A DNA stretch of 64,000 nucleotides from Natrarchaeobaculum sulfurireducens (lineage in GTDB: Archaea > Halobacteriota > Halobacteria > Halobacteriales > Natrialbaceae). Position 1 is the first letter of the stretch. Each line of letters starts with the position of its first letter. A model generated the notes under the pieces. The model made no database searches. It saw only the letters and a program-made list of their open reading frames with translations, and was not told where the DNA came from. Where the stretch lies: assembly GCF_003430825.1 (NCBI RefSeq), contig NZ_CP024047.1, positions 2,790,001 through 2,854,000 on the forward strand, given 5' to 3'. Made by a program: the position numbers and the translations under genes. Shown in pieces: positions 1-64,000 of the stretch.

Positions 1-1
1 C

Positions 2-268
2 CTCGGGGCGTTTCGGGGAAGCGGAAACACGACACTCGCAATGGTGATGGCCACCCTAGAGCTGCTCGTGTTCCGGGTTCCGTTGAGTTATGCGGCGCTC
101 GTCTGGTTCGAGGCTGGCATCACTGGCGTCTGGTATGCGATCGCGTTCTCGTACGTGGTCGCATCGGTACTCGCCGTCGTGTGGTTCTTCCGTGGGACGT
201 GGCTCCCCTCGTCGGTGCCCCTGAAACGGAGTTCCGGGGACGGATCGCCACATCGTGTTACCGAGTAG
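2..268 (+). CDS. MATE family efflux transporter, C-terminal fragment
   Basis: This is the tail of a multidrug and toxin extrusion (MATE) exporter, an inner-membrane cation-coupled drug antiporter. The frame enters from the left edge and ends at TAG 266-268, leaving 88 residues. The first ten residues contain GAFRGSGNT, a motif typical of the second half of MATE proteins. Two hydrophobic helices follow (visible residues about 11-36 and 38-63), then a short polar tail. The rest lies outside the window, so substrate and neighbours upstream cannot be judged. Confidence 0.8.
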   Translation, partial: LGAFRGSGNTTLAMVMATLELLVFRVPLSYAALVWFEAGITGVWYAIAFSYVVASVLAVVWFFRGTWLPSSVPLKRSSGDGSPHRVTE

Positions 269-403
269 TGGCCGACGGGACAGCGACCGCCGGTGTCGGA
301 TCTGGAGCCCGAACCAGGGACACGACCCGACTCAACACCCATGGTCATCGCTCGCACACCAGTCAGAGAAAAGAACGAATAGCCCTCCGTCACACCATGG
401 CGT

Positions 404-1306
404 ATGCAGACGCTCCGGCTCTATCAGATCGACGCGTTCACCGACGAGCCACTTTCGGGGAACCCTGCAGGTGTCGTTCCCGAGGCAGACGGCCTCACGG
501 ACGACCAGATGCAAGCGATCGCCGCCGAGATGGCCGTCAGCGAGACCGCCTTCGTTCGCTCGAGCGAGGTGGCCGACTACCGGCTTCGCTACTTTACCCC
601 CACACAGGAGGTCGATCTCTGTGGACACGCGACGATCGGTTCGTTCGCCTTCCTCCACGACCGCGACGACCTCGAGCCCGGCACGACGACGGTCGAGACG
701 AACGGCGGCGTCCTCGAGGTCGACCTCGAAGCGGACGGGACCGTCTGGATGACCCAGGAGCCTCCGCGCGTTCGACGGGTCGACCTCGAGTACGAACGGG
801 TCGCCGAGGCACTCGGTGTCGACCGCGAGGCACTCGAAGGCTCGAGCGCCGACCTGCCGCTTTCGGTCGCCTCGACCGGCCTCCCGTTCCTGGTCGTCCC
901 GATTACCTACCTCTCCGACGTCGGCAGCGCTGACCCGGATTTCGCCGCCGTCGAGGCGCTGACCGACGAGGTCGACGCGACGGGCGTCTACCTCTTCACG
1001 TTCGACACGCTCGAGGGCGAGTCGACGCTGCACGGCCGGATGTTCGCCCCTGGCGCGGGCGTTCGCGAAGACCCCGTGACCGGAACCGCAAGCGGTGCGG
1101 TCGGTGCCTACCTCGATCACGTGGGCGCGTTCGACGACGAATTCCCCGAGGAGTTACGACTCGAGCAGGGCCACTACGTCGACCGGCCGGGGCTGGTCAG
1201 AGTTCAGGTCGGCTCGAGCGTTCGAGTGGGTGGCCGCGCCGTGACCGTTCTCGACGGCTCGCTCGTCGTCCCCGAGGACGAGTCGGACGAGATCCTCGAG
1301 GCCTGA
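404..1306 (+). CDS. PhzF family epimerase/isomerase-like protein
   Basis: This 300-residue protein belongs to the PhzF family, cofactor-free isomerases and epimerases with a diaminopimelate epimerase-like fold. The N-terminus has the usual Q-I-D-A-F-T and GNPAGVV segments. The SETAF motif places the catalytic glutamate at E47, followed by DLCGHATIGS and, near the C-terminus, EDPVTGTASGAVGAYL. Length and motif order match full-length members. Archaeal members have no settled substrate, so no pathway is assigned. The gene stands alone, and its stop codon overlaps the first base of the palindromic element at 1306-1385. Confidence 0.9.
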   Translation: MQTLRLYQIDAFTDEPLSGNPAGVVPEADGLTDDQMQAIAAEMAVSETAFVRSSEVADYRLRYFTPTQEVDLCGHATIGSFAFLHDRDDLEPGTTTVETNGGVLEVDLEADGTVWMTQEPPRVRRVDLEYERVAEALGVDREALEGSSADLPLSVASTGLPFLVVPITYLSDVGSADPDFAAVEALTDEVDATGVYLFTFDTLEGESTLHGRMFAPGAGVREDPVTGTASGAVGAYLDHVGAFDDEFPEELRLEQGHYVDRPGLVRVQVGSSVRVGGRAVTVLDGSLVVPEDESDEILEA

Positions 1307-1385
1307 TACTGTCGGACAGAACTCGTGTGAGAATTCGCCGTTTCCGTCCGACGAATTCTCTTCAGTGACTTCTGTTCGACAGTAT
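1306..1385. repeat. 80-base imperfect palindrome (hairpin-forming element)
   Basis: Bases 1306-1321 and 1370-1385 form 16-base inverted arms with one mismatch (ATACTGTCGGACAGAA against TTCTGTTCGACAGTAT). A second pair, GAGAATTCG at 1329-1337 and CGAATTCTC at 1352-1360, is perfect and nearly shares the same centre. GTCGGAC (1311-1317) is also complementary to GTCCGAC (1346-1352), so alternative foldings exist. It lies directly after phzF and before ppsA. It may be a terminator-like hairpin, a processing site, or a miniature mobile palindrome. Confidence 0.7.
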
Positions 1386-1563
1386 AAGTCCCGTCTCGAA
1401 GCCCACCTGTTCTCGAGAGCAGCGACGGTTCGGATGGTTCGTTTCGAAGTCGAAATCACGGCCACGGACCCTGCACTGGCCAGTCTTTGGGCGGCGAAAT
1501 TCGCCACCTCGGTCAGAAACTCATTCGACACCGAGTAGCGAATCGTGGCGACTGTTCGCAACC

Positions 1564-1572
1564 TTCTTTATC
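1564..1572 (+). promoter_or_regulatory. Probable TATA box of ppsA
   Basis: TTCTTTATC is centred about 30 bases before the ppsA ATG at 1598. This spacing fits a haloarchaeal TATA box driving a leaderless or nearly leaderless transcript, and it supports choosing the ATG at 1598 over in-frame codons further upstream. Confidence 0.45.
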
Positions 1573-1597
1573 TGCTCGCCTGTGGCTGCAAATAGCA

Positions 1598-3955
1598 ATG
1601 GCTGTACTCTGGCTGGACGAGATCAGCGCCGACGACCTCGAGACGGTCGGCGGCAAAGGTGCCTCCCTGGGCGAGCTTACTGGAGCCGGGCTGCCAGTTC
1701 CGCCGGGATTCGTGGTGACTGCTGGAACGTACCGGTCGTTCATCGAAGACGCCGAAATCGACGACGAACTGTTCGCAGCGGTCGACGTCGACGCCGACGA
1801 CTCCGCCGCCTTAGCCGAGGCCGCAGAACGTGCACAGGACCTCATCCTCGAGACGCCGTTCCCCGACGACCTCCGCGAGGAGATCGTCGCTTCCTACCGA
1901 GAGATCGGCGACGGTGAAGCGTTCGTCGCGGTGCGTTCGTCGGCGACGGCCGAAGACTTGCCCGACGCGTCGTTCGCTGGCCAACAGGAGACGTTCCTTA
2001 ACGTCACCGAAGACGGGCTTCTCGACCGCGTGCGCGAGTGCTGGGCGTCGCTTTTCACCCAGCGTGCGATCTACTACCGCCAGGAGCAAGGATTCGAACA
2101 CGACATCGTGAACATCGCCGTCGTGGTCCAGCAGATGGTCGACGCCGAGAAGTCCGGCGTCATGTTCACCAGTCACCCGTCGACGGGCGATCCGACGATG
2201 ATCATCGAGGCCGCGTGGGGACTCGGTGAGGCCGTCGTCTCCGGCGCTGTCTCACCCGACAACTACGTCGTCTCCCGCGAGGACGGCGACGTCGACGTCA
2301 CGGTCGCCGACAAGAAGGTCGAACACGTCAAAGACGAGGAGACTGGCGAAACCGTCGAGCGACCCGTCACCGAGGAGAAACGCACCGAACGCGTCGTTAG
2401 CGACGACGAGATCGACGCTCTCGTCGAACTCGGTGAGCGCGTCGAAGATCACTACGGCCACCCACAGGACGTCGAGTGGGCCATCGTCGACGGCGATGAG
2501 GACGGTACGTCGAGCAACGGGGCGGAGTCCGGCGATAGCGAGGTCTTCATGTTGCAGTCTCGCCCCATCACGACGATCGGTGAAGCCGAGACAGCCGACA
2601 CTGCGGACCCAACGGAGGGCGTCGCCGACGGCAGCGGCAGCGTCCAGGCGGCGGCTGGCGGCGAGACGGCCGAGGCCACCGGTGACGTGCTCATCGATGG
2701 CCTGGGCTCGAGCCCCGGCATCGTCAGCGGCCCCGCAAAGATCGTAACGAAACTCGACGACCTCGCGAAGGTCGCCGAAGGCGACATCATCGTCACCGAG
2801 ATGACGATGCCCGATATGGTGCCAGCGATGAAACGCGCCAACGGCATCATCACCGACGAGGGTGGCATGACCAGCCACGCCGCCATCGTCTCGCGTGAAC
2901 TCGGCGTCCCCGCCATCGTCGGCACCGGCAATGCGACGACCGTCCTCAGTGACGGCCAACTCGTCACGCTCGACGGCGACAGGGGCGCGGTGCTCGAAGG
3001 CCAGGAGGTCGACCCCGACGAGGAGACCGAACCCGTCGAGGAGGTCAGACCGAAGTCGCCGGTCAAACCGATGACCGCGACCGAGGTGAAAGTCAACGTC
3101 TCGATTCCCGAAGCCGCAGAACGAGCCGCGGCCACGGGTGCCGACGGCGTCGGCCTCCTCCGGACGGAGCACATGATCCTCTCGCTCAATCAGACGCCCG
3201 AAAGCTATATCGAAGAAAACGGCGCCGACGCCTACACGAACGAACTCGTCGAGGGCATCCGCAGTGTCGCCGACGAGTTCTACCCCCGACCCGTCCGCGT
3301 GCGCACCCTCGACGCACCGACCGACGAGTTCCGCCAGCTCGAGGGTGGCGACGACGAACCCGCAGAGCACAACCCGATGCTCGGCTACCGCGGCATCCGC
3401 CGCTCGCTCGACCGGCCGGACGTCTTCGAGCACGAACTCGAGGCGTTCCGACGGCTCTACGGGCTCGGCTACGACAACGTCGAGATCATGTTCCCGCTGG
3501 TCAACGACGCCGAAGACGTCTACGCGGCCAAACGTCGGCTCGAGGCCGCGGGTATCGACCCGAAAAAACGCAAGTGGGGCGTGATGATCGAGACGCCGGC
3601 GTCTGCGCTGTCGGTCGAAGGGATGGCCGCCGCAGGCATCGACTTCGCCTCCTTCGGAACGAACGACCTCACCCAGTACACGCTCGCAGTCGATCGAAAC
3701 AACGAGAACGTCGCCGACCGCTTCGACGAACTCCATCCCGCCGTCTTGCGCCTGATCGGCGACGTCATCGAGACCTGCCGCGAACACGGCGTCGATACGA
3801 GTATCTGTGGTCAGGCTGGCTCGAAACCCGAGATGGCGCAGTTCCTCGTCGAGGAAGGTATCAGCTCGATCTCCGCGAACATCGATGCCGTCCGCGACGT
3901 CCAGCACGAAGTGAAACGGGTCGAACAGCGGCTGCTGCTCGATTCGGTCCGGTAG
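1598..3955 (+). CDS. ppsA: Phosphoenolpyruvate synthase (pyruvate, water dikinase)
   Basis: This enzyme converts pyruvate, ATP and water to PEP, AMP and phosphate in the cytoplasm, the gluconeogenic counterpart of pyruvate kinase at 12484. The 785 residues show the family order: an ATP-grasp pyruvate/ATP-binding domain (about 1-340), a mobile phosphohistidine domain with [13 protein letters not shown] (phospho-acceptor H427), and a C-terminal PEP-binding barrel with [26 protein letters not shown] and CGQAGS (catalytic C737). A low-complexity acidic/alanine linker near residues 325-365 joins the first two domains. The ATG at 1598 is preferred because the protein then begins at the conserved start of the domain and a TATA box sits 30 bases upstream. 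Confidence 0.95.
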
Positions 3956-4068
3956 CTCGGTTTCGCCTCGCACAGTCTCTTCCAGCGAGTTCGCTCGAGT
4001 CGTACCCGAAACGACGGTCTGGCTGGCCAAACGCAACGAATAAAGTGACGACAGTCCTTGACGGAGAT

Positions 4069-5154
4069 ATGCAAGCGGAGCCGCAGGCGTTCGATCGGGT
4101 GCTCTCGTCGATGTGCACGAAACCACACCCGGTAGCGCGCGAGGCGGCCGAACGGTTTCTCGCGACGAACCCCGGTGATCCCGGAAGCTATCCAACGATT
4201 TCGGCGTTGGAAGACGAGGCCATCGCCGTTCTCGGCGAGATCGCCGGCCTCGAAGAATCGGCGGGCTACGTCGCAAGCGGCGGTACGGAGGCGAACATTC
4301 AGGCGGTGCGGATCGCCCGTGATCGAGCCGAGACGAGTCAGCCGAACGTCGTCATGCCCGAGTCGGGACACTTCAGTTTCCGGAAGGCCGCAGACGTTCT
4401 GGGCGTCGAGTTGCGAATCGTCCCGACCGACGACGACCACCGGGCTGACGTAGAAGCCGTCCGGGCGGCCGTCGACGACGAGACGGCGATGGTCGTCGGC
4501 GTCGCAGGGACGACCGAGTACGGCCGCGTCGACCCGATTCCGGAACTCGGCGAGGTCGCGTCTACGGTCGACGCGCTGTTGCACGTCGACGCCGCCTGGG
4601 GCGGATTCGTCCTGCCGTTTACGCGCTACGAGTGGAACTTCTCGCACGCGCCGGTCGATACGATGGCCATCGACCCCCACAAGATGGGACAGGCCGCAGT
4701 GCCCGCCGGCGGCCTGCTCGTCCGCTCGAGTGCGTTGCTCGACGAACTCGCCGTCGACACCCCCTACCTCGAGTCGACCTCACAGGCGACACTGACGGGG
4801 ACACGCTCGGGTGCGGGCGTCGCAAGCGCCGTTGCGGCGATGGACGAACTGTGGCCGACGGGCTACCGTCGCCAGTACGAGCGAGCCCAGCACAACGCCG
4901 ACTGGCTGGCGGAAGCGCTCGAGAAACGCGGCTACGAGGTCGTCGAACCGACGCTGCCACTCGTCGCGGCTGATCTGCCCCGGTCGACGTTCGAGGCGCT
5001 CCGCGGACGGGGCTGGCGCATCTCACGGACGGCGACCGACGAGACCCGAATCGTCTGTATGCCCCACGTCACCCGCAAGATGCTCGCCGGTTTCGTCGCC
5101 GATCTCGATCGACTCGAGGTGCGAGCCAGCGTGCCGGTCGTTGCCGACGATTGA
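4069..5154 (+). CDS. mfnA: MfnA-type tyrosine/aspartate decarboxylase (PLP-dependent)
   Basis: This is a group II PLP decarboxylase of the archaeal MfnA type, 361 residues. The PLP lysine is K205 in [14 protein letters not shown], with the preceding HVDAAWGG segment binding the cofactor and GGTEANIQA in the N-terminal half. In methanogens MfnA makes tyramine. In halophiles and Thermococcales the same family is thought to decarboxylate aspartate to beta-alanine for coenzyme A, which is the likelier role here because methanofuran is absent from haloarchaea. The ATG at 4069 was chosen because it begins the recognisable fold, upstream sequence has no family similarity, and ppsA ends 113 bases earlier. 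Confidence 0.88.
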
Positions 5155-5214
5155 GCTGGTGTTTTCGACGGTCGTACCAGTCGATTTACCAGCGGATCGA
5201 CCGAACGACGGTAC

Positions 5215-5433
5215 ATGGAAACGAACGTCTGCGCCATCGACCGCATGGTTCGACTCGCTCTCGGTGTGGTACTCGCCGTCGTCGGGGCGGCCGCCCTCGC
5301 TGGCGTCCTCGCGGTCGGGACGACCGTCGCCGCCGTCGCACTCGTCGTCGGCCTCGTCCTCCTCGGTACCGCCACGTTACAGCTCTGTCCACTGTACACC
5401 GTGCTCGGAATCGACACCTGCGGCGGGAACTGA
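5215..5433 (+). CDS. DUF2892-like small membrane protein
   Basis: This 72-residue protein has the DUF2892 (YgaP membrane-tail) pattern: N-V-C-A-I-D-R near the N-terminus, R-L-A-L-G, two hydrophobic helices (about 13-34 and 37-56), and the closing CPLYTVLGIDTC motif. Related domains are found alone or fused to rhodanese domains and may relate to sulfur handling, but the solo haloarchaeal forms have no assigned function. It follows mfnA by 60 bases on the same strand. Confidence 0.8.
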   Translation: METNVCAIDRMVRLALGVVLAVVGAAALAGVLAVGTTVAAVALVVGLVLLGTATLQLCPLYTVLGIDTCGGN

Positions 5434-5506
5434 GCGCAGTACCGGCTGTCTGCACCTGAACATCGAAGCGATACACGTTTTCCGCCCCGACGAAAGCTAG
5501 CTACTG

Positions 5507-5833
5507 ATGGACTGGATAGACGCCGTCGCGGTCGTCGGAATCGTCGTGCTGGCTGTGTCGGCGACGGCGCTCGAGACGATCGTCGTCGCGGCGGCACTCG
5601 GCGGCTTCATGCTCTCGTTATCGGTCTGGCGGCTCTACGGTGGCCGTCCCTGGGAGGCGCTGGGCTGGTTTGCCTGGGTCGGGGCGGCAGCGATGGTCGT
5701 CCTCGGGCCGGGAAACCCGCCCGTGCTGGTAGCGTTCGTAATCGCCGCGATCGTCGGCGCGATGGCGCTACTGGGCGGGCGGTTCGGCATTCTCGTCGAC
5801 GTCTGGAGTGTCGATGACCGGCGCGTGGAGTAA
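5507..5833 (+). CDS. Small integral membrane protein, unknown function
   Basis: This 108-residue protein is almost entirely hydrophobic, with about four predicted membrane helices (roughly 4-23, 24-42, 48-66 and 70-93) and a short polar tail ending in V-D-D-R-R. No family motif is recognised. It lies 73 bases after the DUF2892-like gene on the same strand and may share its transcript. Continuous coding character and a compact position between two expressed genes support its being real. Confidence 0.65.
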   Translation: MDWIDAVAVVGIVVLAVSATALETIVVAAALGGFMLSLSVWRLYGGRPWEALGWFAWVGAAAMVVLGPGNPPVLVAFVIAAIVGAMALLGGRFGILVDVWSVDDRRVE

Positions 5834-5941
5834 CCACAGTCCCACCGCAGGTGGCACAACGCCGTGTGCGGCTGGATGGTCGACGGCTCCCCGGTCGTGG
5901 TCGGACGAGCGACGATCGACGACGGACGACGAAGCAAAACC

Positions 5942-5960
5942 GGCGGGTTTTACGCCCGCC
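5942..5960 (+). promoter_or_regulatory. metG promoter: TATA inside an inverted repeat
   Basis: GGCGGG (5942-5947) and CCCGCC (5955-5960) flank TTTTACG, which sits about 27 bases before the metG ATG at 5978. The T-rich core is the best TATA candidate. The flanking arms could be BRE sequence by chance, an operator, or a hairpin lying just upstream of the transcript start. Confidence 0.4.
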
Positions 5961-5977
5961 ACCGACAGCACACGTAT

Positions 5978-8083
5978 ATGAGCACCGACGACTTTCCGAC
6001 GGACCGTCCCGCGGTGGTGACCTGTGGGTTGCCCTACGCCAACGGCGACTTGCACATCGGCCACCTTCGGGGGTACATCGGCGCGGACGCGTTCACCCGC
6101 GCACTTCGAACGATCGGTCAGCAGGCGGCGTACGTTAGCGGCTCTGACATGCACGGAACGCCCGTCGCGGTCAACGCCGAACAGGAGGGGGTCGACCCCG
6201 AGGAGTTCGCGTTGCGCTGGCACGAACAGTACGAGGAGACGTTCCCGCAGTTCAACGTCGATTTCGACAACTACGGCCACACCCACGACGAGACGAACAC
6301 CGCGATCACCCAGGAGATCGTCCGCACGTTAGACGAGAAAGGCCACGTCTACGAAAAAGAAATCCAGGTCGCCTACGATCCCGACGCCGATCAGTACCTT
6401 CCGGACCGCTACGTCGTCGGCACCTGTCCGTACTGTGGCGAGGCCGCCCGTGGCGACGAGTGTGACGAGGGCTGCCAGCGCCACCTCGAGCCAGGTGAGG
6501 TCGAAGAACCGACGAGCACGATTACCGGTAATCCCGCCGAGTACCGCGAGCGCAGCCACAAGTTCTTCGAGGTCTCGGCGTTCGAGGAGTACCTCACCGA
6601 GTTCCTCGACGGCCTCGAGGGCACCTCCAACGCCCGTAACCAGCCCCGGCAGTGGATCGAAGATGGGCTGCAAGACTGGTGTATCACCCGCGATATGGAT
6701 TGGGGGATCGATTATCCAGGCACGGGCGGCGAGGACCTCGTGCTGTACGTCTGGGTCGACGCACCTATCGAGTACATCTCCTCGACCAAACAGTACGCAG
6801 AGCGCGTCGGTACCGACGAGTACGACTGGGAGGAGGTCTGGACGGAAAACGGCGACATCGTCCACTTCATCGGCCGAGACATCATCCAGCATCACACGAT
6901 CTTCTGGCCCGCGATGCTCGAGGGCGCAGGCTACACCGCGCCCCGTGCCGTCGCCGCGACCGGCTTCATCACGATCAACGGCAAGGGCCTCTCGACCAGC
7001 CGTAACCGGGCGATCTGGGCGCGCGAGTATCTCGAGGAAGGCTTTCACCCCGATCTGTTGCGGTACTACCTGACGACGACCGGCGGCCTCCAGCAGGACG
7101 TCGACTTCTCGTGGGACGCTTTCCAGGAGAAAGTCAACGGCGAACTCGTCGGCACCGTCGGCAACTTCTGGTACCGCTCGCTGCTGTTTGCCTACCGGAA
7201 CTACGAGGGCACCCCGGAGGCCGAGGTCTCCGCGGACGTCGAGAGCCGGATCAACGGCGCGATCGAAGAGGTTCACGAGGCCGTCAACGACTACTCGCTG
7301 CGTGGGATCGGCCAGGCTGCCACACGGCTCGCCCAGTTCGGCAACGAGTACATCCAGCGCAACGAGCCCTGGAAGCTCACCGACGACGACCCAGAGAAAG
7401 CGGCACAGGTTATCCGCGACTGCGTCCAGATCGCTAAAGCCGTCGCCGTCTTGCTCGAGCCGATCGCCCCCGAGAAGGCCCAGGCGCTGTGGGAGCAACT
7501 CAGCGAGGACGGCCAGATCGCCGACGCCTACCTCGAGGATGCTCTCGAGGCACCGCCACGGACCTTCGAGGAACCCGGTGAACTCTTCGAGAAGGTCGAA
7601 GACGACCGCGTGGACGAACTCAACACGAAACTCGAAGAGCGCGTCGCCGCGGCTGCGACGGACGAGGCGGACGCTGGCGCGGACGAAGAAACCGAAAGTG
7701 ACGACACCGACGACGAGGAATCGGGTGACATGACCGACACCGACGACCTCGAGGCGCTTGCCGACGACCGCATCAGCTTCGACGACTTCCAGGACCTCGA
7801 CATCCGCGTCGGGCGCATCGAGACCGCCGAGGGCATCGACGGCGCGGACGACCTCGCCCGTCTCGAGGTCGACATCGGGTTCGAGACCCGCCAGGTCGTC
7901 GCAGGTATCAAGCAACTGCACAACCTCGAGGAGCTGCCCGGCGAGACGTGTATCCTGCTCGCGAATATGGAACCAGCCGAACTGTTCGGCGTCGAATCGA
8001 ACGGGATGATCCTCGCCGCTGGTGAGGAGGCCGATCTGCTGACAACCCACGGCGACGCAGCCGTCGGCGAGAAAGTCCAATAG
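5978..8083 (+). CDS. metG: Methionine--tRNA ligase
   Basis: This class I aminoacyl-tRNA synthetase charges tRNA-Met. The 701 residues contain HIGH at 26-29, a zinc-knuckle insertion CPYCGEAARGDECDEGC in the connective domain, WVDAPIEY, and the KMSKS-equivalent KGLSTS starting at K336. After the anticodon-binding helical domain comes an acidic, repetitive linker (about 555-590) and a C-terminal EMAP-II/Trbp111-like tRNA-binding domain (about 600-701, with D-I-R-V-G and AGIKQLHNLEEL). That appended domain is present in many but not all archaeal MetRS. The ATG at 5978 is supported by the TATA box 27 bases upstream. A T-run at 8096-8100 follows the gene. Confidence 0.97.
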   Translation: MSTDDFPTDRPAVVTCGLPYANGDLHIGHLRGYIGADAFTRALRTIGQQAAYVSGSDMHGTPVAVNAEQEGVDPEEFALRWHEQYEETFPQFNVDFDNYGHTHDETNTAITQEIVRTLDEKGHVYEKEIQVAYDPDADQYLPDRYVVGTCPYCGEAARGDECDEGCQRHLEPGEVEEPTSTITGNPAEYRERSHKFFEVSAFEEYLTEFLDGLEGTSNARNQPRQWIEDGLQDWCITRDMDWGIDYPGTGGEDLVLYVWVDAPIEYISSTKQYAERVGTDEYDWEEVWTENGDIVHFIGRDIIQHHTIFWPAMLEGAGYTAPRAVAATGFITINGKGLSTSRNRAIWAREYLEEGFHPDLLRYYLTTTGGLQQDVDFSWDAFQEKVNGELVGTVGNFWYRSLLFAYRNYEGTPEAEVSADVESRINGAIEEVHEAVNDYSLRGIGQAATRLAQFGNEYIQRNEPWKLTDDDPEKAAQVIRDCVQIAKAVAVLLEPIAPEKAQALWEQLSEDGQIADAYLEDALEAPPRTFEEPGELFEKVEDDRVDELNTKLEERVAAAATDEADAGADEETESDDTDDEESGDMTDTDDLEALADDRISFDDFQDLDIRVGRIETAEGIDGADDLARLEVDIGFETRQVVAGIKQLHNLEELPGETCILLANMEPAELFGVESNGMILAAGEEADLLTTHGDAAVGEKVQ

Positions 8084-8095
8084 CGTCCTCGCGAG

Positions 8096-8100
8096 TTTTT
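8096..8100 (+). terminator. Oligo-T tract after metG
   Basis: A run of five T residues begins 13 bases after the metG stop, in the gap before the convergent hydrolase gene. Short T-tracts are the usual intrinsic termination signal in euryarchaea. There is no convincing hairpin in front of it. Confidence 0.35.
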
Positions 8101-8154
8101 CGATTCTGCCGTCCGGCGCACAGGCAACAGTCGAGCCCACGTGAGCGGTCGACG

Positions 8155-10158
8155 TCAGGGCGGGAGTTGAAGCTGATTCCAGTAGGCCAACAGCCCGTAT
8201 CCGACCAGCAGTGCCGCCGTCACGAGCGTGTAGTGGAACCTACTGGCTCGTCCCCAGTAGCCATCTCGCCAGGCCAACACGGTGAAGGCGACCGTCACGA
8301 GCGTCGCCATCAGCCCCAACAGCGGAAGAACGAACAGCAGCCGATAGGGCAACGGCAGCATGCTAAACAGCGTTCCCGGATAGACGAACAGCAACAACGC
8401 TGCCGTTCCCGCGAGGAACGCGAAGACCGCGCCGACGGCGGCACCTGCAGTCAGTCGCGCGAGCAGCGGCCCACGCCCCTCGAGCGCCGAGTTCCCGGAA
8501 GCGGGCGGCCACTGCCGCCAACCGGGATCGGCCCCACGTCCCCCGCCAGTCGCTCCCGGCCGAAATCGCTCCCAGAGTGCGTGCGCTGGCCAGCCGACGA
8601 CCGCCGAGAGCATGACGAGCAGGCTGGCGGCGATCAAGACGGCCTGAATCGGCGTCTGCTCGAGGGGCGGTTGGCGTTCGAACGCCTGGATGCCCTGAAA
8701 GCAGTGACTCGCCCGGTCGTCGTCCTCGAGTCGAAACGCGAGCCTGTCGTCGCCGTCGGCCGCACGGAAGACCAGTGGCTCGAGTTCGACCCACTCGCTT
8801 GTCTGGCCCCCGGTCTCGGTATACAGGGTGCCGTCGGCTGCGACGGTGACGTCGACCGTCGGTGCCTGAACCGTGGTCACTGGCCTGGCTTCCGTCGTTC
8901 GGTCCACCCGAACCGCACGGTAAGTCCCCTCGAGCGCCTCGGCGTGGGCGGGCGTCCCCTCCGGCTCGAGGGGATCGGACTCGTCGGCCGGGAGGAACGC
9001 CTCGAGGAACGCATCGATGAACTCGACGCGAGCCGGGCCGCCGCCGTCGCCGTTGAACGAGACGAAGACGCCGAGGTCGTCTTCGGGAGCGAGCACGAGT
9101 TCGCTGTGGAAGGTCGCCGTCGCGCCGTCGTGGCGCACCAGGCGGTGGTCGCCCCACGTGTCCTCGATGAATCCGAACGCGAATCCGTCGAGTTCCTCGT
9201 GATGGGTGAACCACTGCTCGTGGAGGCGGTCGCGAGCGTCGCCAGGGAACACCGCAGGCTCGTCCACCGTGCCGAGCTGGGCGCGAACGAACTCGCCCAT
9301 CTCGGCGGCCGTCGAGACCATCGATCCCGCGGGCGCAACGTCGATCCAGTCGATCGACAGCGGTTGGTAGGTACCGAACGAGTGGACGTATCCCTGGGCG
9401 ACGTCGTCGGCGCGGTCGTCGGGAACCGGCTGTACGAACGTACTCCGGTCCATCCCGAGGGGCTCGAAGATCCGTTCTTCGACGTACACCTCGAACGGCT
9501 GGCCGGTCACGTCGGCGACGACCTGTGCAGCCAGCGCCGTCCCGTGGTTCGAATACGAGATCAGGTCGCCTGGCGGGCGAACGCGCTCGGGCATCGTCTC
9601 CTCGAGCGCCACCTCGAGCGGGCGAACCGCCTCCGGCGAGTCGAGAAAGAGCCCCCTGAGCTGTTCGTCGAAGCCAGCCGTATGAGTCGCCAGGTGGGCA
9701 AGCGTGATCGGGTCGTCCGTGCCATCGTCGAACGACGGGACCGACACCGACTCGAGATACTCCGTGACGTCCGTCTCGAGGTCGACGGCCCCCGTCTCGG
9801 CCAGTTGCATGACGGCAGTCCAGACGAACGGTTTCGAGACCGACCCGATCCGAAACAGGGTCTCCTCGCCGGAAACAGCGGTGCCGGTCTCGCGGTTCGC
9901 CTCGCCATACCCCTTCGCGAGAACGATGTCGTCGCCGAGAACGACGGCGACCGTCGCGCCGGGGACGGCATGCGCCTCGAGCAGGCGGTCGATCTCGGCG
10001 TCGACGAACGACTCCACGTCGTCGGCCGCAGCCGACTGAGCAAACACGTCGGTCGCGTCACGTCGACCAACGGCCGACCTCGCGCCGACTGCCGTAGCGA
10101 TGCCGGACGCCGTTCCCGCGAGTAGCGTGCGTCGACTCGTCTCGTTCACGTTGACCAT
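8155..10158 (-). CDS. Exported beta-lactamase-fold serine hydrolase with C-terminal membrane domain
   Basis: This 667-residue protein has a class C beta-lactamase/DD-peptidase (PF00144-type) domain at about 45-400. The nucleophile motif is S106-V-S-K109, followed by Y202-S-N204 and H344-D-G346, so all catalytic motifs are intact. The N-terminus (TSRRTLLAGTASGIATAVGA) is a twin-arginine signal. After a beta-rich segment, about five membrane helices occupy roughly 515-667, which would hold the enzyme on the outside of the membrane. Haloarchaea lack peptidoglycan, so the substrate is more likely an ester or peptide. It is convergent with metG. Confidence 0.85.
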   Translation of the reverse strand: MVNVNETSRRTLLAGTASGIATAVGARSAVGRRDATDVFAQSAAADDVESFVDAEIDRLLEAHAVPGATVAVVLGDDIVLAKGYGEANRETGTAVSGEETLFRIGSVSKPFVWTAVMQLAETGAVDLETDVTEYLESVSVPSFDDGTDDPITLAHLATHTAGFDEQLRGLFLDSPEAVRPLEVALEETMPERVRPPGDLISYSNHGTALAAQVVADVTGQPFEVYVEERIFEPLGMDRSTFVQPVPDDRADDVAQGYVHSFGTYQPLSIDWIDVAPAGSMVSTAAEMGEFVRAQLGTVDEPAVFPGDARDRLHEQWFTHHEELDGFAFGFIEDTWGDHRLVRHDGATATFHSELVLAPEDDLGVFVSFNGDGGGPARVEFIDAFLEAFLPADESDPLEPEGTPAHAEALEGTYRAVRVDRTTEARPVTTVQAPTVDVTVAADGTLYTETGGQTSEWVELEPLVFRAADGDDRLAFRLEDDDRASHCFQGIQAFERQPPLEQTPIQAVLIAASLLVMLSAVVGWPAHALWERFRPGATGGGRGADPGWRQWPPASGNSALEGRGPLLARLTAGAAVGAVFAFLAGTAALLLFVYPGTLFSMLPLPYRLLFVLPLLGLMATLVTVAFTVLAWRDGYWGRASRFHYTLVTAALLVGYGLLAYWNQLQLPP

Positions 10159-10242
10159 CGAACACGTTCACGAACAGCGGCTTCCGTGTTTCGGTACTCG
10201 AGCCTCGAACGGGGCGACCACCGGGGCAGCCATGAGTCGGGC

Positions 10243-11961
10243 TCAGAACAGTCCCGAGACGCTGCCGTCGTCTGCGAGCCCCATCTCGAGGGCCGCTGGT
10301 TCGGCGGGCAATCCGGGCATCGTGAGCACGTCGCCAGTGAGTGCGACGACGAACCCGGCTCCCGCGGCGGGTCGCAGTTCGCGGACCGTCAGTTCCCACC
10401 CCGTCGGTGCGCCGTTTTTCGACGCGTCGTCGCTGAACGAGTACGGCGTCTTCGAGAGACAGACCGGTGCCGTCTCGAGGCCGACGCGCTCGAGTCGCTC
10501 GAGGTCCTTGCGGGCGTCCGCGGTGAACGTCACGCCGTCGGCACCGTAGACCTCGGTCGCGACGGTTTCGATCTTCTCGGAGACGGGAGCGTCCCGATCG
10601 TATAGCGGCGCGAACGTCCCCTCGTGGCCCTCGACGGCGGCATCCACGGCCTTCGCGAGCGCGATCCCGCCGTCGCCGCCGTCGCGGTGGACGGTCGACT
10701 CGGCGGCCCGAACCTCGAGGTCGTCCCGGCAGTGCTCGAGGATCGCGTCGACTTCGGCGTCCGTATCGCTGGGGAAGCGGTTGATCGCGACGACGACGGG
10801 AACGCCGTACTGCTGGAGGACGTCGACGTGACGGTCGAGGTTCGCGAAACCGCCACGAACGGCCTCGACGTCGGGGTCCTCGAGGGCGTCGAACTCGACG
10901 GGCCAGAGATCCTTGCCGTGGTACTTGAGTGCGCGGACGGTGACGACGAGAACGGCCGCAGCAGGCGTGATGTCCGCGGCTGGCGCGACGATGTCGAAGA
11001 ACTTCTCGGCACCCAGGTCGGCGCCGAAGCCGGCCTCGGTGACGACGTAGTCGGCGAGCGCACCGGCCGCTCGGTCGGCGACGATCGTGTTCGTCCCGTG
11101 GGCGATGTTCGCGAACGGGCCGCCGTGGACGAACGCCGGCGTCCCCTCGGTCGTCTGGACGACGTTCGGCCGGAACGCGTCCTCGAGCAGGACGACGACC
11201 GCGCCGGTGACGCCGAGGTCGTCGACAGTCACCGGCGCGCCGTCGGCGTCGGTGGCGACGACGATTCGGCCGATCCGTGACTCGAGGTCCTCGAGGTCGC
11301 TCGCCAGACAGAGGACGGCCATCAGTTCGGAGGCTGGCGTCAACACGAACGCGTCCTCGCGGGGCGGGCCGTTCGCGGAGCCGCCGAGGCCGACGACGGC
11401 CTCACGCAGGGCCCGGTCGTTGACGTCGAGCGCCCGCGGCCAGACGACCCGGTCGACGTCGATTTCGAGCGCGTTACCCTGGTGGACGTGATTGTCGAGG
11501 GTCGCCGCGATGAGGTTGTGTGCCGCCGTCACCGCGTGGAGGTCCCCCGTGAAGTGGAGGTTGATCTCTTTCATCGGGAGGACTTGCGAGTAGCCGCCGC
11601 CTGCGGCTCCGCCCTTGACACCGAAGACGGGACCGAGCGACGGCTCCCTGATCGCCGCGACGGCCGTCTTCCCGAGTCGGTCGAACGCCTGGGCGAGACC
11701 GACGTTCGTCACGGTCTTGCCCTCGCCACGTGGCGTCGGCGTCATCCCGGTGACGAGGACGTACCGGGTATCGCTCGAGGCCGCCCGGTCGGTCAGTCGC
11801 CGGGTCGTCGCCGACGAGAGCTTCGCGACGTGGTCGCCGTACTGGTCGAGATCCGCGGGCTCGAGCCCCAGCGGCGCGACGACGTCCTCGATTGGCTGGC
11901 GGTCGGCCCGTCGTGCGAGTTCGACGTCGGATGGGAGGTCCTGGTCGGTGGACGTGTTCAT
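10243..11961 (-). CDS. fhs: Formate--tetrahydrofolate ligase
   Basis: This enzyme makes 10-formyl-THF from formate, THF and ATP. The 572 residues begin with the family's IEDVVAPLGL segment, then the P-loop-like TPTPRGEGKT (74-83), LREPSLGP-type signature seen here as IREPSLGPVFGVKGGAAGGG, and MKEINLHFTGD. The C-terminal end TMPGLPAEPAALEMGL-like sequence is also conserved. Length is close to the usual 550-570. Together with pabBAC at 18861-22052 it belongs to folate one-carbon metabolism, but it stands as a single gene with about 100 bases of free DNA on either side. Confidence 0.95.
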   Translation of the reverse strand: MNTSTDQDLPSDVELARRADRQPIEDVVAPLGLEPADLDQYGDHVAKLSSATTRRLTDRAASSDTRYVLVTGMTPTPRGEGKTVTNVGLAQAFDRLGKTAVAAIREPSLGPVFGVKGGAAGGGYSQVLPMKEINLHFTGDLHAVTAAHNLIAATLDNHVHQGNALEIDVDRVVWPRALDVNDRALREAVVGLGGSANGPPREDAFVLTPASELMAVLCLASDLEDLESRIGRIVVATDADGAPVTVDDLGVTGAVVVLLEDAFRPNVVQTTEGTPAFVHGGPFANIAHGTNTIVADRAAGALADYVVTEAGFGADLGAEKFFDIVAPAADITPAAAVLVVTVRALKYHGKDLWPVEFDALEDPDVEAVRGGFANLDRHVDVLQQYGVPVVVAINRFPSDTDAEVDAILEHCRDDLEVRAAESTVHRDGGDGGIALAKAVDAAVEGHEGTFAPLYDRDAPVSEKIETVATEVYGADGVTFTADARKDLERLERVGLETAPVCLSKTPYSFSDDASKNGAPTGWELTVRELRPAAGAGFVVALTGDVLTMPGLPAEPAALEMGLADDGSVSGLF

Positions 11962-12062
11962 AGCCGCGACTACTCACAGGTGAAAGACATAGCTCTCCCC
12001 TCGTTACCGAACACTGGGAACATCTCGAGATCGGTGCAAAACGACCTCGCTCGAGTACAGGC

Positions 12063-12350
12063 TCAGATGTCGTCGACGAGGTGTGAGAAGTCGTCAGTGT
12101 CGACGATCTCCATCGTCTGGCTCTCGAGGCCGTGGCGTCGGAGTGTCAACGCGCATTTGAACCCGGCTTCGTTGTCTTCGGCCTCGAAGATGACGATGAA
12201 ATCGTGCTGGCCGAGAATCGCGTAGGAGTCGACGAGTTCGGCGTTGTACCCGTCGAATTCCGTGGCCATCTCGCCCCAAATCGACGCCAGTTCCTGGGCG
12301 TTCTGGACGTCGCGATTGCCAAGCTGAATAAGTGACATGTACGTCGGCAT
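12063..12350 (-). CDS. GYD domain protein
   Basis: This 95-residue alpha/beta protein resembles the GYD family: it begins MPTYMSLIQL, has a central D-S-Y-A-I-L-G-Q-H-D-F segment equivalent to the G-x-Y-D motif, and ends in a sheet-forming F-E-A-E-D region. Members are small oligomeric proteins of unknown function. The ATG whose complement is at 12348-12350 gives the standard MPTY start; a second ATG (complement 12336-12338) would shorten it by four residues. It is divergent from pyk with 133 bases between. Confidence 0.75.
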   Translation of the reverse strand: MPTYMSLIQLGNRDVQNAQELASIWGEMATEFDGYNAELVDSYAILGQHDFIVIFEAEDNEAGFKCALTLRRHGLESQTMEIVDTDDFSHLVDDI

Positions 12351-12483
12351 ACCGAGATCGAAGGCCGACGCCCGGAAAGCGGTTGACCCGGCAGCAGACG
12401 GGCGTGAGATCAGTCCACAAGATTTGTACACGGTAGCGAGTAAGTCACCTATCTTTTTGCTACTGGTCGCGCTACCCCGAGCC

Positions 12484-14241
12484 ATGAGAAACGCGAAGAT
12501 CGTCTGTACGCTCGGACCTGCCTCGAGCGACAGGCGGACGATTCGGGCGCTCGCAGACGCGGGGATGTCGGTCGCACGGTTGAACGCGAGCCACGGCAGC
12601 CGCGAGGACCGCGCCGAGTTGATCGATCGGGTGAGAGCCGTCGACGAAGCCCGCGACGAACCCGTTGCGGTCATGCTCGACATGCAAGGCCCCGAGATCC
12701 GAACCGCGCCGTTGCCCGACGGAGAGACGGTGACCCTCGAGACCGGCTCGGAGATCCGGTTCGTCGAGGGCGACGAGGTCTCCGCCGAGACGGTCGGACT
12801 CTCGCTGTCGATCGATCCCGTGGAGGCGGGGGATCGAATCCTGCTCGACGACGGACTGATCGAGGCGACTGTTATCGAGTCCGAGGGCACTGCGGTACGA
12901 GCCCGCGTCGATACCGGCGGCGAACTCGCCGGGCGCAAGGGGGTGAACGTCCCCGGCGTCGACCTCGATCTCGAGATCGTCACCGAAAGCGACCGGAAAG
13001 ACCTCGAACTCGCAGCCGAGAAAGCGGTCGATTTCGTCGCCGCGAGTTTCGTCCGCGATGCCGAGGACGTCTACGAGGTCAGCGAGGTGCTCGAAGACCA
13101 GCACGCCGAAATTCCGATCGTCTCGAAGATCGAACGTGCCGGTGCGGTCGAGAACCTAGACGAGATCGTCGACGCCTCAGAAGGGATCATGGTCGCCCGT
13201 GGAGACCTGGGCGTCGAATGTCCGATGGAAGAGGTGCCGATGATCCAAAAGCGGATCATCAGGAAGAGCCGGGATGCGGGCCTGCCCGTGATTACGGCGA
13301 CGGAGATGCTCGACTCGATGGTCGAAGCGCGCCGACCCACCCGCGCGGAGGCCTCCGACGTCGCGAACGCCGTCCTCGACGGCACCGACGCGGTGATGCT
13401 CTCCGCCGAGACCGCCGTTGGCGACCACCCCGTCGCAGTCGTCGAGGCGATGGACAGCATCGTCCGCGAGGTCGAACGATCGGGTGAGTACGCCGAACTG
13501 CTCGAGCAGCGGGTTCCGTCTGCGGGCGAGGCGCGGACGGACGCGCTGGCGCGATCGGCGCGCTTTCTGGCCCGTGACATCGGTGCTGACGCCATCGTCG
13601 CCGCAACCGAGTCGGGCTACACAGCGCTGAAGACGGCAAAGTACCGTCCCGGCGTTCCGGTCGTTGCCTCGACACCAACACACGAGGTCCGCCGACGGCT
13701 CGCGCTTTCGTGGGGCGTTACGCCACTGTACGCCGAAGTCTCTGACCAGAGCGCAGACGCCGTCGTCGAGAAGGCCGTCCAGTCGGCACTGGATGCCGGG
13801 CTCGCCGACAGCGGCGACACCGTTGTCGTCCTCTGTGGCATGATGACTGATCTCGAGGGGGCAAACACGACGAACATGCTCAAGGTCCACGTCGCCGCGG
13901 AAGCGCTGACGACGGGCCGCGTCGTCGTCGAGGGGCGGGCGACAGGGCCGCTCGTCCGCGTTTCCGACGGTGATCTCTCCGCGGTTCCCGAGGGAGCCGT
14001 CCTCGCACTTCCGGCGGAGTTCGACGAGGAGTTTTCGGGCGACGTCTCGAAGATCGGCGGCATCGTCAACGCCCGACGTGGCCTGACGGGCTATCCTGCA
14101 CTGGTCGCCCGGGAGATGGGCATTCCAATGGTCAGCGGCGCGGACATCGACGACGCTGGCGAGGGTGAGGTCGTGACAGTCGACGCCGAACGCGGCGTCG
14201 TCTACGGTGGCCCCCTCGGCGACGAAACCGAACGCTCCTGA
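12484..14241 (+). CDS. pyk: Pyruvate kinase with C-terminal PEP-utiliser-like domain
   Basis: This enzyme converts PEP and ADP to pyruvate and ATP. The 585 residues start at the canonical MRNAKIVCTLGPASS. The barrel contains MLDMQGPEIRT, KIERAGAVENLDEI, MVARGDLGVE and ITATEMLDSM, followed by the C-terminal allosteric domain. About 90 additional residues at the end resemble the mobile phosphohistidine domain of PEP synthase: GGIVNARRGLTGYPALVAREMGIPMV. The position normally occupied by the phospho-histidine (S-H-A) reads G-Y-P, so phosphotransfer by this domain is unlikely. Similar tails occur in bacillar and haloarchaeal pyruvate kinases. It is opposite in direction of flux to ppsA in this window. 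Confidence 0.95.
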   Translation: MRNAKIVCTLGPASSDRRTIRALADAGMSVARLNASHGSREDRAELIDRVRAVDEARDEPVAVMLDMQGPEIRTAPLPDGETVTLETGSEIRFVEGDEVSAETVGLSLSIDPVEAGDRILLDDGLIEATVIESEGTAVRARVDTGGELAGRKGVNVPGVDLDLEIVTESDRKDLELAAEKAVDFVAASFVRDAEDVYEVSEVLEDQHAEIPIVSKIERAGAVENLDEIVDASEGIMVARGDLGVECPMEEVPMIQKRIIRKSRDAGLPVITATEMLDSMVEARRPTRAEASDVANAVLDGTDAVMLSAETAVGDHPVAVVEAMDSIVREVERSGEYAELLEQRVPSAGEARTDALARSARFLARDIGADAIVAATESGYTALKTAKYRPGVPVVASTPTHEVRRRLALSWGVTPLYAEVSDQSADAVVEKAVQSALDAGLADSGDTVVVLCGMMTDLEGANTTNMLKVHVAAEALTTGRVVVEGRATGPLVRVSDGDLSAVPEGAVLALPAEFDEEFSGDVSKIGGIVNARRGLTGYPALVAREMGIPMVSGADIDDAGEGEVVTVDAERGVVYGGPLGDETERS

Positions 14242-14266
14242 TCCCGTCGCGTCGGCGGACCACGGG

Positions 14267-14271
14267 TTTTT
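14267..14271 (+). terminator. Oligo-T tract after pyk
   Basis: Five T residues lie 25 bases past the pyk stop and before the next ATG at 14297. They could terminate pyk transcripts or, given their distance of about 28 bases from 14297, serve as the TATA region of the next gene. Confidence 0.35.
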
Positions 14272-14296
14272 GATCGCCGGTCCACTACAGGGGGAC

Positions 14297-14746
14297 ATGG
14301 CAGACGAGGCGTCCGGCAACGACCGCGACGAGGACGACGATGCCGACGAGTTCATGTCGTCACCGACGGACCCGACGGCCCGGCGAGGCGACCGGGAGAC
14401 TGACCACACCTGGCAGCCGTCGGCGCGCCCGCTCTCGAGCGACGAGGACGCGACCGACGAGGACGGCAGCTCGCGACCAGGATCGACGGCCTCGAGTTAC
14501 GACGGCTTCGACGACTCGAGCGGAGACCCCGACGACCGAGCGCGGATTCGACTCGATCTCTCGCGCGAGGACGACCGTGAAGAGGGCTCGAGCGACGACC
14601 AGCTGGACGACGACTCGTACGGCCCCGAGCCCAGTTCGGCGCCGGTCGAAGCCGGCGAGCCACGCCTCGAGAACGTTGTCTTCGTGCTCCTGGGAGCGAT
14701 TGCGATGCTCCTGGTGGTGGGTCGCGTTGTTGCGATCCCAACTTGA
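14297..14746 (+). CDS. Acidic protein with single C-terminal membrane helix
   Basis: This 149-residue protein has an Asp/Glu/Ser-rich, probably disordered N-terminal part (1-120) and one hydrophobic helix at about 124-146 (VVFVLLGAIAMLLVVGRVVAI), suggesting a tail-anchored membrane protein. No function is known to me. The TGA stop at 14744-14746 lies exactly where the right end of the tnpB element begins, so the last codon or the stop may be supplied by the element, and the native C-terminus may once have been slightly different. Confidence 0.65.
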   Translation: MADEASGNDRDEDDDADEFMSSPTDPTARRGDRETDHTWQPSARPLSSDEDATDEDGSSRPGSTASSYDGFDDSSGDPDDRARIRLDLSREDDREEGSSDDQLDDDSYGPEPSSAPVEAGEPRLENVVFVLLGAIAMLLVVGRVVAIPT

Positions 14747-14860
14747 CATCCTCCCGCGCCTGAAGACGCGGGAATCCCACGGAACCGCACCGCTGAGTTG
14801 GGATATTAGGGTTCGCGGTTCACGACCTGTTCTCGTGGGGCGAAACAACCCTCACTACGG
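14735..14860 (-). ncRNA. Candidate omega RNA (reRNA) at tnpB 3' end
   Basis: TnpB proteins use a guide RNA made from the 3' end of their own gene and the element's right end, with the guide read from the adjoining host DNA. Here that RNA would run on the minus strand from within tnpB through the CCCGCG hairpin (14753-14772) into the flank below about 14744. The 5' boundary is not visible and is set arbitrarily. ATCCCAACT at 14735-14743 is a perfect complement of AGTTGGGAT at 14796-14804, so the flank can pair with the scaffold. Confidence 0.5.
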
Positions 14861-16080
14861 TCGAACAGGTGAACCGCTGGCTGTGCCAACCAGCCGTTAT
14901 CCCTATCACCGCCATCCGTGGCGAGACTCGGGAGTACCTTTTGTCGAATGTTCTCCGCGCCGTTCACGTCTGCGTTCGCAACCGTGTCGCACTTTTCACA
15001 CACGTACAGTCCGCGTTCCACACGCTGTTTGTCGTCGGTTTGACCACACGCTGAACACGAGTTCGACGTATCGCGTTCCGACACCAACTCTACGTCGATG
15101 CCCTCGGCTTCCGCCTTGTAGTCGAGTAGCGTCGTGAAACGGTCGAACGTCCACCCGTGCAAGTCAAGATTTCCGTGGTCACCCCAGTTTCGGGGTTCAC
15201 CGTTCTCGCCGTCCTCTCGAATGCCACCGAGATCGCCAACGACGAGCGTGCCGACACCTCGTTTGACACACTCTTCTACGATTGCTTTCGAGAGCGTGTG
15301 CAAGAAGTGTGTCCGGCGGCCTGTTCGATTCCGGTCAAGCCGAGTAGCTTCACGAGATGAGGAATCGTCGCACTTGGCTTTCTTCTTCGTAAAGTAGTAT
15401 TCGTCCTCTTTGAGTGCGCCACCGGGATACAACACCGACTCGCCGCCGAACGAGACGGCGGCGAAGTTGCAAATCCCGAGGTCAACACCAGCCACCTCTT
15501 CACCCGGTGATTCCGGGTCGATGACGGTGCGACAGATGAATTGAAGACGCCACTCGTCATGCTTGTAGATTGCGCGAACTTGTTGAATGTCCCACTCGGT
15601 CAGGTCAACATCCGGGCGAGTCTGGTACTCGCACAGGATGAAGTCTGAACGGTGTTCTTTGAGGTTGCAGCCTTTCGAGAGGCGAACGCGGTTGAACTGT
15701 TCATCGTGCTTGAAGCCAGCCACTTTGAACGACACGGTTGAACGTGGATGGGAGTCTCCGTTTTTGCGGTAGCCGGGCGGTCGGGCACGGTCGTCGCCGT
15801 TCCGACGCTTGCCGAACCAGCCGTTAAACGCTTCAGCGAGTTCTTCGAGAACGCGCTGACTGGATTGAGAATGTAAGTCCGTATAGCGTTCGTGACCTTT
15901 GAGTTCGGCTTTGAGTTCCCCGTCATCGGGAATCTCGCCCGTTTCGTCCCACTGTTCTTGTGCGTAGTAGCGACCGACGTTCCAGAGTTTTGAGGCGGCC
16001 CATCCGAGTTGGTCGAGGTCGTCACGAACCTGTCGCTGGTTCGTGATCGTGGACTCGAAGGTTCGGATGGTTCGACTCAT
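14806..16080 (-). CDS. tnpB: TnpB-family RNA-guided endonuclease
   Basis: This 424-residue protein is a TnpB/OrfB with the N-terminal helix-turn-helix part, the OrfB_IS605 core and the C-terminal zinc ribbon. RuvC residues visible are D200 in GVDLGICNF and D371 in NADVNGAENI. The zinc ligands are C342, C345, C361 and C364. The second RuvC position, normally glutamate in a V-E-D-L context, reads V-V-G-D-L (G282), with E289 nearby as a possible substitute. TnpB proteins are guide-RNA-directed DNA nucleases that favour element retention. The gene is intact, and the DNA is somewhat less CTCGAG-rich than its neighbours, consistent with transfer. Confidence 0.92.
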   Translation of the reverse strand: MSRTIRTFESTITNQRQVRDDLDQLGWAASKLWNVGRYYAQEQWDETGEIPDDGELKAELKGHERYTDLHSQSSQRVLEELAEAFNGWFGKRRNGDDRARPPGYRKNGDSHPRSTVSFKVAGFKHDEQFNRVRLSKGCNLKEHRSDFILCEYQTRPDVDLTEWDIQQVRAIYKHDEWRLQFICRTVIDPESPGEEVAGVDLGICNFAAVSFGGESVLYPGGALKEDEYYFTKKKAKCDDSSSREATRLDRNRTGRRTHFLHTLSKAIVEECVKRGVGTLVVGDLGGIREDGENGEPRNWGDHGNLDLHGWTFDRFTTLLDYKAEAEGIDVELVSERDTSNSCSACGQTDDKQRVERGLYVCEKCDTVANADVNGAENIRQKVLPSLATDGGDRDNGWLAQPAVHLFDRSEGCFAPREQVVNREP

Positions 16081-16090
16081 ATGTTGGCTT

Positions 16091-16122
16091 CATAACTGGT
16101 TATGCGTAGCGTTTTCTTAATA
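16091..16122 (-). promoter_or_regulatory. tnpB promoter and palindrome
   Basis: On the minus strand TATTAAGAAAAC (16111-16122) lies 31-42 bases before the tnpB ATG and is the likely TATA region. Between it and the ATG sits a perfect palindrome CATAACTGGTTATG (16091-16104), at or just after the expected transcription start. It could be an operator or part of the element's left-end structure. Confidence 0.4.
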
Positions 16123-16190
16123 GTGTCGGTTAGCGTTGAATATCCAGCCTTGCTATCGGCGGTGGGTTGTGTAGGAGATGTCGGATTCAT

Positions 16191-16210
16191 CCTGACACTA
16201 AAGGGTCAGG
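16191..16210. repeat. Hairpin-forming inverted repeat near the element's left side
   Basis: CCTGAC (16191-16196) and GTCAGG (16205-16210) form a hairpin with an 8-base loop. An overlapping longer-range pair, TAGTGTC at 16121-16127 and GACACTA at 16194-16200, is also perfect. Such subterminal hairpins are expected at IS200/IS605 ends but the exact end is not proven here. Confidence 0.4.
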
Positions 16211-16320
16211 TATTCTCCTCGAATCTGTATAAGGGGCGGCGACGTTCACCAGCCGGAGCCCCAGCCGTCCCCGAGTGTCGACACAACTATACTGGACCCA
16301 CGTGATCGGTCCGACGAACG

Positions 16321-17034
16321 ATGTCTTCGGTTCAGGCCGTCCTCGACCGATACGCGACGGGCGTCCCGTACGAGGCGCTCGCACGAGGGTTTCTCTCTTT
16401 TGAACGCTGGACCGGCGACGATCCGCGACTGCTGGTCGCCGAGGCGGCCGCGTCGACGACCGGCCAGCGTTTCGTCGGTGGCATCGAACCCGCCGTCTCG
16501 CGGTTTCGGGCCGCGTTCGTCGAGACCGATCGCGTGGAATCGCTCGCCGATCTCGCCACGATCGACTGCGAGGACGACGACCTGATAGCCGCGTTCGGGG
16601 CCGAACGGAAACGACACGTCCTAGTCGAGACCGCGTCCGTTCTGGCCGATCGCTCCGACGGCGATGACCTCGCTACGCTTCGAGACTGGGCAGCCAAAGC
16701 GGACCACTACCGATACGACGAGGACCCGATCGGGAAGATTACCGGCATCGGTCCCTCGAGCTTTCAGTACCTGCGACAGCTGGCCGGAGTCGACGCGGCC
16801 CGCGCCGATCCCACGATGGTCGCGTTCGTCGATCGGGTCGCCGCGGACATCGCACGCAGCGACGGTGGCGACAGCGTCCCGCTATCGACCGCCGACGCTC
16901 GCCGGACGATCGCCTCCTGTGAGTGGCTCGCGCTCAGCTCGTCGTTTCGGCCGATCGAACTCGACCGCATCGCGTGGTGGCTCGGCACGGATCCGGCCGA
17001 CCGCGAGACGGCAGCCGCCGTCCACGCGCGCTGA
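16321..17034 (+). CDS. Conserved haloarchaeal-type protein with helix-hairpin-helix-like motif
   Basis: The 237-residue product is soluble and mostly helical. I recognise only K-I-T-G-I-G-P-S-S-F-Q-Y-L-R (about 140-153), which resembles a helix-hairpin-helix of the DNA glycosylase (HhH-GPD) superfamily, followed by a conserved-looking aspartate segment A-R-A-D-P-T-M. No iron-sulfur cluster cysteines or clear catalytic lysine are present. A DNA-binding or glycosylase-like role is a guess. A TATA-like CTATACTGG at 16287-16295 supports the start, and a T-run follows the gene. Confidence 0.6.
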   Translation: MSSVQAVLDRYATGVPYEALARGFLSFERWTGDDPRLLVAEAAASTTGQRFVGGIEPAVSRFRAAFVETDRVESLADLATIDCEDDDLIAAFGAERKRHVLVETASVLADRSDGDDLATLRDWAAKADHYRYDEDPIGKITGIGPSSFQYLRQLAGVDAARADPTMVAFVDRVAADIARSDGGDSVPLSTADARRTIASCEWLALSSSFRPIELDRIAWWLGTDPADRETAAAVHAR

Positions 17035-17060
17035 GGGACAGAGGTCGGTTCGATACCGCG

Positions 17061-17066
17061 TTTTTT
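17061..17066 (+). terminator. Oligo-T tract before aroE
   Basis: Six consecutive T residues lie 27 bases after the stop of the gene ending at 17034 and 51 bases before the aroE promoter. This is the clearest archaeal-style terminator tract in this part of the window. Confidence 0.4.
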
Positions 17067-17116
17067 GTACGTGAGTGTCAACAGTCACTCGAGTCCGGGC
17101 AACCGAAGTCACACCC

Positions 17117-17124
17117 GTTATAGG
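17117..17124 (+). promoter_or_regulatory. TATA box of aroE
   Basis: GTTATAGG is centred 27-28 bases before the ATG at 17148, the spacing expected for a leaderless transcript. It favours the first of two nearby ATG codons (17148 and 17154). Confidence 0.5.
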
Positions 17125-17147
17125 GGTCCCGTCCGGAGCATCTGAAC

Positions 17148-17954
17148 ATGGCTATGCAGGTCTTCGGGCTGCTCGGCAACCCGGTGGGGCACTCGCTGTC
17201 GCCGCCGATGCACGAGGCCGCCTACGACGAACTCGGACTCGACGCGCGGTACGTGACCTTCGAACCCGAACCGGACGACGCCGAAGCCGCAGTGTGTGGG
17301 GCCGACGCACTCGGCATCGCGGGGCTGAACGTGACCATCCCGTTCAAACAGGACGTCCTGTCGGTCGTCGACCCGGACCCGATGGCCGAACGGATCGGTG
17401 CGGTCAACACCATCGACTTCTCGGGCACGGAGCCGACGGGCCACAACACTGACGCGACGGGCGCGATGCGTGCACTCAGAGACCACGACGTGCCGATCGA
17501 CGGTGCACGCGCCGTCGTCGTCGGCGCTGGCGGCGCTGGCCGGGCGGTCTCGTTCGGCCTCGCGGACGCCGGCGCAACGGTCGCCATCGCCAACCGGACC
17601 GAATCGAAAGCGACCGACCTCGCCGAGGCGGTTCCCGACGCGAGCGGCCACGGCCTCGCGGACCTCGAGTCGCTGGTCGCCGACGCCGACGTCCTGATCA
17701 ACGCGACGAGCGTCGGCATGGAAGAAGACGCGACGCCCGTTCCGGCCGAGGCCCTCCACGGCGAGCTAGCGGTGATGGATGCGGTGTACCGGCCACTCGA
17801 GACGCGACTCCTCGAGGACGCGGCCGCCGTTGGTGCAACGACGGTCGACGGCGCCTGGATGTTGCTCTATCAGGGCGTCGAGGCGTTCGAGCTGTGGACC
17901 GGTCGTGACGCCCCGGTCGACGAGATGAACGAGGCGCTCCGATCACGGCTCTAA
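17148..17954 (+). CDS. aroE: Shikimate dehydrogenase
   Basis: This enzyme reduces 3-dehydroshikimate to shikimate with NADPH. The 268 residues carry the substrate-binding [17 protein letters not shown] (10-26), catalytic K67 in [10 protein letters not shown] and D102 in H-N-T-D, then the NADP-binding G-A-G-G-A-G-R-A loop. All key residues are present and the length is standard. Other shikimate genes in the window, aroD at 31282 and aroB' at 33466, are unlinked, so the pathway is dispersed here. The gene begins leaderless from the TATA box at 17117. Confidence 0.97.
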
Positions 17955-18026
17955 GAACCGGCCGACGAGCGCCACGACCGTCCCCATCAACCGAATTTAA
18001 GTGCAGGTGACGACAATATCGGACCA

Positions 18027-18746
18027 ATGGCAATCCTGCAAAAGCTGAAGTCGTTGTTGGGCCTCGAGGACTCGGACTCGCAGCGCCAGGATACGCGGGA
18101 GGTGGGCGTCACGGTCGAACGCGAACGCTCAGCGGAAGCCGACGCGACCGCGGCAGACGAGGCGGCTGCGGCCGGGACGACCGCCTCGAGTTCGACCGAC
18201 GCGATGACGTCGCCGCCCGACGATCCCGAGGCGGCTGCCGAGCCGGCTGAAGCGACGGGGCCGACCGAGGCCGACGCGGCTCCGACGACGGAGAAGACGC
18301 CCGACGTTCGTGCCTCCTCGAGCCCAAGAGGAGACGTTGACGAGGACGCAACCGAATCAGAGACGGACGACGAAACCGAATCGGACGGGGACGACGACGC
18401 GGATGAAGTACCGGTGACGGAGGCCGAACCCGACGCGGAGACGGGACCCGACGTCGCGGAGGAGAAAGCGGACGCCAACCCGGAAACGGCCGTCGATACA
18501 GAGGGCGACGAAGACGCCGAATCGGAAGTGGCTGTCGACGAGGCGGTCGACACAGCGGACGAGACAGAGAGCGAGCCCGTCAACTCGATCAAGGGGATCG
18601 GCCCGGCCTACGCCGACCGGCTCGCCGACGCCGACGTCGAAACCGTCGCAGACCTCGCCGACGCCGATGCGGCCGACCTCTCCGAACTGACCGATATCTC
18701 CGAAAAACGCATTCAGGGCTGGATCGACCGCGCGGAACTCCGATAG
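18027..18746 (+). CDS. Acidic low-complexity protein with C-terminal helix-hairpin-helix domain
   Basis: Of 239 residues, about 35-185 are an extremely acidic, repetitive Asp/Glu/Ala/Thr region. The last 50 residues form a helix-hairpin-helix domain: SIKGIGPAYADRLADADVE, then VADLADADAADLSELTDISEKRI-type repeats, as in DUF4332 and Rad51/topoisomerase HhH modules. The N-terminal MAILQKLKSLLGLEDSD is a short amphipathic segment. The HhH suggests nucleic-acid or protein binding. TTTAAG at 17996-18001 lies about 28 bases before the ATG. No enzyme domain is present. Confidence 0.7.
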   Translation: MAILQKLKSLLGLEDSDSQRQDTREVGVTVERERSAEADATAADEAAAAGTTASSSTDAMTSPPDDPEAAAEPAEATGPTEADAAPTTEKTPDVRASSSPRGDVDEDATESETDDETESDGDDDADEVPVTEAEPDAETGPDVAEEKADANPETAVDTEGDEDAESEVAVDEAVDTADETESEPVNSIKGIGPAYADRLADADVETVADLADADAADLSELTDISEKRIQGWIDRAELR

Positions 18747-18860
18747 CCAGCCTGCGACTGGCCGGTACCCGACACGACTTCGACTGCCGACCGGTGGCCG
18801 AGCAGTCACAGCCGTTCTCGAATCGCAACACGATTAGTCACGCGTCCCCTCGCGCCGGAC

Positions 18861-20507
18861 ATGAGCGATCCGCGCGTCGTGACGACCGCCGACTCGTTCC
18901 GGGCAGCCGTGGGCGAGGCCCTCGACGGTGCCAGTGACGACGACCTCGAGTCACCGGTCTCGCGCAGGATCAGGGTGCCGGTCGAGGTTCGAGTTACCGT
19001 CTCCGACCCGTCTCTCGCGTACCGACGGGCTCGGCAGGAATCCGGTGGAGCACTTCTCGAGACGACGGGCGGTCAGCCGGGCTGGGGGTATTTCGGCGTC
19101 GATCCGATCGAGCGACTGACGGTCTCCTCCGAGGCCGCCGTCTGGACGGCCGCGAGCACCGGCTCACCTACTCTCGCCGCCCTCGAGGGAGTGCTCGAGC
19201 GAGACACCCTCGTCCGTGGCGACTGTGACGTGCCCTATCCCTGCGGGGCGGTCGGCTGGCTCTCCTACGACGTGGCTCGCGAACTCGAGACCCTGCCCGA
19301 GTCGGCCGTCGACGATCGCGGTTTGCCCCGCCTCGAGGTTGGCGTCTACGACCGACTGGCTGCCTGGGAGGAGCCGATCGACGACGAGGCGGTGACGCTG
19401 CGAATTACCGCGTGTCCACGACTCGCCATCGGTGATGGCGACGAGCTTGAAGACGCCGCCATCGAGGCGGCATACGACCGCGGCCGCGAACGCGCCCTCG
19501 AGCTGGCGACTGCGGCCGTCGAGGGTGATCCTGCTGCCAGCGAGCCGCCCGTTTCGAGCGTGGAAGCGACGTTCGAGAGCGACTGCGGACGCGAGGCGTT
19601 CGCCGACCGCGTCCGACGGGTCAAAGCGTCCGTTCGCGACGGCGACACCTTCCAGGCCAACGTCTCCCAGCGGCTGGTCGCCCCGGCCGCCGTCCACCCC
19701 GTCGACGCCTACGACGCGCTCAGGCGGGTCAACCCCGCGCCCTATTCGTGTCTGCTCGAGTTCCGTGCGGTCGATCTGGTGAGTGCGAGCCCCGAACTGC
19801 TACTCGAGCGCGACGGGGAGTTCGTCCGGACGGAACCCATCGCGGGGACGCGCCCGCGAGGACAGACCCCCGAGGAGGACGCCGCGCTCGAGGCTGATCT
19901 GCTCGCAGACGAGAAAGAACGCGCCGAACACGCGATGCTGGTCGATCTCGAGCGAAACGACCTCGGGAAGGTCTGTGCGTACGGTTCCGTCGAGGTCTCT
20001 GAGTATCGCCGGATCGATCGCTATTCCGAGGTGATGCATCTGGTTTCGGACGTCACCGGTCGCCTCCGCCCCGACGAGACGCTCGCGGATGCCATCGCGG
20101 CCGTCTTTCCCGGCGGGACGATCACCGGTGCACCGAAACCGAAGACGATGGCGATCATCGACGAACTCGAGGCCACCCGCCGTGGCCCCTACACGGGCAG
20201 CGTCGGCATCTTCGGCTTCGACGGCCGGGCAACGCTGAACATCGTGATTCGAACGCTCGTCCGTCACGACGAGGAGTACCACCTGCGCGTCGGGGCGGGA
20301 ATCGTCCACGACTCCGACCCCTACCGCGAGTACGACGAGACGCTCGATAAGGCCCGCGCGCTCATCACCGCGGTCGACGAGGCGCTCGGCGAACAAGCAG
20401 AGATGGCCCTCGAGACCGACGGCGGCGAATCGGTAGCGAGTGCCGAGATCGAACGCGAAGCGACCGCGCTCGAGGACGAGTTAGACGGCGGTGAGTCCGA
20501 TGCGTGA
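18861..20507 (+). CDS. pabB: Aminodeoxychorismate synthase component I
   Basis: This is a chorismate-binding enzyme of the PabB/TrpE family, 548 residues. Diagnostic segments are [28 protein letters not shown]-like, LRNDLGKV-type (L-E-R-N-D-L-G-K-V), and [14 protein letters not shown]. Family members cannot be told apart as anthranilate or aminodeoxychorismate synthase by these motifs alone. The pab assignment rests on the directly following amidotransferase and class IV aminotransferase (lyase), which completes p-aminobenzoate synthesis for folate or methanopterin-like cofactors. The stop overlaps the start of pabA by 8 bases. Confidence 0.85.
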
Positions 20508-21171
20508 GGAGATTCGAATACTCGTCGTCGACAACTACGATTCGTTCGCGTACAACCTCGTCCAGTACGTGGGTGTGGTCGCCGACGACGTCGTGGTCCG
20601 GCGAAACGACGCGATCGACCTCGAGGACGTCCACGACATAGCTCCGACGGGGATCGTCGTCTCGCCCGGTCCCGGAACCCCACAGGACGCGGGCATCTCG
20701 ATCCCACTGTTCGCCGAAACCGAGTACCCGGTCTTGGGGGTCTGTCTCGGCCATCAGGCGCTGTGTGCAGCCCACGGCGCGCCGGTCATCCACGCGCCGG
20801 AGGTCGTCCACGGCAAACCCTCGAGCGTCAGTCACGACGGCGAGGGGATCTTCGCGGGGCTGCCGGAAACCGTCTATGTCGGGCGCTACCACTCGCTGGC
20901 CGTCGAGCGTGGAGACCTCCCCGACGCCCTCGCAGAGACCGCGCGGACGACCGACGAACGCGGCGTGTTGATGGCCGTCCGCCACCGCACGCGGCCACAC
21001 GTCGGCGTGCAGTTTCACCCCGAGAGCATCCTGACGCGGGAGGCCGAGCCCGCCACTACGACCGGGACGAACAGTGGGGGCGACGACATCTCGCTCGGGG
21101 TTGGCAAACGACTGATCGAGAACTTCTGTGAGCTCGCGGCTGCGGACGAAGCGACGGAGGGGAAGCGATAG
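20500..21171 (+). CDS. pabA: Aminodeoxychorismate synthase component II (glutamine amidotransferase)
   Basis: This class I glutamine amidotransferase of 223 residues supplies ammonia to PabB. The triad is C82 in [10 protein letters not shown]173 and E175 in QFHPESILT, with [11 protein letters not shown] at the N-terminus. The ATG at 20500 overlaps the pabB stop (ATGCGTGA), indicating translational coupling; a GTG at 20491 is an alternative that adds three residues. It could serve anthranilate synthase as well, as amphibolic PabA proteins do. Confidence 0.88.
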
Positions 21172-21173
21172 CC

Positions 21174-22052
21174 ATGACCGACGAACCCCTGTATCACGTC
21201 GACGGCGACCTCGTGCCCGCGAGCGAGGCGACCGTCAGCGTCGACGACCGCGGCTTTCGGTACGGCGACGCTGCCTTCGAGACCATGCGGGCCTACGGCG
21301 GGACGATTTTCGAGTGGGACCGCCACGTCGAGCGCCTCGAGCGGACCTGCCAGTCGCTCTCGCTCGCACACGGCCTCGCCGACACGGACCTCCGCGACCG
21401 GATCGACGAGACGCTCGCGGCGAACGATCTCGCCGACGCCTACGTCCGGCTCTCGATCACGCGTGGCGTCCAGCCGGGGAAACTGACGCCCCAGCCCGAG
21501 GTCGACCCCACGGTCGTGATCTACGTCACGCCGCTCCCGCGGGGCGGCCTCGAAAGCGAACCCGTCTGGGACGGCCCCGCCACCGTCAAATCGATCGAAA
21601 CCCGCCGAATGCCCGAGCAAGCCGTCCCAGCCAGCGCGAAGACGCACAACTATCTGAACGGCATCCTCGCACGAGCCGAACTCCGCGGCACCGACGCCGA
21701 CGAAGCCCTCCTCTCGGACCTCGAGGGAAACGTCGCGGAGGGGGCGACGAGCAACCTCTTTTTCGTCCGTGACGGCGTCCTCTGTACGCCGACGACTGAC
21801 GGCCCCGTCCTGCCAGGGATCACACGCGAACTCGTCCTCGAGTTGGCCGAGGACGCCGGCGTTCCGACGCGAGAGGAACAGTATGGCCTCGAGGAGGTTT
21901 GCGAGGCTGAGGAAGCGTTTCTCACTAACCGAACGTGGGAACTCAGACCCGTAGATCGCGTCGACGACGCCGTAATCGGCGGCGGCCCGGTGACCGAGCG
22001 ACTCTCACAGTTGTACGACGAACGCGTCGAGAAAGCGTGTTACGAGGAGTGA
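21174..22052 (+). CDS. pabC: Aminodeoxychorismate lyase (class IV aminotransferase)
   Basis: This 292-residue PLP protein has the branched-chain aminotransferase/ADC lyase fold: D-D-R-G-F-R-Y-G-D at 24-32, PLP lysine K156 in SAKTHNYLNG, and E-G-A-T-S-N-L-F-F. It starts two bases after the pabA stop, so pabB, pabA and pabC form one operon. In this context it should cleave 4-amino-4-deoxychorismate to p-aminobenzoate and pyruvate. D-amino acid or branched-chain transamination cannot be excluded from sequence alone. Confidence 0.88.
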   Translation: MTDEPLYHVDGDLVPASEATVSVDDRGFRYGDAAFETMRAYGGTIFEWDRHVERLERTCQSLSLAHGLADTDLRDRIDETLAANDLADAYVRLSITRGVQPGKLTPQPEVDPTVVIYVTPLPRGGLESEPVWDGPATVKSIETRRMPEQAVPASAKTHNYLNGILARAELRGTDADEALLSDLEGNVAEGATSNLFFVRDGVLCTPTTDGPVLPGITRELVLELAEDAGVPTREEQYGLEEVCEAEEAFLTNRTWELRPVDRVDDAVIGGGPVTERLSQLYDERVEKACYEE

Positions 22053-22149
22053 ACCTTCCGGTCGAGATTAGCTCGGACGGACCATTGGACGTCGGTACCG
22101 GCAACCCGGTCATCGTCCGTCGTGAAGGGGTTCGGTACAGCACGCCGAA

Positions 22150-23250
22150 TCAGTCGTCGGCAGCCGATACCTCGATCCGGTGTGACGTACTGGGAGTGGA
22201 TACCAGTTCGCGTTCGACCCCCTCGAGTCCGAGGGCGAAGTCGGCGCCGAAGGCACTCGCCGGCGTCTGAAATCCCGCTGGAACGTGATGTGCAGCGTCG
22301 AGCACGCGCTCGGCCGCGGCCAGCACCGCGTCGACCGTCAACGCATACGGGTTCGGCGTTCGAAGCCGTGCCCGGGCGCTCCGACCGGTCTCGCTGTCGC
22401 GGGCCTCACCCCAGACGACGGCCGTCTCGGTCGCCAGTTGGTGCTCGTCCGGGCCGTCGACGAGGGCATCGATCCCCTGCTCGAGGAGTCGCCTGACCGG
22501 GGTACGATCGACGAGCCAGGCACTCACGTCGGCCAGCGGAAGAAGTGGTTTCGCGACGGGCGGAACCGCGACGTAGACTTCGATCGTCTCGATCCCGGTG
22601 GTGTGGGCGGCGGTGACGACGTCAGCCCACGGAGCCGTAACGGCGGGTTCGGCCCCGTCACCGAAGTCGATCTGCCGGGTTCGGAACGTCGTAGGTACCT
22701 CGACGAGTCGGCCGTTCCGTCGCACCACGCCGGTGCCGAGCAACTCGAGCAAGGTGTGGGCCGTCCCGCGAGAGAACGTCGGCGAGCCCGTGATTCCGAG
22801 TGCGAGTTCGTCGGCCTCGGGGAGCTGGCCGTGAAGAAACGCAGCCAGACAGTCGGAGGGGACGACCTCGAAGCCGACCCCCGGCAGCGCCGTGATTCCC
22901 GCCTCGCGGGCGACGTCGTCGCGTCGGCGGAATCGTTCGAAGACCGGGAACTCACCGGTGATATCCAGATAGTCCGTTTCGGCCTCGAGGCAGGCCTCGA
23001 ACAGCGGCTCGGCCGTCTCGATGAACGGGCCCGCACAGTTTAAGAGCGCGTCGACGTCCTCGAGATGGCTGGCGAGAGCGGGCGACTCGAGGTCGAACGA
23101 CCGACCCTCGAGTCCGAGTTCGGCGGCCTGTTGGGAGACCTGCCGACCGTCCCGTCCCGCCACGATCGGCGTCCCTCCCCGTGAGACGGCTTCGCGGGCG
23201 ACGAGCCGGCCGGTGTAGCCGTACGAGCCGTAGATGAGAAGGGAGTTCAT
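22150..23250 (-). CDS. Saccharopine dehydrogenase-like (trans-acting enoyl reductase family) oxidoreductase
   Basis: This 366-residue protein has an N-terminal Rossmann fold with the dinucleotide loop I-Y-G-S-Y-G-Y-T-G-R-L (6-16) and an NADP-type second strand V-A-G-R-D. LLNCAGPFIETAEPLFEACL and TDYLDITGE are typical of the saccharopine dehydrogenase NADP-binding superfamily that includes mycobacterial trans-acting enoyl reductases. The archaeal members have no established substrate; roles in isoprenoid or polar-lipid modification are only speculation. It is convergent with pabC and has no operon partner. Confidence 0.8.
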   Translation of the reverse strand: MNSLLIYGSYGYTGRLVAREAVSRGGTPIVAGRDGRQVSQQAAELGLEGRSFDLESPALASHLEDVDALLNCAGPFIETAEPLFEACLEAETDYLDITGEFPVFERFRRRDDVAREAGITALPGVGFEVVPSDCLAAFLHGQLPEADELALGITGSPTFSRGTAHTLLELLGTGVVRRNGRLVEVPTTFRTRQIDFGDGAEPAVTAPWADVVTAAHTTGIETIEVYVAVPPVAKPLLPLADVSAWLVDRTPVRRLLEQGIDALVDGPDEHQLATETAVVWGEARDSETGRSARARLRTPNPYALTVDAVLAAAERVLDAAHHVPAGFQTPASAFGADFALGLEGVERELVSTPSTSHRIEVSAADD

Positions 23251-23340
23251 ACTACCAGTTCGTCGCTGGGGATGTTAAAGCTCCGTCAGACGCACAACGG
23301 GCCGAACAGGCAGTACGCTGACCGAATAGACCGGATCGTC

Positions 23341-23700
23341 TCAGACGATGGCCGGCGAAACCAGATCTCGCTCCTGGTCGTACTCGAGTAAGCCAGCGTC
23401 GACCAGTCGGGGCAGGTGATCGTGGTACAGGGAGATGTAGACGTTCGCGACGCGCTCGGCAGAGAGGTCGGTCATCGAGCGGCCGGACTCCCTGACGGCG
23501 ACTGCTTCGGCGGCGTCGGGCAGCGTCACCTGCTCGTCGTAGGTCCGCATAACCTCGAGCAGGAGTCGCCGACGCGTGTGTGCGAGGAGTTCGAAGGCCT
23601 CGTCGAGCGACTCGGAACCCTCTTGGCGGCCCTCGAGCCAGTCGAGGACCGCACAGACGAATTCGGCACAGTCGAACTCGGAATGTGACGTCGTAGTCAT
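23341..23700 (-). CDS. Small winged-helix regulator-like protein (DUF7344-like)
   Basis: This 119-residue acidic protein has the haloarchaeal winged-helix pattern L-D-E-A-F-E-L-L-A-H-T-R-R-R-L-L-L, then SLYHDHLPRLVDAGLLEYD. Such proteins are common in haloarchaea and assumed to be transcription regulators; target genes are unknown. A Shine-Dalgarno-like AGGAG lies three bases before the ATG, and a TATA-like AAATATTTA is about 130 bases upstream (23824-23832), so this transcript probably has a leader, unlike most genes here. Confidence 0.72.
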   Translation of the reverse strand: MTTTSHSEFDCAEFVCAVLDWLEGRQEGSESLDEAFELLAHTRRRLLLEVMRTYDEQVTLPDAAEAVAVRESGRSMTDLSAERVANVYISLYHDHLPRLVDAGLLEYDQERDLVSPAIV

Positions 23701-23940
23701 ATCTCCTCTGGAGTTCCTCGAGCGGCGGACGGCTGTCGAAGCGAGGTGTAGAACCGGTGTCCGTGCTAAGACACGACCGTCAGCGTCCGCGTTCGAGTGT
23801 TCGTACCGGGTTCTCGGTTGCCCGCTAAATATTTGTGTCGAAACCGAATCGGACGTTCAGCTTACAGAAACGTTGCGTCGAGGTGAGAGTCAGTTCGACC
23901 GGCCAGTCGGTCCCGTCGGTACCGTGGGCGGTCAGGATGC

Positions 23941-24231
23941 TCACTCGACCGTGAACGTCGGCTCGGCGATCGACTCGGACTTACATGAGGGACACCGAGA
24001 CGGGAGGTTCGCCGGATCGTCGAACTCCGAAAACCCGCAGTCGCGACACGTGGGCGGTGCAACGAGCAGTTGCTCGCCCGTTCCCTCGAGCGATCGAGCG
24101 ACGTGTTCGACGTGGTCGACGACTGCGTGTGGGGTGACGTCGAGTCTGGCGGCGAGTTCGCTCGCCGTTGCAGGCTCTTCGCGTAACGCGGCCGCCAGTC
24201 GCTGTCTGGTCGTTTCGTCGGCTTCTCGCAT
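23941..24231 (-). CDS. Helix-turn-helix protein with C-terminal zinc ribbon
   Basis: This 96-residue protein has an N-terminal helix-turn-helix (TASELAARLDVTPHAVVDHV, about 22-41) and a zinc ribbon at the end with C-R-D-C-G and C-P-S-C-K. The combination is typical of small archaeal transcription regulators of the PH1932/ArsR-like type. The ATG with complement at 24229-24231 is chosen; an earlier ATG would add eight hydrophobic residues. It is divergent from the sugar nucleotidyltransferase at 24356. Confidence 0.75.
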   Translation of the reverse strand: MREADETTRQRLAAALREEPATASELAARLDVTPHAVVDHVEHVARSLEGTGEQLLVAPPTCRDCGFSEFDDPANLPSRCPSCKSESIAEPTFTVE

Positions 24232-24355
24232 ATCTCCGAAGACGATGGGCAGCACCTAAGACGCTGTTGGACGAGCCCGCAATACGACTCGGCCGAGACG
24301 TTCGCAAACCTGTGAAAGGGCAAGTGACTTACAGCACGACGGCGAATTCGCGGCC

Positions 24356-25327
24356 ATGAAAGCCGTCGTTCTCGCTGGCGGATATGCGACCCGTCTGTGG
24401 CCGATCACGAAGCATCGACCCAAGATGTTCCTACCGATCGGCGACTCGACAGTCGTCGACCGGATCTTCGCCGAACTCGAGGCCGACGACCGGATCGACG
24501 AGGTCTACGTCAGCACGAACGAACGATTCGCCGCCGACTTCGAGGAGCACCTCGCCGACACCGAGTTCGAGAAACCCCGCCTCTCGATCGAGGAGACTAC
24601 CGACGAAGACGAGAAGTTCGGCGTCGTCGGCGCACTCGCACAACTCGTCGACCGCGAGGATATCGACGACGACCTGCTCGTGATCGCCGGTGACAACCTG
24701 ATCAGCTTCGACGTGTCGGAGTTCGTCGACTACTTCGAAGAGCGCGAGTCGCCGACGCTCGCGGCCTACGACGTCGGCTCGCGCGAGCGCGCCAAATCGT
24801 ATGGGCTCGTCGAACTCGAGGGCGACCGTGTCGTGTCTTTCCAGGAGAAACCCGACGATCCGAACTCGACGCTCGTCTCGATCGCCTGCTATGCGTTTCC
24901 ACGGGAGTCGCTGTCGCTTCTGTCGACCTATCTCGAGCAGGGCAACAACCCAGACGAGCCGGGCTGGTTCGTCCAGTGGCTTCAGGATCGCGAGCCGACG
25001 TACGCCTACACCTTCGAAGACGCCTGGTTCGATATCGGCACGCCCGAGAGCTACCTCGACGCCGTTGCCTGGCACCTAAACGGTGATTCGCTAGTCGCCG
25101 AGTCCGCGACCCTCGAGGACACGACAGTCGGCGAGAACGTCCACGTCATGGCCGATGTCACTCTCGAGGAGAGCCATCTCGATCACGCGGTCGTCTTCCC
25201 CAACGCGACGGTCCGAAACGGTGACATCCGTCGGTCGATCATCGACGAGGGGACCCACCTCGAGGACCTCGATCTGGCCGGGGCACTCATCGGCGCACAC
25301 ACGACAATCACGAACGGCAAACCGTAG
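24356..25327 (+). CDS. Sugar-1-phosphate nucleotidyltransferase
   Basis: This 323-residue enzyme activates a sugar phosphate with an NTP. The N-terminal Rossmann-like domain has MKAVVLAGGYATRLWPITKH and the product-metal aspartate in V-I-A-G-D-N, followed by EKPDDPNS and a C-terminal left-handed beta-helix-like stretch (about 240-323) with hexapeptide-type repeats. Relatives include glucose-1-phosphate thymidylyl- and uridylyltransferases and GlmU-type enzymes. The nucleotide and sugar cannot be named from sequence. A role in glycan or S-layer glycosylation is plausible; the only other glycan gene nearby is the GT2 at 45192. Confidence 0.88.
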   Translation: MKAVVLAGGYATRLWPITKHRPKMFLPIGDSTVVDRIFAELEADDRIDEVYVSTNERFAADFEEHLADTEFEKPRLSIEETTDEDEKFGVVGALAQLVDREDIDDDLLVIAGDNLISFDVSEFVDYFEERESPTLAAYDVGSRERAKSYGLVELEGDRVVSFQEKPDDPNSTLVSIACYAFPRESLSLLSTYLEQGNNPDEPGWFVQWLQDREPTYAYTFEDAWFDIGTPESYLDAVAWHLNGDSLVAESATLEDTTVGENVHVMADVTLEESHLDHAVVFPNATVRNGDIRRSIIDEGTHLEDLDLAGALIGAHTTITNGKP

Positions 25328-25393
25328 CGTTCGCCGGCCGAAACGGCCACCGAGTGCCGACGGCGACTGGACGAGATGCCGTGGCGCGGTAAA

Positions 25394-25401
25394 CCTTTAA
25401 T
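25394..25401 (+). promoter_or_regulatory. TATA box of the nfeD gene
   Basis: CCTTTAAT lies 28 bases before the ATG at 25426 and indicates a leaderless transcript for the NfeD-like gene. Confidence 0.5.
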
Positions 25402-25425
25402 CGGCGTGAGCCCTAACCTCCAGAC

Positions 25426-26007
25426 ATGCTCGACGCCCTCTTCGGGAATCTACCGCTCATGCTGTTGTCCGTGGGACTCCTCTTGATGGCGCTCGAGGCC
25501 ATCTCACCGGGTGCCCACTTCATCGTCATCGGCGTCGCACTGGTCGGTGCGGGGCTCGTCGGCGTGCTCTTCCCACCGGTCGCGAGCCCGTTTATTCTGG
25601 CGGGACTAACGCTCGTCATCGGGCTCATCGCGACGTACATCTACCACGAGTTCGATTTCTACGGCGGCAAAGGGACCGCCCAGACGAAAGACTCGAGTTC
25701 GCTCGCCGGCGCGACCGGCTACGCGACCGAGGCGATCACGAACCGGACCGGGCAGGTCAAACTCGACGAGGGCGGTTTCGCACCCCACTACAGCGCGAGG
25801 ACAACGAGCGGCACGATCGAGGAGGGTGAAGAGATTATCGTCCTCGACCCTGGCGGTGGCAACGTGTTGACGGTCGAATCGATGGATGCGATCGGCGAAG
25901 ACGAGATCGATCGTGCACTCGCAAGGGAGGCGGCGCGCCACGCAGACGACGTCGACGCGACCGAAGAGTCGACAGAACGCGAACGCGAAACCGAAAAATC
26001 GAGCTAA
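25426..26007 (+). CDS. NfeD family membrane protein
   Basis: This 193-residue protein has three membrane helices (about 10-28, 33-52 and 56-74) followed by a soluble OB-fold-like domain (about 90-165) containing GATGYATEAITN and GQVKLDEGGF. This is the NfeD architecture without the N-terminal serine-protease (ClpP-like) domain. NfeD proteins are encoded next to stomatin/SPFH partners and are thought to work with them at the membrane. Here the SPFH gene follows by 98 bases on the same strand. The last 30 residues are charged. Confidence 0.88.
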   Translation: MLDALFGNLPLMLLSVGLLLMALEAISPGAHFIVIGVALVGAGLVGVLFPPVASPFILAGLTLVIGLIATYIYHEFDFYGGKGTAQTKDSSSLAGATGYATEAITNRTGQVKLDEGGFAPHYSARTTSGTIEEGEEIIVLDPGGGNVLTVESMDAIGEDEIDRALAREAARHADDVDATEESTERERETEKSS

Positions 26008-26105
26008 CTCGATCCGTGGACAGCCCGCTCGAACCGGTTTAGTTCGCCGCCACATGTAAGCAATACAAGAGAACGCTTTTCCCTTCACCGCCGTAACACC
26101 GATAT

Positions 26106-27275
26106 ATGGTGGTAGAACTCTTTCCGATGCAGACCGGCGAGGCGTTGTTGTTCGTCGGTGCCCTCGTCCTCGTAGTGGTCATCGCCGCGTTACTGAGCGC
26201 GATCGAAATCGTCGACGCGTACGAGAAACGTGCGCTGACGGTCTTCGGTGAGTACCGAAAGCTGCTCGAGCCGGGGATCAACTTCGTCCCCCCGTTCGTC
26301 TCGAACACCTATCGGTTCGACATGCGAACACAGACGTTAGACGTCCCCCGGCAGGAAGCGATCACGCGCGACAACTCGCCCGTGACCGCCGACGCCGTCG
26401 TCTACATCAAAGTGATGGACGCGAAGAAGGCGTTCCTCGAGGTCGACGACTACAAGAAGGCCGTCTCGAACCTCGCTCAGACGACGCTGCGTGCCGTTCT
26501 GGGTGACATGGAACTGGACGATACGCTCAACAAACGCCAGGAGATCAACGCCAAGATCCGTCAGGAACTCGACGAGCCCACCGACGAGTGGGGGATTCGA
26601 GTCGAGAGCGTCGAGGTCCGTGAGGTCAACCCCTCGAAAGACGTCCAGCGCGCGATGGAACAGCAGACCTCCGCCGAGCGGAAACGCCGTGCCATGATTC
26701 TCGAGGCACAGGGTGAACGCCGCAGTGCCGTCGAGAAGGCAGAAGGTGACAAACAGAGTGAGATCATCCGCGCACAGGGTGAAAAGCAGAGTCAGATCCT
26801 CGAAGCACAGGGTGACTCGATCTCGACGGTCCTCCGTGCCCGATCGGCCGAATCGATGGGCGAACGCGCGGTGATCGACAAGGGAATGGATGCGCTGACC
26901 GAGATCGGCCAGAGCGAGTCGACGACGTTCGTCCTCCCGCAGGAACTCACCTCGATGGTGGGTCGCTACGGCAAGCATCTCTCGGGTAGCGACGTCAGCG
27001 AGGACCAAGACCAGCTCGAGAGCCTCGAGTTCGACGACGAAACCCGCGAGCTGATCGGTTTAGACGACATCGCCGAGATCATCGGCGAGATCGACCAGGA
27101 AGCCGAGATGGACGTCGAAGCGATGGAAGAAGAGGCCCAGCGGATCAAAGAGGGCGAAGATCCGGCGAAGATCTCGGACCCGGACGAAGTCATCGAAGAG
27201 ATGGACCAGGAGTTCCAGCAGACTGACGGCGGCGTCGAGGAGACGGTAGGCGACGAGCCGACGACGAACAACTAA
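26106..27275 (+). CDS. Stomatin/prohibitin-like SPFH domain protein
   Basis: This 389-residue protein has one N-terminal membrane helix (about 12-34) and an SPFH domain (about 35-210; YEKRALTVFGEYRKLLEPGI, L-D-V-P-R-Q-E, VREVNPSKDVQRAM). A long heptad-rich coiled coil follows (about 180-250, with repeated A-Q-G-E-x-x-S). The C-terminal 100 residues are unusually acidic. SPFH proteins form ring-like membrane scaffolds and partner with NfeD, which directly precedes this gene. A short T-rich TATA candidate at about 26072-26080 suggests it also has its own promoter. Confidence 0.9.
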   Translation: MVVELFPMQTGEALLFVGALVLVVVIAALLSAIEIVDAYEKRALTVFGEYRKLLEPGINFVPPFVSNTYRFDMRTQTLDVPRQEAITRDNSPVTADAVVYIKVMDAKKAFLEVDDYKKAVSNLAQTTLRAVLGDMELDDTLNKRQEINAKIRQELDEPTDEWGIRVESVEVREVNPSKDVQRAMEQQTSAERKRRAMILEAQGERRSAVEKAEGDKQSEIIRAQGEKQSQILEAQGDSISTVLRARSAESMGERAVIDKGMDALTEIGQSESTTFVLPQELTSMVGRYGKHLSGSDVSEDQDQLESLEFDDETRELIGLDDIAEIIGEIDQEAEMDVEAMEEEAQRIKEGEDPAKISDPDEVIEEMDQEFQQTDGGVEETVGDEPTTNN

Positions 27276-27404
27276 GCCGTCGAGTCAGCGACGACCATCG
27301 ACTCGAGTTGCGCTCTTTCTTCCCATCTTGACCCTCAGGATTCGCAGAACGAAGCGGAGCGAAACCGGTTTTAGGGCTCGCCGCTTTACGGATCGTAGAC
27401 AGCA

Positions 27405-28022
27405 ATGACAGCTCCCGATGGGGTCGACGACAACAAACGAGCGACGTTGCGCCGATTCGCCGCCCTGGGTGGCGCGACCTCGCTCGCCGGTCTTGCCGGC
27501 CCCGCGTCGGCTGACACGGGTGAAAGCGACGCACGCGATGCGATCGCCGGCTACCTTTCGACGACTCCCGGAGCACACTTCTCGAAGATCCGTGACGACC
27601 TCCAGCTTGGAACCGGCGAGACCCAACACCACCTGGGTCGTCTAGAGGAAGTCGATGCGATCGAACGCTACCGCGACGGCGACTACAAGCGGTTCGTGCT
27701 CGCGAATCGGTTCGACGCGTTCGAGAAACAGGCACTCGGCTACCTCCGACGCGATACGCCACGCGGCATGCTGATCGAACTCCTCTCGAGCCCGGAGGCC
27801 AGCGGGGGTGACCTCGCGAGCGCGCTCGAGGTCTCGGCACCGACCGTCAGCAAGTACGCTGGCGAACTCGAGGAGGCCGGCTTACTCTCCCGCGAAGACG
27901 GCTATGCGGTCGAACGGCCCGAAACCGTGCTGTTACTCGTGGTTAGATACGCAGACTCCTTCGACGACCGGGCACTGGCTTTCGCGACGAACGCCGACGG
28001 ACTGGTCGAATACCACGGCTAA
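27405..28022 (+). CDS. Tandem winged-helix regulator with Tat-like N-terminus
   Basis: This 205-residue protein has two winged-helix units, at about 42-95 (ISKIRDDLQLGTGETQHHL-like, H-L-G-R-L-E-E) and 105-170 (G-D-L-A-S-A-L-E-V-S-A-P-T-V-S-K). The N-terminus, ATLRRFAALGGATSLAGLAG followed by P-A-S-A-D, looks like a twin-arginine signal with a possible A-S-A cleavage site, odd for a DNA-binding fold. It might be an uncleaved membrane anchor or a chance hydrophobic helix. It lies 129 bases after the SPFH gene on the same strand. Function is unknown. Confidence 0.72.
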   Translation: MTAPDGVDDNKRATLRRFAALGGATSLAGLAGPASADTGESDARDAIAGYLSTTPGAHFSKIRDDLQLGTGETQHHLGRLEEVDAIERYRDGDYKRFVLANRFDAFEKQALGYLRRDTPRGMLIELLSSPEASGGDLASALEVSAPTVSKYAGELEEAGLLSREDGYAVERPETVLLLVVRYADSFDDRALAFATNADGLVEYHG

Positions 28023-28146
28023 CGATCGCTTTCTCGCCGGAACGATCGGACCCGAATACTGCTAGTCGATGATTACTGTGAGCCGTCGCTCGACTCCGTC
28101 GGTAGCTAGCACCGGCGGGCGCGGGCGACATCGGCACTAGTCGGGA

Positions 28147-28227
28147 CGTACAACGCTATCGAAGGGACCGGAACGTACGATGCTACTGAGTAGATCGAAC
28201 CGTGCGACGCTACCGAACGGGGCGGTG
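28147..28227. repeat. Three imperfect 27-base tandem repeats
   Basis: Units start at 28147, 28174 and 28201, exactly 27 bases apart. Their first 17 bases share the consensus CGTRCRAYGCTAYYGAR, while the last ten vary. They fill the gap between two convergent genes. Function is not known; they could bind a protein or be part of the two genes' 3' ends. Confidence 0.65.
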
Positions 28228-28235
28228 TGAACTGC

Positions 28236-28886
28236 TTATTCCAAGACGCACTCGAGGTCCCACAGCGAGTCGAGTTCGTACGTCGGCTCGGGGACCGCAC
28301 AGTCACGGTTGTGCGGGCGACGGACGAACGCGGTCTCGAGGCCGGCCGCACGGCCGGCGACGACGTCTTTCGGCGAGTCACCGACGTAGAGCCCGCCGTC
28401 GGCGTCGAGGGCGTCGAGCGTCCGCTCGAGGTAGTACGGGTCGGGTTTTCGCCGTCGGTAGCCCTCGAACGTCGGGTCGCGACCCCGGACAGCATCGAAG
28501 TCGAAGCCGTAGTAGTCGGCGACGAAGGCAGCGGTGGCGTGGCGATTGTTGCTCACGAGGGCAGTCGTAGTCCGCTCGGCGAGGTCGTCGATCACGTCGC
28601 TGTCCTCGTATCGACCACGTTCGCCCGAGCGAATCCGGTCGTGGGTTCCCGCCGAGGCGTGTCGTTCCTTGGCCGCCCAGAACGTCGCGGGGTCCACCCC
28701 GAGTTCCGCACAGCGGTCGGCGACGGCCTCGAGGTCGCTGCTCCCGAGGTCGCTCCGCTGTGCCCGCGAGGGCTCGACGCCGAGTTCCGCGAGCGCTGCG
28801 TCGGTGGCGTCCGCGTACACCTGCGGATCGGTACGCCGCCCCTCGAGGATGACGCCGTCCATGTCGAACAGTATCGGTGACTGCAC
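28236..28886 (-). CDS. HAD family phosphatase
   Basis: This 216-residue enzyme is a haloacid dehalogenase-type phosphatase. Motif I is FDMDGVILEG right at the N-terminus, motif II is V-S-N-N (serine in place of the common threonine or serine position), motif III lysine is in R-K-P-D-P-Y, and motif IV is Y-V-G-D-S-P-K-D. The start is taken as GTG (complement 28884-28886), which gives VQSPILFDMDGV; using the internal ATG would remove part of the first beta strand. Substrate is not predictable. The gene is convergent with the winged-helix gene. Confidence 0.85.
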   Translation of the reverse strand: MQSPILFDMDGVILEGRRTDPQVYADATDAALAELGVEPSRAQRSDLGSSDLEAVADRCAELGVDPATFWAAKERHASAGTHDRIRSGERGRYEDSDVIDDLAERTTTALVSNNRHATAAFVADYYGFDFDAVRGRDPTFEGYRRRKPDPYYLERTLDALDADGGLYVGDSPKDVVAGRAAGLETAFVRRPHNRDCAVPEPTYELDSLWDLECVLE

Positions 28887-28988
28887 GGCTGACGGATCTG
28901 ACGCGGTGAAACAAGTGCGTTCGGGATTACGGCCACTGTCGGTCGGCGTCGCTCGTGAATGGATCGATACAACGAACGGTAGAGGAAG

Positions 28989-29042
28989 GCGGCGATCTGG
29001 CCGGATCGACTGGAGGCGGAGATCAGGCCGGATCGGCTCGAG
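28989..29042. repeat. Two 27-base tandem repeats
   Basis: Bases 28989-29015 and 29016-29042 are adjacent 27-base copies matching at 23 positions; both contain GGCCGGATCG. They lie between the HAD gene's promoter side and the end of the small DNA-binding gene at 29056. Confidence 0.55.
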
Positions 29043-29055
29043 GGGGTCGGCGGGC

Positions 29056-29289
29056 CTAGACGACGACCTTCCAGGTCGTACTCGAGGAGTAGCCCCACTT
29101 TTCGATCTCGACGTCGTGGGCACTCTCCTGCAAGGCGGTGATGTTCGACCCGACCTCCTTGGCCGTCATCCCCAGTTCCTGGCCGATGAGCCGGGATTTG
29201 AAGTACGTCTTCGTTCCGGCGTTCTCCTTTAAGTACTGGAGAATCTTCCGCTGTTTGGTCGTGAGGTCGGGGGCCATTGCAGTGCTCAT
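29056..29289 (-). CDS. Small winged-helix protein, conserved in haloarchaea (DUF7123-like)
   Basis: This 77-residue protein contains TTKQRKILQYLKENAGTKTY, then SRLIGQELGMTAKEVGSNI, a compact winged-helix DNA-binding pattern, and ends in W-G-Y-S-S-S-T-T-W-K-V. Sequence of this kind is strongly conserved among haloarchaea, which suggests an important but unassigned regulatory role. The ATG (complement 29287-29289) starts M-S-T-A-M. Upstream extension to 29367 would add unrelated sequence. Two direct repeats upstream (29324 and 29404) may be regulatory. Confidence 0.8.
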   Translation of the reverse strand: MSTAMAPDLTTKQRKILQYLKENAGTKTYFKSRLIGQELGMTAKEVGSNITALQESAHDVEIEKWGYSSSTTWKVVV

Positions 29290-29323
29290 ATTCGGTGGAA
29301 CGACGGGAACGCTCTTAGGGGGT

Positions 29324-29420
29324 TTGGTACGGCAGGTTAACGGGCCGCAGTCTTGCGATTTCCCCATTCAGTAATGAGCAAGTAACCGGTGGGAAAGGGT
29401 TCGTTGGTACGACCGGTTAA
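29324..29420 (-). promoter_or_regulatory. Direct repeats and palindrome upstream of the small winged-helix gene
   Basis: TTGGTACGGCAGGTTAA (29324-29340) and TTGGTACGACCGGTTAA (29404-29420) match at 15 of 17 positions and are 80 bases apart. A perfect palindrome ACGGTGACCGT follows at 29431-29441. Read on the minus strand, the nearer repeat lies 35-51 bases before the ATG, where an activator or TATA/BRE element would be. Confidence 0.45.
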
Positions 29421-29507
29421 TTCATTCCAAACGGTGACCGTCACTTATTCATGACTGTTTTTCGCCGCCGATCCGAACGGTCCACATTGGCGACCTATCA
29501 GCAAGGG

Positions 29508-30023
29508 TCAGTCGTAGTAAGGAACCTGAAACGGGCCGAACGCACACGCGACCGCCTGTGACAATGCACTCGTTCTGTCGGTCAGTCCATCTGTGAGGAC
29601 ACCTGCGGCACCCTCGGTCTTGGCGACACCGCTCGTTCCGAGGAGGTCGTCCATCACTGGCCCGAGTTCCTCGCCTGCATCGAGCCGGCTCGCGACGCGG
29701 TCGGGTAATCGTATCGACGGGCCACTCCCCCGCTCGAGCCGTCGACCGTCGGTGACCGCTGCCCACATAACGAGCGAAAGGCCCGGTACACCCTCGAGAT
29801 CGGCGACGCCTCCCTCGAGGCCGATACCGTAGTTTGCATCGGTCGCCTCGAGCGCCCGGTGGGAACGGGTTTCGGCTCCCCTGACGGTCTCGGGGATCGA
29901 CCAGGGCTGTTCGGGGACGCCGGAGTCGACCGCGACGGCGACTACCGATGGCTCGTATCGAGAAAGTGTTCGCTCGACCGCCTCGACTTTGACCGGGTTC
30001 GTACTCCCGACCGCGACGTGCAT
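29508..30023 (-). CDS. DUF84 family NTPase (inosine/xanthosine triphosphatase, YjjX-like)
   Basis: This 171-residue enzyme belongs to the DUF84/YjjX family that hydrolyses non-canonical nucleotides such as ITP and XTP. Typical segments are VAVGSTNPVKVEAVERTL at the N-terminus, E-T-V-R-G-A-E-T-R, and YGIGLEGGVADLEG in the middle. Length is standard. The start (complement 30021-30023) begins MHVAVGSTNP, matching family starts. It is divergent from tfb with a 219-base shared upstream region. Confidence 0.88.
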   Translation of the reverse strand: MHVAVGSTNPVKVEAVERTLSRYEPSVVAVAVDSGVPEQPWSIPETVRGAETRSHRALEATDANYGIGLEGGVADLEGVPGLSLVMWAAVTDGRRLERGSGPSIRLPDRVASRLDAGEELGPVMDDLLGTSGVAKTEGAAGVLTDGLTDRTSALSQAVACAFGPFQVPYYD

Positions 30024-30156
30024 ACCGGCCGTTCGAGTCGACACCTTTTGATCGTCGCGTTTCTGGAGCGAGATACTCTTCTTCAATGTTCTGATTTTTC
30101 ATACCAGTTCCAACGAATTACCGGTTTAGGGGACCTATCCGATGCCGATTTCGGAA

Positions 30157-30200
30157 CCTTTAAATGTCGAGTGTCGGAACGGAGTAGGTAACGACTCCGT
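30157..30200 (+). promoter_or_regulatory. tfb promoter and leader hairpin
   Basis: CCTTTAAATG at 30157-30166 is a strong TATA box; the transcript should start near 30190, leaving a leader of about 50 bases before the ATG at 30243. ACGGAGT (30179-30185) and ACTCCGT (30194-30200) form a perfect 7-base inverted repeat over the expected start site, suitable for an operator or a 5' hairpin. Confidence 0.5.
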
Positions 30201-30242
30201 CCGGACTTTTCCAACCGCTGTCCGGGCAGTACTCGCCATCGC

Positions 30243-31220
30243 ATGACCAACGGATCACCGCACACGAGAGTACGGCGTAGCGAACACGAAACGACTGAAG
30301 AAACGACGAACGAACACAACGACCTGGCCTGCCCCGAGTGTACCGGCAACCTCGTCGTCGACGACGAGCACGGCGAGACGGTCTGTGAAGACTGTGGACT
30401 GGTCGTCGAAGAGGACTCCGTCGACCGTGGCCCCGAGTGGCGGGCGTTCGACGCTGCCGAGAAAAACGAGAAGTCCCGCGTCGGGGCTCCGACGACGAAC
30501 ACGATGCACGACAAAGGGCTCTCGACGAACATCGACTGGCGCAACAAAGACGCCTACGGTAACGCCCTGGGTTCGCGCCAGCGCGAGAAGATGCAGCGGC
30601 TTCGTAAGTGGAACGAGCGCTTCCGCACGCGTGACTCGAAAGAGCGCAACCTCAAGCAAGCGCTCGGTGAGATCGATCGGATGGCGAGCGCACTGGGCCT
30701 TCCAACGAACGTCCGCGAGACCGCAAGCGTTATTTACCGCCGCGCGCTCGACGAAGACCTCCTCCCCGGACGGTCGATCGAAGGTGTCTCGACTTCCTGT
30801 GTCTACGCCGCTGCTCGTCAGGCAGGCGTCCCCCGGAGTCTCGACGAGATCGCCGACGTCTCCCGCGTCGAGAAAAACGAGATCGCCCGCACTTACCGCT
30901 ACGTGGTTCGCGAACTCGGCCTCGAGGTCCAGCCGGCAGACCCCGAAAGCTACGTCCCCCGCTTTGCCTCGGGACTCGAGCTGTCGGACGAGGCAGAACA
31001 TCGCGCACGAAGCCTGCTCCAGAACGCCAAGGAGAAGGGCGTCCACTCGGGCAAATCGCCGGTCGGACTCGCGGCCGCCGCCGTCTACGCCGCCGCGCTC
31101 TTGACCAACGAGAAGACGACCCAGGCAGCCGTCAGCGACGTCGCGGACATCTCCGAAGTCACCATCCGCAACCGCTATCACGAACTCCTCGAGGCCGAGG
31201 AAACCCTCGGTCTGGCCTGA
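30243..31220 (+). CDS. tfb: Transcription initiation factor IIB (TFB)
   Basis: TFB bridges TBP-bound promoters and RNA polymerase. The 325 residues show the zinc ribbon (C30, C33, C48, C51), the B-reader/linker region (SRVGAPTTNTMHDKGLSTNI, about 79-97), and two cyclin folds (about 120-210 and 215-310) with the closing helix-turn-helix T-I-R-N-R-Y-H-E-L that contacts the BRE. Haloarchaea encode several TFBs, so this is one paralogue and its promoter specificity cannot be read from sequence. It has its own promoter and is followed by a T-tract. Confidence 0.96.
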   Translation: MTNGSPHTRVRRSEHETTEETTNEHNDLACPECTGNLVVDDEHGETVCEDCGLVVEEDSVDRGPEWRAFDAAEKNEKSRVGAPTTNTMHDKGLSTNIDWRNKDAYGNALGSRQREKMQRLRKWNERFRTRDSKERNLKQALGEIDRMASALGLPTNVRETASVIYRRALDEDLLPGRSIEGVSTSCVYAAARQAGVPRSLDEIADVSRVEKNEIARTYRYVVRELGLEVQPADPESYVPRFASGLELSDEAEHRARSLLQNAKEKGVHSGKSPVGLAAAAVYAAALLTNEKTTQAAVSDVADISEVTIRNRYHELLEAEETLGLA

Positions 31221-31248
31221 GCGTCGTTCGATTCCCGAAACGACACCG

Positions 31249-31253
31249 TTTTT
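31249..31253 (+). terminator. Oligo-T tract after tfb
   Basis: Five T residues lie 29 bases after the tfb stop in the 61-base gap before aroD. They also sit about 30 bases before the aroD ATG at 31282 and so could serve as that gene's TATA box. Confidence 0.35.
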
Positions 31254-31281
31254 CACCCGGTCACCGTCACTCCGAGTACCG

Positions 31282-31962
31282 ATGGGCATGGATTTCGACG
31301 CGTTTACGCTGCTGGCTTCGACCGCCGACCTCGCCGACGAACCCGCCGCCCGCGAGCACGCCGACGGCCTCGAGTTTCGGATGGATCTGGCCGACGAGCC
31401 CCTCGAGGCGCTCGCGGGCTACGACGGCGAGTTGCCGATTCTCGCGACGAACCGCCCCACCTGGGAAGGCGGCGAGTTCGAGGGCGACGACGCGAACCGA
31501 TTCGACGAGCTCGCTGCAGCGACCGAGGTCGAAGCCGTCCGTGCGATCGACGTCGAACTCGAGTCACTACGGGCCGGTGACGCCGACGTCGTTCTCGAGA
31601 CGGCACGCGATCACGATGTCGCCGTCGTCGCGTCGGCCCACGACTTCGAGGGCACGCCCGACGAGATCGAGATGCTCGAGACGCTGTCTGACGCCTGTTC
31701 GTACGCCGACGTCGGCAAACTCGCCGTCACGGCCCACTCGCGCGAGGAGACGCTGGGTCTACTCGCGGTCACACACCGATTGACTGCGGATGGAAAGACC
31801 GTCGCGACGATGGCGATGGGCGAGGCGGGTAGCCACACGCGCGCCGTTGCGCCCGTCTACGGCTCGAAGATCGGCTACGCGCCCGTCGATCCCGCCGACG
31901 CGACCGCTCCGGGGCAGTACGACCTCGAGACGCTTTCGCGGCTGGTAGCACAGCTCGAGTGA
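31282..31962 (+). CDS. aroD: 3-dehydroquinate dehydratase, type I
   Basis: This enzyme dehydrates 3-dehydroquinate to 3-dehydroshikimate through a Schiff base. The 226-residue barrel has the catalytic H120 in V-A-S-A-H-D-F and the Schiff-base K146 in D-V-G-K-L-A-V-T-A. The length is slightly short, as usual for archaeal type I enzymes. It is the step between aroB' at 33466 and aroE at 17148. An ATG two codons later (31288) is an equally good start. Confidence 0.93.
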   Translation: MGMDFDAFTLLASTADLADEPAAREHADGLEFRMDLADEPLEALAGYDGELPILATNRPTWEGGEFEGDDANRFDELAAATEVEAVRAIDVELESLRAGDADVVLETARDHDVAVVASAHDFEGTPDEIEMLETLSDACSYADVGKLAVTAHSREETLGLLAVTHRLTADGKTVATMAMGEAGSHTRAVAPVYGSKIGYAPVDPADATAPGQYDLETLSRLVAQLE

Positions 31963-32052
31963 GGGTCGACGATCGGAGCCGGTCGTCGATAGGATACATT
32001 TCCTGACCGTAACCGAACCATACCAATAGTTCACGGTCGCGTCGATCGGCAC

Positions 32053-32880
32053 ATGCTCGCCAGCGTGTCCGCCGCCTTCGAGTCGGTGCGTCGGCCCGAG
32101 TTTACGGGCAACAATCGGTGCGTACCTTGTACCGCTTTCCACGTCTCCCTCGCGGTCGCGCTGTCGATCCTGCTTGCGATCGTCACGACCCCGTTCGTCG
32201 CCACCGTCGCATTCGTCGGCTTTGTGACTGTGATCTACTTCCGAGGATACCTGTTTCCGGGGACACCGAGGCTGGCAAAGCGGCTCGTCCTCCGACGGCC
32301 GCGTCGGTCGTCCGGAGCGACCACCGACAACAGCGATGCCGTCACGGCCGTCGACGGCGACCGACTCGAGTCGCTCGTACGATCGCTCGACGTCGTCGAC
32401 GATCGAGGACCGGCCGGCTATCGACTCGAGCCCGAGTTCCGAGACGCCTGGCACGATCGGATCGATGAGATTCGGGCGGCAAACAGTCGGCTCGAGGTCC
32501 TTTCGACCCAGCTCGGGCTGGACCCCGACCGAGTGGTACTCGAGGTCACCTCGAGCGGGTTCGCGGCGAACTACGGCCGAAATCGAATCGGGTGCTGGCC
32601 GTCAGAGGCGGCGTTGCTCGCCGACCTGGCGGCGACACCGGAGCTAGAAGCACGGGCACCGCGCTGGCGGACGCTCGGGGCCGAAGAGCGCTCGGCCCTC
32701 CTCGCCGAACTCCGGGGGTTGCTCGAGCGCTGTCCCAACTGTAACGGCACGCTCGAGCGGGTTGGCCCAGCAGCCGACTCGTGTGGATCGACTGCGACTC
32801 GAGGTGCGAACGGGTGTCGAGTCTGTGGATCTCGACTCGTCGAGCGACACGAAGGGATTCGACGCGCCCCTCGCCCGTGA
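32053..32880 (+). CDS. Membrane protein with C-terminal zinc-ribbon-like cysteines, unknown function
   Basis: This 275-residue protein has two adjacent membrane helices (about 29-48 and 50-72), a soluble central region (about 95-210) that is charged and partly helical, and four cysteines near the C-terminus arranged as C-P-N-C and C-R-V-C-G about 40 residues apart, suggesting zinc binding. A further C-V-P-C pair sits before the first helix. I recognise no family. It lies 90 bases after aroD on the same strand. Confidence 0.62.
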   Translation: MLASVSAAFESVRRPEFTGNNRCVPCTAFHVSLAVALSILLAIVTTPFVATVAFVGFVTVIYFRGYLFPGTPRLAKRLVLRRPRRSSGATTDNSDAVTAVDGDRLESLVRSLDVVDDRGPAGYRLEPEFRDAWHDRIDEIRAANSRLEVLSTQLGLDPDRVVLEVTSSGFAANYGRNRIGCWPSEAALLADLAATPELEARAPRWRTLGAEERSALLAELRGLLERCPNCNGTLERVGPAADSCGSTATRGANGCRVCGSRLVERHEGIRRAPRP

Positions 32881-32956
32881 CCGTCGGCCGAGACGGGTCG
32901 GTGGATCGTCCATCCGAACCGGAATGTTAACCAGTCGCCTCGCCTAGGGTGGAAAT

Positions 32957-33394
32957 ATGAGCTGGCTTCGCGCGCTCGCTGCTGGCGGACTTTCGGTTCT
33001 CTTCCCTGGGGCAGGCCATGCGATTATCCGTGACTGGCTTCGTGCCCTGGTGTTCGCCGGGTTGTATCTCTCTGCAATCGTGCTCTTTCTCCCCTCGTTC
33101 GATCAACTCGCCGCCGCTGGGTCGATGGCCGAACGGGCCGAGTTACTCGGGACCGAGATCAATACGGTCGGGCAGTTCGCCCTCTCGTTCGTCGTCCTCT
33201 TTGCGGCGATCGACGCAACCTTCCGTGCGCTTGGCTTTCCACCCGGATCGAACGGCACGAGCGGTGCCGACGGACCGACGTGTCCTCAGTGCGGCAAGGA
33301 ACTCGACGAAGACCTGGCGTTCTGTCACTGGTGTACGACCCGGCTCGAGCCCCCTGAGGGGGATGACGTCGACGAAGAGCCGGCACACACCTGA
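32957..33394 (+). CDS. Small membrane protein with C-terminal zinc ribbon
   Basis: The 145-residue product has an N-terminal amphipathic part with L-F-P-G-A-G-H, two membrane helices (about 28-48 and 68-90), and a zinc ribbon at the end: C-P-Q-C-G-K and C-H-W-C. Such zinc-ribbon membrane proteins are widespread in haloarchaea without assigned role. It follows the previous zinc/membrane gene by 76 bases. Convergent with aroB'. Confidence 0.72.
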   Translation: MSWLRALAAGGLSVLFPGAGHAIIRDWLRALVFAGLYLSAIVLFLPSFDQLAAAGSMAERAELLGTEINTVGQFALSFVVLFAAIDATFRALGFPPGSNGTSGADGPTCPQCGKELDEDLAFCHWCTTRLEPPEGDDVDEEPAHT

Positions 33395-33465
33395 TCGGCG
33401 ACCGGCAGGCGGTAGACGCCGTTGGAAAACGACTGCGCCGAAAACAGCGACCCTACCCGCGACGA

Positions 33466-34647
33466 CTACTTCTCGATGATGCTCTCTTCGACGGCTTCGC
33501 CGAAGTGTCGAGCCGTGTCCTCGTAGTACAGCAGGAGGTCGTCGCCAGCCTCGAGGTCGGTTATCGCTTTCCGACCCTCACCGGTGGCGACCTTGATCGT
33601 CTCGGCGTTCTGGAGCAACGTCTCGACGCGGTCGCCGTCGTCGGTCTCGAGGGCAACGCGGAACATCGGGCGTTTTTCGATCTTGACGCGACCGACGATC
33701 GCTTCGCGGGTGGTGCCGTTCGTGTCGACGACCTGGACCTCGTCGCCGCTCTGGAGTTCCGAGAGGTACTTCGTGCCGCCGTCGGGGGTCCGAACGTAGG
33801 CGTGGACGGCACCCGCGTTGACCCGGAACGGGCGGGAGGCAACGTACGGTGATTCGGCGGTCTCTGCGTGGACGAAGACCAGACCTCGTGCCATAGAGCC
33901 GACGAGCATTCCCTCGTCGTGGTCTAGCAGATTGCCCGTATCGATACAGACACGGTCTGCGCTGCCGATACGTTCGACCTCGAGCACCTCGGCGTACTCG
34001 AGCTCGAGGCGCTCGCGTTCGGCCTCGTCGCGGACCTCGACGGTCTCGCGGATCACGTCGGGGTCGTCGGAGTCGACCAGGACGGCGTCGGCGCCGATCT
34101 CGAGGGTTTCGAACGCTGTCTTCGCCTCTTCGGCGCTCGTGACGCCCGCGACGAGTTCGGTCTCCTCGCCGATGCGAGCGATGAGGTTCTCGAGGGGGAT
34201 AATCGTCCAGTCTTCTCCGATGACGATCGTGTAGTCTGCCTCGTCAGCCGCCGTCTCAGCGAACGCCTCGTACTCCTTTCCGAGAATGCGAACGTACGCC
34301 CCCCGCTCTAAGTCGCCGTCGCGACGCAGCGTCGAGAGGTCAGCAGAGCCCGAAAAGTCCTCCGGAATGTCGACTGTGCCGTCACCCTCGCCGTCTTTGC
34401 CGACGATGATGGCGTCGGGTCGCTCGTCGGGGTCGTCGCTCGCTTCGACGTCGTCGACGAGCGTGACGTCCCCGTCAGTTCGGTACGCGGCGACGTTGAT
34501 GTCCCCGAGTTCGCGCACGCGAGCGACGTCGGCTTCGTCGACCAGTACCCAGTCAGCACCCGCCTCGAGCGCGGCGGTGATCCGCGCCCGGCGGTCGTCC
34601 CAGTCGCCGACGGCATCGTCGGCTTTGATCCAGACAGATCGGGTCAT
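33466..34647 (-). CDS. 3-dehydroquinate synthase II (archaeal AroB')
   Basis: This is the archaeal alternative to AroB (MJ1249 family), which forms 3-dehydroquinate by oxidative deamination and cyclisation of an aminodideoxy-heptulosonate precursor with NAD. The 393 residues include VWIKADDAVGDWDDR at the start, IIPLENLIA, LLDHDEGMLVGSMARGLVFV and PFRVNAGAVHAYVRTPDGG. Length is near 390 as expected. Its usual partner aroA' is not adjacent here. The ATG (complement 34645-34647) is preferred because residues before it have no family similarity. It is divergent from the HAD gene at 34770. Confidence 0.94.
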   Translation of the reverse strand: MTRSVWIKADDAVGDWDDRRARITAALEAGADWVLVDEADVARVRELGDINVAAYRTDGDVTLVDDVEASDDPDERPDAIIVGKDGEGDGTVDIPEDFSGSADLSTLRRDGDLERGAYVRILGKEYEAFAETAADEADYTIVIGEDWTIIPLENLIARIGEETELVAGVTSAEEAKTAFETLEIGADAVLVDSDDPDVIRETVEVRDEAERERLELEYAEVLEVERIGSADRVCIDTGNLLDHDEGMLVGSMARGLVFVHAETAESPYVASRPFRVNAGAVHAYVRTPDGGTKYLSELQSGDEVQVVDTNGTTREAIVGRVKIEKRPMFRVALETDDGDRVETLLQNAETIKVATGEGRKAITDLEAGDDLLLYYEDTARHFGEAVEESIIEK

Positions 34648-34769
34648 ACCACACCGGTCGAAGGGGATTGGCTTGAACGTGGCGGATTGGGCAGACGGAC
34701 GGGGCGTCGAAGGCAACGGTGACGAGCCAGCGAAACGTTCAGAACGCCAGCCACCCAACTGACTGGTAG

Positions 34770-35441
34770 ATGGCTGCCTACGATGCGGTCTGTTTCGACC
34801 TCGATCGAACCCTCTGTGAGCCGACGCAGGACCCCGAGGCGTTGCTTCGAGAGACGTTCGACCGCGCCGATTGCGATCCGTTCTGTACCCGTGCCGATCT
34901 GCGTGCGGCCGTCGACTCGCTTCCGACCGCCGAAACCGACCGCGAGTTCTACGAGTATCTCTTTCGAGAGGTCGCCACTCGTGCTGGAGCCGATCCGACG
35001 CGGGCACCGACACTCGCCGACGCCTACCTCGAGAGCTACGATCCGACGGCGGTCCGCTTTCGCCCCGGTGCCGAAACCGCCCTCGAGTACGCTCGTGAAC
35101 GCACCAGCGTCGGTCTGATCACCAACGGCGGTCGGCCGACCCAGACCCAGAAGCTCCAGTCGCTTGGGATCACGGACGCCTTCGACGTACGGGTATTCAC
35201 GGAACCGAGTGCGGGAATCTACCCGAAACCGGACGCCGCTCCCTTCGAGTACGCCCTGGGTGAACTCGATGCGACCCCCGACGCGGCGATCCACGTCGGC
35301 GACTCGCTACATGCGGACATCGCAGGGGCGAACGCGATGGGGCTCGACTCCGCGTGGATTCAGACCGGCAACGTCACTCCCGTCGAACACGAGCCGACGT
35401 ACGAACTGTCGACGCTCGAGGCGCTCGAGTCGATCGTCTGA
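34770..35441 (+). CDS. HAD family hydrolase
   Basis: This 223-residue protein has motif I FDLDRTLCEP, motif II L-I-T-N-G-G, motif III K-P-D-A-A-P-F and motif IV H-V-G-D-S-L-H-A-D. The cap domain lies between about 15 and 80. The pattern resembles phosphoglycolate phosphatase and other HAD subfamily IA enzymes; the R-T substitution in D-L-D-R-T-L, in place of G-T, is common in archaeal members. Substrate not predictable. The second HAD gene in this window is at 28236. Confidence 0.85.
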   Translation: MAAYDAVCFDLDRTLCEPTQDPEALLRETFDRADCDPFCTRADLRAAVDSLPTAETDREFYEYLFREVATRAGADPTRAPTLADAYLESYDPTAVRFRPGAETALEYARERTSVGLITNGGRPTQTQKLQSLGITDAFDVRVFTEPSAGIYPKPDAAPFEYALGELDATPDAAIHVGDSLHADIAGANAMGLDSAWIQTGNVTPVEHEPTYELSTLEALESIV

Positions 35442-35455
35442 CGGTCAGTCCGCCT

Positions 35456-35797
35456 TCAGGCGACGTACACCGCGTAGATGTAGAGGCCGATCCCGGCGAA
35501 GACGGCCAGCGACGACAGCTGTGAAAGCGCCGCCGATCCTGTCGCAAGGAACCCGAACTGGACGAGTCCACCCACGACGAGACAGACCGCCGCGCCGAGT
35601 TCCACCGACACGTCGCCACCGGACTGCTGGTACAACATTGCACCCAGGCCGACGGCGATCATGCCGAAGACGACTTCTGCCGCGAAAATCGCCAGTGGAC
35701 TCTCCGTGAGCATACCGAGGGCAAACAGCCCGAAGTAAACCACGATTCCGACGAATAGCAGTCGATGCACCCGCTGTGGAACCTCGTGTCCGTTCAT
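35456..35797 (-). CDS. Small membrane protein downstream of the CPBP protease
   Basis: This 113-residue protein consists of about four hydrophobic helices (roughly 13-30, 34-54, 67-87 and 90-112). No recognised domain. It lies 25 bases after the CPBP protease gene on the same strand, so it is probably the last gene of the lonB-CPBP operon. Convergent with the HAD gene. Confidence 0.68.
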   Translation of the reverse strand: MNGHEVPQRVHRLLFVGIVVYFGLFALGMLTESPLAIFAAEVVFGMIAVGLGAMLYQQSGGDVSVELGAAVCLVVGGLVQFGFLATGSAALSQLSSLAVFAGIGLYIYAVYVA

Positions 35798-35822
35798 ACC
35801 TCTCTCGAGCGTCCGGCCCCCC

Positions 35823-36851
35823 TTAGCTTTCTATGGTCTTCGCCCACTCGAGACCGACCCCCTCGTGGATCACGAACTCGAGGGCGTTGATCCAGTAGTG
35901 GGCGACGACGACCACGAGGAGGCTCCCGGTGACGATGAAGATCGCCGCCAGGACGAACCCGAGCACGCCGGTGACGACGATTCCGACGGTGCCCTGCATC
36001 CCGTGACCGAGCGCGAACGCGATCGAGGAGGCGACGGCCAGCAGCCACGGGGAGATGTCGAAGCCGGCGGAGAGCACGCCGATCAGGGCCGCCCGGAACA
36101 GCAGCTCCTCGAAGACCGCAATGATCGGCAAGACGCCGCCGAGCAACAGTCCCCATCCCTGGGCCGACTCCGGAGCGAGAAGCTCTCGTAATCCCTCGTC
36201 GTGATCGAAGCCAAGCCGCGTCGCCAACGCCGCAGCGAGTTCGTTCGCGACGTAGAGGGCGATTCCTGCGGCCGTCCCAACGAGCAGCCCCGTCTCGAGG
36301 TAGGCCCACGAGAACTCGACCCCGAGCGCCGACGCCGGGATGCCAGTGTAGAGAACGGCACCGAGCAAGACGAGCGCGAACAGGCCCTGTGAGATGGCGA
36401 CGTTCGCAAGGAGCATCCCGGTCGACAGCGACGCCGGATCGAGGTCGTCGGGATGACGGCCACTCGAGGCGACAGATTCGTCGCCCGATCTGGGTTCGAC
36501 CCGCGTCGTCCGTTCCGTGGTCGGGTCGTGCGACACCGAGGCGCTTGCTGGCGTTTCGCCCGACGTCGCTGTCTGGTCCGTCGGCTCGACGGCTGGGTCC
36601 CACGGCGACTGCTCGCGGTTCGCACTATCGTGCTCGGTACCGGCGTGATCGTCGATCGGAGATCGTTCGGTGGCCGATTCGAACGGAGTCTCGTCGAACG
36701 GTGAATCACCGGGAGGGTCGTCCTCGCCTATCGGTCGGTCGGGACGGCCGTCGCTATCGTCGGAAAACGACAACTGCGTCAGGTGTGAGAGAACGAGCAG
36801 TAACACGAGGACGACGCCCGTAATCGCGGCGAACGTCGCCCACTGCGGCAT
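35823..36851 (-). CDS. CPBP (CAAX/Rce1-type) intramembrane metalloprotease
   Basis: This 342-residue protein has one N-terminal helix (about 5-23), a long acidic, probably disordered segment (25-135), and a C-terminal CPBP domain of about seven helices. The metal/catalytic motifs are E-E-L-L-F-R, a histidine in L-G-H-G-M-Q-G and H-Y-W-I-N. Prenylated CAAX proteins are not expected in haloarchaea, so the substrates may be other membrane proteins or peptides. Its ATG directly follows the lonB stop with no gap, so the two are translationally coupled. Confidence 0.87.
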   Translation of the reverse strand: MPQWATFAAITGVVLVLLLVLSHLTQLSFSDDSDGRPDRPIGEDDPPGDSPFDETPFESATERSPIDDHAGTEHDSANREQSPWDPAVEPTDQTATSGETPASASVSHDPTTERTTRVEPRSGDESVASSGRHPDDLDPASLSTGMLLANVAISQGLFALVLLGAVLYTGIPASALGVEFSWAYLETGLLVGTAAGIALYVANELAAALATRLGFDHDEGLRELLAPESAQGWGLLLGGVLPIIAVFEELLFRAALIGVLSAGFDISPWLLAVASSIAFALGHGMQGTVGIVVTGVLGFVLAAIFIVTGSLLVVVVAHYWINALEFVIHEGVGLEWAKTIES

Positions 36852-39044
36852 CTATTGTGGGCTCGGGCTCGAGCCGCTGGCGCCGACGGCACTGCCGTCG
36901 AACGCCGAGCCGGTGATCGACTTGAGCCGGTCGACCAGCGAGTCTTTCTTCGGTTCGCCCATCAGCGCGACGTCGAGCACCTCGCTAATGTTCGAACACG
37001 GGATGATCTCGACCATCTCCTCGTACTCCTCTTCGATCATCACGTCCTGTTCGTTCGCAGCAGGGATGATGACCTTGTCACAGCCCGCCTTCGCAGCGGC
37101 TTCGATCTTGTGGGTGACGCCGCCGACCGGGAGGACGTCGCCGCGCACCGATAGCGAGCCGGTCATCGCGACCGACTGATCGACCGGGATGTCCTCGAGC
37201 GCCGAGATGACGGCCGTCGCCACCGTGATCGAAGCGGAATCGCCGTCGACGCCCTGTTGACCGGCCTGGACGAACTGGATGTGGATGTCCTTCTCCGAGA
37301 GGTCGACGTCGGAGAACTTCTTGATGATCGCCGAGACGTTCTGGACCGATTCCTCGGCCATCTCCTGGAGTTTGCCGGTAGCGATCACCTGTCCGCCACC
37401 CTGGGCAGGCGCGATCTCGGCCATCACGGGGAGCATGATACCCGAGTCTTCGCCCATGACGGCGAGTCCGTTGACCCGACCTTCGATGCCGGCCTCGGTG
37501 ACCTGCAGTTCGTAGTCCTTGCGGCGTTCGATGTAGTCATCAGCCAGTTGCTGTTCGATCGAGCGCGAGCGACGTTTCGCCTGCAGGACGTCCTCGCGTT
37601 CGGTGAACTCCTTGTCGTCGGCGCGAGCGATGTCGCCGGCAACGCGGACCAGCCCACCGAGGTTACGGAAGTGCAGTGTCAGGTGCTCTTTGCGGCCTGC
37701 ACGCCGTTTGGCCTCGAGGATGAGTTCCTCGACGGCGTCGCGGGTGAAGTGTGGGAGGCGACCGTCGCGTTCGACCTCCTGGGCGACGAACCGGGCGTAC
37801 TTCCGGCGCATTTCCGGGGTGTCCTCGATGGTGTCCTCCATGTACACCTCGTAGCCGTAGCCTTTGATTCGGCTGCGAAGTGCAGGGTGCATGTTCTCCA
37901 TCGCGTCTAAGTTCCCCGCAGCGATCATGATGAAGTCACAGGGGACGGGTTCGGTCTGGACCATCGCGCCCGAAGAGCGCTCGGACTGGCCGGTGATCGA
38001 GAACTCGCCTTCCTGGATCGCCGTCATCAGCTTCTGCTGGGTGCGGACGTCGAGGGTGTTGATCTCGTCGACGAACAGCACGCCTTTGTTTGACTTGTGG
38101 ATCGCGCCGGGTTCGACGCGGTCGTGAGACGGCGTCTCCATCCCACCGGACTGGAACGGGTCGTGACGGACGTCACCGAGTAAGGCACCGGCGTGGGCAC
38201 CAGTTGCGTCCTCGAACGGCGCGGTGCGCTGGTCGCCGTTGTCGACGACCATATTCGGCACCATCGCGTCCGTTCCACGACTCGTATAGCGGAAGATGAG
38301 CCAGACGATACCCGCCGCGAGGATCCCCAGCAGGATGTTGGCGGTGAGGATCGCATACCCGATGATGATCGCGATGATGATCCACATCAGGATCGATCGC
38401 ATCTGGTTTCGCTTTCTGGCTTCTTCCTTGTGTGCGTCGATAATCTGTTCGCCTTTGCCCGCGGGAACCGTCCGAACTTTCGGTTCGTTCCCGTCGTCGG
38501 GATTGTGATAGACGAGGACGTCCTGGAGGTCTTCCTGGGGCAACAGCTGACTCATCGCTTTTGCCAGCATCGATTTGCCCGTCCCCGGCGAGCCGATCAT
38601 CATCACGTGTCGGCGCTGTTTCGCGGCCTTGATGATGATGTCTCGTGCCTCGTCTTGCCCGATCACCTGGTCGACGAGTCGATCCGGTACCTCGATGTCG
38701 GCGGTCGACTCGACTTTGAGGCCGCCGAGTAAGTCCTGTTCGGCGTTCTCTTCGTCGACTTCGACGCCGGGATCGACTTCGACTGCACTGCCGAGGTCCT
38801 CGACGGTCTCGATCTCGTCGTCCTCGGCGGGCTCGTCCGTCGGGTCGCCCCCGGTCGACGGTTCGTCCTCGTCGATCGGATCACTGCTGTCGTCGACGTG
38901 ATCGCTGCGGTCGCCTTCTTCCTCGAAGGGTGACCGCTCTCCCTGACGATCCCCGGACTCCGATTGCTGACTCGACTGGTCAGCGTCTGGAGCCATCTCA
39001 GGAGCGTCTTCGGGAGGGTCGTCAACGTTCGTGTCGTTGCTCAT
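36852..39044 (-). CDS. lonB: Archaeal Lon protease (LonB), membrane-anchored AAA+ protease
   Basis: LonB is the essential membrane-bound ATP-dependent protease of haloarchaea. The 730 residues start with a 110-residue acidic tail, then the AAA+ domain with Walker A GSPGTGKS (151-158), two membrane helices inserted in the AAA+ module (about 216-252), Walker B V-L-F-V-D-E-I-N, and the protease domain with S603 (G-D-S-A-S) and K646 (T-H-K-I-E). The Ser-Lys spacing of 43 matches the Lon dyad. The long acidic N-terminus is typical of haloarchaeal LonB. The ATG (complement 39042-39044) precedes CPBP by direct coupling; an upstream TATA-like AGTATATC lies at about 39085-39092. Confidence 0.96.
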   Translation of the reverse strand: MSNDTNVDDPPEDAPEMAPDADQSSQQSESGDRQGERSPFEEEGDRSDHVDDSSDPIDEDEPSTGGDPTDEPAEDDEIETVEDLGSAVEVDPGVEVDEENAEQDLLGGLKVESTADIEVPDRLVDQVIGQDEARDIIIKAAKQRRHVMMIGSPGTGKSMLAKAMSQLLPQEDLQDVLVYHNPDDGNEPKVRTVPAGKGEQIIDAHKEEARKRNQMRSILMWIIIAIIIGYAILTANILLGILAAGIVWLIFRYTSRGTDAMVPNMVVDNGDQRTAPFEDATGAHAGALLGDVRHDPFQSGGMETPSHDRVEPGAIHKSNKGVLFVDEINTLDVRTQQKLMTAIQEGEFSITGQSERSSGAMVQTEPVPCDFIMIAAGNLDAMENMHPALRSRIKGYGYEVYMEDTIEDTPEMRRKYARFVAQEVERDGRLPHFTRDAVEELILEAKRRAGRKEHLTLHFRNLGGLVRVAGDIARADDKEFTEREDVLQAKRRSRSIEQQLADDYIERRKDYELQVTEAGIEGRVNGLAVMGEDSGIMLPVMAEIAPAQGGGQVIATGKLQEMAEESVQNVSAIIKKFSDVDLSEKDIHIQFVQAGQQGVDGDSASITVATAVISALEDIPVDQSVAMTGSLSVRGDVLPVGGVTHKIEAAAKAGCDKVIIPAANEQDVMIEEEYEEMVEIIPCSNISEVLDVALMGEPKKDSLVDRLKSITGSAFDGSAVGASGSSPSPQ

Positions 39045-39260
39045 AGAACTCTGTTCAGTACCTGAATCGAAGGGACTCCGACTGATATACTTTCTCCATG
39101 CGGAGGATGGTGTCAGTGGCAGATACTGCCCCGTAGAACCCTCAGAAATGGCGAATAGCGATTCGAGCCGCGATCGGCCGTATCTGGACGCCGACCGGCG
39201 GTGAGAACGCCTCGAGCGGATCTCGCCACGCTTAAGCATGGCGGTCGAACATCTCTCGAC

Positions 39261-39788
39261 ATGACCCGGGGGTTCTACATCGGTCGATTCCAGCCGTTTC
39301 ACAACGGCCATCTGAGCGTCGTCGAGCAGATCGCCGACGACGTCGACGAACTCGTCCTCGGGATCGGGAGCGCCGACGACTCGCATACGGTCCGGAATCC
39401 GTTTACCGCGGGCGAACGGATCATGATGATCACCAAGTCGCTCGTCGACACCGATCTCGTGACCTACGCGGTCCCTATCGAGGACCTAGAACGTAACTCG
39501 GTGTGGGTGAGCCACGTCCAGAGCATGAGCCCGGACTTCGACGTCGCTTATTCGAACAATCCGCTCGTGATCCAGCTCTTTCGCGAAGCCGGCGTCGAGG
39601 TCCGCCAGTCCCCGATGTTCAACCGCGAGGTGCTTGCCGGAACCGAGATCCGCGATCGAATGGTCGACGACGGCGACTGGGAATCGCTCGTTCCGGAGGC
39701 AGTCGTCGAGGTCGTCGACGAGATCGACGGTATCGAACGCATCCAGATGATCAGCGACACCGATTCGGACGGGGACTGGACGGCCTGA
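39261..39788 (+). CDS. nadM: Nicotinamide-nucleotide adenylyltransferase
   Basis: This enzyme makes NAD from NMN and ATP. The 175-residue nucleotidyltransferase fold has GRFQPFHNGH (6-15 region) and L-A-G-T-E-I-R-D-R-M in the position of the I-S-x-T-x-x-R motif. Length is standard for archaeal NMNAT. CTTAAGC at 39231-39237 is 28 bases before the ATG and acts as a likely TATA box for a leaderless transcript. It links with NAD kinase at 63587 in NAD(P) synthesis, though unlinked on the chromosome. Confidence 0.95.
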   Translation: MTRGFYIGRFQPFHNGHLSVVEQIADDVDELVLGIGSADDSHTVRNPFTAGERIMMITKSLVDTDLVTYAVPIEDLERNSVWVSHVQSMSPDFDVAYSNNPLVIQLFREAGVEVRQSPMFNREVLAGTEIRDRMVDDGDWESLVPEAVVEVVDEIDGIERIQMISDTDSDGDWTA

Positions 39789-39891
39789 GGCTCGAGATCC
39801 GGCTGACGACTGTCCGTCGACAGTCGATCGGACTGTCGATCTCTTGTATCGAGACGGGACGACTTTTTCCAAAGGATGCGTACGATCGGCT

Positions 39892-40725
39892 ATGATCACC
39901 ATCGCCTCCGACTTCGGCTCGCCGTATCCCGCAGCGATGAAAGGCGTACTCTGTCAGCGAACCGACGCCCGTCTCGTCGATGTCGCACACGACTTTCCAC
40001 GCCAGGACGTTCGCGCGGCGGCCTTCTGGCTTCGAGAGGTGCTCCCGTACTTTCCGCCGTCGACCCATCTCGTGGTCGTCGACCCCGGCGTCGGCACCGA
40101 CCGGAACGCGCTCGTCGTTCGCGCCGGCGACCACGCCCTCGTCGGGCCGGACAACGGCGTTCTCCAGCCCGTGGCCCGGCGGCTGGCTCCTGAGACGTCC
40201 CTCGAGTCGTTCGTCGTCGACGAGTCCCGGCTCGAGCCGGTCGAGCCGACCGGTGTAGCGTCATCACCGCAGGCGACGCTCGGCCGTGATGACAGCAGCG
40301 GCCCCGCGAGCAACACGTTCCACGGACGGGATGTCTTCGCCCCCGTTGCCGCGGCGATTCACGAGGCCGGCCGCAAGTCTCTCGAGTCACTCGCATACCT
40401 TTCGCCAGCCGACGAGACTGTCGATCTTGAGCTACCCGACGCCGCCGTCGAGGACGGTCGCGCAGGCGGCGAAGTGCTGGTCGTCGACGATTTCGGGAAC
40501 GCGATCACGAACGTCCCTGGGGCGTTCCTCGAGGGACGCGAGCGGATCGCGGCGAACGGCGAGCTGGTGCCGGTCGGCGACACGTTCGCCGCCGTCGAGC
40601 CCGGAGAGCGGCTGGCGACCGTCGGCAGTCACGGCTACGTCGAACTCGACGTTAATCAGGGCAGAGGAGACGACGCGTTCGGCCTCACACCAGGCGACCA
40701 GATCGTCCTCGAGGACCGTGAGTGA
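39892..40725 (+). CDS. SAM hydroxide adenosyltransferase (DUF62 family)
   Basis: Members of this family hydrolyse S-adenosylmethionine to adenosine and methionine. The 277 residues show I-T-I-A-S-D-F-G at the start, VVVDPGVGTDRNALVVRAG, L-V-G-P-D-N-G-V-L and VDDFGNAITNVPG, all hallmarks of the DUF62 fluorinase-like fold. The ATG at 39892 gives the conserved start; the sequence before it has no similarity. It is 103 bases after nadM on the same strand and its TGA abuts the stop codon of the convergent HalOD1 gene. Confidence 0.92.
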   Translation: MITIASDFGSPYPAAMKGVLCQRTDARLVDVAHDFPRQDVRAAAFWLREVLPYFPPSTHLVVVDPGVGTDRNALVVRAGDHALVGPDNGVLQPVARRLAPETSLESFVVDESRLEPVEPTGVASSPQATLGRDDSSGPASNTFHGRDVFAPVAAAIHEAGRKSLESLAYLSPADETVDLELPDAAVEDGRAGGEVLVVDDFGNAITNVPGAFLEGRERIAANGELVPVGDTFAAVEPGERLATVGSHGYVELDVNQGRGDDAFGLTPGDQIVLEDRE

Positions 40726-41085
40726 TCAGGCGACCGACTGTGGGTCCGGTTCGATCACGACCTCGCCGTCGGCGCGGATCGTAATCGCACACCCGGCGTA
40801 CGAAAACGTCACTGTCGCGTCACTCGAGCCACCGGCTGCAGCGCCGTCGTGAGAAACGAATGCGTCGAGTGCGTCCGGGTCGATCCGGGCTGACAGGGGC
40901 TCGAGTTCGTCCGGCTCGACGTTCCGAACCGACGAGACGGCGAGGAGAAGGGCGGTACTCGCCGGATCGTACTCACGCTCGTCACACCAGGTGTGGTACG
41001 TCCCACGCCGTTCGTGGAAATAGATCGTCCGACCGGTCGAGTCATCGATCGGCGTCAACCGATCCGGTGGAGCTGTGTCGGACAT
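40726..41085 (-). CDS. HalOD1 output-domain protein
   Basis: This 119-residue protein carries the haloarchaeal HalOD1 output domain: A-V-S-S-V-R-N-V-E-P-D-E-L-E-P-L followed by T-V-T-F-S-Y-A-G-C-A-I-T-I. The domain is found alone or at the end of sensor proteins and is presumed to act in signal transduction. There is no DNA-binding motif, so its effect must be indirect. It converges with the SAM hydrolase gene with no bases between the two stop codons (TGATCA). Confidence 0.85.
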   Translation of the reverse strand: MSDTAPPDRLTPIDDSTGRTIYFHERRGTYHTWCDEREYDPASTALLLAVSSVRNVEPDELEPLSARIDPDALDAFVSHDGAAAGGSSDATVTFSYAGCAITIRADGEVVIEPDPQSVA

Positions 41086-41204
41086 AACAGGACCGAGATA
41101 TCACATGCTACCACATAACATTGCTGGCCGATTGAACACTACTGACCGAGTGATCGTCTCGATCGGATCGAAAACGAAGAACGCGTAGTGGACCGCGAGC
41201 GACG

Positions 41205-42782
41205 TTACTCGGCTGCGATGACGTCGTCGATGCGGACGATCATCGTCGCCGCTTCGGTGGCGCTCTCGACGGCTTCGCGCTTGACGTCGGCGGGGTCGAC
41301 GACGCCGAACTCGAAGGGATCGTCGATCGTGACCGTCTCACCGTCGGTGATCAGGCCGGCGCGGCCCTCGGCGTCGTGGGCGGCACGAAGGTCCACGAGC
41401 GCGTCGATGGGGTCCTGGCCGGTGTTGGCGGCGAGCGTCCGCGGAACGACGTCCAGCGCGTCCGCGAAAGCGTTGACTGCGAGCTGCTTGCGGCCTTCGA
41501 TACCGGCGGCCTCGGCGCGGATCTTGTCGGCGATAGCGATCTCGGTTGCACCGGCACCGGGGACGACCTCGCCGGAGTCGAGCGCCGTCGCGACGACGTC
41601 GAGTGCGTCACCGATCGCGCGCTCGAGTTCGTCGACGACGTGTTCGGTGCCCCCACGGACGAAGACGGTGACGGCCTCCGCTGCAGCGCCGCCCTCGACG
41701 AACGCGAGGTCGTCGTCGCCGAAGTTCTCGGTACTGATGCGGTCGGCCTGGCCGAAGTCGTCTTCCTCGAGGTCCTCGAGCGCGCCGACGCGCTTGGCAC
41801 CGGTCGCGGAGGCGACTTCGCGGGCGTCGGAGTTGCCCAGGTTCTCGAAGACGAGGACGCCTTCGTTCGCGAGTGCCGAGCTGACGCGGTCGTCGACGTC
41901 ATCGGTGGTGAAGACGACGTCGACACCGCTGTCGACGATGGCCTCGGCGTAGCCGCGGAGTTCGCTCTCTTCGGCGTCGATGGCGGCGTTCAACTGGTCG
42001 ATCGAGTCGATGGCGTACTCGGCGTCGACGTCGCCCGTCCGAACCTCGAGTTCGACGTCGAGGATGGCGATCGAGGCGTCATCGACCGCCGAGGGCATCT
42101 CGTCGTGGGCGGGCTCTTCGTCGAGAACGATGCCCGGGACGAGTTCGGTCGCGTTCGAGGAGGCACCGATCTGCGTGTGGACGGCGACCTTCTCGCGCTC
42201 GACGCCGTCGTCGGTCTCGACGTGGCCGACGGCCTCGACGACCGTCTCGGCGAGCGTCTCGGCGGTGAGTCCGCCGGTGCCCTTGCCGGTCATGCTCGAC
42301 TCGGCGACCTGCTTGAGGACGTCGTCGTCGACCTCGGCGTCCTGGACCTGCTCGGAGATCGCCTCGAGGGCGATCGCGGCGGCCTGGTGATAGCCTTCGA
42401 CGATCGTCGTCGCGTGGACGTCCTGTTCGATGAGATCCTCGGCTTCGGCGAGCAGGTTCCCGGCGATCACCGCGGCGGTCGTCGTCCCGTCGCCGACTTC
42501 TTCTTCTTGGGTCTCGGCGACCTCGACGATCATCTGGGCCGCGGGGTGTTCGATGTCCATCTCGTTCAGGATGGTCGCACCGTCGTTCGTGATGACGACC
42601 TCGCCGCTCGAGTCGACGAGCATCTTGTCCATCCCGCGGGGCCCCAGTGTCGTTCGTACCGACTCGGCAACCGCCTTGCCGGCCATGATGTTCGACGACT
42701 GGGCATCACGACCCTGCGTTCGCTGACTGTCCTCGCTCAAGATAAACATCGGCTGTCCGCCCATGCGTCGCTGTTGTGCCAT
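41205..42782 (-). CDS. Thermosome (group II chaperonin) subunit
   Basis: This 525-residue subunit folds proteins in an ATP-driven double ring. It has [20 protein letters not shown], the ATPase motif G-D-G-T-T-T-A, and the nucleotide-binding G-A-G-A-T-E-I near the end. Unlike many thermosome subunits, the C-terminus stops at R-I-D-D-V-I-A-A-E with no Gly-Gly-Met tail, which suggests a CCT3-like paralogue. The start at complement 42780-42782 (MAQQRRMGG) is standard. The strong TATA box upstream suggests high or heat-inducible expression. Confidence 0.95.
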
Positions 42783-42817
42783 TGTTGGATCCTCACTAAC
42801 CATGTCGTCAGCACTTC

Positions 42818-42827
42818 TATATAAAAG
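42818..42827 (-). promoter_or_regulatory. Strong TATA box of the thermosome gene
   Basis: On the minus strand CTTTTATATA is centred 40 bases before the ATG, so the transcript start should be near 42796 with a leader of about 14 bases. It is the most canonical TATA box in the window. Confidence 0.6.
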
Positions 42828-42940
42828 TTACTCTACCGGTGGCGTTCCCTCTGTCGATTGCACTGGAGTCCACCGGCGTGGGCACCGACACGCGCGGAGT
42901 CGGTAGCAAAATATGGTTCGGGTCGTAAGGATTCGCAGGG

Positions 42941-43783
42941 ATGCTGGAGCTGGAACACGGGTTTCGCGTCGCCGACGTCTACGCCCGACTCACGCCGGAT
43001 GGGGGACCGGGGGAGCGCCGTCGACCGCACCTCTCGCCGGAGCAACTCGAGCGGGAGATGCACCAGGCGGGGATCACGCGGTCAGTCGTCTTTCCACCCG
43101 CGAGGGGAGAGACGAGCTATCTCGCCCCGAACAACGGGGTCGCACGACGGAGCGTCGATCGACCGTTCGTCGCGTTCGCGCGAATCAACGGCACGCATCG
43201 ACCGGACCGTACCGCCACCGGGCGTCTGCACAACGCCGTGAGCCGACGGAAAGACCACCACACGTCACCTGAAGACGTCGAACGGTACGCCTACGACGAT
43301 CGCTTCCACGGGTTCGTCCTCGATCCGACCGTCGACGACTATCCGGACGACGACGTCCTCGCCGTCTTGGAGGACGTCGGCCTCCCGCTGATCGTCCGCG
43401 GCGGCGTCGACGCACCACCGGCCGTCCTTGCCGACACGCTGTTGGGCCGGTCGTTCCCGGTGATCGTCTCCCACTTCGGCGGCCACCCGCTCGACCGCAC
43501 ACTCAAACACGAGATGATCGATCTCCTCCAAGAGTACGACGACTGCTACGTCGAGACGAGTTTCGTCCGTTACCGCGACCTCTTAGAGCGCGCCGTGCTC
43601 GAACACCCCGACAGGGTGCTCTTCGGCAGCGGCGCACCCGCCTGCCACCCAGACGTCGCCGTCATGGAAATCCTCACCCTTGACGTGAGCGAAGACCTCC
43701 TCTGGCGCGTCTTCTCGAAGAACGCCTGTCGCGTCGTCGACGCGCTCGCCCCAAGCGCGAACGTCGGCACCGGGAGCCGCTAG
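42941..43783 (+). CDS. Amidohydrolase-related TIM-barrel protein
   Basis: This 280-residue protein resembles the amidohydrolase-2 family of metal-dependent barrels (decarboxylases, lactonases). Visible features are F-H-G-F-V-L-D-P-T, V-I-V-S-H-F-G-G-H, and L-F-G-S-G-A-P near the C-terminus, the position that usually holds the metal-binding aspartate but reads G-S-G-A-P here. The N-terminal H-x-H metal motif is also not obvious (V-A-D-V-Y-A-R instead), so catalysis is doubtful. AAAATATGG at 42908-42915 fits a TATA box. Divergent from the thermosome gene. Confidence 0.72.
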   Translation: MLELEHGFRVADVYARLTPDGGPGERRRPHLSPEQLEREMHQAGITRSVVFPPARGETSYLAPNNGVARRSVDRPFVAFARINGTHRPDRTATGRLHNAVSRRKDHHTSPEDVERYAYDDRFHGFVLDPTVDDYPDDDVLAVLEDVGLPLIVRGGVDAPPAVLADTLLGRSFPVIVSHFGGHPLDRTLKHEMIDLLQEYDDCYVETSFVRYRDLLERAVLEHPDRVLFGSGAPACHPDVAVMEILTLDVSEDLLWRVFSKNACRVVDALAPSANVGTGSR

Positions 43784-43976
43784 GCCGACGGCAGAGACCG
43801 ACTCGAGAGAGTCGTCGGACGACTAGTTGGTGATCGTGAACAGTCAGTTGGCGGTCGTGGGAGTGCTCCGTGGCTCCCTCGACACGTCATGCAGACGGAG
43901 TGTGGCGACACAGCGTCCGCTCTGACCACCGCTCGTCGTCGTTTGGCGACTCCTTACGCGCTGCAATAAGAGGATT

Positions 43977-43984
43977 CTTTTATC
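43977..43984 (+). promoter_or_regulatory. TATA box before the DUF368 leader ORF
   Basis: CTTTTATC is centred 28 bases before the ATG at 44009, which fits a leaderless start at that short reading frame rather than at the DUF368 ATG at 44074. Confidence 0.5.
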
Positions 43985-44008
43985 CCCCTGTTGGCACATC
44001 CGGTACGT

Positions 44009-44071
44009 ATGTCGACGATCTGGCTCGAGGAGACTGCCCGCTCGAGTGCGACCGGTGGTGACTCGCCCTGA
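44009..44071 (+). CDS. Possible 20-residue leader ORF ahead of DUF368 gene
   Basis: This short frame (MSTIWLEETARSSATGGDSP) starts 28 bases after the TATA box at 43977-43984 and ends with TGA at 44069-44071, two bases before the ATG of the DUF368 gene. It is in a different frame from that gene. Translation of the leader could feed ribosomes to the downstream start by coupling. It may instead be untranslated leader sequence. Confidence 0.4.
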   Translation: MSTIWLEETARSSATGGDSP

Positions 44072-44073
44072 CG

Positions 44074-45036
44074 ATGCGTCACACGATTCGCAAACAGGTT
44101 CGGAAGCAACGTGAGACGCTTCGAATCTACGGCTACGGGCTCTGTATGGGGACGGCAGACGCCCTCCCCGGCGTTTCCGGTGGCACCGTTGCCCTCCTGC
44201 TCGGCTTTTACGGTCGATTGATCGCGGCCATCACCGCGCTGACGCCCAGACGGGCCCTCGAGGTGCTGGGCGCGTACGATCCACAACGACGGCCACAGGC
44301 CCGAAAGGCGTTGCTCGAGATGGATCTGCAGTTCCTGTTGCCGCTCGGGGTCGGGATGGTAACCGCAGTCGCCCTGATCGCCGGCGCTGTCTCGTCGCTG
44401 GCCGAATCTCACCCGATCGCCCTCTTCGGCTTTTTCACCGGGCTGATCGCCGCCTCCGCAATCGTGCTCTTCCGGAGTCTCCGGCTCGCCTCGCGCACCA
44501 ACGCCCTCGCAGCGAGTGCCGGCACCGCGCTTGCACTGTTAGTCGCGAGCAACGTCGTCCAGCTCCCTGGCAGCGGCGCGACCCTGATCTTTCTCTCTGG
44601 CGTGTTCGCGATCAGTGCGATGATCCTTCCGGGGATCTCGGGAGCACTCATTCTGATCCTGCTCGGGCAGTACGTCTTTCTCTCGGCGGAGCTCACTGCC
44701 TTCCTCGGGGCGATTCGGGCCACCCTCTCGGGGAACGCCTCGCTCACAGCCGCGGTCGATCCGGGAACGACGGTCGTCGTCTTCGTCCTCGGCGGGTTCG
44801 TCGGGCTGGTCACGATCGCCAGAATCGTCCGCCGGGCGCTCGAGCGCGCCCGCGAACCGACGTTGCTCTTTCTCGTCGGCCTTATCGCCGGCTCGATACC
44901 CGCGCCGTTGCACAACGTCGCGGAGGCACATGCGCTGACCGTCGACGTCCTCGCACAGACTGGCGCGTGGGCTGTCCTCGGGGCGCTCGCCCTGTTCGCC
45001 CTCGACGCCCTCGCCGGTGGCTTCGACCCCGAGTGA
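44074..45036 (+). CDS. DUF368 family polytopic membrane protein
   Basis: This 320-residue protein has the DUF368 signature: CMGTADALPGVSGGTVALLL close to the N-terminus and L-P-G-I-S-G-A-L-I-L-I-L-L-G in the middle, with about eight membrane helices. The duplicated P-G-(V/I)-S-G motifs suggest two inverted repeats, as in some transporters. Members have been linked to undecaprenyl-phosphate or lipid translocation; that is not established for haloarchaea. The upstream leader ORF at 44009 ends two bases before this start. Confidence 0.88.
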   Translation: MRHTIRKQVRKQRETLRIYGYGLCMGTADALPGVSGGTVALLLGFYGRLIAAITALTPRRALEVLGAYDPQRRPQARKALLEMDLQFLLPLGVGMVTAVALIAGAVSSLAESHPIALFGFFTGLIAASAIVLFRSLRLASRTNALAASAGTALALLVASNVVQLPGSGATLIFLSGVFAISAMILPGISGALILILLGQYVFLSAELTAFLGAIRATLSGNASLTAAVDPGTTVVVFVLGGFVGLVTIARIVRRALERAREPTLLFLVGLIAGSIPAPLHNVAEAHALTVDVLAQTGAWAVLGALALFALDALAGGFDPE

Positions 45037-45191
45037 GGATGCAGACCGGCCCGATCGGGGCCGTCGCTCGAGCGAGGGTTGCAGACCGGTTCGTCGACAC
45101 CGATGATCACTATCGCAGGTTCGTTACCCGACTCGAGGGGTGCAAGCCGGAGCGATACGGCTGCTCGAGCGACCGACGCCCCAGCGGACGA

Positions 45192-46094
45192 TCAGCGCCG
45201 ATCGTACTTCCGAACCGCCCGGTCGTGTCTGGCGGAGACGCCGTTTGGATTCCGTCGCGCCGACCGATCCCGGTATCGTGCGCGGATCCCATCCCGAAAG
45301 CCCCCGGCGGCGTTCGAGACGACCTCGAGACCGTCGGTGGCCCACATCGTCGGCGTCACGTCGCCCGAGAGAATGCGGCGAGTGCCCGAAAAACCGTCGC
45401 GTATTCCGCTGCCAACGGTTCGACCGAGGACGGTGGGATGTGCGCCGTAGTTCTTCGCGAGCCGATAGGACAGTGCCCGATAGCGCCGGCCCCAGTCGAC
45501 GTCCGTCTGGCCGCCGTCGGTTCCGACCTCGCTTCGGACGGCCATCTCCCCGTCCCAGTGGACGTCGAACCCGAGCCCAGCGACGCGATGGGCACAGTCG
45601 CGCGCGCCGTCGACGGTCAGGTACTCGTCGAACCCGTCTAGGGCGTCGAGAACCGTCCGGTCGAATGCGACGTTGTCGCCGGCAAAGAGCGTCACACGCC
45701 GGCCAGCAACGGTCTGGGGCGTCCCTGGGTCCGGCACGACCGATCGTTCGCCGGTGATAGGACCGGTGATGACCGACGTCTCCGCTCCGATCGATCCCTC
45801 GACGGCCCCGTACCAGCTTCGTTCGACGACGTACTCGCCATCGAGAAAGGCGACGACGTCGCCGGTTGCGACCTCGAGGCCGGCGTTTCGCGAGACGTTC
45901 TGGTTCCGATCGGAGATTTCGACCAGCACGTCGACGTCGTCCCGTTCGCGAACGACGCCCGTTGTGCCGTCCGACGACGGACCGTTGACGACGATCACCT
46001 CCGTCGAGTCCGGCGTTCGATCCGCGAGCGCGTCCAGACAGGACAGTAACTGCTCCCGGTCGTTGAGCGTCGACACCACTACCGAGAGCTCCAT
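45192..46094 (-). CDS. Glycosyltransferase family 2 protein
   Basis: The 300-residue product has a GT-A fold glycosyltransferase domain: S-V-V-V-S-T-L-N-D-R-E, I-V-V-N-G-P-S-S-D-G-T, N-V-S-R-N-A-G-L, and V-A-F-L-D-G-E in the place of the usual D-x-D. The C-terminal 90 residues are basic and lack obvious membrane helices, so it may act at the membrane surface. Donor and acceptor are unknown. It is on the opposite strand from DUF368 and tail-adjacent to it (155-base gap). An involvement in S-layer or exopolysaccharide glycans is possible. Confidence 0.88.
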   Translation of the reverse strand: MELSVVVSTLNDREQLLSCLDALADRTPDSTEVIVVNGPSSDGTTGVVRERDDVDVLVEISDRNQNVSRNAGLEVATGDVVAFLDGEYVVERSWYGAVEGSIGAETSVITGPITGERSVVPDPGTPQTVAGRRVTLFAGDNVAFDRTVLDALDGFDEYLTVDGARDCAHRVAGLGFDVHWDGEMAVRSEVGTDGGQTDVDWGRRYRALSYRLAKNYGAHPTVLGRTVGSGIRDGFSGTRRILSGDVTPTMWATDGLEVVSNAAGGFRDGIRARYRDRSARRNPNGVSARHDRAVRKYDRR

Positions 46095-46174
46095 TTGTAG
46101 TCCACAATAGGGGTCAATAGTAGAAAAGAGGACGGGTTCGCAAAGCGTTCCGAGCTGACCGCGGCGTCGCGTGG

Positions 46175-46882
46175 TCAGCGCAGCCGCGTGTTCCAGTAAG
46201 AGACAGACGCGAAGTGATCGGTGACAGGGCGGCCACCGATCGCCGTATCGAGCGTTCGAATCGGGGTTGCGAGCCCGTTCGGAATCGATCGATACAGCCC
46301 ATACGGAACGAGAAAGTCGTCCTTGGCGTCGACCAGCGTCAGGTTCGTCTTCGCGAGCAGTTCGCTGACCTCGCTTTTCGAGTAGAGGCGCGATCCCATC
46401 GGCAGTGCCCAGTTGTAGACGCTGCGGGCGCTAAAGCGATTGAACGTATCGAAGACGATCTGTTCGCTCGAGACGCGGCGCATCTCCCGCAAGAACGCCT
46501 CTGGGTCGTCCGCCAGGTGGAAAAATCGCATGGCGATGACGGTATCGAAGTGATCGTCCGGGAACGGGAGCCGTCCCGCATCACCGCGTAAGAACTCGAG
46601 CGTTCCGTCGAGGTGCGCCTGCTGTGCCTTCGTTCGTCCCTGCTGTAACATCGCAGCCGAAATGTCCAGTCCGACGACGTCGGCGCCCTGTTCGGCGAGC
46701 ATCACCGTGAAGCGCCCCGTCCCACAGGCGATCTCGAGTATTCGCCGGTCCTCGACCGGCATGATCGCCTCGAGGACCGCCGACTTCTCTCGGCGATCGA
46801 TGAGCTTGCCGCCCTTGGAGAACCGTTTGTCGTCGTACTCCTCGGCGACGTCGTCAGCCTGGTACCATTCCTGTCCTTTCAC
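46175..46882 (-). CDS. SAM-dependent methyltransferase (class I)
   Basis: This 235-residue protein has a UbiE/Methyltransf_11-type fold: I-L-E-I-A-C-G-T-G-R-F-T (motif I), V-V-G-L-D-I-S (acidic loop) and D-A-G-R-L-P-F-P-D-D-H-F-D-T-V (motif II-III). GTG (complement 46880-46882) is taken as the start because it gives VKGQEWYQADDVAEEYDDKR, a typical start, and no ATG is available without adding 48 unrelated residues. Substrate unknown. It follows the GT2 gene 80 bases upstream on the same strand and may share its transcript. Divergent from the MarR-like gene. Confidence 0.85.
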   Translation of the reverse strand: MKGQEWYQADDVAEEYDDKRFSKGGKLIDRREKSAVLEAIMPVEDRRILEIACGTGRFTVMLAEQGADVVGLDISAAMLQQGRTKAQQAHLDGTLEFLRGDAGRLPFPDDHFDTVIAMRFFHLADDPEAFLREMRRVSSEQIVFDTFNRFSARSVYNWALPMGSRLYSKSEVSELLAKTNLTLVDAKDDFLVPYGLYRSIPNGLATPIRTLDTAIGGRPVTDHFASVSYWNTRLR

Positions 46883-47024
46883 ACTGGGCGCAACTACAGG
46901 TCTGAGGGGATAAAACGATACTGGACTCCGCTCGCGAGCGCACTCCATCCGGCGTCGGTTTGAACGGTCGAGCGGGTACGCTCGTGGAGTCGGTGTACGC
47001 GTTGTGTTAATACTCCACCCATAC

Positions 47025-47060
47025 ACCTTATATAAACAAGATTGTTCGTATCCACATATA
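47025..47060. promoter_or_regulatory. Divergent AT-rich promoter region
   Basis: The gap between the methyltransferase and the MarR-like gene contains TTATATAA, a self-complementary TATA core at about 47027-47034, and ACATATAGG at about 47052-47060. The second is suitably spaced for the 47092 start. The first reads as a TATA box on both strands and could also serve the methyltransferase gene on the minus strand. Confidence 0.45.
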
Positions 47061-47091
47061 GGGAAGCTTTACCATCGACGATTTCGCCCAC

Positions 47092-47379
47092 ATGAGTATG
47101 AGTACGAGCCCAGCCGAGGACCCATCCGCCGCCGTCGAGGAACCCCTCACGGAAGAAGAATACCGCGACCGTCTCCGTGAGCTGCCGCCGAGCGCCAAAC
47201 TCGTCGCGAAAGTCCTCGAGACCGAATCTCCGCTCTCTCAGGGCCAACTCGCCGACGAATCGCTCCTGCCAGACCGGACTGTCCGCTACGCATTGAACCG
47301 CCTCGACGACGTTGGTCTCGTCGGCTCGCGCTACAGTTTCCGCGACGCGCGAAAACAGGTCTACTTCCTCAAACACTGA
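47092..47379 (+). CDS. MarR-like winged-helix regulator
   Basis: This 95-residue protein has a winged-helix fold: LPPSAKLVAKVLETESPLSQ, then D-R-T-V-R-Y-A-L-N-R-L-D-D-V-G-L-V as recognition helix and a wing ending in V-Y-F-L-K-H. Small haloarchaeal MarR/TrmB-like regulators have this form. Two ATG codons (47092, 47098) compete as start. The target is unknown, but it is divergent from the methyltransferase with a shared AT-rich promoter, so that gene is a candidate. Confidence 0.82.
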   Translation: MSMSTSPAEDPSAAVEEPLTEEEYRDRLRELPPSAKLVAKVLETESPLSQGQLADESLLPDRTVRYALNRLDDVGLVGSRYSFRDARKQVYFLKH

Positions 47380-47505
47380 CTCGCCGCAGGCGAGCAGGAT
47401 CTCTACTTTGCGCCACGAGCGTCGCCACGGCATCACGGCGTCGACCGTCTTCTGGTGTGCAGCCGTCTCCGATACGCACTTCTGAGTTCGATCACACGTC
47501 GTCGT

Positions 47506-48288
47506 ATGGACGTCAGTCGGCACCCAGTTCCGGTCGACAGTCGCGTCCCGACCGGGACCACGAACGCGTACCTGCTCGGCGACGGTCCGGCGATACTCGT
47601 CGATCCGCCCGCACGGACCGACGAACTCGACGCCGCAGTCGAGGATCGGACCGTCCAACACGTTCTCGTCACGCACGCACATCGAGACCACGTCGGTGCC
47701 GTCGACGCGTACGCAACCCAAACCGGCGCGACGGTCTGGGCCCGGTACGGCCGGGTCGAACGCTTTCGTGAGGCGACGGGTCTGACGCCCGATCGAACGT
47801 TCGTATCAGGGACGACGATCCCCGTCGGCGACGACCGCGTTCGGATTCTGGACGCCCCCGGACACGCGCCCGATCACGTTGCACTCGAGGCCGGTCGCGA
47901 CGGACCGGTCTGCTGTGGCGACTGTGCCGTCCGGGACGGAAGCGTCGTCGTCGGTGCCCCCGAGGGGGATATGCGTGCGTATCTGACGACGCTTCGCCGA
48001 CTCTGGGCGATCGATCCGCCCGAACTGTGTCCCGGTCACGGACCGCCGATCGACGATCCAGCAGCGACGCTCGAGCGGCTCCTGGCCCACCGATACCGTC
48101 GAGAACGCCGGATACTCGCGGCGGTCGACGACGGTGCACGGACGCTCGAGGAGGTCCTCACGAGCGCCTACGAGAAAGACCTGACCGGGCTCGAGGATCT
48201 CGCGCGGGCGACGGCCGTCGCCCATCTCGAGAAACTCGCCGTCGAAGAACGACTCGAGTGGGACGGCGTTCACGCACGGTCTGCCTGA
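47506..48288 (+). CDS. MBL-fold metallo-hydrolase
   Basis: This 260-residue enzyme has the metal motif T-H-A-H-R-D-H-V-G (the H-x-H-x-D-H pattern), G-H-A-P-D-H-V-A-L and C-P-G-H-G-P-P-I, plus a C-terminal helical extension (about 200-260) seen in the lactamase-B2/GloB-like group with a wing-like end. Typical substrates are thioesters such as S-lactoylglutathione, but no thiol of that kind is confirmed here, so no specific role is assigned. The ATG at 47506 begins MDVSRHPVP. Its end is 101 bases before the Lrp-like gene. Confidence 0.85.
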   Translation: MDVSRHPVPVDSRVPTGTTNAYLLGDGPAILVDPPARTDELDAAVEDRTVQHVLVTHAHRDHVGAVDAYATQTGATVWARYGRVERFREATGLTPDRTFVSGTTIPVGDDRVRILDAPGHAPDHVALEAGRDGPVCCGDCAVRDGSVVVGAPEGDMRAYLTTLRRLWAIDPPELCPGHGPPIDDPAATLERLLAHRYRRERRILAAVDDGARTLEEVLTSAYEKDLTGLEDLARATAVAHLEKLAVEERLEWDGVHARSA

Positions 48289-48358
48289 GCAGGGTCACGG
48301 GCCGACTCCTGATCCGATACTTTCTCTGCGTTCAATTTCGGATGCACAAGAGCAGTAG

Positions 48359-48366
48359 CTATATCA
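48359..48366 (+). promoter_or_regulatory. TATA box of the Lrp/TrkA-C gene
   Basis: CTATATCA is centred 27-28 bases before the ATG at 48390, supporting that ATG rather than the in-frame ATG at 48342. Confidence 0.5.
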
Positions 48367-48389
48367 GCTACGATATCGCAGAGGAAACT

Positions 48390-49181
48390 ATGGGACGCGG
48401 GAACGATGGCGGCTACCGCCTCGACGAGATCGACCGGCGGATCGTCTACGCCCTGATGGCTGATGCCCGAAATACCTCCGCGCCGGCAATCGCCGAAGAG
48501 GTGAGCGTCTCGGGCGCGACGATCCGTAACCGGATCGCCCAGCTCGAAGAGCACGGGATCATCGAGGGCTATCACGCCACCGTCGACTTCGAAGGCGCCG
48601 ACGGCTCGCTTATGAACCTCTTTCTGTGTCACGCTCCGTTCGGCGACGTCGAGAGTGCCGCCCGTCGAATCGGAACGATCCCCGGCGTGGTCAACGTCCG
48701 CGAACTGATGGGCGGGCGGATGAACCTCCACGTCCTCGCAGTCGGCACCAACACGAGCGATCTCCGACGCATCGGCCGCGAACTCGAGAACGTCGACGTC
48801 GAAATCGAAGACGAGGTGCTCCTGCAAAACGAGCATCACTACCCGTACACACCGTACGGTCCCGCAGATCAACGCCGCCTCGAGCCCCTGGCCGACTATA
48901 TCAGCCTCACCGGCGGCGCAGAGGTCATCGAGGTGACCGTCCACGAAGCCGCCCCGATCGCCGGCCGGACGCTCGAGGACGCCGCCGAGAGCGGAGTCCT
49001 CAACGGGAACACCCTCGTAATCGCGATCGAACGGGACGACGCGATGCTCACACCACACGGCGATACCGAGATACGCCCACACGACGTCGTCACCGTGTTC
49101 TCCCCGGACGGGGCTGGCGAATCGGCACTGGAGGGATTCCAGGATCCCGAGGGACGGCCCCGACCGTCGTCCACTACCTAA
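48390..49181 (+). CDS. Lrp/AsnC-type regulator fused to TrkA-C (RCK_C) domain
   Basis: This 263-residue protein joins an AsnC-type helix-turn-helix (about 10-60; LDEIDRRIVYALMADARNTS and VSGATIRNRIAQLEEHGIIE) to an AsnC ligand-binding-like region (60-150) and a C-terminal TrkA-C domain (about 170-245; T-V-H-E-A-A-P-I-A-G-R-T-L). TrkA-C domains sense small ligands in potassium and related transporters, so the protein may regulate transport genes in response to a ligand. It is followed by a one-base gap and the zinc-ribbon gene. Confidence 0.88.
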   Translation: MGRGNDGGYRLDEIDRRIVYALMADARNTSAPAIAEEVSVSGATIRNRIAQLEEHGIIEGYHATVDFEGADGSLMNLFLCHAPFGDVESAARRIGTIPGVVNVRELMGGRMNLHVLAVGTNTSDLRRIGRELENVDVEIEDEVLLQNEHHYPYTPYGPADQRRLEPLADYISLTGGAEVIEVTVHEAAPIAGRTLEDAAESGVLNGNTLVIAIERDDAMLTPHGDTEIRPHDVVTVFSPDGAGESALEGFQDPEGRPRPSSTT

Positions 49182-49182
49182 T

Positions 49183-49458
49183 ATGCCGGTCGAACGACTC
49201 CTCTCCGGGTTCCTGCGCCGGGACCCGGCGCAAAAGCCGGACGCTACAGTGCTTCACGAGTGTCGACACTGTGGCTCGAAGTTCGACGAGCCGGTCGCGC
49301 GCTGTCCAGTCTGTGAGACGACCGAGATCGCGACCTATGAGTTCCCCACGGCGAACGCTACTGCTCGGGAACCCGATGCTGATGGACGAGAAGACGCGGA
49401 AGTCCCGGACGACGCCGAGAGCCAGGAAGACGACGGCGTCTCGAGCGACGACGATTAA
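49183..49458 (+). CDS. Small zinc-ribbon protein
   Basis: The 91-residue product has a basic N-terminus, one zinc ribbon (C-R-H-C-G and C-P-V-C-E, about 27-46) and an acidic, disordered tail. The gene starts one base after the Lrp/TrkA-C gene, so the two are cotranscribed and probably coupled. The zinc ribbon could bind the regulator or nucleic acid. No known family beyond that. Confidence 0.72.
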   Translation: MPVERLLSGFLRRDPAQKPDATVLHECRHCGSKFDEPVARCPVCETTEIATYEFPTANATAREPDADGREDAEVPDDAESQEDDGVSSDDD

Positions 49459-49568
49459 CTGCAGGCTCCCCTCGACGACCGGCATGCACCACGTCCGTCG
49501 ACCGGACACCCCGTCCGTCACGGCACCCACACCGACTGACTTTTGCACGCTCATACCGAGGTCCCGGT

Positions 49569-50315
49569 GTGCAATCACTCGAGGCTGAACTCGAAGAGGC
49601 CCGGACGCTCGCAGTCGACGACATCGCCGACGCGATCGAGTCGATCGGCTTCGAGTGTACTCGCTGTGGTGCCTGTTGCACCGCCGACGGCGACGAGGAC
49701 CACACCGCGACGGTCTTTCCCGACGAGGTCCGCGACTTGCAGGCGGCCGAAGGAGCCGCGACGCTCGAGTCCACCGCGCCACTACGGTCGGAACGCGACT
49801 GGCGTGACGTTGCCCGTCCGATGCCCTACGGCCTCGCGGAGGGTGACGACGGCCTCGAGGGCGAGACGTTCGAGTGGGCACTTCAGACCGATGGCTGTGG
49901 CGATTGCGTCTTCTACGCCGAGGACGACGACGGCGTCGGCGCGTGCGTCGCCCACGAGGACCGACCGCTGATCTGTCGGACCTATCCATTCAGTCTGGCG
50001 TTTGCGGGCACCAGCCAGCCGATGGGCCAGCCCGTCGACAGCGTCTCGCTCCCAACCCGAGGGGGAGCCGACGACCTCGATGAGGATGCGGGCGTCGTCC
50101 GCGCCCACGAGTGTGAGGGACTCGGGCGAGACATCTCGCGGACGGACGCCGACGCTCTCGCCCGCGCGCTGAAAGAACGCGCGATCCGCGAACTCGAGGA
50201 AGCCATCGCAGTTCGTGACACCTACGACCCCGTCGCCCCCGGCCCCGGCGAGGTCGTCGTCCACGACTCCGAGGGCGCGAAACACGTGGACGGAACGCCG
50301 ATCGACGACGAGTGA
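49569..50315 (+). CDS. YkgJ-type zinc/iron-cysteine cluster protein
   Basis: This 248-residue protein has the YkgJ cysteine cluster (PF03692-like): C30-T-R-C33-G-A-C36-C37 near the N-terminus, and C-G-D-C, C-V and C-R-T-Y-P-F further on, the usual arrangement for metal or Fe-S binding. The start codon is GTG at 49569. The middle is acidic and the C-terminus helical. Function of this family is not settled; members have been tied to metal handling or methyl-accepting modifications in other organisms. It has a 110-base gap to the preceding zinc-ribbon gene. Confidence 0.85.
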   Translation: MQSLEAELEEARTLAVDDIADAIESIGFECTRCGACCTADGDEDHTATVFPDEVRDLQAAEGAATLESTAPLRSERDWRDVARPMPYGLAEGDDGLEGETFEWALQTDGCGDCVFYAEDDDGVGACVAHEDRPLICRTYPFSLAFAGTSQPMGQPVDSVSLPTRGGADDLDEDAGVVRAHECEGLGRDISRTDADALARALKERAIRELEEAIAVRDTYDPVAPGPGEVVVHDSEGAKHVDGTPIDDE

Positions 50316-50378
50316 GTCGGGTCCGCCACCGACCGCTACATCGACAGGAAATTGATCTCGCTCTTCGAAGAGGGTGCC

Positions 50379-51143
50379 ATGCAGATCGACTGGGACGAAG
50401 TGACACACGTGACGAAAGTCGACCCGGCGAAGCCGTTACCGACCGATCTCGAGGTGCTTTCCGGAACCGACCTCGTGCTCGTCGGCGGCTCCGACGACGT
50501 CACCGAAGCGAACACGCTCGAGACGATCAACCTCCTCCAGGCGGCACACCCCGACAAACTGGTGTTTCAAGAACCCTACAGTGCCGCCCACGTCTCGAGC
50601 GCGACCGTCGAACGCGCCGACGCCGTCGCCGTGCCGGCCGTCTACAACGGCGACCGCGACCACTTCGTCGGCAAGCACGTCGATCTGTTCACCGAAATCG
50701 GCGAACAGCCAGCGGAGTTGCTGGGCGCGACCCTCCCGCTCGTCGGCCGGTTCGTCGAGTCGAAAGGCCGAGACGTGGTCGCAGAACTCGCCGCGAACCT
50801 GGTCGGTGAGGGCTACGTCGTCCAGCACCTCGAGTCGGCGGCCGCCGACCGTGCAGGCGTCGACACGACCTACACGCCCGAGCAGGTCGCCGGCGCCGCG
50901 CTCGCGACCGAGACGTTCTACGGCTTCCCGATCTTCTACGTCGAGTACTCAGGCACCTACGGCGGCCCCGAAGACGTCGACGCAGCCGCCCGCTACCTCG
51001 AGGAGACGAAGCTGTTCTACGGCGGCGGCATCGACAGCGCCGAGAAGGCGACCGAGATTCTCGAGGCTGGTGCGGATGCCATCGTCGTCGGCGACTGCTT
51101 TCACGACGACCCGGAGACGTTTCAGGCGACGATTCCGAACTGA
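50379..51143 (+). CDS. Geranylgeranylglyceryl phosphate synthase
   Basis: This enzyme joins geranylgeranyl diphosphate to sn-glycerol-1-phosphate, the first committed step of archaeal ether lipids. The 254-residue barrel carries V-T-K-V-D-P-A-K-P-L, V-E-Y-S-G-T-Y-G-G and F-Y-G-G-G-I-D-S, matching group I GGGP synthases (PcrB-like). An earlier TTG at 50352 would add nine residues with no family match. Preceded by the YkgJ gene on the same strand with a 63-base gap. Confidence 0.92.
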   Translation: MQIDWDEVTHVTKVDPAKPLPTDLEVLSGTDLVLVGGSDDVTEANTLETINLLQAAHPDKLVFQEPYSAAHVSSATVERADAVAVPAVYNGDRDHFVGKHVDLFTEIGEQPAELLGATLPLVGRFVESKGRDVVAELAANLVGEGYVVQHLESAAADRAGVDTTYTPEQVAGAALATETFYGFPIFYVEYSGTYGGPEDVDAAARYLEETKLFYGGGIDSAEKATEILEAGADAIVVGDCFHDDPETFQATIPN

Positions 51144-51215
51144 CGGTCCGCGCGACGGTTCCGGTTCGCTGCGAACGCCGGAATACCTATTGGAATCCCA
51201 ATACGAACGAGTCGT

Positions 51216-51737
51216 ATGGGTTCCCTCCAACCTGTGCACTCGGTCGATCGGCGCACGCTCGAGATGGCGTGTGCGATCGTGACGTGTCTCACTGCGGTGA
51301 CGATGGTATTCGGGCCATCAGTGGTGCTCGATCCGGTGGACGTTCCTGACGTGGTGTGGATCGGCGGGGCGGTCATCGCTCCCGGCCTGCTCGGGCTCTC
51401 GGTGGTGATCGACGCCGTTGGGCACCTGATTCGGCTCGGAGCCGGGCTCGTCGGTATCGACGGGTGGCACCAGCCGGGCGATACGGCAGTGACCCGGATC
51501 GCGTCGTCCCTGCTCGTCGGCTGGCTCGGGGCGTCCGTGCTCGTTTTCGCCGTCGTCACTCTCTCCGCTCTCGCTGCCCCCGTCGGCGGCGTCTTCTTCG
51601 GGCCGGTGATTACGTCGCTGCTCGGCAGCGTCCTCGGCGTGCTCGTGTTCGTTCACACCCTGGTTTCCAGGCAGTTTCCCGATAGCCTCGTCTCGCGGAT
51701 GCGTGCACCGCCGCTCGAGCAAACGCTGGGAACCTGA
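51216..51737 (+). CDS. Polytopic membrane protein, unknown function
   Basis: This 173-residue protein has about four hydrophobic helices (roughly 17-38, 48-76, 92-118 and 125-150). It starts ATG at 51216 and lies 72 bases after GGGP synthase on the same strand; a membrane role beside a lipid synthesis gene is possible but unsupported. No family motif recognised. Confidence 0.65.
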   Translation: MGSLQPVHSVDRRTLEMACAIVTCLTAVTMVFGPSVVLDPVDVPDVVWIGGAVIAPGLLGLSVVIDAVGHLIRLGAGLVGIDGWHQPGDTAVTRIASSLLVGWLGASVLVFAVVTLSALAAPVGGVFFGPVITSLLGSVLGVLVFVHTLVSRQFPDSLVSRMRAPPLEQTLGT

Positions 51738-51856
51738 TACGTCGACGCGACGCGCTCGTCAACAGATCGGGACGACGAGCTACAGGGCCGCCAAGTGCCG
51801 TAGCGACGAGGCCGCCCTGCGGCCGGAAAAGCCGGTCCAGCCGTCAGCGGCGGTTT

Positions 51857-52261
51857 CTAAAACGTGTCTTCGATGATCTCGCCGACAGCGAAGTTCGATT
51901 TGACCTCGGAGACTTCGATCTTGACGCGTTCGCCGACGTCGGCCCCGGGGACGATGATGACGTAGCCACGCTCGACGCGTGCAATGCCGTCACCCTGCTT
52001 GCCGATGTCCTCGATCTCGACGTAGCGTGTTTCGCCGACGTCGACCGGCGGCTGGGGCTCAGACGGTGCGCTCTTGGAGCGAGCCGACGGTTCGTCGGTC
52101 TCGGCCGCTTCCGCTCGAGAGATGAGCGCGACTCGGTAAACCTCACCGGGATCGACGTCGCCGGTCTCGACCTCCTGACGTGGTACCTCGATGACGTATC
52201 GGTCTTCCTCGGTTGAAACCTCTGTACTGAACAGACACAGGAGTTTTTCAGATATTTCCAC
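51857..52261 (-). CDS. TRAM domain RNA-binding protein
   Basis: The 134-residue product has an N-terminal domain (V-E-I-S-E-K-L-L-C-L-F, then Y-V-I-E-V-P-R-Q-E-V-E-T-G-D-V), an acidic linker and a C-terminal TRAM domain (about 75-134; IEDIGKQGDGIARVERGYVI, then V-P-G-A-D-V-G-E-R-V). TRAM domains bind RNA; archaeal stand-alone TRAM proteins act as RNA chaperones or post-transcriptional regulators. GTG at complement 52259-52261 is chosen because a TATA-like CTATTATG lies about 30 bases upstream; earlier starts would add unrelated residues. Confidence 0.85.
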   Translation of the reverse strand: MEISEKLLCLFSTEVSTEEDRYVIEVPRQEVETGDVDPGEVYRVALISRAEAAETDEPSARSKSAPSEPQPPVDVGETRYVEIEDIGKQGDGIARVERGYVIIVPGADVGERVKIEVSEVKSNFAVGEIIEDTF

Positions 52262-52405
52262 AGGTAGACCCTCGATATGTTCTCTTGCACCATGCATAAT
52301 AGAACTACCGACCAGCAAGGTAGCTTCTCCAGCGACGGCCGGTTGGCCGGAACCGTCCCTGCAGTCGGACGTTTGGGCGGGGAAACGGTATCCGAAGCGA
52401 GTCAA

Positions 52406-54133
52406 TCAGTCGGCGCGGCCGGTTCGCTCTGTCGTCACGAATCTCGAGAGGTCGATCTCGGTCTCGAGGTTGGCCGCCGACAGCGACTCGTGTGGCCGAT
52501 TGACGACGATGTCGCCTGCAGTACGGTCGCCGACACCGGGGATCGCCGTGAGTTCGTCCATCGACGCCGCGTTGAGATCGAGCGGATACGGGACGCCGGT
52601 GACCGACCGGAAGCCGTGGTCGACGACGGCGACGTCGATCGTCCGCCCGAGTTCGCGCTCGCCAGGGATACCCACGAGCAGCGGGTACGTTCCGAGCTGG
52701 CGGCCGAAGGTCGTCCCGTCCTGGTGATACTCGAGGTGGACGTCCGGCAAAACGGTTCCCGGCGGCGAAACCCGCTCGAGCATCGGGTTGTCGATCTCCT
52801 CGCGAACCTGGCGTTTGTACTGTTTGAACAGTTTCTTGTGCTCTCGTGCGATTTCAGCGCCCGTCTCGTTCATCTTCGTTCCGGCGAAGGCCATCACCTG
52901 GCGAATGTTCACCCGACGGAGCATGTAGCCCTCGTCGTAGACGCGTCGGAGGAACTCGAGGTTGCGCTCGTAGGTCTCCTCGCGTTCGCCTTTGAGGCCG
53001 TGGAGGAGGTTGATTCCGGGCAAGAGTTTGGGTAATCGACGTGGCGCGTCGTCACCGAACGAGGGGCCCGTTCGCGGCTCATCTCCGGGTCGCCAGCCGG
53101 CTGCCTCGTTGACGATCCGTACGGCTTCGAAACACTCGTCGGCGGTGACGTTCAGGTCGTTTTGCTCCTGGACGACGGGATCTGCCGACTCGAGGCCGAA
53201 GGCGGCCGTATCGCCGGGCGTGTTGTGCTCGGCGATGATCCGGAGTCCCTCGCGACTCTGCTCGGGCCACTCGACGACGGTGATCGGGTTGACGTTGTCG
53301 AGGTGGAGCGTCTCGAGGTCGGGGGCGACAGCTCGAATCCCACTGTACAGCTCCCGGAGTGCGTCTGGGTTCGGTGCTTCGCCGTCGCCGCCGTAAGCCA
53401 GGATGTCGGCCTGTCTGCCGAGTCGAAAGTGTTTGACGCCGTAGTCCGAGAGGGCGTCGACTTCGGCGACGACGGTCTCGGGCGGTCGAAACGAGGGGTT
53501 GCCGTACAGCGGTTCGGTACAGAACGAACAGCGGTAGGCACAGCCCCGTGAAGTCTCGAGTTCGGCGATCAGGTAGTCGGGGTGATTGGGGTGTTGCTCG
53601 ACGACGAACGCCCCCTCGCGCGCCCACCGAGTGACCTCCTCGACGTCGCGCATGCGGTTGTTGAATCCCTCGAGGCCGCTCTCGACGAGGTCGAAGACGG
53701 CGGCCTCGGCGTCGCCTTTCGCGACGAAATCGAAATCGAGGTCCTGGCGTTCGGTTTCGGTGGCCCCCTCGTTGGCGTCGCCGACGCCGAACTTCACGGG
53801 CCCGCCCATCAGGGAGGTCCCGCTTGCGGTCCAGGCCAGTTCCCTGACCTCGTCGGGTTCTGCGGGCGTCCCGCCGACGTACTTGCCGGGGACGGTCATT
53901 CCGCCGAGATAGACCAGCAGGTCGGCCTCGTCGACGTCGCGCCAGCGGTCGGGTTCGTCGCGCAGACCGTCGATCGTGTGATAGGTGATTCGCTCGCGCG
54001 GAACGCCCGCGTCGACGAGCGCTCCCGCCGTGTACCGCGGATACGTCGAGACGTACGGTGGCACCCCGAAGTGTGCTGGCTCGTCGACGTAGCCGTCGAC
54101 GATCGTCACCGACAGGGTCTCGGGGTCAGTCAT
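52406..54133 (-). CDS. Radical SAM protein with C-terminal helix-hairpin-helix domain
   Basis: This 575-residue protein has a B12-binding-like N-terminal region (about 10-180), a radical SAM core with the cluster motif C-A-Y-R-C-S-F-C (about 210), G-L-E-S-A-D and L-L-H-G-L-K-G segments, and a C-terminal helix-hairpin-helix (about 520-560; LNAASMDELTAIPGVGDRTA). Family members are related to methylthiotransferase- or B12-dependent radical enzymes, and the HhH suggests nucleic-acid substrates. The downstream TRAM gene is 144 bases away on the same strand. The reaction is not predictable. Confidence 0.85.
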   Translation of the reverse strand: MTDPETLSVTIVDGYVDEPAHFGVPPYVSTYPRYTAGALVDAGVPRERITYHTIDGLRDEPDRWRDVDEADLLVYLGGMTVPGKYVGGTPAEPDEVRELAWTASGTSLMGGPVKFGVGDANEGATETERQDLDFDFVAKGDAEAAVFDLVESGLEGFNNRMRDVEEVTRWAREGAFVVEQHPNHPDYLIAELETSRGCAYRCSFCTEPLYGNPSFRPPETVVAEVDALSDYGVKHFRLGRQADILAYGGDGEAPNPDALRELYSGIRAVAPDLETLHLDNVNPITVVEWPEQSREGLRIIAEHNTPGDTAAFGLESADPVVQEQNDLNVTADECFEAVRIVNEAAGWRPGDEPRTGPSFGDDAPRRLPKLLPGINLLHGLKGEREETYERNLEFLRRVYDEGYMLRRVNIRQVMAFAGTKMNETGAEIAREHKKLFKQYKRQVREEIDNPMLERVSPPGTVLPDVHLEYHQDGTTFGRQLGTYPLLVGIPGERELGRTIDVAVVDHGFRSVTGVPYPLDLNAASMDELTAIPGVGDRTAGDIVVNRPHESLSAANLETEIDLSRFVTTERTGRAD

Positions 54134-54481
54134 GGGCCCGGATAGCGCCTCGAGCGGTAAAACGGTGACTACACGAGGGCGACCGACTCGAGCGTCAACT
54201 GGCCCCTAGCGGTCGTCGCCAACGTTCGTCGAGGATCGGCCAGCGCCGGTCGGGAAACCGTCACATCGACTGGCTTTCGCCTGCTCACCTCCGGCAAACA
54301 CCTCAAGCAACAGTAAATCATATTATAATTGATTGTACATCACAAACAGGGACGAAGCGTATGCACCGAAGCTCACGAGGATCGACGCTGACGGACGAAC
54401 GGGGGAGTCAAAACACACGAACGCCGGGGTGGGGGGCACTCACAGACGGGGAAATCGAGCCGCCACTCGAGGTGTAAATCC
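54134..54481. other. 348-base non-coding divergent region with an AT-rich island
   Basis: Between the radical SAM and rhodopsin-like genes. A sharply AT-rich island at 54311-54347 contains the palindrome AATCA-N9-TGATT (54316-54334) with TATTATAAT in the middle. Read on the plus strand, this could be the TATA box of the rhodopsin-like gene with a leader of about 130 bases. The rest is GC-rich and shows no gene that I can support. Confidence 0.6.
54469..54474 (+). promoter_or_regulatory. Shine-Dalgarno site of the rhodopsin-like gene
   Basis: GAGGTG ends seven bases before the GTG at 54482 and is complementary to the 3' end of archaeal 16S rRNA. It decides the GTG start and implies a leadered transcript. 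Confidence 0.5.
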
Positions 54482-55213
54482 GTGTTCGACATCAGCACGA
54501 TCTACCTCGTTTCGGGTGCGACACTCGGGGTCGCAACCCTCGTGTTCGCCACACTCACGCGCCGGATACCCGACACGACGCGTCGGTACGGCGTCGTGAC
54601 GGTCGTCGCGGTGGCGAGTATGGCGCTCGCGTACATGGCAATGGCCGGGGACCTGTTGCTCGTCGAGACGACCGGCCAGGATCAATCTGTGGCCAGATTC
54701 ATCGGCTACACCGTCGCCTGGGGAGGGATTGTCCTTCTCACCGGTGTGGTTTCCGGTTGTGGGAGGGCAAATACCATCGCTCTGTTCGTCGCCATCTGCA
54801 TCACGCTGTGGGGATCGTTCGCCGGGTGGCTCGTCTCGGGTATCCTCGAGCTCGCACTCACGGCCGTGACCATCGGCGGACTCGCGGCGGTTACGTACTT
54901 GTTGCTCGGGCCGATCCAGCGAGCGGCCTCGAACGAGAGCGGAGACCGGATGCTACTGTACGGAAAGCTCAAACACCTGCTGTTGCTCGCGTGGCTCGTC
55001 CTCATGATCTTGAGCGTCACCTCCGAGCAGAACCTCGCACTGCTGGATACGTTCGTCGGACAACTCGTCGCGTCGTACGTCGACGTGATCCTCTTTCTCG
55101 GCTTCGGCGGGTTCGTCTTCAACAACATCGGTGCGTTCGAGGACGCGACGGACGACGCCCCGTCGACGACGACCGAAAACGCCAGACCCGACGGCCTCGA
55201 GACCCCGCAGTGA
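54482..55213 (+). CDS. Microbial rhodopsin-like protein lacking the retinal-binding lysine
   Basis: This 243-residue protein has seven hydrophobic helices and aligns by eye with bacteriorhodopsin from helix A (TIYLVSGATLGVATLVF) to helix G. R72 in A-R-F-I-G-Y matches Arg82 of bacteriorhodopsin; the following position corresponding to Asp85 is G75. In helix G the counterpart of D-V-S-A-K-V-G-F-G reads D201-V-I-L-F205-L-G-F-G, so Asp212 is kept and the Schiff-base lysine (Lys216) is phenylalanine. Covalent retinal binding is therefore not expected. Function is unknown. It starts at GTG with SD. Confidence 0.82.
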   Translation: MFDISTIYLVSGATLGVATLVFATLTRRIPDTTRRYGVVTVVAVASMALAYMAMAGDLLLVETTGQDQSVARFIGYTVAWGGIVLLTGVVSGCGRANTIALFVAICITLWGSFAGWLVSGILELALTAVTIGGLAAVTYLLLGPIQRAASNESGDRMLLYGKLKHLLLLAWLVLMILSVTSEQNLALLDTFVGQLVASYVDVILFLGFGGFVFNNIGAFEDATDDAPSTTTENARPDGLETPQ

Positions 55214-55284
55214 CGCCGGTCCGCGTCGACGCGGACGAGAGCGGCGTCCGAGGGTTGATGTATCGAGCGAGCATTACTCGAACC

Positions 55285-55443
55285 ATGCCACCGACGGAAG
55301 AGGTCGTCTGTACCGACGAGGACTGCTTTCTGGACCTGTTCGAGACCCACTACACGTACGACGTCCCCGACGGCTTCGACGTCACCGCACTCTCGTGTCC
55401 AGTCTGTGGAGGGACTGACTGTCTCGAGCCGGTCGACCTGTAG
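55285..55443 (+). CDS. Small CPxCG-type zinc-finger protein
   Basis: This 52-residue protein contains C-T-D-E-D-C and C-P-V-C-G-G-T-D-C with a closing L-E-P-V-D-L, a conserved haloarchaeal small zinc-finger pattern (DUF7559-like). It starts MPPTEEVVC at ATG 55285, 71 bases after the rhodopsin-like gene on the same strand. Its small size and invariant cysteines point to a structural or interaction role. No direct functional information is available to me. Confidence 0.75.
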   Translation: MPPTEEVVCTDEDCFLDLFETHYTYDVPDGFDVTALSCPVCGGTDCLEPVDL

Positions 55444-55599
55444 CGGAGTATGATACGTCCTGCCAGGTCAGACGGGCAACGCCAGGCCACCGTCGGCCGA
55501 CTCGGCCGTCAGAACGGTCGCCTCCTCGAGACCCACGCGCCGGAGTCGCTGCGATGGAGCACAACCACTAAAGTCGTGGCTCTCGTAGCCTGTGAGTAT

Positions 55600-55677
55600 A
55601 TGTCTCGCGCGTACAGCCTGGTCCCCCTCCAGTTCCCGGCGAGCGCCGCCTGCGCCGCCGGAGGTGAAACGGAGTGA
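55600..55677 (+). CDS. Possible 25-residue leader ORF overlapping the Hsp20-like start
   Basis: This frame (MSRAYSLVPLQFP, continuing to E25) ends with TGA at 55675-55677, overlapping the GTG of the next gene by four bases (GTGA). A TATA-like CACTAAAG sits about 28 bases before the ATG at 55600, fitting a leaderless start. The next gene also has a strong Shine-Dalgarno site inside this frame. The ORF may be a coupling leader or may not be translated. Confidence 0.4.
   Translation: MSRAYSLVPLQFPASAACAAGGETE
55660..55667 (+). promoter_or_regulatory. Strong Shine-Dalgarno site for the Hsp20-like gene
   Basis: GGAGGTGA matches the full anti-Shine-Dalgarno sequence and ends six bases before the GTG at 55674. 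It decides that start codon. Confidence 0.65.
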
Positions 55678-56186
55678 GTCTCAAAGACCTCAAACAGTCG
55701 GTCGGAAACGCACTCTATCGTCAGCTCGGCCGGGCGAACGGCCACATCCAGAACACCCGGTCGCTGCCCGTCGACGTACTCGAAGACGACAGCTCCTATC
55801 TCGTCGTCTTCGACGCACCCGGTACGGAACCCGACGACGTCCAGGTCAGATACCTCGAGGGCCGCGTCAAGATCAGACTCGACCGATTCCGTCAGTTCCG
55901 GGATCGCTTCGAGATGCGATTTCCCGGTCGAGGGATGACCCTCGACGGCGAGGCCGAACTGCCGGCGGACGCAGCCGTCGATCCCGATGCAGGAACTGCC
56001 CGACTCTCGGAGACGGGAACGTTGCGCATCGAGATCCCGAAAGAAACCGCGATCGACGACGGCGAGGTCGACCTCGAGCACGCCGGCGAGAAGAACGGAC
56101 CGAGTGACGACGGTAACGATCGCGAATCACCAGACACCGAAGCGACGTCGGGTTCGAACCCCGGCGAAGTCGCCGTCGACGACTGA
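55674..56186 (+). CDS. Hsp20-like small heat-shock protein-related
   Basis: This 170-residue protein has an alpha-crystallin-like beta-sandwich core at about 28-125: L-P-V-D-V-L-E-D-D-S-S-Y-L-V-V, then D-A-P-G-T-E-P-D-D-V-Q-V and the closing G-T-L-R-I-E-I-P, which resembles the I-x-I anchor. The C-terminal 45 residues are acidic and disordered. It differs enough from classical Hsp20 that its chaperone activity is unproved. It begins with a GTG having a strong SD site and is preceded by a possible leader ORF. Confidence 0.8.
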   Translation: MSLKDLKQSVGNALYRQLGRANGHIQNTRSLPVDVLEDDSSYLVVFDAPGTEPDDVQVRYLEGRVKIRLDRFRQFRDRFEMRFPGRGMTLDGEAELPADAAVDPDAGTARLSETGTLRIEIPKETAIDDGEVDLEHAGEKNGPSDDGNDRESPDTEATSGSNPGEVAVDD

Positions 56187-56241
56187 CGGTCTTCGACCCG
56201 CCGCCGATCCCCTTTTACCCCGATTCGTCGCCGTCGGTGTC

Positions 56242-57429
56242 TCAGTCCGATTCCTCGAGCGTCATCCCCTCGACGATGGCGAACGCTTCGTCGCCGTCGA
56301 ATCGCGTCGGGTCGAAGGCGTCGATACCGTCGCCGCCGAGCACCTGGTCCGCGAGCCGATTCCCGATCGCCGGCGCGCGCATGAAGCCGTGGCCGTGGAA
56401 GCCAGTCGCGACGTAAAGGCCCGCTTGCAGGCGTCCGACGAGCGGATCGCGATCCGGCGTCGCCGTACAGAGGCCGGCCCAGGCGCGGTCGATCGAACAC
56501 TCGAGTCCAGGGGCGCGATGGCGGACCCGGCCCCGAAGGTCGTCGGCGAATCCGGGGTTCGCCTCGCGGTCGTATGCGTCCGGGTTGGCCTCCCGGAGTT
56601 CGGTGCCGTTGCCGGCGAGTATTCCGTCGGGGTGTGGTCGGAGGTAGAAGTCTCCGGTCGCGTCGTAACACATCGGCTCGGCGAACTCGCCGCTCGCGAC
56701 GAGCGCCTGTACGCGATACGGCTTCATTGCGATTTCGACGCCGACATCGGCGAGCAGTTGTCTGGTGTGTGCGCCAGCGGCCACGACGACGGCGTCGACC
56801 TCGCGAGCCGCGCCGTTCTCGAGGACGACCCGCGGCGGGTCGGTTCGGATCGAGACGGGCGTCTCGGTCTCGAGGGTCGCCCCCGCTCCGGTCGCCGCGG
56901 CGGCGAGACAGGCCGTATACTGCGCGGGGTCGGTGTATCCGGCGGCACCGGCGACAGCCGCGACGGCGACGTCGTCGGTCCGCAACGAGGGGAACCGCTC
57001 ACCTAGTGCGTCGGCGTCGAGTTCGATCGCGACGACCCCTTCGGCTTGCATACGCTCGACCTGCTCGCGGACGGCGTTCGCCCGCTCTGCATCTCCCTCA
57101 CGGGCGAGCCAGACGTACGGACACTCGACGAACGGGAACGTTTCGTCACCCGAAAGCGCGCGAAACCGTTCGATCGCCTCGCTGCCGACCTCGGCGTCGA
57201 GCGGGTCGGCAAACGCGTCATAACAGACGCCCGCCGCCCGCCCGCTCGAGCCCGCAGCGACCGTCTCCCGGTCGTACAGCGTTACGTCCGCACCCTCGCG
57301 GGCGAGGTCGTAGGCGACGGTTGCCCCGAGGGCCCCGGCACCGACGACGGCGACCTCGAGGCCAGCACCCCGTTCGGTGAACGCGTCCGCGCCGACAGCG
57401 AGGTCGGCGACGTCTCGGTCCCCTGTCAT
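56242..57429 (-). CDS. FAD-dependent oxidoreductase (DadA/glycine oxidase-like)
   Basis: This 395-residue flavoprotein has the N-terminal FAD motif V-V-G-A-G-A-L-G-A-T-V-A-Y, an S-S-G-R-A-A-G segment, and C-terminal Y-V-A-T-G-F-H-G-H-G-F, typical of the DAO family (amine or amino-acid oxidases such as sarcosine, glycine or D-amino acid oxidase). Substrate is not clear. The ATG (complement 57427-57429) overlaps the stop of the creatininase gene by four bases (ATGA), so the two form an operon. Confidence 0.87.
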   Translation of the reverse strand: MTGDRDVADLAVGADAFTERGAGLEVAVVGAGALGATVAYDLAREGADVTLYDRETVAAGSSGRAAGVCYDAFADPLDAEVGSEAIERFRALSGDETFPFVECPYVWLAREGDAERANAVREQVERMQAEGVVAIELDADALGERFPSLRTDDVAVAAVAGAAGYTDPAQYTACLAAAATGAGATLETETPVSIRTDPPRVVLENGAAREVDAVVVAAGAHTRQLLADVGVEIAMKPYRVQALVASGEFAEPMCYDATGDFYLRPHPDGILAGNGTELREANPDAYDREANPGFADDLRGRVRHRAPGLECSIDRAWAGLCTATPDRDPLVGRLQAGLYVATGFHGHGFMRAPAIGNRLADQVLGGDGIDAFDPTRFDGDEAFAIVEGMTLEESD

Positions 57430-58190
57430 CGGTGGGGGGCCGCCCAGCAGTCTTCGAGCGGGCGGTCGGCGAGCCACTCGAGCAACGCAGCGAGTCGCTC
57501 GCTGCCGGCTTCGAAGAGCTGTTTGCCTTTCTCCGGATCGGCCTGGGTGGGTCGGCCGACCGCCCCGCTATCGGAGAAGTCGATCGTATCGAACCCGACG
57601 GACGCGCCGTGGACGGACTCGCCCCAGGCGTCGCTCGCACCGGCTTCCGCGGCCTCGAGGGCGTCGGGGTCGACCAGTTCGTCGTGGAGGTGCCACAGCA
57701 GGCTCGACTCCATCGCGTCCGCGTGACCGCCGGCCTCGTCGAAGAGGTCGGCAGCGAGGTCGTCGACGCCGTCCCACCAGTTCCAGGGCGGCGCAAACGC
57801 GATCCGGTCGTCCCGGAGCCTGCGGGCTGCCCGCGTCAGTGCGTCGGTGTTCCCGCCGTGGCCGTTGACGACGACGGCTTTCCGGACGCCGTGGTCGGCC
57901 AGACTCGAGAGCGTCTCGGTGACGTACCGCTCGAACGTCTCGGGTTCGACGGACAGCGTGCCATCGAACTGGCGGTGATGGGCACTGACGCCGACGGGAA
58001 GCGTCGGGAGGACGATACACTCTTGGCGGTCGGTTGCCGTCCGTGCGAACGCCTCGGCGGCTAAGTGATCCATCCCGAGGGCGAGTGCGGGACCGTGCTG
58101 TTCGGTGCTCCCGACGGGAAACACCGCGACGTCGGCCGCCTCGAGCGCGTCGGCGGCCGTGGTCGTCGTCTCTTCGGCGAGCAGACTCAT
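57426..58190 (-). CDS. Creatininase family amidohydrolase
   Basis: This 254-residue metal-dependent enzyme has P-V-G-S-T-E-Q-H-G-P (E30, H32), D41, V-N-G-H-G-G-N, and H-A-D-A-M-E-S-S, the full metal-binding set of the creatininase fold. Relatives hydrolyse creatinine or deformylate an archaeal riboflavin/F420 precursor (ArfB). The FAD oxidase partner with a 4-base overlap suggests a shared amine-related pathway, possibly conversion of a guanidino or formylated amine. No specific substrate can be assigned. Confidence 0.85.
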   Translation of the reverse strand: MSLLAEETTTTAADALEAADVAVFPVGSTEQHGPALALGMDHLAAEAFARTATDRQECIVLPTLPVGVSAHHRQFDGTLSVEPETFERYVTETLSSLADHGVRKAVVVNGHGGNTDALTRAARRLRDDRIAFAPPWNWWDGVDDLAADLFDEAGGHADAMESSLLWHLHDELVDPDALEAAEAGASDAWGESVHGASVGFDTIDFSDSGAVGRPTQADPEKGKQLFEAGSERLAALLEWLADRPLEDCWAAPHR

Positions 58191-58275
58191 GGGAGAACCT
58201 GGGGTGTGGAGCGACTTATTTCACGGGGGATCGATCCGAAGACAGGGGTAACTCGGCGAGGCGTCGGCGACCCGG

Positions 58276-59055
58276 TTACTCGAGAAACGCCTCGAGGCCG
58301 CGGGCTGGGTAGCCGACGACGGTCGTCGCGCCGGCCTCCCGGAGCGCCGCCGTCCGTGCCGCAACGTCGATTTCAGCGCCCACGAGCGCGTAGTCGTCGG
58401 CCGCCGCGAGCAACACCTCGCGGGCACGGCCCGTCGCGCTCGAGTCGGTCGTCGCGTCGTCGGGTAACGCCGTCGCGACGGGACGCCGACGGGAGACGTA
58501 GTCGCCGACGGCGTCGAGGATAGCATCCTCGTCGTCCGTAAGAACTGTCGGGGCGTAGACGGCGACCTCGCCGTCGAACCCTGCCTGCCGGAGTGCGGTG
58601 AGTTCCCGCTCGGTCGACCGCGAGAGCAGGTCGTACTGGGTCGCGCCCGTAGCCATGGCGATTCGCTCGACGCTTTCGGTCCCCACCCAGGCGTCGGGAT
58701 CGGTCTCGAGGGCGGCCCCGAGTCGCGGGGCGACGGCGCGGCGTCGTTCCTCGTCCGTGAGATACGCCGGGTGCCCCGCGACGAGAACGCGACCGACCGA
58801 TTCGGGAAGCACCTCGAGCAGCGAGTCGTCGCCGAGCGGGTCGAAGCCGTCGGCTCGGACGGGCGTCGTCACGAGCACCTCGGTGTCAGCTGCGAGGGTC
58901 TCGAGCGTCTCGGTATCGGGGAGGTGCTCGGGGCCCTCGTAGTCGATGGCGATCGTCTCGACCGGGATCGACTGACCCCTCGAGACGTCACACTCGGCTG
59001 GTTTCAGGGCGACCGCGTCGAGGTCAGCACTGGTGACAGCGCTGGGCGGGAGCAT
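58276..59055 (-). CDS. Conserved haloarchaeal protein of unknown function
   Basis: This 259-residue soluble protein has alternating beta strands and helices consistent with an alpha/beta barrel (V-E-T-I-A-I-D-Y-E, E-V-L-V-T-T-P-V-R-A-D-G-F, R-V-L-V-A-G-H-P-A-Y-L). The second half, E-V-A-V-Y-A-P-T-V-L-T-D-D-E-D-A-I-L-D-A-V-G-D-Y, recalls the end of F420-dependent luciferase-like enzymes, but that is weak. It is 85 bases upstream of the creatininase gene on the same strand and may be the first gene of the creatininase-oxidase operon. Confidence 0.65.
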   Translation of the reverse strand: MLPPSAVTSADLDAVALKPAECDVSRGQSIPVETIAIDYEGPEHLPDTETLETLAADTEVLVTTPVRADGFDPLGDDSLLEVLPESVGRVLVAGHPAYLTDEERRRAVAPRLGAALETDPDAWVGTESVERIAMATGATQYDLLSRSTERELTALRQAGFDGEVAVYAPTVLTDDEDAILDAVGDYVSRRRPVATALPDDATTDSSATGRAREVLLAAADDYALVGAEIDVAARTAALREAGATTVVGYPARGLEAFLE

Positions 59056-59270
59056 CAGAACACACCTCGCGCGTCGAAGAAGTAACTACTGGCGATGCGG
59101 AACTCGATCCATCGTCTGTGCGACCATAGCCGTTGTGCGTCGGGGACGCGGAAAAACCTGACGTTCTCGCTAGTCGTCGAACCGTCGGGGAGGGGCGGCG
59201 CCGAACCGTTCATCTCGACGACAGTTCGTCGTTCGGAATCAGAGATCACCGACAGCAGCCTCCCCGGGCG

Positions 59271-59279
59271 TTCAAATAG
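59271..59279 (+). promoter_or_regulatory. TATA box of the HtrA gene
   Basis: TTCAAATAG is centred 26 bases before the ATG at 59301, consistent with a leaderless transcript and with that start rather than an upstream one. Confidence 0.5.
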
Positions 59280-59300
59280 GTGGAGTTCTATCCGTCAGAT

Positions 59301-60410
59301 ATGAACGATTTTCGACCGGACCGGCGCCAGTTCCTTTCGCTCGTCGGCGTGAGTGGCGGGCTCTCGCTGGCCGGGTGTACGGAACCGCGACGCGACGGCG
59401 GAGTAGAAGGTGGGTCCGCACACAGCATCGACCGGGACGACCTCGCCGACGGCTCGACGTTTACCGACGTCTACGACGCTGTCATCGAATCAGTCACGCA
59501 GGTTCGCGTCTTCGGCGTCGACGACCCCCTCACCGACCAGGAGGGCCAGGGACAGGGATCGGGGTTCGTCTACGACGAAAACCACGTCGTCACGAACGAA
59601 CACGTCGTCGCAGGTGGCGAAGAGGTCGACCTGCAGTACATCACCGGTGACTGGACGAGCACACGTATCGTCGGCACCGACCGGCTCAGCGATCTGGCCG
59701 TCCTCGAGGTCGAACACATCCCCGAGGAGGCAACGCCACTGCCGCTGGCACAGGACCGTCCCGTCGTTGGCCAACAGGTTCTCGCCGTCGGCAACCCCTT
59801 CGGCCTCGAGGGATCGATGTCCCAGGGCGTCGTCAGCGGCGTCGACCGGACGATCGAGGCACCTGGACAGGACTTTTCGTTCCCGAACGTCATCCAGACC
59901 GACGCCGCCGTCAACCCCGGAAACAGTGGCGGCCCACTCGTCGACCTCGATGGGAACGTCATCGGCGTCGTCCATGCCGGCGGCGGCGAGAACATCGGCT
60001 TTGCCATCTCGGCAGCGCTGGCCAACCGCGTCGTCCCTGCCCTCCTCGAAGACGGGGAGTTCGAGCACTCGTATCTGGGCATTCAACTCGCGTCGGTCGA
60101 CCGGTTCATCGCCGAGGAGAACGACCTCGAGGAGGCAGCCGGTATCGCCGTCGTCGGCGTCGTCGACGGTGGCCCGGCCGACGGCGTCCTCGAGGAAGCG
60201 ACCAGCACTACCGAGCGGGGCGGCGAACCGGTCCCAGTCGGTGGCGACGTCATCGTCGAATTGGACGGCGAACCGATCCCGGACCGCCACGCACTTTCGA
60301 CGTTCCTCGCTCTCGAGACGAGTCCCGGCAACGAACTCGAGGTGCGGCTCTGGCGTGACGGCGAGATCGTCGTCGAAACCCTCGTCCTCGGAACGCGACC
60401 GACCGAGTGA
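59301..60410 (+). CDS. HtrA/DegP-like serine protease, Tat lipoprotein
   Basis: This 369-residue protease has a twin-arginine lipoprotein signal (R8-R9, Q-F-L-S-L-V-G-V) with lipobox L-A-G-C26, so it should be anchored outside the membrane. The trypsin-fold triad is H101 (T-N-E-H-V-V), D131 (S-D-L-A-V-L) and S209 (N-P-G-N-S-G-G-P). A single PDZ domain follows (about 250-365). It acts in extracytoplasmic protein quality control. Haloarchaeal HtrA proteins are commonly Tat-dependent lipoproteins, so this is expected. Confidence 0.95.
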   Translation: MNDFRPDRRQFLSLVGVSGGLSLAGCTEPRRDGGVEGGSAHSIDRDDLADGSTFTDVYDAVIESVTQVRVFGVDDPLTDQEGQGQGSGFVYDENHVVTNEHVVAGGEEVDLQYITGDWTSTRIVGTDRLSDLAVLEVEHIPEEATPLPLAQDRPVVGQQVLAVGNPFGLEGSMSQGVVSGVDRTIEAPGQDFSFPNVIQTDAAVNPGNSGGPLVDLDGNVIGVVHAGGGENIGFAISAALANRVVPALLEDGEFEHSYLGIQLASVDRFIAEENDLEEAAGIAVVGVVDGGPADGVLEEATSTTERGGEPVPVGGDVIVELDGEPIPDRHALSTFLALETSPGNELEVRLWRDGEIVVETLVLGTRPTE

Positions 60411-60650
60411 CCGGTTCGGTCACGTTGACGAGGCCGAAACAGTTGCTTGCGTAACCGTAACAGTCCCATACCGGTCGCCGATGGAGTCGTCCCGCGATGA
60501 GACACGCCGACATCAGTTTCGGACGCCAATAGTCCTGCGCCTGCAGAAAACGTCTGATTCTTCCAGGTGACGTGCCCGAAACGGTACGGAAACGAGGGGA
60601 TAACAATAGGGGTAGTCGGGATACTCCAGGTCGAACGACCAGCGACCACC

Positions 60651-60845
60651 ATGACCTCCAACGCCGACGTCACACCCCCGGTTCCGGACGCACTGCCCAT
60701 CGAACTCGATCACGTTACCGTCGAGAACGAAGACGCACCGAACGAGTGTGCGATCTTCCCCCGTGAAGCGTCCGAAGAACAACTCATGACGGCCTGGATA
60801 TCGGCTCACGACGACTCGTTCGTCGCTCTCGAGTCGATGCGCTAA
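60651..60845 (+). CDS. Small conserved haloarchaeal protein (DUF7511-like)
   Basis: This 64-residue protein has the pattern D-H-V-T-V-E-N-E-D-A-P-N-E-C-A-I-F-P and L-M-T-A-W-I, which I recognise as a conserved haloarchaeal small-protein family of unknown function. It is cytoplasmic and acidic. It begins at ATG 60651, with a weak AT-rich region about 45 bases upstream, and is followed after seven bases by the next small gene, so the two are probably cotranscribed. Confidence 0.75.
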   Translation: MTSNADVTPPVPDALPIELDHVTVENEDAPNECAIFPREASEEQLMTAWISAHDDSFVALESMR

Positions 60846-60852
60846 GCGTGCC

Positions 60853-61047
60853 ATGCAGCTGGGGAACGTCGTCACTGCAGCGGGCTTTTGGGTCGCAATC
60901 GTCTTACCGGTCGCATACCTCCCGGTCTTTCTCGCTGGAATCGACTCCGCGTTCGGCCTCTCCGTGTTTCTCGGCCTGATAGCGGTCAACGTCGTCGCAC
61001 TCGTCGTCGGCCACGAGTATCCCGCCTCGCAGTCGAAAGCGCACTGA
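60853..61047 (+). CDS. Small two-helix membrane protein
   Basis: This 64-residue protein has two hydrophobic helices (about 7-28 and 34-55) and a short polar tail. It begins seven bases after the DUF7511-like gene. No family is recognised. The tight spacing suggests it may work with the preceding small protein. Confidence 0.65.
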   Translation: MQLGNVVTAAGFWVAIVLPVAYLPVFLAGIDSAFGLSVFLGLIAVNVVALVVGHEYPASQSKAH

Positions 61048-61108
61048 CTGTGAGAGTGGCCTCGAGTTGTGTGCGTTCGTTTCCGGGACGAACGTGTAAC
61101 AAAACTCC

Positions 61109-61432
61109 ATGAAGAGGAACTGTCCGCCCTGTCTGCGTTCGATCCCAGAGAGCCACCAGCAGTGGTGTGAGTGCGGTCAGGTGATGGACCCGCAGTGCTT
61201 CGACGCTCACGGCCCCTGGTGTACGTCGACGGCGACGAAGCCTAGCTCGGTGCCCTCGAGCGGTGAATTGCTCTCAACCGGAACCACACAGGACGTTACC
61301 CCAGCCGGAACCACACAGGACAGTGCCCCAGACGGCACGACACGGGCCCTAGCGGAGCCGCTGGGCTCCGTCTTCCCGAGGACACGATCCGACCGCCGTT
61401 TAAGTACCTCTGGTCACAAAGTAAAGCTATGA
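61109..61432 (+). CDS. Small zinc-binding protein with repeat tail
   Basis: The N-terminal 40 residues have paired cysteines and histidines (C-P-P-C, W-C-E-C-G, C-F-D-A-H-G-P-W-C) forming a treble-clef-like zinc site. The rest is a Ser/Thr/Pro tail with 9-residue repeats around G-T-T-Q-D, encoded by the 27-base tandem repeat at 61278-61331. The tail crosses the promoter-like element at 61398-61432, so the real stop might be elsewhere or the tail may be partly accidental coding. The zinc part looks real. Confidence 0.6.
   Translation: MKRNCPPCLRSIPESHQQWCECGQVMDPQCFDAHGPWCTSTATKPSSVPSSGELLSTGTTQDVTPAGTTQDSAPDGTTRALAEPLGSVFPRTRSDRRLSTSGHKVKL
61278..61331 (+). repeat. Two 27-base tandem repeats inside the zinc protein gene
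   Basis: 61278-61304 and 61305-61331 share CCGGAACCACACAGGAC and CCCCAG, differing at four positions; a partial third copy follows. They add 9-residue units to the C-terminal tail of the small zinc-binding protein. Confidence 0.75.
61398..61432 (+). promoter_or_regulatory. Promoter-like element, copy 1
   Basis: GTTTAAGTACCTCTGGTCAC begins a 35-base block matching the block at 62470-62504 at 29 of 35 positions, all six differences being transitions. TTTAAG is a likely TATA box. A short reading frame begins 27 bases downstream at 61429. TCCGACCGCCG precedes both copies (61388-61398 and 62446-62456). Confidence 0.6.
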
Positions 61433-61479
61433 CGGGGAGTGAGGCCCTCGCGTTTTGTGCTGTATCGCGTCACCAGTGA
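61429..61479 (+). CDS. Possible 16-residue leader ORF before the nucleotidyltransferase gene
   Basis: The frame (MTGSEALAFCAVSRHQ) starts within promoter copy 1, 27 bases after its TATA box, and ends with TGA at 61477-61479, two bases before the nucleotidyltransferase ATG. The junction TGA-CG-ATG is identical to that at 44069. The ATG corresponds to ACG in promoter copy 2. Expression is unproved. Confidence 0.35.
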   Translation: MTGSEALAFCAVSRHQ

Positions 61480-61481
61480 CG

Positions 61482-62426
61482 ATGTCTGCCGTTTCATCCA
61501 CCGTCTACGACGCCGTCGAGAGAGCACTCTCTGAACTCGAGTCCGAGTTCGACGTTCGGGCCGTGCTGGCGGTCGCCCGAGGGAGCCACGCCTGGGGCGC
61601 TGCCAGCCCGGACAGCGACTACGACGTCGGCTTTGTCTTCGTCGAGGCCGACTGTCGGCGCTACGCCCATCTCGACGGTACTCGCGAGAGCGTCGTCGAA
61701 TACGCCACGGCCACCGTCGACGGCCACCCGATCGACCTCGAGTTTCAGGGCTGGAACGTCACCACGTTCGCCAAACTGCTCGCGGCGTCGAACCAGGGCG
61801 CGATCGACCTCCTGCGGAGTCCAATCCGGTACCGGACGACGTACGATCCCGACCCGCTCGCCGCCGAGCTCGAGCGAACGTTCGATCCGATGGACCTCTA
61901 TCACGACTGGCGCGCCATCGCGTCGAACACCTACCGGACGTATCTCTCCGACCATCTGGTTGGGCCCGACGACGAGGTGTTTCCGATCCGGGATCGACTC
62001 GCGAAGGGCTACCTCGTCGAGACTGACGACGGGACGACGACCATCGCCGCCGACGACGAGCGGTTTACCGAGACGGCGACCAGACAGACGGTGAAAGGTA
62101 ACCTCACCGTCTTCCGGGCGGCAGCGTCCGCCCGATACCTCAAACGAACCGGCGAGCGCGGTGACCACGACCTGCCTGCCCTCGAGTTCGAGTCGTTCCT
62201 CGAGGAGCAAGCGCCCGCGGTGTTCGACGCCGACCGGCTCGAATGCGGCCACAGACTGCTCGAGCGAAAGCGCCGAGGCGACGGCAACGCCGTGATCGGT
62301 GACCGCGTCGGTCGCGAATTCGCACATCCGCCACGACTGATCGACCCCGCAGTTCACGCCCGCGATGGACCCGACCGAACGCGACTGAACGATGCCGTCG
62401 ACGCGATGATCGATGCGAGTCGCTGA
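61482..62426 (+). CDS. Nucleotidyltransferase domain protein (YcgL-like)
   Basis: This 314-residue protein has a polymerase-beta-like nucleotidyltransferase core: R-G-S-H-A-W-G (G34-S35) followed by D46-Y-D48-V-G, the metal-binding D-x-D. The rest is helical with D-L-L-R-S-P at about 115 and a C-terminal helical part. Related proteins are predicted nucleotidyltransferases without established substrates (YcgL-type in bacteria). The promoter-like element upstream is shared with rpoEps-side DNA. Start at ATG 61482. Confidence 0.82.
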   Translation: MSAVSSTVYDAVERALSELESEFDVRAVLAVARGSHAWGAASPDSDYDVGFVFVEADCRRYAHLDGTRESVVEYATATVDGHPIDLEFQGWNVTTFAKLLAASNQGAIDLLRSPIRYRTTYDPDPLAAELERTFDPMDLYHDWRAIASNTYRTYLSDHLVGPDDEVFPIRDRLAKGYLVETDDGTTTIAADDERFTETATRQTVKGNLTVFRAAASARYLKRTGERGDHDLPALEFESFLEEQAPAVFDADRLECGHRLLERKRRGDGNAVIGDRVGREFAHPPRLIDPAVHARDGPDRTRLNDAVDAMIDASR

Positions 62427-62469
62427 CACAGGGCTTCGATTCGGGTCCGACCGCCGCTCGCCGTCGTTC

Positions 62470-62504
62470 GTTTAAGTGCTTCTGGTCACGAGGTAGAGCT
62501 ACGA
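62470..62504 (+). promoter_or_regulatory. Promoter-like element, copy 2
   Basis: Second copy of the 35-base block described at 61398. The predicted transcript would start near 62499, 177 bases before the epsilon-subunit ATG. Because that gene has its own T-rich TATA candidate at 62641-62649, the copy may instead drive a short non-coding RNA or a long leader. Confidence 0.55.
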
Positions 62505-62675
62505 AGGGCTTTTCGCGGAGGCATCCTGTCGACAGCCGTGAGTGACGACACACGATAGCGATGCTGTTCGACCCCGGTATTGAACCCCGTTCGAAAGGCG
62601 TACGTGAGGGTGTAGTGACAGGTTTGTCGAAACGAGCGAGGCTTTTTCCGTCTCCCTGTCCGAGCCCCAGACGAG

Positions 62676-63443
62676 ATGAGAGACGACGGTGTCGACCCCG
62701 CCGGTCGCGACCCCCCACTCGTCCCGGACGGCGGCGTCACGCCCGACCGCGACCCCGAACGCAGACTCGAGACGCGTCCAGGCTCGGGCTCGCTCTCGCG
62801 TGTGGAGGTCAGACGTGACTCGACGATCCGCCAGTGGGGTGTCGTCACGCCGAGTGCGACCGTCATCGGCCGCGCAGAATCGCCTGATGCGGACCTCTCG
62901 GAGAGCGTTCGTCGCCTCCACGACGAGCAACACGCGGCGACACCTGGCTACAGCGAGCGCGCCCACCACCTCGATCGGTTGCGAACGACGCAGGCGCTGT
63001 GTAACGCCCTCGAGGTGACGCCGTGGCAACGCGACCTCGCGTTGGGCGTGATGGACGAGATCGATCTCACCGAGTTCGGCAGCCAGCGGGCGATTCCGAC
63101 GGTCGCACTGGTGGTCATCCGCCACGTCGTCGACGTCGACCGCCAGCGGTACTTCGGCCTCGACGACGTCGACGTCCAGGCGCTGTCCGCCGACCGCATG
63201 GAGGAGCTATTCACGCAGTATCGCGCCCACGACATCACCGAGGAGCCGACGTTCAAACGGCTCGCAGCCACCCACGGTCTCGATACGACGAGTCTGAACC
63301 GCCTCCGGCGCGTGCTGAAGTCCCAGCTCGAGGACGGCTTTCCGGCCTACGGTCGCAATCCGTATCGCGATCCGAACCTGCCGGAGTCGACCCGAACTCC
63401 GGCGGCCGACGCTGACGACTCCCCTCCCGAATCCGACGGTTGA
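62676..63443 (+). CDS. DNA-directed RNA polymerase subunit epsilon (haloarchaeal)
   Basis: The sequence VVTPSATVIGRAESPDADLS, then H-D-E-Q-H-A-A-T and YSERAHHLDRLRTTQALCNA, then L-E-V-T-P-W-Q-R-D-L-A-L-G, matches what I recall of the haloarchaeal RNA polymerase epsilon protein, described from Halobacterium polymerase. The 255-residue helical protein has a disordered, acidic/basic N-terminal 45 residues. Its role in the polymerase is unclear. A TATA-like CTTTTTCC at 62642-62649 lies about 30 bases before the ATG. Confidence 0.78.
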   Translation: MRDDGVDPAGRDPPLVPDGGVTPDRDPERRLETRPGSGSLSRVEVRRDSTIRQWGVVTPSATVIGRAESPDADLSESVRRLHDEQHAATPGYSERAHHLDRLRTTQALCNALEVTPWQRDLALGVMDEIDLTEFGSQRAIPTVALVVIRHVVDVDRQRYFGLDDVDVQALSADRMEELFTQYRAHDITEEPTFKRLAATHGLDTTSLNRLRRVLKSQLEDGFPAYGRNPYRDPNLPESTRTPAADADDSPPESDG

Positions 63444-63586
63444 GACGGGGAAGTCGATCGCCAAAGCGGATAGCGCTGCTGGCTTTTCGTCCCGACACGT
63501 CGCGGCCACGTCACCCACAGCACAGTCTCAGCCGACCGGATCGCCCGGAACCGAGAAGCGTCCCTCGAGCCCCAGCCAGTAGCCCC

Positions 63587-64000
63587 TCACTCGAGTTTGC
63601 CGAGCGCCTCGAAGAAGTGGGGCCGCGGGCCGACCAGCCGGACGGGGGCGTCGGCGACCGAGACCGACACCGTCGCCGGCGGCTCGAGCGGCCGACGGTT
63701 GCGACCGTCGGCGATCACGTAGCCAGCATCGGCGTCCGAGATCGAGAGTTCGATCTCCACCGCCGGGTCGACGACCAGCGGCGCCATCGGCTCCGCGGTG
63801 GCCATCCCGCTGATCACCAGCGCGTCGGTCGTCGGGTTAATCAGGGGGCCGTCCTCGCTCAGGTTGTACGCGGTCGATCCCGTTGGCGTTGCCACGAGCA
63901 CGCCGTCAGCGTGACTCTCGTGGTACCGCCGGCCGTCGACGAGAACCGCTATCGTCGCGCCACCACCGTGGCCCCGTCGAGGACCGTGGACGACCACCTC
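63587..64000 (-). CDS. nadK: NAD kinase, C-terminal part (runs off the right edge)
   Basis: This enzyme phosphorylates NAD to NADP using ATP. The visible 138 residues (stop at 63587-63589, coding to the right edge) include D-G-V-L-V-A-T-P-T-G-S-T-A-Y-N-L-S, the ATP-NAD kinase signature, then P-L-V-V-D-P-A-V-E-I-E. The upstream GGDGT motif is outside the window. Together with nadM at 39261 it completes NAD(P) synthesis. Confidence 0.9.
   Translation of the reverse strand, partial: EVVVHGPRRGHGGGATIAVLVDGRRYHESHADGVLVATPTGSTAYNLSEDGPLINPTTDALVISGMATAEPMAPLVVDPAVEIELSISDADAGYVIADGRNRRPLEPPATVSVSVADAPVRLVGPRPHFFEALGKLE

Follow-up and report, generated by a model that had tools for sequence, protein, structure and literature searches.

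A lysine-less opsin of Natrarchaeobaculum sulfurireducens as a candidate retinal-free receptor subunit, and a lone HtrII-type transducer in the same genome

The 64,000-nucleotide stretch of Natrarchaeobaculum sulfurireducens DNA analysed here (contig NZ_CP024047.1, positions 2,790,001 to 2,854,000), referred to below as the window, encodes a lysine-less opsin, a group B opsin-related protein (ORP) of 243 aa (54482..55213, + strand), with no transducer gene beside it. We see about an even chance that this protein is a retinal-free receptor subunit and that an HtrII-type transducer pairs with it in trans, the likeliest partner being an intact transducer encoded about 560 kb away, the own ORP of which has decayed. 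On the simplest reading of the sequence, the window ORP would derive from a sensory rhodopsin whose photochemical parts are gone and whose transducer-facing parts remain.

Lysine-less opsins of haloarchaea have been described before. According to the accessible text of Becker et al. (2016; PMC4915679), 48 of 170 haloarchaeal opsins are lysine-less and were named ORPs; group A, mainly from Halorubrum, carries arginine in place of the lysine, and group B, from Natrialba and relatives, carries leucine or another hydrophobic residue. The same text reports that a gene for a HAMP/MCP transducer adjoins 15 of the 16 group A and 17 of the 32 group B genes, that heat-shock genes lie near some unlinked ORPs, that transcription was seen for eight of the nine ORPs tested, and that the lysine losses in fungal opsin-related proteins and bacterial Rh-noK are independent of those in haloarchaea. 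As judged from its sequence, the window protein belongs to group B of this described family and is not a new kind; the idea that it is a rarity is not supported, given the 48 sequences published in 2016. What is added here is the single 86-member clade, a subclade with arginine or histidine at the lysine position, the counts of orphan genes, the probable insertion of the window gene, the reciprocal orphan, and purifying selection.

Fold and residues of the window protein

The open reading frame has a GTG start and no internal stops. The protein matches Pfam PF01036 (Bac_rhodopsin) with 45.3 bits (E 9e-12, cut-off 24.6), and its top PDB match in phmmer is sensory rhodopsin II (SRII) of Natronomonas pharaonis (E 4e-12, residues 3-213). 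The resemblance to bacteriorhodopsin (BR) first reported for helices A-C and G stands as an opsin match; it spans all seven helices, however, and the window ORP is closer to SRII than to the template originally chosen. The AlphaFold2 model, built on a 59-row alignment, has seven helices (pLDDT 90.9, pTM 0.86), and its best PDB matches in Foldseek are SRII and SRII/HtrII complexes with TM scores (target) of about 0.90-0.93. Structure prediction, proposed earlier as a check, thus gives the rhodopsin fold.

Helix G aligns with that of SRII without any indel (phmmer alignment), which places F205 (codon 55094..55096, + strand, as for all codons below) opposite the retinal lysine, Lys205 of SRII and Lys216 of BR. 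In the multiple alignment, in which the key positions of the BR numbering were checked, Asp85, the proton acceptor, corresponds to G75 (54704..54706), and the proton-pump residues D85, D96 and K216 have become G, L and F. The retinal-pocket residues W138, Y185 and W189 are replaced by T, L and S, and W86 by Y76. Conserved positions include Y51 (Tyr57; 54632..54634), invariant in transducer-less ORPs with glycine at position 85, R72 (Arg82; 54695..54697), W182 and D201 (Asp212; 55082..55084). The initial annotation was therefore correct on the loss of both functional residues and on the retention of the arginine and the aspartate. Y199 (55076..55078) corresponds to SRII Tyr199, which forms a hydrogen bond with the transducer (accessible text of PMC4915679), and is invariant in all ORPs examined, linked and orphan alike. 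D189 (55046..55048) occupies the position of SRII T189, a transducer contact according to the same text, and is usually D in ORPs. Compared with the SRII/HtrII system, the window ORP shares the fold (TM about 0.9) and the Tyr199 contact position; it differs in lacking the retinal lysine, the Asp85 equivalent and an adjacent transducer gene, in its altered pocket, and in overall sequence (about 25% identity).

In the genome that holds the window (G000, 3.79 Mb), PF01036 genes number five: three keep the lysine (the SRII-like L001, the halorhodopsin-like L002, and L003) and two are lysine-less; the second lysine-less gene (C3:862303-862968) is likewise without a transducer. L003 (G000:C3:504565-505206) is a long-branch sensory rhodopsin with its own adjoining MCP gene. 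Since the genome encodes three lysine-keeping opsins, retinal is probably made in the cell, and together with the retained R82, D212 and W182 this would suit a photoreceptor which binds retinal or carotenoid non-covalently. The loss of the pocket aromatics W138, W189 and Y185, the change of W86 to Y, and the result that two purified ORPs mixed with retinal gave no absorption at 480-580 nm (accessible text of PMC4915679) make such binding improbable. The presence of three canonical opsins might also suggest that the window ORP hetero-oligomerises with them as a regulatory partner, as was speculated for bacterial Rh-noK (PMC10308929). Rh-noK and the fungal opsin-related proteins, compared here by description only, share the rhodopsin fold without the Schiff-base lysine. 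We found no genomic link between the window ORP and any canonical opsin, and eight species carry ORPs with no canonical opsin according to the accessible text of Becker et al. (PMC4915679), so that a regulatory partnership appears very unlikely. Among the roles suggested in the initial annotation, it is the light-independent sensor that the evidence favours.

The clade of lysine-less opsins and selection on the window gene

Searches for relatives sharing the lysine loss covered 125 genomes of the family and 391 of the class and yielded 86 distinct lysine-less sequences for analysis, all 86 without lysine at the retinal-lysine position. A scan of genome contigs with the window protein alone returned only one close relative, and among the relatives that carry a name a Natrialbaceae MAG came closest. 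In a quick maximum-likelihood search without bootstrap, run with 25 or 26 canonical opsins, the 86 sequences come out as a single clade (SH-aLRT 99 with 25 canonical opsins and two long or gappy rows omitted). The window ORP groups with two orthologues of its genus (83% and 63% identity) inside a 52-row clade with hydrophobic residues at position 216 (96), itself nested in a 72-row clade (98); the placement in group B refers to a tree built without Becker's own sequences.

In these 72 rows, position 216 is occupied by L (33), R (13), V (9), F (6), H (5), I (4), M (1) and A (1). We call the clade a widened group B because the accessible published description covers hydrophobic residues only (PMC4915679) and an R/H-216 subclade is included here. 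The 18 of 72 rows with R or H mostly keep Asp85, have Tyr185 throughout, and are all linked to transducers, most of which are about 740-800 aa long and have their two membrane helices some 240-260 residues apart. The arginine carriers on the group B side (L033, L035, L036, L039, L041, L094, L095, L097-L099, L101, L102 and L106) have Arg82, Asp212 and mostly Asp85, and all are paired with long transducers, with a membrane-helix spacing of about 250 residues where measured. Histidine is found at this position in L032, L096, L103, L105 and L107. Group A comprises 14 rows, all with R216; its mostly Halorubrum members are lysine-less, belong to the same clade, keep Y199 and are transducer-linked, and differ from the window ORP in the K216 to R change, in the loss of R82 and Y57, and in their deep separate branch. 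With the rest of group B the window ORP has in common the haloarchaeal origin, a hydrophobic residue at K216, the conserved Y51, R72, Y199 and D189, the lost pocket aromatics and, as in some other members, a place near heat-shock genes with no transducer linked. It stands apart in having F at 216, where L is commoner, and in its solitary position between radical SAM and DUF7559 genes.

Pairwise Nei-Gojobori estimates indicate that the window ORP is under purifying selection, although weaker than that on SRII. Between G000 and G035 its dN/dS is 0.30 (Z 4.5), compared with 0.23 for SRII, 0.06 for the radical SAM gene and 0.14 (Z 6.9) for the lone transducer; between G000 and G034 it is 0.48 (Z 3.7), with 0.26 for SRII and 0.17 for the second ORP. 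The faster evolution relative to SRII in the same genomes, the decay of another ORP of G000, and one species of the genus without the gene at this site could be signs of a paralogue drifting to loss with no present function. We consider drift unlikely, as the frame is intact in three species, both dN/dS values speak against it, and a set of 54 sequences retains R72, Y199 and the glycine at position 85. The earlier suggestion of a selected function rather than decay is thereby strengthened, the lysine loss being common to a large clade and Y57, R82 and the SRII transducer-contact residue Y199 being retained.

The window locus and transducer linkage among ORPs

To the left of the window ORP lies a gene for a radical SAM protein with a helix-hairpin-helix (52406..54133, - strand), which is the left border of an old gene block and outside the ORP system. 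To the right follow a DUF7559 zinc-ribbon-like protein (55285..55443, +), the zinc finger of the initial annotation, and an HSP20-family protein (55674..56186, +), both assigned by Pfam and, from synteny, chance neighbours. The order radical SAM - DUF7559 - HSP20 also exists where no ORP is present, both in other genera within the family and in the congeneric species G036. DUF7559 is near-universal, being found in 122 of the 125 family genomes, in nearly every one as a single copy, and in the radical SAM-HSP20 block where checked. Most simply, the window ORP would be a single gene inserted into this old block, and its neighbours therefore carry no functional information. DUF7559 and HSP20 were considered as functional partners and rejected, DUF7559 being near-universal and the block occurring without the ORP; the zinc-finger neighbour is for the same reasons not borne out as a clue. 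Heat-shock adjacency, offered in the accessible text of Becker et al. (PMC4915679) as a lead on unlinked ORPs, is at this locus explained by the insertion. The flanks searched to the left and right of the window ORP contain no MCP gene, and tblastn found no decayed transducer at the site.

Under a rule requiring an MCP gene on the same strand within 600 bp, 57 of the lysine-less genes analysed are linked and 28 unlinked; the rule misjudges at least one tandem locus (L043_9027), and the numbers are approximate. Start and stop typically overlap in the linked pairs, and linkage has changed at least ten times on the tree. Genes in the flanks were called with a simple home-made caller; for 25 of the 86 ORPs, the window ORP included, the fetched flanks, usually about 5 kb per side, hold no MCP gene; L119 is truncated at a contig end. 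The linked transducers have HAMP and MCP domains, in the short kind the N-terminal 95 residues find HtrII chains as PDB matches (E 8e-16), and HtrII N74 and G83 fall at conserved columns, so that the transducers of ORPs and of SRII are alike in type. A covariation between ORP residue 189 (D or T) and the transducer position close to HtrII E43 (H or Y) is suggestive and seen in few sequences. Several loci are tandem arrays (L042, L043, L069, L071-L074) that combine one or two ORPs with two or three MCP genes, adjoining a recurrent small response-regulator-like gene of about 118 aa.

The many ORPs with no transducer in their flanks, the insertion of the window gene on its own into a block without one, and the several lineages which have lost the transducer with the ORP intact would also be expected if the window ORP bound another membrane or soluble protein and needed no Htr. 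Such arrangements have precedents: Anabaena sensory rhodopsin works by binding another protein, without Htr, and retinal-free bacterio-opsin has been reported to inhibit bacterioruberin synthesis. Motility-unrelated roles for unlinked ORPs were also proposed in the accessible text of Becker et al. (PMC4915679). We rate this as a possibility of a lower order than pairing in trans. Y199 is equally conserved in orphan and linked ORPs, the family genomes with orphan ORPs of this kind all have an ORP-type transducer bar one 85%-complete assembly, and no other neighbour gene recurs beside orphan ORPs across genera in the flanks compared. Short membrane peptides upstream of orphan ORPs were inspected as mini-transducers and nothing convincing was found, the sole peptide relic (in G083) being the 5' end of a deleted transducer.

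A lone transducer and pairing in trans

Among the 23 MCP genes over the Pfam cut-off in G000, one encodes an intact ORP-type transducer of 544 aa (C3:3404006-3405640, equal to L186:7007-8641). Its two helices are spaced as in ORP-linked transducers, and against the profile of these, of which it is itself one row, it reaches 163.5 bits; it is 76% identical to the paired transducer of a congeneric species. The genes around it (MC1 - transducer - prephenate dehydratase and others) match the ORP plus transducer locus of relatives, which is seen in L047 (G034), L055, L079, L082, L087 and L089. Directly beside it, at the position of the ORP in those loci, lies a relic ORP (L186:6740-6985; G000:C3:3403739-3403984) with helices F-G, in-frame stops and a tblastn E of about 2e-14. 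The accessible text of Becker et al. (2016; PMC4915679) makes no mention of a genome in which a relic ORP accompanies a lone transducer of the ORP type.

Broken ORP/transducer pairs occur in several relatives and in both directions. In G035 the ORP is likewise absent and the transducer is 94% identical to that of G000; at a different syntenic locus, the ORP is gone from G080 and G079 and the transducer remains, which brings the lone ORP-type transducers to four genomes in two genera. The opposite loss, with the ORP kept and the transducer missing, is found in G083, G042, G043, G045, G046 and G103, with L059/L060/L083/L085 and L081 among the loci concerned. In G083 (L090:4711-4990) an internally deleted transducer, reduced to about 28 N-terminal codons and a short 3' piece, lies directly upstream of the intact ORP.

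With a cut-off of at least 90 bits with the profile, 27 of the 125 family genomes carry ORP-type transducers, and each of these 27 has an ORP. Conversely, 27 of the 28 genomes with hydrophobic- or His-216 ORPs have such a transducer; the exception is G082 (85% complete), with three orphan ORPs and no ORP-type transducer found. This co-occurrence is mostly trivial because most of it consists of linked pairs, and its informative part is the four genomes keeping lone transducers and lone ORPs. Four genomes in two genera are too few, and we therefore do not take the pattern as statistical proof of pairing in trans.

If the window ORP and the lone transducer form a receptor, helices F and G of the ORP would bind the two-helix membrane part of the transducer, with Y199 contacting the equivalent of HtrII N74. 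A stimulus other than light would move helices F and G, and this movement would switch the HAMP and MCP domains and act through CheA on the flagella. Against the pairing, the lone transducer might act by itself or be coupled to a different receptor, and protein evolution is faster in the window ORP than in SRII (dN/dS 0.30-0.48 versus 0.23-0.26). More tentatively, haloarchaea may possess interchangeable retinal-free receptors with seven helices and interchangeable HtrII-type transducers; their genes would separate, one of a pair could be lost and the survivors would pair in trans. The rhodopsin fold would then underlie a combinatorial system of chemoreceptors, with the window ORP and the lone transducer as one such pair.

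With two transducer-less ORPs and one ORP-type transducer deprived of its ORP, the genome of N. sulfurireducens offers a simple natural test case for the stimulus and the signalling route of ORPs, a question that dates from 2016. Joint signalling by these proteins would show that archaea use the rhodopsin fold as a general receptor, comparable to the opsin-like fold of animal GPCRs, and ligands could then be screened with taxis as the read-out.
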